From NCBI RefSeq assembly GCF_003236365.1, contig NZ_POTZ01000017.1, positions 1-33,521 of the forward strand: a stretch of 33,521 nt of DNA, read 5' to 3'. Shown here piece by piece: positions 1 to 33,521 of the stretch. The notes under the pieces are model-generated. The model searched no databases, was not told where the DNA came from, and worked only from the letters and a program-made list of their open reading frames with translations. Both the position numbers and the translations under genes were made by a program. How positions within the stretch are numbered: position 1 is the stretch's first letter; the number at the start of each line of letters is the position of its first letter. Source of the DNA: Streptomyces sp. NTH33. GTDB lineage: Bacteria; Actinomycetota; Actinomycetes; Streptomycetales; Streptomycetaceae.

Positions 1-436
1 AGCGGGACTTGCGGCCGGCCCTCGAGGGCAGGCTCAGCAGGCGGATCGCCATCAGCACGGCGATGCCGATCACCGTCATCACGCCGATGAACTCGATGTA
101 CATCTCGAACGGCAGGAAGCCGCCGAGCACCGGCAGTGTCCAGTCGGCCCGGAACAGCTGGCCGTAGGCCTGTGCGAGGGTCGGCGGCAGCGTCAGGAAC
201 CCGATCGCCACGAACCAGTGCGCCACCCCGATGACGCCCCAGCGGTTCATGCGGGTGTGGCCGAGAAACTCCTTCACCAGGGTCACGCTGCGCTGGTAGG
301 GGTTGTCGGTCCGGGAGCCGGCGGGTACGGGCTGGCCCAGCCTGAAGTACCGGACGAACCGGCCGATGGCGCGGGCGAGCAGCGCGACGCCGACCACGGT
401 CAGGACCAGCGACACGATGATCGCGGCGAGTTGCAT
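1..436 (-). CDS. Membrane Fe-S oxidoreductase, EtfD-like (N-terminal part, cut by window edge)
   Basis: Reading the minus strand from the ATG at 436 gives about 145 residues that stay open to the window edge. The visible part begins MQLAAIIVSLVLTVVGVALL, a hydrophobic segment, and has two more hydrophobic stretches near residues 66-90 and 105-133, so it is an integral membrane N-terminus. Its place 29 bp downstream of etfA on the same strand fits the actinobacterial (Fe-S)-binding, heterodisulfide-reductase-like protein (EtfD in mycobacteria). That protein takes electrons from reduced ETF to the quinone pool. The cysteine-rich Fe-S part would lie beyond the window and cannot be confirmed. A weak AGAAGG ribosome site precedes the ATG. 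The family call rests on context and the membrane N-terminus. Confidence 0.72.
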   Translation of the reverse strand, partial: MQLAAIIVSLVLTVVGVALLARAIGRFVRYFRLGQPVPAGSRTDNPYQRSVTLVKEFLGHTRMNRWGVIGVAHWFVAIGFLTLPPTLAQAYGQLFRADWTLPVLGGFLPFEMYIEFIGVMTVIGIAVLMAIRLLSLPSRAGRKSR

Positions 437-465
437 GGGAAACGCCTTCTGTCTCGTGCGGAGGC

Positions 466-1428
466 TCAGCCCTTGCGGGCCTTGATCTCCTCGGTGAGCT
501 GCGGGACGACCTCGAACAGGTCGCCGACCACGCCGTAGTCGACGAGGTCGAAGATCGGCGCCTCCGGGTCCTTGTTGACGGCCACGATGGTCTTGGAGGT
601 CTGCATGCCGGCCCGGTGCTGGATCGCGCCGGAGATGCCGGAGGCGAGGTACAGCTGCGGCGAGACGGACTTGCCGGTCTGGCCGACCTGGTTGGTGTGC
701 GGGTACCAGCCGGCGTCGACGGCGGCCCGCGAGGCGCCCACGGCCGCGCCCAGGGAGTCGGCCAGCGCCTCGATGAGCGCGAAGTTCTCCGCGCCGCCCA
801 CGCCCCGGCCGCCGGAGACCACGATCGCGGCCTCGGTCAGCTCCGGACGCCCCGTCGACTCGCGCGGCGTGCGGCCGGTGATCCTCGTGCCGGTCGCCTG
901 CCCGGAGAAGGACACGTTCAGCTGCTCGACGCTGCCGGCGGCCGCAGCCGGCTCCACGGCGGCGCTGTTGGGCTTGACCGTGATGACCGGGATGCCCCGG
1001 GTGACCCGGGAGGTGGTGCTGAACGAGGCGGCGAACACCGACTGGGTGGCCACCGGGCCCGCCTCGCCGGCCTCCAGGTCGACGGCGTCGGTGATCAGGC
1101 CGGAACCGAGGCGCAGCGCCAGCCGGGCGGCGATCTCCTTGCCCTCGGCGGAGGAGGAGACCAGCACGGCGGCCGGGGAGACGGCCGCGACCGCGGCCTG
1201 CAGGGCATCCACCTTCGGCACCACCAGGTACGCGGCGTACTCGGCGGCCTCGTGGGTCAAAACCCGGGCCGCGCCGTGCTCGGCCAGCACTCCGGCGGTG
1301 TTCTCGGCGCCGGCGCCGAGGGCGACGGCGACCGGCTCGCCCAGGCGGCGGGCCAGGGTGAGCAGCTCCAGGGTGGGCTTGCGGACGGCGCCGCCTGCGT
1401 GGTCGACGTAGACGAGGACTTCAGCCAT
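466..1428 (-). CDS. etfA: Electron transfer flavoprotein alpha subunit
   Basis: This 320-residue protein is the alpha subunit of ETF, which accepts electrons from acyl-CoA dehydrogenases and carries FAD. The N-terminal half ([13 protein letters not shown] onward) is the adenine-nucleotide-hydrolase-like fold. The C-terminal half has the FAD signature: [11 protein letters not shown], then [38 protein letters not shown] and [17 protein letters not shown]. Length matches the family (310-330). An AGGAGA ribosome site lies about 10 bp before the ATG. It follows etfB by 59 bp and precedes the EtfD-like gene by 29 bp, so the three form one operon. No operator of the island type lies in front of this operon, which suggests housekeeping expression. 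Confidence 0.97.
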
Positions 1429-1487
1429 GGGACTTCTTCTCTCCTGCGTGCGAAGAATTGCGGGGCGACAAAGCGGGCGCGGGCCCG

Positions 1488-2276
1488 TTAGATGAACTTC
1501 TGGCCCGCGAGGAACTCGGCGAGCTGCTTGCCGCCCTCGCCCTCGTCGGTGACGATCGTGCCCGCGGTGCGGGCCGGACGCTCCGCGGCCGCCTCGACCG
1601 CGGTCCAGGCGTTCTGAAGGCCGACCTCGTCCGCCTCGATGCCCAGGTCGGACAGGTCCCAGGAGACAACCGGCTTCTTCTTGGCCGCCATGATGCCCTT
1701 GAAGGACGGGTAGCGGGCCTCGCCCGACTGGTCGGTCACCGACACCACGGCCGGCAGGGAGGCCTCGAGCTGCTCGGAGGCGGCGTCGCCGTCGCGGCGG
1801 CCGGTGACGGTGCCGTCCTCGACCGAGACCTCGGACAGCAGCGTGACCTGCGGCACGCCGAGGCGCTCGGCCAGCAGGGCGGGCACCACGCCCATGGCGC
1901 CGTCGGTGGAGGCCATGCCGCAGAGCACCAGGTCGAACCCGGCCTTCTCGATCGCCTTGGCCAGCACCAGCGAGGTGCCGATCGCGTCGGTGCCGTGCAG
2001 GTCCTCGTCCTCCACGTGGATGGCCTTGTCCGCGCCCATGGACAGCGCCTTGCGCAGCGCGTCCTTGGCGTCCTCCGGGCCCACCGTCAGGACCGTGACC
2101 TCCACGTCGTCGTCGGCGTTCTCGGCGATCCGCAGCGCCTGCTCGATGGCGTACTCGTCCAGCTCGGAGAGCAGCCCGTCCACGTCGTCCCGGTCGACGG
2201 TCAGGTCCTCGGCGAAGTGCCGGTCGCCGGTGGCGTCGGGCACGTACTTCACAGTGACAACGATCCTCAGACTCAC
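1488..2276 (-). CDS. etfB: Electron transfer flavoprotein beta subunit
   Basis: The beta subunit of ETF (262 residues) starts (M)SLRIVVTVKYVPDATGDRHF and carries the typical DEYAIEQALRIAEN, SMGADKAIHV, DLVLCGMASTDGAMGVVPALLAERL and KGIMAAKKKP segments that bind AMP and contact the dehydrogenase. The frame is open further upstream to 2444, but the GTG at 2276 is preferred. It is preceded by AGGAGAGAT at correct spacing, it gives the normal family length, and the upstream extension is low-complexity proline/arginine. It heads the etfB-etfA-etfD-like operon. The nearby acyl-CoA dehydrogenases (six in this window) are likely users of this ETF. Confidence 0.96.
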   Translation of the reverse strand: MSLRIVVTVKYVPDATGDRHFAEDLTVDRDDVDGLLSELDEYAIEQALRIAENADDDVEVTVLTVGPEDAKDALRKALSMGADKAIHVEDEDLHGTDAIGTSLVLAKAIEKAGFDLVLCGMASTDGAMGVVPALLAERLGVPQVTLLSEVSVEDGTVTGRRDGDAASEQLEASLPAVVSVTDQSGEARYPSFKGIMAAKKKPVVSWDLSDLGIEADEVGLQNAWTAVEAAAERPARTAGTIVTDEGEGGKQLAEFLAGQKFI

Positions 2277-2380
2277 AACATCTCTCCTGTTTGTTCCGTC
2301 GTCTTTCTCATCCATCCAACGGGAGCCACCGCAGCCGCTGGGCTGGGGACGGGGTGCGGCAGGCAGACCCGCCCGGTCAA

Positions 2381-2418
2381 CGCGTACTGGACCGGAACCC
2401 AAGCCGGCCCAGTACGCG
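2381..2418. terminator. Strong hairpin between the catabolic island and etfB
   Basis: A 15-bp arm (CGCGTACTGGACCGG, 2381-2395) and its near-perfect complement (2404-2418, one mismatch) enclose an 8-nt loop. The hairpin sits 105 bp upstream of the etfB start and 285 bp past the MFS gene end. There is no T-run on either side, so it would be a Streptomyces-style stem-only terminator insulating etfBA, or a protein-binding site. The structure is seen directly; its role is inferred. Confidence 0.4.
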
Positions 2419-2454
2419 CTGCGATGCGTCGGCGCCCCACTCACCGATCCCGTC

Positions 2455-2615
2455 CACTTCGGGACTTCTCAAAGCCCCTGCCCGCGCGATGACCACCTGG
2501 CGCACCCTGACCGTCGGCGCCCTGAAGCTGTCCGGCGCCACCAACGTCGTGGCAGGACGACCAGCACAACGCCCGCGACCCCCGACGGCCACTCGCACTC
2601 CACGGCCTCGGATGA
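2455..2615 (+). pseudogene. ISAs1-family transposase, C-terminal remnant
   Basis: On the plus strand, translation gives SGLLKAPARAMTTWRTLTVG then ALKLSGATNVVAG, and after a one-base frame change near 2557 gives DDQHNARDPRRPLALHGLG and a TGA at 2613-2615. This is the usual end of ISAs1-family transposases, where a hydrophobic helix ending in a NxxAAALR-like motif is followed by HHARDPRRPLATLGI. Only about 53 codons remain and the catalytic part is gone. It sits at the left border of the catabolic island; a 5' fragment of the same family lies near the right border at 29650. The family assignment is from memory of the conserved tail, not from a search. Confidence 0.6.
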
Positions 2616-2702
2616 TCACAAACCGGACGTCATCCGACTGCACCGAAGCCCTGCACCAAGTGCCGATGCGCTGTTGCCGACAGCCTTCACGAGGCGCTCG
2701 AC

Positions 2703-4019
2703 CTATGCCTCGCTCGTCGCCGTCGGTGCCCGGTCGGATGACTGCTCTGGCGGCTCAGACGCCGGGTCGGGATCGCGCGAACCGGTCATGCCGAAGACGA
2801 GGACGGAAAGCGCCGCAAGCACCAGTCCTCCCGCACCGACAACGCACGCCCACATGTAGCTGCCCGACGCATCGCGAATGGCCCCGAAGGCATAGGGAGA
2901 GGCCACGGCTGCCACCCCGCTGAGCGCCAGGGCGGTGGAATACAGTGTTCCGAAGTTGCGCGGCCCGTATTCCTTGGCCACGAAATAGGCGCCGATATCC
3001 GCCTCGGCGCCCTGACTGAGGGCTACCAGAATCACCGCGATCGCGATGATGAAGATCGGGACGGACCCGGTTGCAATCATCACCAAGGAGCCGAATGCCG
3101 CCGCCAGCAAGATCGAGACTGCTACCGCTATCTTCCGCCGAGGAAAGAAGTCAAGCAGAGTACCGCCAAGCAGTCGGCCGGCGATCGTCCCCACGCTGTA
3201 CAACGTGGTCACTGTGGTGGCGACCGCCACGCTCAATCCGCTATCGAGCAAGATCGGTTGCAAGTGCGCAAGATATCCCGTTGTTGCAGTGGTGACCGCA
3301 AATATGCTGAACGAGAAGATCCAGTACCGGGGCGTGCGGAGCACCTGCTTCACACTGCGTGCGGCGTCGGGGCTCTCCGCCGACGAGCCGTGTACCTCGT
3401 TGGTGCGCAGACGATCCTGCATGCCGAAGACTACGGCCGGCAGGGAAATCAGCAGCACAAACCCGGCGAGGACCAGGTAGCCTGCCTGCCATCCGAAATT
3501 GTAGATCGCAAGCGTCACAATCGGCGTGGCGATCAGGGCCATCACCGCCGAGCCGCTCCCGACCAAACCGAATGCCTTACCCGCTCCTTTGTCGAACCAC
3601 GAAACGACGGCCCGATTGAACGGAACCATGTACGCGAATGAGCCAATGATCCCACTGGCCAATGCCAGCCCGTAGAATGTCACCTTGTTGATCGGCAGCA
3701 GTGCGAACAAGGTGAGAATCACGCTGAACGGGACGAGTCCCGCAATGATCGTCTTCCGGGCACCCCACCGGTCTGCGAGCCGACCCGCGATCGGCCCGCA
3801 GGCGGAGAGCAGCAAAACAAGCACCGGCGACACGAGCACTTCGCTGGTACTCCAGCCGGTGGCCTCCATCGTCGGTCTGACGAATACGCTCGCAGTGATG
3901 ATGAGGAGAACTGGCCCAGCCCCGTACCCGAAGAGGGCGAAGGCCGCCGTTCGACCGCCGTTTTTCCACTCCGCCACCTCGCGGCCCCCAGCCGGTTGTG
4001 GTTCGTTGGATAGAGACAT
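2703..4019 (-). CDS. MFS transporter, oxalate/formate-antiporter-like (OFA) type
   Basis: This 438-residue protein has about 12 hydrophobic segments. The loop after TM2 reads GRLADRWGARKTI, the MFS signature motif A (GxLADRxGRR), and the matching loop in the second half is GRLLGGTLLDFFPRRK. A hydrophilic central loop (MQDRLRTNEVHGSSAESPD...) separates the two six-helix halves. It resembles OFA-family carboxylate transporters, so uptake of the island's acid substrate or export of an acid product is a reasonable inference. I chose the ATG at 4019; a TTG twelve bases upstream is in frame. Neither has a good ribosome site. Codon use is less GC-biased than in the flanking etf genes. A 564-bp gap lies upstream, so it may have its own promoter. 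Confidence 0.85.
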   Translation of the reverse strand: MSLSNEPQPAGGREVAEWKNGGRTAAFALFGYGAGPVLLIITASVFVRPTMEATGWSTSEVLVSPVLVLLLSACGPIAGRLADRWGARKTIIAGLVPFSVILTLFALLPINKVTFYGLALASGIIGSFAYMVPFNRAVVSWFDKGAGKAFGLVGSGSAVMALIATPIVTLAIYNFGWQAGYLVLAGFVLLISLPAVVFGMQDRLRTNEVHGSSAESPDAARSVKQVLRTPRYWIFSFSIFAVTTATTGYLAHLQPILLDSGLSVAVATTVTTLYSVGTIAGRLLGGTLLDFFPRRKIAVAVSILLAAAFGSLVMIATGSVPIFIIAIAVILVALSQGAEADIGAYFVAKEYGPRNFGTLYSTALALSGVAAVASPYAFGAIRDASGSYMWACVVGAGGLVLAALSVLVFGMTGSRDPDPASEPPEQSSDRAPTATSEA

Positions 4020-4583
4020 GATTGCAACCAATCACTCGTAGAAAATTCGCGTCTGACGCTTAAATGGCGTCCACTTTCTCCAGGAATTCACGAAGGACGC
4101 ATCCCCGCAACCCATAACAATTGGCGGAGTGAAATCGTCACAGCATCTCCCGTCGAGCCGTCTAAACCGAATCATCTCCTCTTCGGTCCTTCTGGCGACC
4201 GGAGCCGCTGGCCTTGTAGCACCACCGAACGGAGTCTCGATCCGGGAAAAACAACTCGTAGATGTAGATCTGCGCCTAGATTCCAGACATGCGGCAATCT
4301 GGTGGGTCAGGGAGAGAGTGAGGGTCCAGACTCCGGCGTTTAAGGCCGTAAGACGTGCGACGCCGCAAACCCATAGATCGCGAATTCGGAGAACTCCACG
4401 GCCGTGCTCAACACGCTGGACACGACGGTGCGGATACCCTGCTTGTGTGATGCGGTAGTTATGGCATCTCCCCGAACTGTCTCGGTTGGCCGGCCCCGTA
4501 CGGCGGGCACGTCCGAGGATGTGGCGCCCGTGTCCGCTGACCCAAGGCGCCCGGGCCCCGACTGCCACCGTCAGGGGCGTCCC
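4020..4583. other. Low-coding gap upstream of the MFS gene
   Basis: This 564-bp stretch has lower GC than its surroundings and no intact gene. Longer open frames exist on both strands but read as arginine-rich, low-complexity protein with no recognisable motif. The only recognisable content is the transporter stub at 4340-4462. No copy of the island's TetR-type operator was found here. The MFS promoter should lie in the part nearest 4020, but I cannot point to -35/-10 boxes with confidence. Confidence 0.5.
4340..4462 (-). pseudogene. Metabolite:H+ symporter (MHS family) N-terminal stub
   Basis: Minus-strand reading from 4462 gives TTASHKQGIRTVVSSVLSTA then VEFSEFAIYGFAASHVLRP and a stop. MHS-family MFS proteins begin in just this way: a short basic start, RRxVxxSxxGTxxEWYDFxxYG, then AAxxF. 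A GGGGAG ribosome-site-like sequence lies directly upstream, and the codon where ATG is expected reads ATA at 4462-4460. The gene is therefore a 40-codon stub, truncated inside TM1-TM2 and with a lost start codon. It suggests the island once had a second transporter. Confidence 0.5.
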
Positions 4584-5144
4584 TCACCACTCGCGTTCAT
4601 AGATGGAATCGTTCGGGTAGACGTCGCCCAGACGCGCTGTTTCTGGGATGCCGCCGAAGACGGCGCCGAGCTCTTCGGTGGTGGTGAACTGGGCGACATG
4701 ATCGAAGATCACGACGCGGCGAAGTACTTTCCACTCACCGCCGCGTCGCTCGCAGAGATCGCGGTAGCGTCCGCCCATGATGTCGGTCGGCCCGCCATCT
4801 GGTCGGACCATCACATAGATGACAGCGCTCTCCCGCTTCGCGACGTTCCCGTTGAGCTCAATCAGCACGTTGGTGATGTAGTGGTGTGATCGATGCTTGG
4901 TGGTCTTCTGGTTTTCGTAGGCCCACTCGCAGAACTCGTGAGCCGATCCGACGAACATTCCATGGTTGTCCGTGGCCTCGGGCCAGAACGTGGACTTCAT
5001 CAGCTCGAGGTCCTTGCGGTCCTGGCCACGGCAGTAAAGCGCCAGGTTCTCGTACAACTTCTGCTTGGCGATGAGCTCGGTGACGGCGACAGCATCGGCG
5101 TCCGGCACGGCCGGCTCCGGGCCGTGAGAGTGACTGGTCAACAT
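4584..5144 (-). CDS. SnoaL-like / NTF2-fold protein
   Basis: This 186-residue protein has the SnoaL_4 (PF13577-type) layout. It starts with an N-terminal helix (TELIAKQKLYENLALYCRGQDR), followed by DLELMKSTFWPEATDNHGMF, a helix with FCEWAYENQ, KHRSHHYITNVLIELNGNVA, and strands ending YRDLCERRGGEWKVLRRVVIFDH. Such proteins are small dehydratases, isomerases or hydroxylases, or substrate-binding partners, in polyketide, steroid and xenobiotic pathways; the exact reaction cannot be read from sequence. It has an excellent GGAAGGAG ribosome site, and its ATG overlaps the end of the aldehyde dehydrogenase gene by seven bases, so the two are translationally coupled. The conserved histidines in KHRSHHY and D20-type acidic residues are compatible with catalysis. 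Confidence 0.82.
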   Translation of the reverse strand: MLTSHSHGPEPAVPDADAVAVTELIAKQKLYENLALYCRGQDRKDLELMKSTFWPEATDNHGMFVGSAHEFCEWAYENQKTTKHRSHHYITNVLIELNGNVAKRESAVIYVMVRPDGGPTDIMGGRYRDLCERRGGEWKVLRRVVIFDHVAQFTTTEELGAVFGGIPETARLGDVYPNDSIYEREW

Positions 5145-6712
5145 GTGCTCCTTCCGGGAACCGCCCTCAGCCCAAGCCGCGGTGCTCTTCCGCTGGTTTC
5201 CATGACTACGCCTCTGCTTCCTTGCTCGCTCCTAGGGAAGCGGGATGTAGACGTCTTCTGGTAGACGTATTCCTCGATGCCTGCCCGGCCGCCCTCGCGA
5301 CCGAAGCCCGATGCTTTGACCCCGCCGAACGGTGCCGTTGCCGCCATGGGCGGGAAGCTGTTCACCCCGATCCAGCCCGCGACCAAACCATCGGCGGCCC
5401 GATGTGCGCGCTTCAGGTTGTTGGTGTGGACGTAGGCGGCCAGCCCGTGCTCGGTGCTGTTTGCCATCCCGAGAGCCTGGGTCTCGTCCTTGAACGGCAT
5501 CATCGCGAGAACCGGCCCGAAAACCTCCTGCTGGGCGATGCTGCTGGTGTTGTCGACGTCGGCGAGGACCGTCGGTCGGACGAAGCAGTTCCCACCCAGA
5601 TCGGTATCAATTCGCTCGCCGTCGGTGACGACACGGGCTTCCTTCCGGGCCGCGTCAACCATCGACAAGATCCGGTCAGCAGCGTCTTCACTGATCACCG
5701 GGCCCATCAGGGCGTTCGGATCCAGCGGGTCGCCGATGGTCGCGCTCGTGGTGACGGCCGCAACCCGCTCGATCACCTCGTCGTACACCGACTCCTGCAC
5801 CATCAGGCGGGTCGGGAACAGGCAACCCTGGCCCGAGAGCATCACTGCGCTCATCATTGCCGCCATCTGCGCCGCCGCATCCAGGTCGGCATCCTCGAAG
5901 ATGAGATTGGCGGACTTGCCACCGAGTTCGAGCACCACAGGGGTCAGCGACTCCGATGCGACCGCCATGACGCTGCGCGCGACGGCACCGCCGCCCGTGA
6001 ACGCGACCTTTGCGACGTCGGGGTGGCGGATGATGGCCTGGCCGGTCTCTTTATCACCTGACAGAACGCTGAGCACGCCGTCAGGCAGTCCAGCCTCGCG
6101 ACAGATCTCAGCCAGTCGCATGACTCCGAACGGGCTGAGCTCGGGCGACTTGAGGACCACGCAGTTGCCAGCCGCGAACGCCGGCGCCAGCTTCATCGCG
6201 GCGTTGGGGATGGGCCCGTTGAACGGGACAAAGACATCGACGACGCCGTAGGGCTCGTACTTCACGTAGTCGAGGGCACTGCCGGGGTAGGTGCTGATGA
6301 GCACACCCTCGAACTTGTCGACCCAGCCGGCGTAGTACTCAAAATGGTCGATCGCCATCGCCATGCCACCGACGGCGAGCGGCACCCCCGTCTCCAGTGC
6401 GACGATCTTGTTGAGCTCATCCTCGTGGGCTTCGATCGCCCGGGCGATGTTCCACAGGATCCGGCGACGCTCGTCCGCCGCCATCCGCCGCCATGCGGGC
6501 CACGCCTTGCGGGCCGCCTGCACCGCCTGGTCGACCTCCCGTTCGCCGGCGATGGGGAACGACGCGAGCAGTTGCCCTGTCGTGGGGTCGATCCGGTCGA
6601 GAGTGCCGCGATCGGTGCTGGTGACCGCCGAGCCGGCGATGTGGAGGGACGGCTCGGGTAGCACTTCTGCGGCTACCGCCCGGTGGAGTTCGAGCGCGTT
6701 CGTGACATTCAC
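5138..6712 (-). CDS. Aldehyde dehydrogenase (NAD(P)+-dependent)
   Basis: This is a 524-residue ALDH-superfamily enzyme that oxidises an aldehyde to its acid. From the GTG at 6712, the oxyanion Asn is N165 (VPFNGPIPNA, with F where W is common). The general base is E262 (VLELGGKSANLIF) and the nucleophile is C297 (SGQGC). The nucleotide-binding FTGGGAVARS and the C-terminal PFGGVKASGFGREGG are present. The GTG start is chosen because AAGGAA precedes it and the further in-frame extension to 6799 is not ALDH-like. After the usual C-terminus (EEYVYQKTSTSRF) about 30 extra residues run on to the stop overlapping the SnoaL-like gene, possibly through loss of the original stop. It probably acts after the adjacent alcohol dehydrogenase. 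Confidence 0.93.
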   Translation of the reverse strand: MNVTNALELHRAVAAEVLPEPSLHIAGSAVTSTDRGTLDRIDPTTGQLLASFPIAGEREVDQAVQAARKAWPAWRRMAADERRRILWNIARAIEAHEDELNKIVALETGVPLAVGGMAMAIDHFEYYAGWVDKFEGVLISTYPGSALDYVKYEPYGVVDVFVPFNGPIPNAAMKLAPAFAAGNCVVLKSPELSPFGVMRLAEICREAGLPDGVLSVLSGDKETGQAIIRHPDVAKVAFTGGGAVARSVMAVASESLTPVVLELGGKSANLIFEDADLDAAAQMAAMMSAVMLSGQGCLFPTRLMVQESVYDEVIERVAAVTTSATIGDPLDPNALMGPVISEDAADRILSMVDAARKEARVVTDGERIDTDLGGNCFVRPTVLADVDNTSSIAQQEVFGPVLAMMPFKDETQALGMANSTEHGLAAYVHTNNLKRAHRAADGLVAGWIGVNSFPPMAATAPFGGVKASGFGREGGRAGIEEYVYQKTSTSRFPRSEQGSRGVVMETSGRAPRLGLRAVPGRSTC

Positions 6713-6840
6713 GGCTGTTCCTTGCGGTCGGTAGGTGGTCGGGGTCGGCAGAGCCGCGCACCAGGACGGGACGGGCAGCGAGCGGAATACCCCGGACAAG
6801 GAGGGAGTCGAGCTGTACGGTGAACGGGTGACCGGTGCGG

Positions 6841-7940
6841 TCAGGATCGAGCTGGGAGGACGATCACGCTGCGGGCGAGGCCGCCGCCCTCCAACGCTTC
6901 GTAGGCATCGTTGACCTCGTCGAGGACGATGGACCGGGGCACCAGGTCGTCAAGGCTGAGGTGACCCTCTGAGGTAGAGGTCCACGTACAGAGGGATGTC
7001 GTGGTAGAAGTCCGATGAACCGAGCCACGCCCCCTGCTGGTACGGCAGGAGCAGGCTCTCGGCGGGAGAAGTGCGGAGGGTCAGCTCGGCGCCCGGTGAC
7101 ATGCTGCCGATGAGGTACACGGTGCCGTCGTGACCGAGGACCCTGAGAGCCGACTCGGCCACGGCCGGGACCCACCGTCACGAAGGCGTGGTGGACGCCG
7201 TCGGACTCGGTCAGTTCGCCGATGGCCTCGACCACGTTGACCTGGCTGGAGTCGATGATGTCGGTCGCGCCGAATTTCCTGGCCAGCTCCAGCTTGTCGG
7301 GCTGGATGTCGGCGCCGATGATGCGCGTCGCGCCGGCCGGCACTGCTGTTTGGATCGCGTTCAGGTCGACGCGGCCGCAGCCGAACACAGCCACCGATTG
7401 ACCGGGCTCCACCTTCGCGACGTTGAACACGGCACCGCCACCGGTCGCGACGGCGCAGCCGATGAGTGATGCCTGCTCGAACGGCATTGCGGGGTCGATG
7501 GCGACCAGCCGGTTCGCGTGGATCAACGCCTGCTCGGCGAAGCCGCCCAGGCCCTGGAGCTGTCCGATCGAGCCGCTCTCGTCGTGCAGGCGGGGTACAG
7601 CGCTCGGGTCGCGGTTGAGCGTGTCCGGGTTCGGGCAGGCCCAGAGGCTGCCCTTCGGGCGCGCTCGGCGCTGGCCGCACGGCTGCACGGCTGCTGCCAC
7701 GACGTGGTCACCGACGCTGACTCGGGAGACGGCCGATCCGACGGCGGCGACCCCGGCAATCTCGTGCCCCAGGACGATCGGCATGCCAACGCCCATCCCC
7801 ATCTTGGCGACGGTGGTGTCGCTGTGACACAGACCGGGCGCCCGAACATCCACGAGCACCTCCTGTTCCATCGGCTCGTCGATGGTCACGTTCGAGATCT
7901 CGAACTTCTCGCCGCCCTCCCTGATGACTGCAGCTCGCAT
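6841..7940 (-). pseudogene. Zinc-dependent alcohol dehydrogenase (MDR), multiply damaged
   Basis: The protein starts MRAAVIREGGEKFEISNVTI (AGGAAGGAAAAC ribosome site) and is a class III-like, NAD-dependent alcohol dehydrogenase: LCHSD with the catalytic Cys, LGHEIAG, VGDHV and a Rossmann region. Damage is extensive. One extra base in the G-run at 7167-7169 and one in the C-run at 6965-6967 shift the frame; correcting both restores AVAESALRVLGHDGTVYLIG and then HLSLDDLVPRSIVLDEVNDA up to a TGA at 6841. The structural zinc motif C-x2-C-x2-C-x7-C reads C-x2-R-x2-R-x7-C, both changes being TGC to CGC. The Rossmann GxGxxG reads GCGRVD. It precedes the ALDH gene and follows operator A. Some frameshifts could be sequencing errors; the Cys losses argue for true decay. 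Confidence 0.85.
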
Positions 7941-8317
7941 GAGTTTTCCTTCCTGGTATCGGCCTGTGGACACCTGCCCGCCCGTCCCGAGCGACTGGGA
8001 TGAGCCCTCGATGCGAGGTGCATCACAAGTGAGGCGCGTGACGGGAATCGTTGTCGGCCGTTCATAGTTTGTCAACCACCTAATTTCTTAAATTTTTTCG
8101 ATCAGACGTGCCGCCAAGCGTGTGGTCCACCCTCGCGGTAGTTGATGCCTTGTCGATCTGCGGGAGCGGGGGAGGGCGGTAGCCGTCGGTGTGGGGTGCA
8201 GGCCGGCGACGCGGCTCCGCCGCTGGGTCGGAAAGCAGCGAGCCCGGTCTGCGTCGCCGAACGTCCCCGGGCGGCGGGCCAGGCGGATCCTGGTGGGTCA
8301 ACGGACGCGGACTGCGC
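7941..8317. other. Promoter region of the ADH-ALDH-SnoaL unit
   Basis: No gene is recognisable in these 377 bp. They hold one copy of the island operator (8065-8082) beside an AT-rich run (taatttcttaaatttttt, 8081-8098) that could be a promoter spacer or the 3' end signal of the LLM gene read on the minus strand. The remainder (8100-8317) reads as low-complexity, proline/arginine-rich frames only. Confidence 0.5.
8065..8082. promoter_or_regulatory. TetR-type operator A
   Basis: TAGTTTGTCAACCACCTA, an imperfect inverted repeat, lies 125 bp upstream of the alcohol dehydrogenase start. It matches the other six sites in the window (core GTyrAC flanked by AGTT/AACT arms). It should control the ADH-ALDH-SnoaL unit. 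Confidence 0.7.
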
Positions 8318-9393
8318 TCAGCGAGCGCGGACTCGCGGCAGCACCTCGTTGACCAAGAGGTCGTACGAGTGAGCCATTTCAGGAGTTCTTGTGTGCGGCA
8401 TCCACAAGGTCATCCGCTCGAGGCCCAGGTCCACGAATTCCTTGATTCGGTCGACGCAGGTATCGACGCTTCCCACGATCCCGAACTGATCGACGAACTC
8501 GTCGCTCAGTACCTGCGTCTGCGCCGCCGCGTCGCCGTGCTTGTTCATGTCGTAGACCTCGGCGAGCTTGAGCATCGTCTCTGCCTGGTCACTCGTGGCC
8601 GGGCCGATGACCTTCTTGTTCATGACCGAGAATCGCGCCATCGTGGCGATCGTCGGCCTCGCGAGGTCACGAGCGACCCGGATGTCCTCCTGCGGCATCG
8701 CCACGACGACACATCCCACGCCGACCTCCCGGCCGGCCTCCTGGGCAGCCGTGCGGGCGAGGTCGACGCCCCAGGCGACGCGGTTGATCTCGGCCGCGAG
8801 CCCCAGGATGACCGTCTCCGCGGTGCGGGCCGACGACGCGATCGCCTTCGGTCCCGTCGCGAACGACTCGACCGGGACCTTGGGCAGGTCGTAGTCCGCC
8901 AGCCACCTCAGGCTGCTGCCGGCCGGCCCCGCACCGATGGCCAGGTCGTGACCCCCGCCTTGGCGTTCACGACCATGGCACTGGCGTCCTCCATGTCGAC
9001 CATCTCGCCACGGAGACAGGTCTGCAGGACCTCGAGGTAGTGCTCGAACGCCGAGATCGGCATGGATGACGCGCCGACGTAGGCCAGCGCGGAGTCCCCT
9101 CGTCCGACCCCGAGGACGGCGCGGCCGTCCGAGATCATCTGCAGCGACGCGGCAGCGGCCGCCGTGACTGACGGATGCCGGGTGATGGGGTTCGTGACTT
9201 CAGTGGCCAGCTTCATTCGGCTCGTCGCCTGGGCACACACGGCGAGACAGGCCCAGACCTCGGGGAACATGCATGGGGAGTCGACCATCACCGCACCGTC
9301 CCAGCCGTCGGCTTCGAGCTTCGCCGCCTCGGCGAATGCCTGGCGGGGATCCTTGGAGGTGAGGTTGGTCCAGAACTCGGTGTATTTCTTCAT
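8318..9393 (-). pseudogene. LLM-class flavin/F420-dependent oxidoreductase, one frameshift
   Basis: The start MKKYTEFWTNLTSKDPRQAF (GAGAAGG ribosome site) and ITRHPSVTAAAAASLQMIS then GRAVLGVGRGDSALAYVG are typical of luciferase-like, mostly F420-dependent oxidoreductases. The frame breaks after NAKAG. Adding one base to the C-run at 8952-8956 restores GGHDLAIGAGPAGSSLRWLA then DYDLPKVPVESFATGPKAIA and VILGLAAEINRVAWGVDLAR, up to the stop at 8318, giving a normal 358-residue protein. No other damage is visible, so this could be a sequencing error in a working gene. It diverges from the acyl-CoA dehydrogenase at 9758 across a region with two operators. The likely role is an F420- or FMN-linked redox step on the pathway substrate. 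Confidence 0.85.
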
Positions 9394-9757
9394 GCAGGTC
9401 GCCCTTCTCCCAGGATCCGTGGTGATTGCCGGTGCCGCGGATTCCCGACCGGGCGCCGCACGTCGGGAGGGGTGACGCGGGGCCACGGGCCGCGCGTCGG
9501 CCAGGACCGAGCCCCAGGCCGCTTCATTGCCGAGTTCAGCTCACCACTGCTGTCGCTTCGTCGGGCCAACGCCATTGCCAACGCCACACGTCGTGGCGGC
9601 CCAGGAAAGCCGACAGGTGGAAAGTTTGTCAACCAGCAACCCTGCTTCCCTGCGGGCGTCGGCAGAGACTGCGGCGATCGTCGAAGGAGCGAGCGAGGGG
9701 GCTTGCTGTCGTTAGAGACAACAGCTAGAGTCGGCCAAAATTGCTAGTCGACAAACT
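9394..9757. other. Divergent promoter region with two operators
   Basis: This 364-bp intergenic region separates the minus-strand LLM gene from the plus-strand acyl-CoA dehydrogenase gene. It contains operators B (9622-9639) and C (9741-9758) and no recognisable coding sequence. Confidence 0.6.
9622..9639. promoter_or_regulatory. TetR-type operator B
   Basis: AAGTTTGTCAACCAGCAA lies between the divergent LLM and acyl-CoA dehydrogenase genes, 229 bp from the LLM start. The outer bases are less symmetric than in other copies, but the GTCAAC core and AGTTT arm are kept. Confidence 0.6.
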
Positions 9758-9758
9758 A
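9741..9758. promoter_or_regulatory. TetR-type operator C, touching the ACAD start codon
   Basis: TTGCTAGTCGACAAACTA ends on the A of the ATG at 9758. Its reverse complement, TAGTTTGTCGACTAGCAA, aligns with operators A and B. A repressor here would cover the transcription start. Either the mRNA is leaderless from 9758, or translation starts at the in-frame GTG at 9776, which has GGGG upstream. Confidence 0.65.
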
Positions 9759-10987
9759 TGAATGTGGGGTCGCTCGTGAAACACCCGCTGGTCGATCCGC
9801 GGCCCAGGATTCCGCTCGCCTACCGCACCGAGGAGCGCGAGTCCATCCAGGAGATGGCCCGTGACTTCGCCATGCGCGAGGTGCTCCCGGTCGCGAACGA
9901 GCTCGATCCGGAGCGCGGGCTGATCCCCGCCTCGCTGCGTGCCAAGATGGCGGATCTTGGCTTCTTCGGGATCCTGATCCCGGAAGAGCACGGTGGCCTG
10001 GGCCTCGGTGTCTTCGAGTACGCGCTCATCACCGAGGAGCTTGCCCGGGCCTGGATGAGCGTCGCCAGCATCATTACGCGCTCTGGCATCGCCGCCGCTC
10101 TGGACCCCACCCAGCGAGCTGCGATCCTTCCTCGGGCCGCGCGTGGCGAGTGGCTGGGGGCATTCGCGATGAGTGAGCCCGGCGCGGGTTCAGACATCGC
10201 ATCCATCCGCACCCGGGCCGACAAGGTCGAAGGCGGTTGGGTGATCAACGGGCAGAAGATGTGGTGCACGTTCGCCGACCAGGCCGACGGGATCCTCGTG
10301 GTCGCTCGGACAACGCCGTACGACCCCGCGCGCCGGCGCGAGGGGATTCGCCGGTTCATCGTTTACAAGAACCCCGGCGAGTTCCCGGCGGGTTGCACGG
10401 GGACACCCGTCCGCAAGATCGGCTACCACGGATGGCACACCTTCGAGCTGTCCTTCGACAACTGCTTCGTGCCGGACGACGGCCTGCTCGGCTACGAGCA
10501 GGACGCCAACGGCCCCGACGGAGGCTTCAAGCGCGTCGCCGACGGCATGCTGACGCCCCGCATCCACACAGCGGCACGTTCGATCGGCCTGGCGCGTGGC
10601 GCGCTGGAGGATTCAATCAGATACGTCCAGGAGAGGGAGCAGTTCGGTCACGCCATCGGTGACTTCCAGGCAACTCGCTTCAAGATCGCGACCATGGCCT
10701 CCGAGATCGAGCTGTGTCGCGCGCTGATGTACGAGGTGGCCACCGACGTCGACGCCGGCGAAGCGTCCGACATGCGAGCCGCGATGCTGAAGTACACGGC
10801 GGCGGAGATGTCCGAGCGCGTGACGTCGGAGGCACTGCAGCTGCACGGGGGCGCCGGATACACCACCGACTTCCCAATTGAGCGCTACTGGCGCGACGCC
10901 CGCCTCACCAAGATCTTCGAAGGCACCTCCGAGATCATGCAGCGACTGATCTCCGACCGGCTCCTGCCCCCCACTCCCTTCCGATGA
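9758..10987 (+). CDS. Acyl-CoA dehydrogenase (homomeric type)
   Basis: A 409-residue FAD-dependent acyl-CoA dehydrogenase that forms the alpha,beta-double bond of an acyl-CoA. It shows the FAD/substrate motif AFAMSEPGAGSDIASIRTRA, GWVINGQKMWCTFADQADG, the helix EREQFGHAIGDFQATRFKIA, LQLHGGAGYTTDFPIERYWR and the catalytic Glu (E388) in KIFEGTSEIM. Glu in this C-terminal position is the SCAD/MCAD arrangement, so this enzyme can act as a homotetramer without a partner. The start is uncertain: the ATG at 9758 lies inside operator C, and the GTG at 9776 would remove six residues. It is divergent from the LLM gene and ends 101 bp before tetR. Confidence 0.93.
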   Translation: MNVGSLVKHPLVDPRPRIPLAYRTEERESIQEMARDFAMREVLPVANELDPERGLIPASLRAKMADLGFFGILIPEEHGGLGLGVFEYALITEELARAWMSVASIITRSGIAAALDPTQRAAILPRAARGEWLGAFAMSEPGAGSDIASIRTRADKVEGGWVINGQKMWCTFADQADGILVVARTTPYDPARRREGIRRFIVYKNPGEFPAGCTGTPVRKIGYHGWHTFELSFDNCFVPDDGLLGYEQDANGPDGGFKRVADGMLTPRIHTAARSIGLARGALEDSIRYVQEREQFGHAIGDFQATRFKIATMASEIELCRALMYEVATDVDAGEASDMRAAMLKYTAAEMSERVTSEALQLHGGAGYTTDFPIERYWRDARLTKIFEGTSEIMQRLISDRLLPPTPFR

Positions 10988-11060
10988 GCACAGGATGCCG
11001 ACGAAACGCCGTTACCCGAGCCGACCGAAGCGGTCTTGATGTCCAAAAAGCTGTCCTTTT

Positions 11061-11078
11061 TTGTTGGTCAACGAACTA
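11061..11078. promoter_or_regulatory. TetR-type operator D, in front of tetR
   Basis: TTGTTGGTCAACGAACTA ends ten bases before the tetR ATG. Its position implies autorepression, and there is little room for a leader, so the tetR mRNA may be leaderless or nearly so. Confidence 0.75.
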
Positions 11079-11088
11079 GCATTGTGGC

Positions 11089-11730
11089 ATGGAAACCGAT
11101 CAGGCACTGAACGGTCATCAGGTCCGTTCCGAACGTTCTACCCGTCTCCTCCTCCGCGCTGCTGGCGACCTTGTGGCCGAGGGCGGGTATCAGTCGATGA
11201 CCCTGGCCACGGTTGGCCAACGCGCCGGGTACAGCCGCAGTCTCGCGACTGCCCGGTTCGGCTCCAAGGGCAAGTTGCTCGAGGCACTCGTCGAGGAGAT
11301 CGTCGTCCGCTGGGACGTGGAGAAGGTAGAGCCAGAGCTGCACGGGCTGACGGGTCTCGACGCGCTGCGCGTGCTGTTGACCGAGATCAAGGACGCGTAC
11401 GAGAAAAGCCCCCGGTCTCTGGCCGTTCTCTACGCACTGATCTTCGAAGCCGTCGGCCCCGTTCCCGAGCTGCGGGAGCGATTCGTCGCCTTCCACGAGA
11501 AGCAGCGGTCCCGCATCGCCAACTACATCAGAAACGGCGTGAAGGACGGTTCCATCGTCCACGGCGTCGACCCCGAGCAGCAGGCAGCGGTCATCGTCGC
11601 GCAGCTGCGGGGGGTGGGGTACCTCTGGAAGCTGGACCCGGACAGTATCGACTCCGGCGCCGTGCTCACCGCGTTCATCGATCAGGTGCTCCGCAACCTG
11701 GCGGGCACGCCAGCAGCCACCCAAGGGTGA
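11089..11730 (+). CDS. TetR/AcrR-family transcriptional regulator
   Basis: This 213-residue regulator is the only one in the island. The N-terminal DNA-binding domain runs from about residue 14 to 60: RSTRLLLRAAGDLVAEGGYQ, then the helix-turn-helix TLATVGQRAGYSRSLATARF and GSKGKLLEALV. The rest is an all-helical ligand-binding domain with ESPRSLAVLYALIFEA-like helices. No ribosome site is visible ahead of the ATG at 11089. Operator D lies ten bases upstream, and six similar sites stand before the other transcription units, so it is very probably the local repressor. By analogy with other TetR regulators of acyl-CoA catabolism (KstR, KstR2, FadR-like), the inducer would be a CoA thioester of a pathway intermediate. 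The site differs from the KstR and KstR2 motifs I know. Confidence 0.93.
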   Translation: METDQALNGHQVRSERSTRLLLRAAGDLVAEGGYQSMTLATVGQRAGYSRSLATARFGSKGKLLEALVEEIVVRWDVEKVEPELHGLTGLDALRVLLTEIKDAYEKSPRSLAVLYALIFEAVGPVPELRERFVAFHEKQRSRIANYIRNGVKDGSIVHGVDPEQQAAVIVAQLRGVGYLWKLDPDSIDSGAVLTAFIDQVLRNLAGTPAATQG

Positions 11731-11753
11731 CTTCGCCGAGGACCGCCTCCACA

Positions 11754-11767
11754 CCTGGGGCCCCAGG
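11754..11767. terminator. Palindrome after tetR
   Basis: CCTGGGGCCCCAGG is a perfect 14-bp palindrome 24 bp after the tetR stop, followed by the short direct repeat CCAGGCTCG (11763 and again about 20 bp on). It may end the tetR transcript; there is no T-run. Confidence 0.3.
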
Positions 11768-11854
11768 CTCGCCTGAGGCTCCAGGCTCGGAAGATCAGAC
11801 CGCACACCATTCAACCCGCGAGATTTATCGCCTCCGGGCGGATCGAGGTACGTC

Positions 11855-12967
11855 ATGACAGGACCGCTGACCGGTCTCCGCGTCGTCGAGCTGGCCAGCA
11901 TCGGGCCCGGCCCGCACGCCGCCATGATCCTTGCCGATCTCGGCGCCGACGTGGTCCGTGTCGAGCGTCCAGACAGGCCCTTCGGCTTGGGCGCGCAGGG
12001 TCGCAACGAACAGCTGCGTGGACGACGCACGGTAGCCGCCGATCTGAAGTCGCCCGCTGATCGGGCAACCGTCCTGGAACTGGTGGCCCGCGCGGACGTG
12101 CTCATCGAGGGATACCGCCCCGGCGTTGCCGAGCGACTCGGGCTCGGACCCGAGGACTGCTACGAGGTGAACCCCCGCCTCGTGTACGGCCGGATGACCG
12201 GATGGGGACAGGACGGGCCGCTGGCGAGCCGGGCGGGACACGACATCAACTACCTCGCGATCGCGGGCATCCTCAACGCGGTCGGGCGCGCCGGCCAGCG
12301 CCCCGTGCCACCGTTGAACCTCATCGGTGATTACGGCGGTGGCTCGATGTTCTTCCTCACCGGAATCCTGGCGGCGCTGTGGGAGCGTGAGCGCTCCGGG
12401 GCCGGCCAGGTCATCGATGCCGCGATGATCGACGGCGCGAGCATGCTCGCGCACATGCTGTGGTCGATGTACGGCGGCGGGGCGTGGAACGACAGGCGTG
12501 GCGAGAACTTCCTCGACGGAGGCGCTCCCTTCTACGACACCTACGAGTGCGCCGACGGCGGCTACATGGCGGTCGGAGCCGTCGAGCCGCAGTTCTACCA
12601 GCGACTGCTGGAGGGAGTGGGGCTGGCCGGGGAGGACCTACCCGACCAGCACGACCGGTCCGGGTGGCTGACGCTCCGCGCCCGGTTGACCGAAGCGTTC
12701 CTGGCCAAGCCACGCCAGCACTGGACGGATGTCTTCTCTTCGATCGACGCGTGCGTCACGCCCGTGCTGTCCTTCGACGAAGCCAGCCAGCACGAGCACG
12801 TCGTCGCCCGGCGCGTCGTCACCAACCTAAACGGCATCGTCCAGCCCTCCCCCGCACCGCGGTTCTCCCGCACCGACCCCGGTACTCCCGGCGCGCCGCC
12901 GAGCCACGCCATCGACACCAAGATCATCGTCGCCGAGTGGAGCGAGCAGCAGGCGAGCCTGGACTGA
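11855..12967 (+). CDS. mcr: Alpha-methylacyl-CoA racemase (CaiB/BaiF family, Mcr-like)
   Basis: This 370-residue class III CoA-transferase-fold enzyme closely follows mycobacterial [83 protein letters not shown] and [22 protein letters not shown]'s catalytic residues His126, Asp156 and Glu241 correspond to H129 (GHDINY), D159 (GDYGGG) and E244 (VGAVEPQFY), all with the same +3 offset. It interconverts (2R)- and (2S)-methylacyl-CoA, because acyl-CoA dehydrogenases accept only the S form, so the substrate probably carries an alpha-methyl branch. GAGG lies seven bases before the ATG, and the gene follows tetR by 124 bp. A true CoA-transferase role is possible but less likely given the match to MCR. 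Confidence 0.9.
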
Positions 12968-13038
12968 CTCGCCGATGGCGCCCGCTCTCCAAGGGCACTA
13001 CGCCGGATCGGGTCCGATCTCGATCGGATCGAGCAGAT

Positions 13039-13296
13039 CACGACCTCGTAGACGTCGCCCAGCATGGTCACGCCGGTCCAGGTGAGCCGCGGCGCCGGCA
13101 CGAGCAGTCGCCGCTCCACGACCTCGCGCTCGGCGAACGCGGCGATCACCGGCCGCTTCCCCGTCCGGCCAGCACCGGGCGCCACCGAGACGGTGCCGCG
13201 TCCGCCGGCGGCCACATACACCCGCGGATCACGGAGCTCGACGGCCAGCACTCCGCCATGACCTCTGTAGGTGAGCGTCCCGCGGAACGCGTGGAA
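13039..13296 (-). pseudogene. Fragment of an unassigned secreted/HtaA-like protein
   Basis: Minus-strand reading gives FHAFRGTLTYRGHGGVLAVE, LRDPRVYVAAGGRGTVSV and LTWTGVTMLGDVYEVV. The arrangement (short beta-strands, GHGGxLxVxLxDPRV, a later LTxxGxxxxGxxY) recalls an HtaA-type repeat domain, but only about 86 codons remain, with no start codon or signal peptide. The upstream side is cut by the IS200/IS605 right end at about 13300-13342. I am unsure of the family; it could be another beta-rich domain. It does not look like part of the catabolic pathway. The rest of 12968-13329 holds a small palindrome (TCCGATC-tc-GATCGGA at 13013-13028) that might terminate the racemase transcript. Confidence 0.35.
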
Positions 13297-13322
13297 AGAC
13301 GCAGCAGCATCGATTGCTTCCT

Positions 13323-13342
13323 CCCCCGCCTAGAGGTGGGGG
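13323..13342. repeat. IS200/IS605 right-end hairpin
   Basis: cccccgcctagaggtggggg forms an 8-bp stem with one mismatch around the tnpB stop codon. A hairpin of this form after GIPHL-stop is the usual right end of actinobacterial IS200/IS605 elements. The IS edge is near 13300. Confidence 0.6.
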
Positions 13343-13611
13343 ATTCCAGCGGTCACCCGCTGGACTTCCTGCTTCACCGACGACCGCCCCGTCCGGGAGG
13401 ACTCCCGCTGAGGTCTTACACCGTCTCCACAGGCAGACGCCGCCAGCCCGGCGGCCAGGATGTTGCGTGCCGCGTTCACGTCGCGGTTGTGCACGGTGCC
13501 GCAGTCGCACGTCCACTGGCGGACGTTCAGTGGCAGCTTCCCACTGACCGTTCCGCAGTTCCCGCACAGCTTGCTGCTGGGGAACCAGCAGTCGATCACG
13601 ACGAGTTCGCG
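13330..13611 (-). pseudogene. tnpB: TnpB (IS200/IS605, OMEGA nuclease) C-terminal remnant
   Basis: The frame reads [40 protein letters not shown] and [15 protein letters not shown] before ending GIPHL. This is the TnpB zinc ribbon (CxxC...CxC) and the last RuvC motif, with the catalytic Asp in RDVNAARN. About 93 of roughly 400 codons remain, so the RuvC I/II motifs and the N-terminal wedge are gone and the nuclease cannot work. Its 5' edge is joined directly to a flavoprotein reductase gene at about 13612. The right-end hairpin remains. No TnpA was found. Confidence 0.88.
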
Positions 13612-14092
13612 TGACGATGACCTTGGTGTCCGGCCCGACGTTGACGCGGAACCGCACGGTGTCCTTGAGGGTGCGCAGCTCGTGCACCCCTGGCAGTTTC
13701 ATGCCCGGGAGGTCGATGCGCACCGGGTCGGTGCCGGTGGCCCGCACGAAGCGGGCGTAGGCGAACCGGTCGCCGTGCGAGGTGACCACCACGTGTGCCT
13801 CGGCGTCGATCGTCGTCACGTGCTGGCCGAGGAGCAGAGTGACCCCGGAGTCCTGCCAGAAGGTCGACGGTCGGAGCAGGAGCCCGGGCGCGGTGACGTC
13901 GCCGGCCAGGAACCCCTTGGTCAGAGGCGGTCTCTCGTAGGGCTCGCACCGCTCGGCCGACAGGAGCCCGGTGCTGCCTTCGAAGGACGAGGCGAGGATG
14001 GCCGCCACTTGGACGCCAGCGTGTCCCGCGCCGACGGCAAGGACGTCGAATTGGGTGCCGGGCCGGTGATCTGCCTGGGCTGAGCCGCTCAT
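13612..14092 (-). pseudogene. FAD-dependent (ferredoxin-reductase-like) oxidoreductase, 5' half
   Basis: This fragment has 160 codons of a reductase related to ferredoxin/rubredoxin reductases of oxygenase systems. It shows the FAD motif DVLAVGAGHAGVQVAAIL (GxGxxG at 21-26), EPYERPPLTKGFL, RATGTDPVRIDLPGM and [14 protein letters not shown]. It stops at KVIV, exactly where the second NAD-binding GGGxIG motif should begin, and runs into TnpB sequence. About 240 residues are missing. Its ATG overlaps the TGA of the upstream reading frame (ATGA), so it was once part of an operon. It implies that the ancestral island had a reductase-driven hydroxylation step that is now lost. Confidence 0.82.
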
Positions 14093-14590
14093 TGCGGGCC
14101 CTCGACGACCACCTCGGCGGTTGCCTTGGTCAGTTGATGTACGTCTCGTGGGGACCATCACCTTGCGGCGGAAGGTGCACACGAGCGTGCCGTCCTGCTT
14201 GTAGCCCCGGGTCTCGACGTGGACGATGCTGCGGTCGTCCTTCGACTGGGACGGCCACCTGTCGAGGACGGTCGTCTCGCCGTAGACCGTGGCGCCCACC
14301 TTCCACGGCGACACGGTCTACGGCGACTCGATCTCCAGGTTGGCGATCGCCTTGCCGGAGACGTCCGGCACCGACATGCCGAGCAGGAGGGAGTAGACGT
14401 AGTTCCCGACGACGACGTTCTTGCCGAAGTCCGTCGTCCTCTCCGCATAGTTGGCGTCCATGTGGAGCGGGTGGTGGTTCATCGTCAACAGGCAGAACAG
14501 GTGGTCGTCGTACTCGGTGACCGTCTTGCCGGGCCAGTGCTTGTACACCGTCCCGACCTCGAACTCCTCGTAGGTCCGTCCGAACTGCAT
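14089..14590 (-). pseudogene. MaoC-like mesaconyl-CoA hydratase, disrupted
   Basis: The 5' half reads MQFGRTYEEFEVGTVYKHWP, then a MaoC/R-hydratase core TMNHHPLHMDANYA (hydratase motif with D and H) and GNYVYSLLLGMSVPDVSGKA. This is the form found beside CoA-ester lyases in the streptomycete ethylmalonyl-CoA pathway. An amber stop at 14318-14320 follows NLEIESP. Downstream the frame resumes with YGETTVLDRWPSQSKDDRSI and ends in RRKVMVPT, where a second frame change occurs near 14145-14153. A frame ending VPTETYIN (stop 14130) looks native. A different frame, LTKATAEVVVEGPQ, runs to the TGA at 14089-14091. The stop arises from a local inverted copy described separately. The gene starts 5 bp after the lyase gene. 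Confidence 0.85.
14277..14326. repeat. Perfect 15-bp inverted repeat inside maoC
   Basis: tcgccgtagaccgtg (14277-14291) and cacggtctacggcga (14312-14326) are exact reverse complements around a 20-nt spacer. Read on the plus strand, 14292-14326 would encode APTFHGDTVYG in frame, the segment expected on the minus strand of this maoC. The repeat therefore looks like a recent inverted copy rather than a functional hairpin. Confidence 0.85.
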
Positions 14591-14595
14591 GCCGC

Positions 14596-15561
14596 TCAGC
14601 CCTCCGGGATCTCGAACGTGCTGGTGCGCCGCATGCCGGCCGCGCGGCCCTTGCCCGCGATGACCAGCGCCATCTTCCGGCTGGCCTCGTCGATCATCTC
14701 GTCGCCGAGCATCGCCGAGCCCTTCTTGCCGCCCGCCTCGGAGGTGCAGTACTCGTACGCGTCCAGGATCAGCTCGGCGTGGTCGTAGTCCTCCTGGGAG
14801 GGCGAGAAGACCTCGTTGGCGGCGTCCACCTGGCCGGGGTGCAGCACCCACTTGCCGTCGAAGCCGAGCGCGGCGGCCCGGCCGGCCACCTCGCGGAAGC
14901 CGTCGACGTTGCGGATCTGCAGGTAGGGGCCGTCGATCGCCTGGAGGTCGTTGGCGCGGGCGGCCATCAGGATCTTCATCAGGATGTAGTGGTAGGCGTC
15001 CGCCGGGTAGCCGGGCGGCTGCTCGCCCACGACGAGGGACTTCATGTTGATCGACGCCATGAAGTCGGCCGGGCCGAAGATGATCGTCTCGATGCGCGGC
15101 GAGGCCTGCGCGATGGTGTTGACGTTGTTCAGGCCCTGCGCGTTCTCGATCTGCGCCTCGATGCCGATCCGGCCGACCTCGAAGCCCATGGTCTTCTCGA
15201 TCTGGGTCAGCAGCAGGTCCAGGGCGACGACCTGCTGGGCGTCCTGCACCTTGGGCAGCATGATGCAGTCCAGGTTCGGGCCGGCGCCCTCGACGACCGT
15301 CACCACGTCCCGGTAGGTCCACTCGGTCGTCCAGTCGTTGACGCGGACCACCCGGGTCTTGCCCGTCCAGTCGCCCTCGTTGAGGAACTTGACGATGGTG
15401 TGCCGCGCCTCCGGCTTGGCCAGCGGCGCGCACGCGTCCTCCAGGTCGAGGAAGACCTGGTCGGCGGGGAGGCCCTGCGCCTTCTCCAGGAAGCGGGGGT
15501 TCGAGCCCGGTACGGCCAGGCAGGAGCGCCGGGGGCGAAGGGAGCGACGTGCAGTAGTCAT
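14596..15561 (-). CDS. HpcH/HpaI-family CoA-ester lyase (malyl-CoA / beta-methylmalyl-CoA lyase type)
   Basis: This 321-residue citrate-lyase-beta-like enzyme shows PRRSCLAVPGSNPRFLEKA, FLDLEDACAP (acidic metal site), VRVNDWTTEW, CIMLPKVQDA, IGIEAQIENAQGL (metal-binding Glu), FGPADFMASI and DGKWVLHPGQV. It would cleave (3S)-malyl-CoA or beta-methylmalyl-CoA to glyoxylate plus acetyl- or propionyl-CoA, a core step of the ethylmalonyl-CoA pathway, with the adjacent maoC product hydrating mesaconyl-CoA. I recall almost the same sequence in the conserved Streptomyces locus with ccr and meaA; neither of those is here. An AGAGGA ribosome site precedes the ATG. The following maoC is broken, so the pair is probably a relocated or duplicated copy rather than the cell's main one. 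Confidence 0.92.
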   Translation of the reverse strand: MTTARRSLRPRRSCLAVPGSNPRFLEKAQGLPADQVFLDLEDACAPLAKPEARHTIVKFLNEGDWTGKTRVVRVNDWTTEWTYRDVVTVVEGAGPNLDCIMLPKVQDAQQVVALDLLLTQIEKTMGFEVGRIGIEAQIENAQGLNNVNTIAQASPRIETIIFGPADFMASINMKSLVVGEQPPGYPADAYHYILMKILMAARANDLQAIDGPYLQIRNVDGFREVAGRAAALGFDGKWVLHPGQVDAANEVFSPSQEDYDHAELILDAYEYCTSEAGGKKGSAMLGDEMIDEASRKMALVIAGKGRAAGMRRTSTFEIPEG

Positions 15562-15724
15562 AGCTGTGTCCTCTTACGTCAGAAGTGAAGTTTCACGGGA
15601 TCGGCCGAGCCTGCTGGTGTCGCGGAGGTCGTCGACCAGCTCGAGGAGGTCCTCCTCGTCGTCGTAGTGGCCGACAGGGCCGGTCCGTGGCTGCGGTCGG
15701 CACCACAGTGATTCTCGGATCAGG
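15562..15724 (-). other. Short region upstream of the lyase, possible gene tail
   Basis: A minus-strand frame ending at 15574 reads GHYDDEEDLLELVDDLRDTS then RLGRSRETSLLT-stop. The acidic helix resembles the C-terminus of class V aminotransferase-fold proteins (HYNTEEDVDRLVxAL), but the fragment is too short to assign. No operator was found here, so the lyase gene depends on read-through from upstream or on an unrecognised promoter. Confidence 0.2.
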
Positions 15725-16813
15725 TTATTTGCTTGCCGACCCGCAAATCTTTTCGGCCGCACCCCCGTCGGAGAGCAGCGGCCACAGGCCGTCGGGGCTG
15801 GCAGCTGCCGCCAGGGCTCCGAGTTCCACGGCCCACTCGCCCACGCTGCCGCACTCGTCGCGCCAGCTCCAGATCCTCGTGGTGCACCGTCGTAGGTCGT
15901 GCTCCTCGGTGAAGCCGATCGCGCCGTGGATCTGGTGGGCGATCCGGGCCACCGTTCCGGCCGCGTTCCCGGCGGAGACCTTGGCTGCGGCGACCGCGAG
16001 CTCCCAGGAGGTCCCCTCGTCGAGGGCCCGCGCGGCCGACTCGGCGGCCACCTTGCACAGCAGGACCTCCCCGGCCATCGCGGCGATCTGCTGCTGGACC
16101 GCCTGGAACTTGTCGAGCGGGCGTCCGAACTGGTGTCGCTCGGAGGCGTAGGCGAGCGACATCTCGAGAGCCCGGCGAGCTGCGCCGGCCATCAGCGCCA
16201 GGCGACTCACCGCGCCGCGCGCGGTGAACAGCCGTACCCCGACTGCAGATTCCTCGGGAAGGGTGTGGACCTGGTCCGCGGGGATCACGAGACGGTGGAA
16301 GACCACGTCGTCGCGCGGCTCGCCGGCCAGATTGGTCCCGGGCCGCAGGTCGAGCGTGTCGCGCCGGGTCGTCACGACGTGGCGCCCCACGAGCAGCACC
16401 AGGTGGTCGGCGTGGCGGGCCCACGGCACGCGGGCGAGCTCGCCGTCCAGCACCCACGCACCCGACTCCTCGATCAGACTGAGCCGGGGGCCGCCGACTG
16501 CGGCCGCCATCGGCCCGGCCGGGATCGGCGCGTCGCACTCGGCGAGCAGCCAGGCCGCTTGGAGCGCGGTCTCGGCGAGCGGCACCGTGGCGGAGTGCTC
16601 CCCGAGCACTTCCAGTACCGCGGCGGCGGTGAGCAGGTCGCCGCCCGGTCCGCCCCGCTCTTCGGGGACCGTCAGCAGCGCGATCCCGATCTGGTCGAGC
16701 GCGGACCACAGCGGGGCGTTCCACTCCGCAGCCTCCGCGGGGTCTGCCGATGACGGATGCCGGCCGCACGCGTCGGTCACGGCCTGCGTGAGTGCCTCGG
16801 TGATGTCGTTCAT
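15725..16813 (-). CDS. Acyl-CoA dehydrogenase, non-catalytic (beta-type) partner
   Basis: This 362-residue ACAD-fold protein has a degenerate middle domain (no clear GSDL-type FAD/substrate loop) but keeps the C-terminal helical domain: YASERHQFGRPLDKFQAVQQ, IAHQIHGAIGFTEEHDLRRC and a closing RIWSWRDECGS in place of the IYEGTxEI catalytic segment. This is the pattern of the second subunit in alpha2beta2 heteromeric dehydrogenases such as ChsE1-ChsE2 and FadE26-FadE27 of steroid side-chain degradation. It overlaps the preceding dehydrogenase gene by an ATGA, which supports a 1:1 complex with it. The C-terminus (AAEKICGSASK) falls at the edge of the foreign-looking lyase segment and could have been altered. 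Confidence 0.85.
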   Translation of the reverse strand: MNDITEALTQAVTDACGRHPSSADPAEAAEWNAPLWSALDQIGIALLTVPEERGGPGGDLLTAAAVLEVLGEHSATVPLAETALQAAWLLAECDAPIPAGPMAAAVGGPRLSLIEESGAWVLDGELARVPWARHADHLVLLVGRHVVTTRRDTLDLRPGTNLAGEPRDDVVFHRLVIPADQVHTLPEESAVGVRLFTARGAVSRLALMAGAARRALEMSLAYASERHQFGRPLDKFQAVQQQIAAMAGEVLLCKVAAESAARALDEGTSWELAVAAAKVSAGNAAGTVARIAHQIHGAIGFTEEHDLRRCTTRIWSWRDECGSVGEWAVELGALAAAASPDGLWPLLSDGGAAEKICGSASK

Positions 16814-17961
16814 GAAGCTCCTACTGCCTTCGCCACGATCCCGCGCAGGATCTCGTTCGTGCCCCCACGCAGGGTGAACCCCGGACTGTGCAGGACAGCC
16901 TCGGCCAGCATCCGCGGGAGCCGGTGCAACGAACCGAGGTCGGGCTCGGCCCCTGCCATCATCCGGACCGCGTCGATCAGGCTGCCCTCGAACTGCGTGC
17001 CGAGGTCCTTGACGATCGCCGCGGCGGTGGCGGGGTCCTCACCCTGCTCGAGCCGCCCGGCTACCGAGAGCGACATCTGCCGCAGGGCCCACAGCCGCGC
17101 GACCAGCTCCCCCAACCGAGCCTGGTCGATGTCCACGCCGTTCTCGGCCATCGTCCTCAGCGCCACCACGAGCAGCGGGAAGGTGGACAGGATCCGCTCC
17201 GGGCCGCTGCGCTCCAGGGCGAGCTCGCTCGTGACCTGCTTCCACCCGGCGCCGGGCTCACCCAGTACGCGGGAGTCGGGCACGAAGGTGTCCTGGAACA
17301 CCACCTCGTTGAAGTGGTGCTCGCCGGTCAGCAGCTTGATCGGTCGCACCTCGATGCTCGGGTCGGGAAGCTCGACGATCACCTGCGTCAGGCCGGCGTG
17401 TCTCGACTCGCCAAGCGCCTCCGTCCGGATCAGGGCGATCATGGCGTGGGCGTGATGCGCACCGCTGGTCCAGATCTTGGTGCCGTTGAGCTTCCAGCCA
17501 CCGTCGACCCGGGTGCCGCGGGTGCGGACCGAGGCGAGGTCCGAGCCGGTGTCGGGCTCGCTCATCCCGATGGCGAAGTAACACTCGCCCCGGGCAATGC
17601 GCGGCAGGAAGGTCTGCCGCTGCTCCTCGGTTCCGAAGTTGATCAGCGCCTGTCCCGACTGGCGGTCGGCGATCCAGTGGGCGGCGACCGGCGCGCCGGC
17701 GGCGAGCAGCTCCTCGGTGACGACGAATCGCGCCAGCGCCCCCTCTGCCGAGCCGCCGTACTTCGTGGGAAAGGCCATGCCGATCCAGCCTCGCTCGGCG
17801 AGCCGACGGCTGAAGCCCGGGTCCCAGCCCGCGAGCCACTGGTCGCAGTGCGGGGTGATCCGGCCCGCCGCGATCTCGTCCTGCAGGAACGCTCGCACCC
17901 GGTGCCGAAGCTCCACCAGCCGCTCCGGCAGCGTCACGGGTGACAAGGTCAGGAACTCCAT
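16810..17961 (-). CDS. Acyl-CoA dehydrogenase, catalytic (alpha-type) subunit of a heteromer
   Basis: This 383-residue protein has the full ACAD set: GMSEPDTGSDLASVRTRGTR, GWKLNGTKIWTSGAHHAHA, LTGEHHFNEVVFQDTFVPD and the C-terminal SPGFTLRGGTNEILRGIVAK. The C-terminal segment lacks the SCAD-type catalytic Glu. Instead E250 in ELALERSGPERI sits at the isovaleryl-CoA-dehydrogenase/FadE26 position, the usual place in heteromeric enzymes. I chose the ATG at 17961 because GGAAGGG precedes it; an extension to 18051 is open but not ACAD-like. It follows the crotonase gene by 31 bp and overlaps its partner gene by four bases. It belongs to the operon starting at the thiolase gene and operator E. Confidence 0.9.
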   Translation of the reverse strand: MEFLTLSPVTLPERLVELRHRVRAFLQDEIAAGRITPHCDQWLAGWDPGFSRRLAERGWIGMAFPTKYGGSAEGALARFVVTEELLAAGAPVAAHWIADRQSGQALINFGTEEQRQTFLPRIARGECYFAIGMSEPDTGSDLASVRTRGTRVDGGWKLNGTKIWTSGAHHAHAMIALIRTEALGESRHAGLTQVIVELPDPSIEVRPIKLLTGEHHFNEVVFQDTFVPDSRVLGEPGAGWKQVTSELALERSGPERILSTFPLLVVALRTMAENGVDIDQARLGELVARLWALRQMSLSVAGRLEQGEDPATAAAIVKDLGTQFEGSLIDAVRMMAGAEPDLGSLHRLPRMLAEAVLHSPGFTLRGGTNEILRGIVAKAVGAS

Positions 17962-17992
17962 TGATGCCCTTCCATGATCGGGCCACGCCCCG

Positions 17993-18784
17993 TCATCGCA
18001 CGGCCCAGCGGCCGGTGTAGTGAGGAGGGTCGGTCTTGTCCAGGAACGCACGGAACGCCGCGGGCGCGTCCTCGGTGGCGAAGTTGACGGCCTGGGCGGC
18101 GGCCTCGTTGCGGATCGCTGCGGGTAGGTCGATGCCGACGCCCTCGTTCAGCAGTGCCTTGGTCTGCTCGAGCGCGACCGGCGGCAACGCCGCCAGCCTC
18201 TGCGCGACGTCGGCGACGAAGTCGTCGAGCTGGTCCGCGGGCCGCATCCAGGTGACCATGCCCAGGCGGTGAGCCTCGGCCGCGTCGATGACCTCCGCGA
18301 GCAGCGCCAGCCGCTTCGCCTGCTGGAGACCGACGACACGCGGGAGCAGCCACGAGCCACCGAAGTCGATCGACAGCCCACGGCGGGTGAAGATCTCGGT
18401 GAACCGGGCCCGGCTGGAAGCGACGACGACATCGCAGGCCAGGGCCATGTTGCAGCCGGCTCCCGCCGCGACCCCGTCCACCTTGGCGATCACGGGCATC
18501 GGCAGCTCGAACAGTGCGAGCGCGACGTCCCCGATGCGGCGCAGCCGCGGAATGGGGTGCTCGTCGTGCGTGCTCTTGGCGACGTCCGCACCGGCGCAGA
18601 AGTCGCCCCCGGCGCCCTGGAGGACGACCACCCGGGTGTCGGCGTCGTTGCGGACGTGCTGGAGCATCTCGGTGAGCGTGCGCCACATCGACTCGTCGAT
18701 GGCGTTCTTGCGCTCCGGGCGGTTCAACGTGATCGTCGTGATGCCGAGGGCCGAGGTGAGAAGCACCGGCTCCTGCGAGTTCAT
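17993..18784 (-). CDS. Enoyl-CoA hydratase/isomerase (PaaG-like)
   Basis: A 263-residue crotonase. The oxyanion-hole segments are DFCAGADVAKS and DGVAAGAGCNMALACDVVVA. The active-site stretch is FTEIFTRRGLSIDFGGSWLLPR. The Glu in FTEI matches the first catalytic Glu of hydratases, but the second position is Asp (SIDFGG), as in PaaG-type isomerases (GLIPDxGGTWLLPR). A double-bond or ring isomerase is therefore as likely as a hydratase. It lies 15 bp after the next crotonase and before the dehydrogenase pair. Confidence 0.9.
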   Translation of the reverse strand: MNSQEPVLLTSALGITTITLNRPERKNAIDESMWRTLTEMLQHVRNDADTRVVVLQGAGGDFCAGADVAKSTHDEHPIPRLRRIGDVALALFELPMPVIAKVDGVAAGAGCNMALACDVVVASSRARFTEIFTRRGLSIDFGGSWLLPRVVGLQQAKRLALLAEVIDAAEAHRLGMVTWMRPADQLDDFVADVAQRLAALPPVALEQTKALLNEGVGIDLPAAIRNEAAAQAVNFATEDAPAAFRAFLDKTDPPHYTGRWAVR

Positions 18785-18799
18785 GAAGAGAACCTGCCT

Positions 18800-19582
18800 T
18801 CATCTGCCTTCGAACGACGGCGTTCGTCGCTCACGGAGGGCGGCGCGAGCTTCCTGGGAGTCCCTGGTTCCGTGCACGACGGCCAGGTGGGACGAGATGA
18901 GGTCGAGCGCGGTGCGCAGGTCGGCGTGGACCGACTGCTGCGCGGCCCGCTTGATCATCGCGACGTTGATCGGCGGCTGCTGAGCGAGCCGGCACGCGAA
19001 GGCCCGGTAGGCACCCATGAAGTCGGCGTCGGCGTGGACCTTGGTCGCCAGGCCGATCCGCAGGGCCTCGTCCGCGTCGATGAAGTCGCCGGTCCACAGC
19101 AGCTCCAGGGCCTTCGACATGCCGACCAGGCGGGGCAGGTAGTAGCACCCGCCGTCGCCCGGCACCAGGCCGACGCGGATGTAGCCCTCCGACATCCGGG
19201 CCGACTGCGCCAGCAGGCGGATGTCGCACATGAGGGCCATGTCCATGCCGGCGCCGACGGCGACGCCGTTGACGGCGGCGATGACGGGCTTGGACAGCTC
19301 GTCGACGGCGCGGGCGACCTCGTGCACGCCCTCGGTCAGCATCGACTTCAGCGCCAGCGGCTCGTCGCCGACGGCCTCGAGGACCGACAGGTCGATGCCG
19401 GAGCAGAAGGCGTCACCGGCGCCGGTGACCACGACGACCCGCACGTCTGGATCGGTGCGCGCCGAACGGAGCGCGGCCGCCCACGCCTCGATCATCTCCA
19501 GTGTGAACGCGTTCTTCGCGTGTGGACGGTTGAGCAGGATGGTGCCCACGCCATCGCGAACGGTGTACTCCAGGTCAGCCAT
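18800..19582 (-). CDS. Enoyl-CoA hydratase/isomerase family protein
   Basis: A 260-residue crotonase with ILLNRPHAKNAFT, DAFCSGIDLSVLE, NGVAVGAGMDMALMCDIRLL and the active-site region MSEGYIRVGLVPGDGGCYYL. The first Glu is kept (SEGY) and the second position is Asp (PGDGG). It may hydrate or isomerise an unsaturated acyl-CoA. It starts 7 bp after the SDR gene with a GGTAGGG ribosome site, in the operon running from 21587 down to 15725. Two crotonases in tandem suggest that two different enoyl-CoA intermediates are handled. Confidence 0.9.
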   Translation of the reverse strand: MADLEYTVRDGVGTILLNRPHAKNAFTLEMIEAWAAALRSARTDPDVRVVVVTGAGDAFCSGIDLSVLEAVGDEPLALKSMLTEGVHEVARAVDELSKPVIAAVNGVAVGAGMDMALMCDIRLLAQSARMSEGYIRVGLVPGDGGCYYLPRLVGMSKALELLWTGDFIDADEALRIGLATKVHADADFMGAYRAFACRLAQQPPINVAMIKRAAQQSVHADLRTALDLISSHLAVVHGTRDSQEARAALRERRTPSFEGR

Positions 19583-19589
19583 CGGAGCC

Positions 19590-20354
19590 CTACCGAGGTG
19601 CCATGCGAAGAGCGCCGTCGAGGCGGATGGTCTCGCCGTTGAGGTAGGCGTTCTCCAGGATGTGACACGCGAGCTGGGCGTACTCGTCGGGCAGCCCGAG
19701 ACGCCGCGGGTTCGGGACGCTGGCGGACAGGCTCTCCCGGACGTCCTCGCGGAGGCGGCCGAGCAGCGGCGTGTCCATGATGCCTGGCGCGATCGAGCAC
19801 ACGCGGATGCCCTTGCTGGCGAGGTCGCGGGCCGCGGTGAGGGTCATGCCCACGATGCCGGCCTTGGAGGCGGTGTAGGGGATCTGCCCGATCTGACCCT
19901 CGTACGCCGCCACGGACGCCGTCATGATGATGGCGCCGCGCTCGCCGCCGACCGCCTCGTGCTTGGCCATCCGGGCGGCTCCGAGCCGGAGCGCGTTGAA
20001 GCTGCCGACCAGGTTCAGCCTGATGACGAACTCGAAGTCCTCGAGGGATCCCGGGTTGCCGTCCTTGTCGAGCAGGCGGAGCCTGCGACCGCTCCCGGCG
20101 CAGTGCACGATCCCCTTGAGCGGCCCGAGGCGCTCGGCCGCGTCCAGGGCCGCCCCGAAGGACGCCTCGTCGCTCACGTCGCCTGGCGTGAACAGGGCGT
20201 TGTCACCCAGCTCCTTGGCCGTTGCCTCGCCGGCGGAGGTGGGGAGGTCGACCAGAGCCACCTTGGCGCCGGCGTTGATCAACCGCTGCGCCGTGGCCAG
20301 GCCGAGACCGGACGCTCCGCCCGTCACCGCGATGACGGATCCGTTCACCTGCAT
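19590..20354 (-). CDS. SDR, type II 3-hydroxyacyl-CoA dehydrogenase-like
   Basis: This 254-residue short-chain dehydrogenase has TGGASGLG at 11-18 and a VDLP acidic end of beta-2 (NAD preference). The catalytic triad is S147, Y160 and K164 (TASVAAY, YTASK). The NNAG motif appears as HCAG. The overall pattern, including the long DKDGNPGSLEDFEFVIRLNL insert and the end ENAYLNGETIRLDGALRMAP, matches HSD17B10-like 3-hydroxyacyl-CoA dehydrogenases. It would oxidise the beta-hydroxyacyl-CoA before thiolysis. An AGGAG site precedes the ATG. A truncated relative with the same C-terminal motif lies at 23460-23697. Confidence 0.92.
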   Translation of the reverse strand: MQVNGSVIAVTGGASGLGLATAQRLINAGAKVALVDLPTSAGEATAKELGDNALFTPGDVSDEASFGAALDAAERLGPLKGIVHCAGSGRRLRLLDKDGNPGSLEDFEFVIRLNLVGSFNALRLGAARMAKHEAVGGERGAIIMTASVAAYEGQIGQIPYTASKAGIVGMTLTAARDLASKGIRVCSIAPGIMDTPLLGRLREDVRESLSASVPNPRRLGLPDEYAQLACHILENAYLNGETIRLDGALRMAPR

Positions 20355-20456
20355 GCTGTTCTCCTGTCAGTGGGGCCCGGCGCCGCGGGCACCGGATCTG
20401 CGATCCCCCACGGGATGGGGGTGAGGCCGCCCAGGTGGGCGGGCGGCGGAGCCGCG

Positions 20457-21587
20457 TCAGAGCAGCTCGAGGATGGTGGCGTTGGCCAGGCCACCGGCCT
20501 CGCACATCGTCTGGAGCCCGTAGCGGATCCCGTTGTCGCGCATGTGGTGCACCAGTCGGGTCATCAAGATGGCGCCCGACCCGCCGAGGGGATGACCGAC
20601 GGCGATGGCGCCGCCGAGCGGGTTCAGGCGGTCTTCCTTCGCACCGGTCTCGGCCAGCCAGGCCAGGGGGACCGGGGCGAACGCCTCGTTGACCTCGAAG
20701 GCGCCGATCTCGTCGAGTGCGAGTCCCGACTTCTTCAGCGCCAGCTCGGTGGCCCGGATCGGAGCCGTCAGCATGATCACCGGGTCGTCGCCGGCCACAA
20801 CGGCGGTGTGGATCCGGGCGATGGGTGTGAGGCCGTTGGCCTGGGCGATCTCCGAAGTGGTCAGCAGCAGCGCGCCCGCCCCGTCGGAGATCTGAGAGGC
20901 GTTGCCGGCGGAGATGACGCCGTCGCTCTTGAAGGGGGTCGCCAGCGTGGCGAGCTTCTCGAGCGAGCCGCCCCGCCGGATGCCCTCGTCGGCCGCCAAG
21001 CCGCCGAGCGGCACCAGCTGCGAGGCGAACGCACCGGCGTCGACCGCGGCGGCGGCCAGCTCATGGGAGCGAAGGGCGTACTCGTCGAGCGTGGTGCGGG
21101 ACAGCCCCCACCGCTCGGCGATCATCTCGGCACCGATGCCCTGGTTGAATCCGTCCACGCCGTAGTGCTCGAGCACGGCGGTGGGCACGGTCTGGGCCCC
21201 CTGCGCGGCGCTGCCCATCGGCACGCGGGTCATCGACTCGACTCCGCCGGCGACGGCGAAGTCGTACTGCCCCGCGATCACACCCGCTGCCGCGAAGCTC
21301 ACGGCCTGCTGGCTCGAGCCGCACGCCCGGTTCACCGACGTGGCGGGCACGCTCTCGGGCCAGCCGGCCGTCAGCACCGCGTTGCGGCCGATGTTGCTGG
21401 CCTGCTCGGAGACCTGGCTCACGCAGCCCCAGATCACGTCGTCGACGAGAGACGGCTCGAGGTCGTTGCGCTCGGCCAGGGCGCGCAGCACGGTCGCCGA
21501 GAGATCTGCGGGGTGGATGTCCGCCAGGGCGCCGTTCCGCTTGCCGATGGGTGTCCGTACGGCGTCGACGATCACCGCATCTCTCAT
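20457..21587 (-). CDS. Thiolase (acetyl-CoA acyltransferase)
   Basis: This 376-residue thiolase performs the last beta-oxidation step. The nucleophile is C89 (SVNRACGSSQQA), N300 lies in EVNEAFAPV, H332 is in AIAVGHPLGGSGA and the second Cys is C362 (MCEAGGLANATI). It starts MRDAVIVDAVRTPIGKRNGA with GGGAG upstream. It is the first gene after operator E and probably heads the operon thiolase-SDR-crotonase-crotonase-dehydrogenase pair. Length and residues are intact. Confidence 0.95.
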   Translation of the reverse strand: MRDAVIVDAVRTPIGKRNGALADIHPADLSATVLRALAERNDLEPSLVDDVIWGCVSQVSEQASNIGRNAVLTAGWPESVPATSVNRACGSSQQAVSFAAAGVIAGQYDFAVAGGVESMTRVPMGSAAQGAQTVPTAVLEHYGVDGFNQGIGAEMIAERWGLSRTTLDEYALRSHELAAAAVDAGAFASQLVPLGGLAADEGIRRGGSLEKLATLATPFKSDGVISAGNASQISDGAGALLLTTSEIAQANGLTPIARIHTAVVAGDDPVIMLTAPIRATELALKKSGLALDEIGAFEVNEAFAPVPLAWLAETGAKEDRLNPLGGAIAVGHPLGGSGAILMTRLVHHMRDNGIRYGLQTMCEAGGLANATILELL

Positions 21588-21611
21588 GAGTTGCTCCCTA
21601 CGCTAAATAGA

Positions 21612-21629
21612 TTGTCGGTTGACCAACTA
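21612..21629. promoter_or_regulatory. TetR-type operator E
   Basis: TTGTCGGTTGACCAACTA lies 24 bp upstream of the thiolase ATG. The reverse complement TAGTTGGTCAACCGACAA aligns with sites A, B and F. It should control the operon of 21587 down to 15725. The rest of 21630-21878 holds nothing recognisable. Confidence 0.72.
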
Positions 21630-21878
21630 ATTTTCTGCCTCGATGGGACCACATGTTGCGAGTCGGCACAAGAGCTGCTTCCGAAATGACCCTGAAGGTC
21701 ACCGGCCGGAGGATCGGCGTCGTGCGTCACCATGCGCGAGGTCGCTCGGCTGCCGCCTCCCCGGCTCCAAGCCGGTGGTCTTCCGGACGTGCCAAGGTGC
21801 ATTCCGCGGCGCTGACGTCCGGCAATAGCCGGCGTGCGGGGCCGAGGACCACGTCCTGGACGCAGGTGTCTCGGACGG

Positions 21879-22634
21879 TCATTGCTTGGCGGTCTCGCCA
21901 CCGTCGATCACGTAAACGGCCCCGGAGACGAACTTCGAGCTCGTCGACGACAGGTAGCAGACCAGGGGCCCGATCTCGTCGGGCTCCGCCATCCGCCGCG
22001 CGGGGATCTTGCGTACCCGCTTGGCCAGGATGTCCGGGTTGCTCGTGACGTAGGACTGGGCCTCGGTGGCGAATGCCCCAGGAGCGATGGCGTTGACCTG
22101 GATGTCGTGACGCGCCCACTCGGCCGCGAGTGCCTTGGTCAGCTGGATCGCTGCGCCCTTGGAGGCCGAGTAGGCGGCCAGCGTCGCCTTGCCGAGGATG
22201 CCCGAGGTCGACACCACGTTGATGATGCGGCCGCCCTGTTCCGCCTCGACGAAGTGGCGCGCGGCGGCTTGGGAGAGCACGGCGATGGAGGCGACGTTGA
22301 CTTCCATGACCTCGTCGAAGAGGGACATGTCCATCTCGAGGAAGTTCGCCGCGGGTGCGATGCCCGCGTTGTTCACGACCACGTCGAGGCGCCCGAGCCG
22401 CTCCACGGCCACGGCCGCAAGGGCCGCGACCTGCTCGCGGTCACGCATGTCGCACACGTGGGGGTGGATTTCGCCGGCGAAGCTCTCCGCGGCCAGCTCC
22501 TTCAGGCTGGCCTCTGTCCTCGCGACGGCCAGGACGTTCGCGCCCTCGGCGGCCAACGCACGCGCCGCGGATCGTCCCAAGCCCTTGCTGGCGCCGGTCA
22601 CGATGACCCCGCGGCCTGTCAGGTTCAATTCCAT
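21879..22634 (-). CDS. SDR family oxidoreductase
   Basis: A 251-residue classical SDR with TGASKGLG (13-20), NNAG (88-91), S142, Y155 and K159 (YSASK), and the C-terminal SSKFVSGAVYVIDGG. The residues after beta-2 (ARTEASL) suggest NADP(H). It may oxidise a hydroxy group on the pathway substrate or a 3-hydroxyacyl-CoA. I chose the ATG at 22634 (GAGGAAG upstream) over the open extension to 22721, which would overlap the preceding gene. It is the last gene of the minus-strand unit that begins at the aldehyde dehydrogenase (27030). Confidence 0.91.
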   Translation of the reverse strand: MELNLTGRGVIVTGASKGLGRSAARALAAEGANVLAVARTEASLKELAAESFAGEIHPHVCDMRDREQVAALAAVAVERLGRLDVVVNNAGIAPAANFLEMDMSLFDEVMEVNVASIAVLSQAAARHFVEAEQGGRIINVVSTSGILGKATLAAYSASKGAAIQLTKALAAEWARHDIQVNAIAPGAFATEAQSYVTSNPDILAKRVRKIPARRMAEPDEIGPLVCYLSSTSSKFVSGAVYVIDGGETAKQ

Positions 22635-22671
22635 GCTGTCTTCCTCATCAGATCGAGTGCGCTGTCGCGAC

Positions 22672-23457
22672 TCACGAGCCTGTCCACACCGGCGCGCGCT
22701 TCTCGGTGAAGGCACGCGCACCCTCGACGGCGTCCGCCGACGACCGCACGGGCTCGGTCAGCTCGGACTGACGCTCGAACGCCTCGGCCACTGGCCAGCT
22801 GGGACTGTCCTGCAGGATCTTCTTCGTCGCTGCGACGGCCAGCGGGCCACAGGCAGCCACCTCGGCCGCGAGCTCCGTGGCCGCGGCCACCGCGGTGCCC
22901 GGCGCCACCACCTTGTTGACCAGGCCCAGACGCTCGGCCTCGACCGCAGAGATCTGCTTGCCGGTCAGCGCCAGCTCCATGGCCAGGTGGTAGGGCAGCC
23001 GTCCGGGCAGCCGCAGCAGGCCACCGCCGGCGGCGACGAGACCGCGCTTGACCTCGGGGAGCGCGAAGAACGCGTTCTCGGCGGCCACGATCATGTCGCA
23101 GGCCAGGACGATCTCGAAGCCACCCGCGACGGCCGGCCCATCGACCGCCGCGATGATGGGCTTGCGCGGTGGCTCCTGCACGATGCCCGCGAACCCGCGC
23201 CGTGGCGTGATCGGTCGCTCTCCGCGCAGGAAAGCCTTCAGGTCCATGCCGGCGCAGAACGTGGGTCCGTTCGCCGCCAGGACCGCGACCGTGAGATCGC
23301 GACGCTCGTCGAACTCGGTCAGCGCCTCGTCGATCGCCATGGCCAGGGCGAGGTTGACCGCGTTGCGCGCGGCCGGTCGGTTCAGCGTGAGGGTGCGTAC
23401 GCCGTTGTTGTCGGAGACGAGCAGCGGTCGCTCGGCGTTGGTGTCGGAGGAAGTCAC
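22672..23457 (-). CDS. Enoyl-CoA hydratase/isomerase family protein
   Basis: A 261-residue crotonase (GTG start at 23457). It shows TLTLNRPAARNAVN, PTFCAGMDLKAFL, DGPAVAGGFEIVLACDMIVA and FALPEVKRGLVAAGGGLLRL. The first Glu (LPEV) is kept but the second catalytic position is Ala, a form common among mycobacterial EchA proteins whose activity may be isomerase or lyase rather than hydratase. The GTG lies two bases after the stop of the truncated SDR frame, so the original operon arrangement was SDR then crotonase. The frame is open upstream to 23934 but that part overlays the SDR fragment and the amidohydrolase. Confidence 0.88.
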   Translation of the reverse strand: MTSSDTNAERPLLVSDNNGVRTLTLNRPAARNAVNLALAMAIDEALTEFDERRDLTVAVLAANGPTFCAGMDLKAFLRGERPITPRRGFAGIVQEPPRKPIIAAVDGPAVAGGFEIVLACDMIVAAENAFFALPEVKRGLVAAGGGLLRLPGRLPYHLAMELALTGKQISAVEAERLGLVNKVVAPGTAVAAATELAAEVAACGPLAVAATKKILQDSPSWPVAEAFERQSELTEPVRSSADAVEGARAFTEKRAPVWTGS

Positions 23458-23459
23458 GG

Positions 23460-23697
23460 TCAGTTCCCGGGGAGTCGTGAGGCGGCGTCGAGACGGATGG
23501 TTTCGCCGTTCAACATGGGGTTCTCGATGATGTGGGCGGCCAGCAGCCCGAACTCGTCGGGGCGGCCCATGCGGTCCGGGTGGGGGATGGATCCGGCGAA
23601 CCGTTCGAACGTCGAGGCCGGCAGCCAGGTGTCGAACAGGCCGGGGGGCGATGGTGCAGGCCCGGATCAGGTGGCGAGAGAGGTCGCGGGCGACTCG
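23460..23697 (-). pseudogene. SDR (hydroxyacyl-CoA dehydrogenase-like), C-terminal fragment
   Basis: Minus-strand reading gives RVARDLSRHLIRACTIAP and then, after removing one base from the G-run at 23643-23648, GLFDTWLPASTFERFAGSIP and HIIENPMLNGETIRLDAASR, with a stop at 23460. The tail closely parallels the SDR at 19590 (HILENAYLNGETIRLDGALR), so this is a paralogue. Its N-terminal two thirds are missing. The fragment begins inside the last codons of the amidohydrolase gene, so a deletion joined the two genes. Confidence 0.8.
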
Positions 23698-24479
23698 ATT
23701 CGAAGCAGTCGCGCCAGGTTTCCGCCGAGGATCCCGCTCTCCTCCTCGGCGGTCAGGCCGAGGGCCTTGATCGCCGCGATCTCCGTCGCGGGGTCGGTCA
23801 TGGGCCAGTCCGACCCGAACACGACGCGATGGGACCCGTGGCGGCGGATGATGCTCGTGACCCGCTCGGGCGGGAGCGTGCCCATGCTCGGCGGCCACGA
23901 GGTCTCGAGATGGACGTTGCTCCCGACCGACCACTGCTCGGCCTCGTCGAGGACCTGGTAGCCGCCGTAGTGCGCCGCGATGAGACGCAGACCGGTGATC
24001 TCGGTCATCATCGCGTGGAGGCTCTTCGGGGCGCCCCGCTCGTTCTGGTGCGCGTCGCCTCCGGAGCCGACGTGCGCGATGACCGGGATGTCGTTCTCGG
24101 CCAGTGCGACGAGGATCTCGCGCGTCCTGGCGTCGGCGAAGGCCACCGACTGGAACAGCGGGTGCAGCTTCACGCCGACGACGCCGTTGTCCCGGAGGGC
24201 GGCGAGGTTCTCCTCCACCGACAGGTCGGGATGGACGGTGCCGAAGGGCACGAAGCGGGACCGGTCGACCCGGCCGATGAACTCGTTGGTGCGCTGGACT
24301 GTCCGGCCCGCGTTCGCCACCGCGAGCGTCATCGCCATGTCGATGCCGGCGGCGTCCATCGTGCGTCGCAGACCGTCCAGGGTGCCGTCGTGCACGGGGT
24401 CCAGGCCCACGGGACGGTCGGCCAGGACCTTTCGGGCGATCTCGTCGGGCCAGACGTGGCAGTGGGCGTCGATGATCAC
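23667..24479 (-). CDS. Amidohydrolase family protein (amidohydrolase 2 / ACMSD-like)
   Basis: A 270-residue TIM-barrel metal-dependent hydrolase or decarboxylase. It begins MIIDAHCHVW with the HxH metal ligands H6 and H8, continues with VGVKLHPLFQSVAF, PVIAHVGSGGD and LIAAHYGG (further His ligands), and has the metal-binding Asp in FGSDWPMTDP. PF04909 members include ACMSD-type decarboxylases and ring-opening or lactone hydrolases. In a beta-oxidation island it may hydrolyse or decarboxylate a cyclic intermediate. The ATG overlaps the upstream dehydrogenase stop by four bases. The C-terminus (LARLLRIESPATSLAT) reaches normal length but its last residues overlap the SDR fragment and may have been changed by the deletion. 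Confidence 0.87.
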   Translation of the reverse strand: MIIDAHCHVWPDEIARKVLADRPVGLDPVHDGTLDGLRRTMDAAGIDMAMTLAVANAGRTVQRTNEFIGRVDRSRFVPFGTVHPDLSVEENLAALRDNGVVGVKLHPLFQSVAFADARTREILVALAENDIPVIAHVGSGGDAHQNERGAPKSLHAMMTEITGLRLIAAHYGGYQVLDEAEQWSVGSNVHLETSWPPSMGTLPPERVTSIIRRHGSHRVVFGSDWPMTDPATEIAAIKALGLTAEEESGILGGNLARLLRIESPATSLAT

Positions 24480-25630
24480 TGGCGGTGCCCCCTGATCAGT
24501 TGCTTGGAGAGCGCGTCGAGCAGCACCTCGGTCGCGCCTTCGTATACGCGCATCGGGCGTGCCGCCCGGTAGAGACGCTCGATCCGGCTCCCGCGGACCA
24601 GCCCGAACCGGCCCATGACCTGGACACTGCGATCGACCACGCGGCCGGCGACCTCCGTCGCGCCGATCTTGGCCATCGACGACAGGTGAAGGCTCCCGGT
24701 CGGGTCACACGCAGCCGCGCGGGCGACCTGGTAGGTGAAGCTCCGCGCCATCTCGATCTCGGTCCACGACATCGCCAGCATCTGAGGAACCGGACCCAGC
24801 CGCGCCAACGGGGTGCCGAACTGTTCGCGTCCGGTCGTGTGGGTGAGCGCGTCGTCGAGCGCGGCCTGCGCCGTACCGATGGCAGCACCGGCGACGGAGA
24901 CCCGGAACGTGGCCAGCGTGGCGAGTACCAGACCGAACCCCTTCCCAGGTGCTCCGAGCCGGTGCGACACCGGCACGCGCACTGCGTCGAACTCGATGTC
25001 ACCCAGCACGTGGGGAGCCATGATCTGGTGGGGGCGGCTGGTGGTGACCCCCAGGGTGTCGGCGGGCACGAGGACCAGCGAGTAGCCCACGCCGTCGCCG
25101 ACCTCCTCCTTGCCGAGCACGCAGTAGTAGCTCGCGTCGCCCCCGTTGGTGATGAAGCTCTTCGTACCGGTCACGACCACCTCGTCGCCGTCGGCGACGA
25201 TCGTGGTGGTGAGCGCCTTGAGGTCCGAGCCCACGTCCGGCTCCGTCAGCGCCAGCGCGGCGATCGCGTCCATCGAGGCCACCCGCGGGAGCCAGTGCTC
25301 CTTGACCTCGTCCGAGCCACCGACCGAGATCGCGTAGCTCCCGATCCCCTGCATGGCGAAGAGCGAGTCGAGGTGGCTGGAGGACGCCGCGAGCTGCTCG
25401 CGCACGATGGTGACGGCGAGCGAGTCGGGGCTCTCGAAGTGGCCTCCGTACGCGGCCGGGACCTGCACCGCCGCCAGCCCGCTGTCCTTCAGAAGCTTGA
25501 GCACGTCGGCGTCGATGCAGTCGCTTTCGTCGGCGCGCTCCGCGTGCGGCAGGCACAGCTGGGCCAGGTCACGCGCGCGGTCCTGCAGGGCGACGTGCTC
25601 GGCCCCGAGTGGGGAGAACTGGCCGCTCAC
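24476..25630 (-). CDS. Acyl-CoA dehydrogenase (homomeric type)
   Basis: A 384-residue dehydrogenase with ALALTEPDVGSDLKALTTTI, VVVTGTKSFITNGGDASYY, HTTGREQFGTPLARLGPVPQ, VQVMGRFGLVRGSRIERLYR and the SCAD-type catalytic Glu E364 in RVYEGATEVLL. It starts with GTG at 25630, overlapping the aldehyde dehydrogenase TGA (GTGA), and ends overlapping the amidohydrolase ATG. The tight coupling shows one polycistronic mRNA from operator F. It is able to work without a partner subunit, unlike the pairs at 15725-17961 and 27268-29535. Confidence 0.92.
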   Translation of the reverse strand: MSGQFSPLGAEHVALQDRARDLAQLCLPHAERADESDCIDADVLKLLKDSGLAAVQVPAAYGGHFESPDSLAVTIVREQLAASSSHLDSLFAMQGIGSYAISVGGSDEVKEHWLPRVASMDAIAALALTEPDVGSDLKALTTTIVADGDEVVVTGTKSFITNGGDASYYCVLGKEEVGDGVGYSLVLVPADTLGVTTSRPHQIMAPHVLGDIEFDAVRVPVSHRLGAPGKGFGLVLATLATFRVSVAGAAIGTAQAALDDALTHTTGREQFGTPLARLGPVPQMLAMSWTEIEMARSFTYQVARAAACDPTGSLHLSSMAKIGATEVAGRVVDRSVQVMGRFGLVRGSRIERLYRAARPMRVYEGATEVLLDALSKQLIRGHRQ

Positions 25631-27030
25631 AGCTTCACCGCCACGAACTTGGTCTGCGTGTAGTGGCGCAGCGCCTCCATGCCCTTCTCCCGGCCGTAAC
25701 CGCTGTTCTTGACGCCCCCGAACGGGCCCTCGACCAGTCCCGTCAGCCACTCGTTGACGTAGACCTGGCCTGCCTCCAGCCGAGCCGCGACCCGGTGGGC
25801 ACGTGCGATGTCGCTGGTCCAGATGCCGGCGGCGAGTCCGAACTCGGAGTCGTTGGCGATGGCGATGGCCTCGTCCTCGGTGCTGAACCGGAGCACGGCG
25901 AGCACGGGCCCGAAGATCTCCTCGCGGGCGATCGCCATGGTGTTGGTGACGTCGGTGTAGACGGTCGGCTGGACCAGCCACCCCTCTCCCGTCACGGCGC
26001 CGCCGGCCGCGAGGGTCGCGCCGTCCTCGCGCGCGACCTCGAAGTAGGACTGCACCTTGGCGAACTGGTCCTCGGTGGTCATCTGGCCGTAGGACTCCCC
26101 GGGCTGGACGCTCTTGACCCGTTCGAGCAGCAGGTCGACGAACTCGTCGTGGATCTCGTCGGCGACCAGCAGGCGGGTGCCGGCGCTGCAGACCTGGCCG
26201 GCGTTCGCCGTGAACGCACGCACTGCCCCCGCCGCCGCCTCGGGCAGGTCCGCATCGGCGAAGACGATGTTGGCCGACTTGCCCCCGAGCTCGAGGGTCA
26301 GCGGCAGCACGCGGTCCGCCGCGACGCGACCGATCTCCCGGCCCGCCCGGAGCGAGCCGGTGAACGCCACCTTGCGCACGTCGCGGTGCTCCACGAGCGG
26401 CTGCCCGGCTTCCTGGCCGGTGCCCGTCACGACGTTCAGTACGCCGTCCGGCAGACCGGCCGCGGTGGCGATGCGGGCCAGTTCGAGCGTGGTCGTCGAG
26501 GTGAACTCCGACGGCTTGACGACGACGACGTTCCCGGTCAGCAGCGCGGGAGCGACGGCGCGGGCCGCCTGGTTGAGCGGCGCGTTCCACGGGGTGATCA
26601 CGCCGATGACGCCGTACGGCTCGTTGGTCGTGTAGCCGTGCATGCCCGGGCCGAGATCGATGACCTCGCCGGACGGGATGTTGGAAAGCCCGGCGTAGAA
26701 GTCGAAGTAGGCCGCAGCGGCGTCGACCTCGCGCAGCGACTGAGCCGCGGGCTTGCCGGCCTCGGCTCCTTCGAGGTCGGCCAGCAGCGCGCGCTCGGCG
26801 CGGATGCCGTCCGCGATGTCGGCCATCAGGCGCCCGCGTGCGCCCGGCTTGAGGGCGCGCCATGCCGCGAAGGCGGCCGATGCCGAGGCGACGGCCGCTG
26901 CGACGTCGGCGCGGTTCCCCGCCGCGATCTCCGCGACTGCGGATCCCGTCCACGGGGACGTTGAAGCGATGTGCTCGCCCGACCCTGGAGCGTGCTCCTC
27001 ACCGCCAATCCAATGACCGTACCTCTTCAC
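25627..27030 (-). CDS. Aldehyde dehydrogenase (NAD(P)+-dependent)
   Basis: A 467-residue ALDH starting (M)KRYGHWIGGEEHAPGSGEHI at the GTG at 27030, with GAAGG upstream. The oxyanion Asn is N149 (TPWNAPLNQ), the base is E247 (LELGGKSANIVF) and the nucleophile is C281 (NAGQVCSAG). The C-terminal PFGGVKNSGYGREKG is present. All catalytic residues are intact. It is the first gene of the minus-strand operon behind operator F and is distinct in sequence from the ALDH at 5138, so the pathway may have two aldehyde steps or redundant enzymes. Confidence 0.94.
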   Translation of the reverse strand: MKRYGHWIGGEEHAPGSGEHIASTSPWTGSAVAEIAAGNRADVAAAVASASAAFAAWRALKPGARGRLMADIADGIRAERALLADLEGAEAGKPAAQSLREVDAAAAYFDFYAGLSNIPSGEVIDLGPGMHGYTTNEPYGVIGVITPWNAPLNQAARAVAPALLTGNVVVVKPSEFTSTTTLELARIATAAGLPDGVLNVVTGTGQEAGQPLVEHRDVRKVAFTGSLRAGREIGRVAADRVLPLTLELGGKSANIVFADADLPEAAAGAVRAFTANAGQVCSAGTRLLVADEIHDEFVDLLLERVKSVQPGESYGQMTTEDQFAKVQSYFEVAREDGATLAAGGAVTGEGWLVQPTVYTDVTNTMAIAREEIFGPVLAVLRFSTEDEAIAIANDSEFGLAAGIWTSDIARAHRVAARLEAGQVYVNEWLTGLVEGPFGGVKNSGYGREKGMEALRHYTQTKFVAVKL

Positions 27031-27094
27031 GGAGCCACCTTCTGCTCGGCATCCCACCACGTGCTTTTCATGCTCACAGCATGCCCTTGAAATA

Positions 27095-27112
27095 TTTTTT
27101 GTCAACCAACAA
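27095..27112. promoter_or_regulatory. TetR-type operator F
   Basis: TTTTTTGTCAACCAACAA lies 64 bp upstream of the ALDH GTG and 155 bp upstream of the divergent dehydrogenase ATG at 27268. One site may govern both directions. The rest of 27113-27267 shows nothing recognisable. Confidence 0.68.
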
Positions 27113-27267
27113 TCTTCCTCTTCCCTTCGATGGCGAAGTGGAGTAGGACTGTCCGCGGGCGATCACGTTCCCTCGCCGGCACGTCGGACGCCGGGGGCGC
27201 CACGACAACCCGCGCCGCGTAAGCCGACCGTCGTGCTGGCTGCGGCTGCTCAGCAGAGAGACGATCA

Positions 27268-28491
27268 ATGGACTTTGACGACACCCCGGACCAGGCCCGC
27301 CTCCGCGCTGAGGTGCGCCAGTTCCTGGCCGACCACGACAGCGAGCTCGCCCACGGCGACGGCGCCTACCTCGAGGAGCCGGGGACCGACCGGGTCGACG
27401 CGCTCCGGCGCACGCAGGCGATCTTGTTCGACGCCGGCCTGATCGGGCTCACGTGGCCCGAGGCCTACGGCGGTGGCGGCGGCACGAACGCGCAGCAGGC
27501 CGTCGTCAACGAGGAGCTGCACCGCGCCCGCATCGCCGGACCGATCGGGCACGTCGGCCTGGGCATGTGCGGGCCCACGATCCTCGGGCACGGCAGCGAG
27601 GACCAGAAGCAGCGCTACATCCGCCGGCTGCTGCGTGCCGATGACCTGTGGTGCCAGCTGTTCAGCGAACCCGGCAGCGGCAGCGACCTGGCCGCTGTGC
27701 GCACCAAGGCCGTGCGCCACGGCGACGGCTGGCACGTGCGGGGGCAGAAGGTGTGGACCACCCTGGCCCAGCACTCCCGCTACGGCATCCTGCTGGCCCG
27801 CACGAACCCCGACGCCCCGAAGCACCGTGGTCTGACGATGTTCGTCATCGACATGACGTCCCCGGGAGTCACCGTCCGACCGCTGCGCCAGATGAACGGT
27901 CACCAGAGCTTCAACGAGGTGTTCCTCGACGACGTCGTGATCGATGACTCCGAGCGGCTGGGCGACGTCGACGACGGGTGGCGGGTGGCCCTGACGACGC
28001 TGATGAACGAGCGGATGGCCGTCGGCGGTGGCGGCGGCGAGCTCGGGATCCGCAGCGACGCCCTGGTCGCGCACGCGGCGCGCCGGCTCCCTCAGCTCAG
28101 CGACGACCGGCGCACACTGGCCGTCGAGGCCCTCGGGCGTGTCCTGGTCGAGTCGCTCGCCGCGCGGTACACCGGCTACCGCCTCCAGACGAGCCTGGAG
28201 AAGGGCGGACGGCCCGGGCCCGAGGCCAGCGCCGGGAAGCTGACGGCCGTGCGGATCGCGCACGCCACCGCGGACCTCGGCCTGCGGCTGCTCGGCGAGG
28301 ACGCCGTGCTGGCTCGCTCGCGTGAGGGTGACTGGCGTTGGGCGACGTCCCAGGCCTCCACCCCGGGCATCGCGCTGGCCGGTGGCACCGACGAGATCCT
28401 CCGCAACATCCTTGGCGAGCGCGTGCTGGGCCTCCCGCCGGACTCCGCTCGCGTCCCCGCCCGCACGACGCCGCCTTCTGAGAACAGGTAG
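27268..28491 (+). CDS. Acyl-CoA dehydrogenase, catalytic (alpha-type) subunit of a heteromer
   Basis: A 407-residue FadE-type dehydrogenase with MDFDDTPDQARLRAEVRQFL, GLIGLTWPEAYGG, LFSEPGSGSDLAAVRTKAVR, GWHVRGQKVWTTLAQHSRYG, MNGHQSFNEVFLDDV and ALAGGTDEILRNILGERVLG. The putative catalytic Glu is E248 in LMNERMAVGG, the position used by FadE26-like subunits of alpha2beta2 enzymes. The partner gene begins 6 bp after its stop. AGAGAG precedes the ATG. By family, such heteromers accept bulky CoA esters such as shortened steroid or terpenoid side chains. Confidence 0.92.
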   Translation: MDFDDTPDQARLRAEVRQFLADHDSELAHGDGAYLEEPGTDRVDALRRTQAILFDAGLIGLTWPEAYGGGGGTNAQQAVVNEELHRARIAGPIGHVGLGMCGPTILGHGSEDQKQRYIRRLLRADDLWCQLFSEPGSGSDLAAVRTKAVRHGDGWHVRGQKVWTTLAQHSRYGILLARTNPDAPKHRGLTMFVIDMTSPGVTVRPLRQMNGHQSFNEVFLDDVVIDDSERLGDVDDGWRVALTTLMNERMAVGGGGGELGIRSDALVAHAARRLPQLSDDRRTLAVEALGRVLVESLAARYTGYRLQTSLEKGGRPGPEASAGKLTAVRIAHATADLGLRLLGEDAVLARSREGDWRWATSQASTPGIALAGGTDEILRNILGERVLGLPPDSARVPARTTPPSENR

Positions 28492-28497
28492 AGAACC

Positions 28498-29535
28498 GTG
28501 AACTTCGACCTCGACGACGAGCAGCGGAACTTCGCTGAGCACGCACGCACGTTCTTCTCCAAGCAGGCCGGGCCCGGACTGGCCCGCACGCTCCTGGACG
28601 AGCGGGGCGAACCGGCCCCCGGACGCGAGGTGCTCACCGAGCTCGGCTTTTTCTCCCTGACCATCCCCGAGGAGGCCGGCGGCGCCGGGGCCGGGCTGCT
28701 CAACATGGCGATCGTCGCGGAGCAGGCCGGCAGGCAGCTGGCGGGGCCCTCCCTCGCCACCGCGGCCCGGGTCGCGGTGCTGCTCGAGGGCGACGAGGCC
28801 CGGCTGCGCGACGTCAGCGAGGGACGCACGGCGATGGCGGTCGTGGACGGCTCTCCCACAGGCTCGAATCCCTCGATGGACGTGCTCAGCGCGACCCACT
28901 TCCTCGCCCTCGACGGCGAGGACCTCGTCCTCGGCGAGGGGCGGGCCACCCCCGGCGAGGCCATCGACGCCACCCGCGGGCTCGGCTTCGTCGAGCTGAC
29001 CTCGTCCGAGGTCGTCGCCCGGGGCGCCCGCGAGCGCTGGGAACGGGCCAAGCAGGCGGCGTGCGTCGTCCTCGCGGCCGAGGGCCTCGGCGCCGCGGAC
29101 CGCGTCGTCGAGCTCGGCATCGAGCACGCACAGCAACGGGAGACGTTCGGACGCCAGATCGGCGCGTATCAGGCGGTCAAGCACCGGCTGGTGGACGATT
29201 GGGTGGCGGTCGACCAGCTGCGGTCCCTCGTGTGGTGGGCCGCGTGGGCCGCCGACCACGCACCCGAGCAACTCCCCGTCGCCGCCTCGGCGGCCAAGGC
29301 CTACTGCGCCACGACCTTCGAAACGGCGTGCGAGACACTCATCCACGTGCTCGGCGCCATCGGGTTCACCTGGGAGCACGACGCACACCTCTACTGGCGC
29401 CGCGCCAAGGTCGACCGCCTGCTGCTCGGCGACGAGACCGAGCAGCTCGCTCAGGTGGCGCTCCGGAGCATCTCGGCTGCCACGCGAGCGGTCGACGGTG
29501 ACACCGAGGCCACGGTGGCCAGGGCTTCGGCGTAG
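28498..29535 (+). CDS. Acyl-CoA dehydrogenase, beta-type partner subunit
   Basis: A 345-residue ACAD-fold protein starting with GTG at 28498. The N-terminal helices (NFDLDDEQRNFAEHARTFFS, LGFFSLTIPEEAGG) and the C-terminal domain (QQRETFGRQIGAYQAVKHRL, HVLGAIGFTWEHDAHLYWRR, AKVDRLLLGD) are typical. The middle beta domain is shortened and there is no catalytic Glu at either known position. This is the FadE27/ChsE1-like partner for the gene just upstream. About 114 bp downstream begins the truncated ISAs1 transposase, so the original continuation of this operon is uncertain. Confidence 0.9.
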   Translation: MNFDLDDEQRNFAEHARTFFSKQAGPGLARTLLDERGEPAPGREVLTELGFFSLTIPEEAGGAGAGLLNMAIVAEQAGRQLAGPSLATAARVAVLLEGDEARLRDVSEGRTAMAVVDGSPTGSNPSMDVLSATHFLALDGEDLVLGEGRATPGEAIDATRGLGFVELTSSEVVARGARERWERAKQAACVVLAAEGLGAADRVVELGIEHAQQRETFGRQIGAYQAVKHRLVDDWVAVDQLRSLVWWAAWAADHAPEQLPVAASAAKAYCATTFETACETLIHVLGAIGFTWEHDAHLYWRRAKVDRLLLGDETEQLAQVALRSISAATRAVDGDTEATVARASA

Positions 29536-29649
29536 TCGCCTGACGTCCGGCTCGCAGCGATCTGCCGGCTCGGCGGGGTTCCGGGAATGTGACCGGCACG
29601 GTTCCAAGATCATGGAGTTCTCGGCGCCCCGTGAGCCGAGTGGAAGACT

Positions 29650-30366
29650 GTGCCTGCCGACGCATCATCGCCGATCCCGCCTGCCTTTGACCAACTCAGC
29701 GAGCAACCCGGGGCGGTACCCGAGGAGATCCCGGGCCTGCTGGAGCGACTGGCCGAGGTGCCCGACCCGCGCGGTGTACGGCACGCCCTGGTCGCGGTAC
29801 TCGCGCTGACCGCGTGCGCGGTGTCGGCCGGAGCGGTTTCCCTGCCGGCGGTTGGCGAGGGGACCACAGACACCCCGCCGTCCGTCCTGGAACGGCTTGG
29901 CGTGCGGCCTGATCCGCTGTGCCCGAAGCGTTGTCTGCCCGCGGAGACGACGGTACGGCGGCTGCTGGCCCGCATCGACGGCGACGTGCTGGACCGGGCG
30001 GTGGGCCGCTGGCCGGCAGACCGACGCGCAAGCAGCGGCGGCCGGCTTCGCGGGCCGGCGGTCGACGGCAAGAGCCTGCGCGGAGCGGCTCGGGCCGAGG
30101 GCCGCAAGATCCATCTGCTCGCTGCCTGCGACCACGTCTCCGGCCTGGTGATGGCCCGGCTCGACGTGGGAGAGAAGACCAACGAGATCACCTGCTTCCA
30201 GCCACTGCTGGTGCCCCTCTCCGGCCTGGCAGGTGTGGTGGTGACCAGCGACGCGATGCACACCCGGCACGAGCACGCCGACCACCTGCTCAGCCGGGGC
30301 GTGCACTACATCGTGAGCGTGAAAGGGAATCAGAAGAACCGGATCGTGACCGGGCAGGAGCTGTGA
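29650..30366 (+). pseudogene. ISAs1-family transposase, 5' part only
   Basis: The frame gives 238 residues with [40 protein letters not shown], the first catalytic Asp in [49 protein letters not shown] and the second Asp in [14 protein letters not shown]. It breaks off after [11 protein letters not shown], before the catalytic Glu domain, and a short tail ends at 30366. The element is therefore dead. Its truncation point lies just before operator G, so the sequence to the right is a rejoined piece of the island. Confidence 0.87.
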
Positions 30367-30370
30367 CATT

Positions 30371-30391
30371 AATAGTTGGTCAGCAACTATT
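30371..30391. promoter_or_regulatory. TetR-type operator G
   Basis: AATAGTTG and CAACTATT are exact 8-bp inverted arms around a 5-nt centre (GTCAG). This is the most symmetric copy but one base shorter in the middle than the others. It lies 54 bp upstream of the thiolase-like ATG at 30446. Confidence 0.7.
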
Positions 30392-30445
30392 TCGAGTGAG
30401 TGAACTACCCGCCGCCCGGCGGCACTTCGCTGAAAGGACGCCCAA

Positions 30446-31633
30446 ATGCCACTGGACGCCTGCATCATCGGTATAGGCACCAGTCACACGATTGGCCTCG
30501 ATCTCGAGCGGACACCTTTGACGCTCCAGTCCGAGGCCTTCCACGCGGCGCTCGACGACGCCGGTCTCGAAAAGAGCGCGATTGACGGGTTCATCACCGC
30601 ACGGGGGGCGCCGTACGGCGTGGATTACGACGAGTTCGTCATTGCGGCCGGGCTCGACGTGCGGTGGGTCAGCCAGCTGTGGTCGCACGGTCGTTGGACG
30701 GCGTCGGCGATCTCCCAGGCGGCGCTCGCGGTGTCGGCGGGAGTGGCCGACTGCGTCGCCGTCACCAATGCCCATGTCTCGGAGCGTGGTTACGGCCGGC
30801 ACTTCTCAAGCATCAACAACCGACTCGACGAGAGCTATCGCGACGGGGGCGGCCCCTATGGCGGCTGGAGCGTCCACGGGAGCCCTGGCGCGGGCACGGG
30901 CGCGGCGATGGTCGCCCAGCAGTACCTGGACCGCTACGGCGCGACCGCTGCCGACCTCGCGGCCGTCGCGGTCGGGCACCGTCGGCACGCCGCCCGCAAC
31001 CCGCTCGCGCTCCTGCACGACACGCCCCTGACCACCGAGGAGTACCTCGCCGAGGCAGAGGTCATGGGACCGCTGCGCAAGTCCGACATCTGCCAGATGA
31101 TCGACGGGGCAACCACGCTGCTCGTCACGACTTCCGAACGCGCGGCCGACCTCGACGTACCCTTCGTTCGCATCGCCGGGATCCAGGGGATCCACGCCGG
31201 CCGCGACAACTACGTGTTCTTCTCCCGTCCCGGCCTCGGCTCGGGGGTCAGCCCCGAGTACGACTACGTCGCGCCACAGAGCTCGCCCGTCTACGCCATG
31301 GCCGGCATCAGTCGTTCCGACATCGACGCGCTCTTCCTGTACGACCCGTTCGCACACATGGTGTGGATGGCGCTCGAGCGGTGGGGTTTCTGCGGGGCGG
31401 GCGAGGCCGCCGCGCTCGTGCGCGACCAGGGGATGGACATCGACTCCCCGCTCCCGATCAACACCAACGGCGGTCTGCTGGCCGAGGGTCACCTCTTCGG
31501 CTACGGGCACATCATCGAGATGACGCGCCAGCTGCGCGGCGCGGCTGGCGACCGGCAGATCGACGGTGTAACCGCGCTGCAGTGGGCCAACGGCTGGGGC
31601 GACTCCTTGATCCTCACGAACGAGAGGGCATGA
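30446..31633 (+). CDS. Thiolase-fold lipid-transfer protein (Ltp/SCP2-thiolase-like)
   Basis: A 395-residue thiolase-superfamily protein starting MPLDACIIGIGTSHTIGLDL, with AAGGA upstream. It has the overall Ltp2-like plan: HGSPGAGTGAAMVAQQYLDR, AVAVGHRRHAARNPLA, VTTSERAADL, DALFLYDPFAHMVW and the closing PINTNGGLLAEGHLFGYGHI. The nucleophilic Cys of true thiolases is not in its usual context, as in Ltp2 retro-aldolases, which use tyrosines and need a DUF35 partner. Such a partner overlaps by four bases downstream. It may release a small unit (for example propionyl-CoA) from a tertiary beta-hydroxyacyl-CoA. Operator G links it to the regulon. Confidence 0.88.
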   Translation: MPLDACIIGIGTSHTIGLDLERTPLTLQSEAFHAALDDAGLEKSAIDGFITARGAPYGVDYDEFVIAAGLDVRWVSQLWSHGRWTASAISQAALAVSAGVADCVAVTNAHVSERGYGRHFSSINNRLDESYRDGGGPYGGWSVHGSPGAGTGAAMVAQQYLDRYGATAADLAAVAVGHRRHAARNPLALLHDTPLTTEEYLAEAEVMGPLRKSDICQMIDGATTLLVTTSERAADLDVPFVRIAGIQGIHAGRDNYVFFSRPGLGSGVSPEYDYVAPQSSPVYAMAGISRSDIDALFLYDPFAHMVWMALERWGFCGAGEAAALVRDQGMDIDSPLPINTNGGLLAEGHLFGYGHIIEMTRQLRGAAGDRQIDGVTALQWANGWGDSLILTNERA

Positions 31634-32145
31634 CGATGGCCACACACGTAAGCGACACCGGGCTTCCGGGACATCTGGGACTCCTCCCGCTGACCGGTCG
31701 AGGCCGCGGTCTGGCGCCGCTGGTGCATCCTGACAACGAGTCGTTCTGGAACTCCATCGCCGCCGGGGAGCTGTCCCTGCAGCGGTGCGGGTCGTGCCAG
31801 ACCCTACGGTTCCCCCTGGCACCGGTCTGCCACCAATGCCTCAGTCCGGAGTTCACCTGGGAGGCGATCGACACCCGGGGGAGCGTCAACGTGGTGATCG
31901 AGAATGCTCGTGCAACCGACGGCATGCCGCGTATCGGGCTCGAGGCGCCGTGGCCGGAGTTGACGCCCTACTTCACGGGCGCCGTGGATCTGGACTGTGG
32001 TCTCCGCCTGCCCGGCAGGATCGTCTGCGACTGCGGCGAGGTGCGCTCGCGCGGCGTGCGGGTGCGGGGTGTCAGCCTGGAGACCACCTGCGACACCCGG
32101 GTCCACGGGTTCGTCCACGCGTGTGTCGTCGGCCCGTTCGAGTAG
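31630..32145 (+). CDS. DUF35 / Zn-ribbon OB-fold partner protein
   Basis: A 171-residue protein overlapping the thiolase-like gene by ATGA. It has an N-terminal helix (HPDNESFWNSIAAGELSLQR), a rubredoxin-like zinc ribbon with C53, C56, C67 and C70 (CGSCQ...CHQC), and then an OB-fold (RGSVNVVIENARATDG, YFTGAVDLDCGLRLPGRIVC). DUF35 proteins bind thiolase-fold partners and acyl-CoA; in ChsH2/Ltp2 the DUF35 domain stabilises the retro-aldolase. The last part (SLETTCDTRVHGFVHACVVG) departs from the usual C-terminus, so a minor 3' change is possible near the IS3 insertion just downstream. Confidence 0.88.
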   Translation: MTMATHVSDTGLPGHLGLLPLTGRGRGLAPLVHPDNESFWNSIAAGELSLQRCGSCQTLRFPLAPVCHQCLSPEFTWEAIDTRGSVNVVIENARATDGMPRIGLEAPWPELTPYFTGAVDLDCGLRLPGRIVCDCGEVRSRGVRVRGVSLETTCDTRVHGFVHACVVGPFE

Positions 32146-32263
32146 GCCGGTTACGGCCTACCGGCCGAGCACGTCACGCAGCGCCGCGGTCACGGGACCT
32201 GTCCCCGAGTGGTGGACACCTCTGAGCCCGGCCCCGGCAGGGGTCGGGGAGGAGGGGTCTTTT

Positions 32264-32611
32264 ATGGTGATGAAGGTCTACTCGCCCGAGTGCAAGGCGG
32301 ACGCGGTCGCGCTGTACCTGTCGGGCCCGAGCCACACCTTCGAGGGCATCGGCAAGGACCTGGGGATCAGCCGGGAGACGCTGCGCAACTGGGTGCGGGC
32401 CGAGCGGGCCCGCCGCGGTCAGAGCGGCACGGCGAGCACGAACATGAAGGACGTTCCGGTGAGCGAGGCCACGAGAGAAGAGCTGGAATCCGAGATCGCG
32501 GCCCTGCGCGCGGAGCTGAAGACCGTGCGCAGGGGGAACCAGAAACTGGCTACCGAACGGGACATCCTGCGCAAGGCGACGAAGTTTTTCGTACAAGAGA
32601 TGACCTGGTGA
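32264..32611 (+). pseudogene. IS3-family transposase OrfA, element truncated
   Basis: A 115-residue OrfA (MVMKVYSPECKADAVALYLS). It has an HTH in FEGIGKDLGISRETLRNWVR and a leucine-zipper helix ELESEIAALRAELKTVRRGN with ILRKATKFFVQEMTW at the end. OrfA itself is intact, but the OrfB that should overlap its end is absent; the sequence diverges right after the TGA at 32609-32611. The left IS end is probably near 32199 (tgtccccgagtggtggacac). The element cannot transpose on its own. Confidence 0.85.
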
Positions 32612-32621
32612 GGAGCCGTAA

Positions 32622-32643
32622 ATCAACTACTGCTTGAGTTGAT
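32622..32643. terminator. Small hairpin at the edge of the ISAzo13-like element
   Basis: ATCAACT and AGTTGAT form 7-bp arms around an 8-nt loop that covers the transposase stop codon. It may be the element's terminal hairpin or a terminator between the two convergent transposase genes. Confidence 0.3.
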
Positions 32644-33450
32644 CTCGTTGTCATGCTGCTCGATCACTCGTTGCAGGGCCTCGATCGAGCGCGGTGGGTG
32701 AGTGCGGCGGGTGACGAGTACCGTAGTGAGCTCGGGACCGGCGAAGGCCAGCAAGGGCTTGGTCCGCCCGGCGTGGTAGCTCAGCACGTTGCGGTGGCGG
32801 CCGAGCAGTTGGCCCGCCAGCGTCAGGGTGACGGTGTTGCGGCTGCTCAGGACGGCGGCCAGGACGCGGTGGCGGTGATCGAGAGTGCCGAAGCCGGGGT
32901 TGCGGCCGCGCCCGTCGCGGTCCTCGCGCCGGCGCTCGGCCTCGGTCAGGAGTTGGCGGCAGGGTTCGAGCCGGAGTACGAGTTGGTCGAACTCGTCGCG
33001 GGACATGCCGGTCAGTGCCGGGTGGGTGAGGAGGAAGGTGGCCTCGGCCGGAATCGGCGGCCCCGACTCCTCCCGCGCATCCTGTGGCGGCTGGTGGCCG
33101 GGGTCTTGCGGGGCGATGGTGTAGTTCCACTCGCCGTGGAAGCTGTCCCGTGCGGTCCGCTGTTCGATGCTCTTGCGTTCAGCGCGGGTGAGCACGCGCC
33201 CGGTGGGGTAGTCGTTTTCGTCCAGGGTGGCGCTGACGGTCAGCCCGGTGGTGGTGCGGGTGGCCGAGATGGTCTGCAGCAGGATCTCGTAGCTGGTCAG
33301 CGGCCGCCCACGCAGGCTGTGGGTGATCCGGGAGAACAGCCGGTGCTCGACCTTGTTCCACTTCGACGTGCCGGGCCAATGCCGTTGTTTGAGGTAGTCA
33401 AGCAGTGCCCGTGACGGGTCGGTGGTGCGGTCGTTGGGCAGGTCATGCAT
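32623..33450 (-). pseudogene. ISAzo13-family transposase-related protein, C-terminal part
   Basis: The 275-residue frame contains HWPGTSKWNKVEHRLFSRIT with the catalytic Glu, then HSLRGRPLTSYEILLQTISA and LDENDYPTGRVLTRAE. This is the C-terminal catalytic segment of ISAzo13-family transposases, which usually reads FPPGTSKWNKIEHRLF. The upstream sequence to the window edge lacks the expected catalytic Asp motifs in this frame, so the gene is 5'-truncated or frameshifted. After WNYTIAP the protein continues with about 160 residues (FLLTHPALTGMSRDEFDQLV, LGRHRNVLSYHAGRTKPLLA) that resemble the N-terminal HTH part of another transposase. It abuts the IS3 fragment tail to tail. Confidence 0.7.
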
Positions 33451-33521
33451 CCGTGGGTGGGGTTGTCCGATGATGTGCGGCTGGGGGTGCTCACCGAGTG
33501 GGTGACGCCGGAGTTGGTTGA

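Follow-up and report, generated by a model that had tools for sequence, protein, structure and literature searches.

A probable inter-strand template-switch scar in a redundant, decaying maoC copy of Streptomyces sp. NTH33

Introduction

In the yeast gene REG2, the inversion of the spacer of an inverted repeat and the homogenisation of its arms occurred together, as described in PMC8604942, and in that source an inverted spacer is attributed to intermolecular switching. For events that are described by four switch points, it is stated in PMC7954356 that a point 2 lying ahead of point 1 rules out the nascent strand as its own template. A literature search for template switches in Streptomyces pseudogenes found no paper. 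Here we analyse a site of Streptomyces sp. NTH33 at which, by comparison with homologous sequences, a spacer has been inverted and one arm of a repeat homogenised to the other, so that a stop codon now lies in a duplicated maoC. We propose that this site was, very probably, left by a single short template switch between strands during replication. The mutation class is known, and the scar adds a new example to it, in a gene copy that is redundant and decaying.

Results

A duplicated mcl-maoC block with several lesions

The window, i.e., the whole stretch of DNA analysed, is the complete contig C289 (33,521 bases) of an assembly of 7.86 Mb in 1200 contigs, and the sequence at the site is the one given by this assembled contig alone. 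The features of the block that carries the site are the following:

14134-15540, minus strand: duplicated mcl-maoC block of 1.4 kb, 95% identical to C317:3405-4812 of the same genome
14134-14590, minus strand: maoC / mesaconyl-CoA-hydratase-like pseudogene, with its ATG at 14590; the match to the paralogue extends to about 14134
14596-15561, minus strand: mcl-like CoA ester lyase gene (HpcH/HpaI), open, 321 aa, directly upstream of maoC

The paralogous maoC on contig C317 is intact and open, and the identity to C317 is 97.8% in mcl and 94.7% in the 5′ part of maoC. The block begins and ends within genes, with the match running from codon 8 of the window mcl to about codon 152 of maoC. Codons 1-7 of the duplicate mcl (MTTARRS; 15541-15561, minus strand) are outside the block and have only MT in common with the start of the C317 gene (MTSPAPQVNR); the start of the duplicate mcl is supplied by the insertion site. 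The C317 pair adjoins frames that presumably encode relatives of crotonyl-CoA reductase, methylmalonyl/ethylmalonyl-CoA mutase and acyl-CoA dehydrogenase.

The duplicate maoC does not have a full-length open frame: 90 codons are open before an in-frame TAG (14321-14590, where PF01575 and PF19315 were matched), one nucleotide is deleted between 14148 and 14149, and the 3′ end has been lost. The tract with the TAG is one of these three lesions. Hence, the initial annotation was right that a stop is present, but to say that it breaks maoC would be an overstatement for a duplicate that is also missing one nucleotide and its 3′ end and whose paralogue is intact.

The block may have originated by internal duplication or by transfer from a near relative. 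In a tree of 125 sequences, not de-duplicated, the window sequence grouped with C317 and the homologue L118 (support 0.844), and the window-C317 pair had a support of 0.168. When the region 13300-15600 was searched in a plasmid collection, 73 records matched, the best with 61% coverage at 86.7% identity, and no record of the collection covered 80% of the region. On the window branch, with L118 as the sole outgroup, maoC had 10 nonsynonymous and 11 synonymous changes and mcl had 1 and 10, respectively (Fisher p 0.0499); on the C317 branch, which served as the control, the counts were 3 and 2 in maoC versus 3 and 7 in mcl. Since the control leans the same way, these counts give at most a hint that selection on the duplicate is relaxed. 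When only changes that are rare among the homologues were counted, the window had 4 nonsynonymous and 2 synonymous ones, and the pooled 110 homologues 36 and 81.

Other frames were observed in the window. On the minus strand, 13600-14092 is the N-terminal part of a reductase gene (Pyr_redox_2), which we take to be ferredoxin-reductase-like, and abutting this truncated FAD-dependent reductase is a remnant, 13330-13599, that encodes a TnpB-like C-terminal piece (Pfam Cas12f1-like_TNB). An open frame of 361 aa (13229-14314) joins the TnpB-like and reductase pieces by chance. The start codon of the reductase (ATG, 14092) and a TGA of another frame overlap, which would fit a former coupling to an upstream gene that is now reduced to its last codons; this gene may have given way to the mcl-maoC block. 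On the plus strand, 29650-30366 is a DDE transposase frame of 238 aa, possibly truncated (Pfam DDE_Tnp_1_assoc and DDE_Tnp_1), and 31997-32611 is an open frame whose second half, we assume, resembles IS3-type OrfA.

Anatomy of the inverted tract

The elements of the site, with the tract drawn in the 38-nt version that was tested, are:

14289-14326, minus strand: inverted tract, recopied in reverse orientation under the proposed reading, containing the in-frame TAG
14277-14314, minus strand: site of the copied template in the ancestral sequence, as represented by the homologues; overlaps the tract
14277-14291: perfect 15-bp arm, retained original; the coding strand reads CACGGTCTACGGCGA
14312-14326: second 15-bp arm, homogenised to the first; partly complementary in homologues
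14292-14311: 20-nt spacer, inverted relative to homologues
14318-14320, minus strand: TAG stop from the inverted tract, maoC codon 91

In gene order, the right-hand arm is thus the original one, the other arm is homogenised and the spacer between them is inverted, which is visible only through the homologues and not from the window sequence alone. The repeat extends imperfectly to 14272-14296 and 14307-14331 (88% complementary). When the whole window was searched for inverted repeats of 20 nt or more, with a 12-nt seed and arms at most 200 nt apart, two were detected, one being the maoC site. The other, at 21151-21190, has overlapping 26-nt arms that are 81% complementary, and lies in a frame that presumably encodes a thiolase. 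At each joint of the maoC tract four bases, TCGC and CACG, are common to both templates, so that the exact ends of the tract are ambiguous (31 to 39 nt, at most 14288-14326).

The window was compared with 110 homologous loci (106 distinct sequences); its own locus was left out, and L003 was omitted because it fell below the cut-off. Among the matches listed, 79 of the 80 named loci belong to Streptomyces and one to Streptacidiphilus, and the first 89 residues of maoC were matched in 175 of the 199 genomes searched as relatives; by its homologues, the window thus belongs to Streptomyces. The ancestral state was taken from the C317 paralogue together with the orthologues. The maoC frame of the window reads EIES-P-stop-TVSPWKVGATVYGETT, and the homologues read E(I/V)ES-L(R/K)H(V/I)(A/T)PTFHGDT(I/V/L)YG at the same place. 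PTFHGD was found in the normal orientation in all 110 loci, preceded by A in 109 of them and by T in one. The alignment to the C317 paralogue is gapless across the site, hence the replaced length is equal. These results uphold what had first been read from the window itself, namely a perfect 15-bp inverted repeat at 14277-14326, generated by a 35-nt reverse-complement tract of unchanged length and frame where an APTFHGD-like peptide was to be expected; the 35 nt fall within the 31-39 nt that the shared joint bases permit.

One inverted copy accounts for the clustered differences

The 38-nt tract had 14-21 mismatches to the 110 homologues when aligned in the direct register and 1-6 in the inverted register; with the C317 paralogue the numbers were 17 and 2, respectively. 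The lowest residual over the 38 nt was one mismatch, found with 6 of the 110 homologues. One base of the spacer requires the ancestral codon CCC, which is present in 6/110 homologues and absent from the paralogue, and this base reflects either ancestral variation or one later substitution. We then applied a template-switch scan, a custom search for equal-length inverted copies and not the published pair-HMM. The gain from allowing one switch was 13 against the C317 paralogue and 11-16 against five other chosen homologues, and with 400 random pairs of homologues the same scan gave a maximum gain of 6. The centre sum was 577 in gene coordinates with all six references. The best inverted tract covered 15-18 direct mismatches and left 0-2 with five of the six references, and covered 13 and left one with the sixth, L036. 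The descendant segment is therefore the reverse complement of a nearby ancestral segment, and one event accounts for the clustered mismatches, at a gain above that of the homologue-pair control.

A weak quasi-palindrome in the homologues

The homologues contain a quasi-palindrome with the same centre, formed by an outer TCGC/GCGA pair and an interrupted inner stem, CGTGxCGCC/GGCGxCACG, so that the ancestral repeat was imperfect and bases were shared at the switch points. The outer pair is present in 74 of the 110 homologues, GTG/CAC in 94 and both in 62; the core CGCC/GGCG was found in 97. The full 4-nt CGTG/CACG pair occurs in 76/110, and together with TCGC/GCGA in 47/110, the full 4+4 pairing at the joints being missing in the remaining 63. 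A long stem is predicted for the derived form (z -5.56, with none of 200 shuffles as good), and the segment of the C317 paralogue has a weak fold (z -1.45, 17/200 shuffles as good), in which the inner stem is predicted and the outer TCGC/GCGA pair is absent.

Order of the switch points

The window sequence is that of a homologue-type ancestor in which one arm plus the spacer has been replaced by the reverse complement of the spacer plus the other arm. In our own derivation the order of the points would be 1-3-4-2 if the coding strand was nascent, or 3-1-2-4 if it was the other strand. Point 2 thus lies ahead of point 1 for either nascent strand, and not behind it as in a snap-back, which leads us to conclude that the switch was probably an inter-strand one. 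The inverted spacer, with one arm homogenised and the other unchanged, is what such a switch is expected to leave. A template switch that created the TAG had been proposed in the initial annotation and is supported by the gains given above, but its intramolecular form does not agree with point 2 being ahead of point 1.

In the proposed sequence of steps, the nascent 3′ end would have left its own template (at TCGC in the case of a nascent coding strand), perhaps at a stalled fork, and primed on the strand of complementary sense at the matching position of the quasi-palindrome. About 30-35 nt would then have been copied backwards before the end returned, via CACG, to the original template at the mirror position. 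The unchanged length would follow from the mirror symmetry of the joints. The TAG would be a by-product of the switch, and the redundancy of the gene, whose paralogue is intact, probably allowed it to persist. The C317 paralogue was also considered as the copying source, and it is not favoured: the tract has GTC (Val) as in the local arm, where C317 has ATC, although a later change could account for this. A simple inversion of the entire TCGC...GCGA unit is excluded, given that the right arm (14277-14291) still matches the homologues directly.

Spread and age of the scar

A 31-nt pattern over one joint was searched in 395 genomes with up to three mismatches. It was matched in 129 of them, and the window was the sole exact match (1/395). 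The remaining matches listed have two or three mismatches, with GTC or GAC where the scar has GAG. By their sequences, and in some cases also by where they lie with respect to maoC, these non-exact matches appear to be the opposite strand of the normal sequence. The genome set comprises one genome per species, and no sister strain that carries this duplicate in its ancestral form turned up in it. The probability of zero mismatches between the 15-nt arms is about 0.64-0.22 at a divergence of 1.5-5% per arm, where 1.5% and 2.7% are branch lengths of the tree and 5% is an upper trial value. The event could therefore date back to the duplication itself, and the perfection of the repeat, which had been taken as a sign that the scar is fresh, does not demonstrate this.

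Discussion

The reading of the maoC site as a single inter-strand switch was weighed against other explanations. The same sequence could have been generated in two steps, in which a microinversion of the inner segment between CGTG and CACG was followed by a separate homogenising of about six bases of the outer arm. Inner repeats that are capable of such a flip do exist in the homologues (GTG/CAC in 94/110), and in nine of the ten yeast cases of PMC8604942 only the spacer was flipped, the arms being already perfect. Nevertheless, this history needs two events with the same centre, no intermediate was seen, and one switch yields the changes of both the arm and the spacer; we consider it unlikely.

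Fold-back chimeras occur in amplified DNA, and the assembly is fragmented into 1200 contigs, so that the inverted tract could be an artefact of assembly or amplification and the genome itself unchanged. This would be still less probable. The site is in the middle of a contig of 33.5 kb, the same maoC copy carries other lesions, and a wrong consensus would presumably need the chimera in most reads. Moreover, when the contigs of this genome were searched, only the diverged C317 paralogue, besides the block's own contig, matched the block closely, and therefore a copy of the window allele in the normal orientation was not assembled. As to a chance cluster of ordinary substitutions, or positive selection, nothing was found in its favour: some 17 clustered differences from C317 reduce to one inverted copy plus two residual mismatches, the product is a stop codon, and the control with 400 pairs speaks strongly against it, which leaves this explanation a negligible probability.

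Under the single inter-strand switch, a weak natural quasi-palindrome within a conserved bacterial gene would have sufficed for the inversion of a 20-nt spacer together with the homogenisation of a 15-bp arm. The geometry in question is a 4-bp outer pair, an interrupted inner stem of 4 + 4 or 5 bp and a loop of 8-10 nt. Much of this coding quasi-palindrome is conserved across many Streptomyces, so that the site in maoC could act as a standing hotspot whose products are normally selected away and become visible only in spare copies; we regard this as a speculative idea with a small chance of being correct.

The wider consequence of the event is probably small, because the affected copy is a pseudogene and its paralogue is intact. 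The site offers a clean natural bacterial case, in which the ancestral and the derived sequence are legible at each base and a snap-back is excluded by the direction in which the copying ran. Programs that look for template switches in high-GC genomes could use it as a positive control, and it is a warning that a single mutation can mimic some 17 clustered substitutions.

Among the described systems, yeast REG2, as presented in PMC8604942, resembles the maoC site in that the ancestral short inverted repeat was imperfect, the spacer was inverted, the length was kept and a coding gene was affected. The perfect derived arms are also of similar length (15 bp here and 16 bp in REG2). The spacer is 20 nt in the maoC site, in contrast to 5 bp in REG2 and 2-5 bp in the ten yeast cases of that source, and the change amounts to 17 differences from the paralogue over 38 nt, compared with seven substitutions in REG2. 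Unlike in REG2, the event yielded a stop codon, and the host is a Streptomyces. As with the template switches of great apes in PMC7954356, four switch points describe the change; the majority types there, 1-4-3-2 and 3-2-1-4, give single inverted repeats, whereas the type proposed here is 1-3-4-2 or 3-1-2-4 and the gene is a bacterial duplicate. The quasipalindrome-associated mutations in lacZ reporters of E. coli (PMC7202029) resemble the maoC site in that an imperfect palindrome is miscopied during bacterial replication. What these reporters detect is the intramolecular kind of switch, by which a 4-bp frameshift is removed, whereas in the duplicated maoC the spacer is inverted and the switch would have been an inter-strand one.
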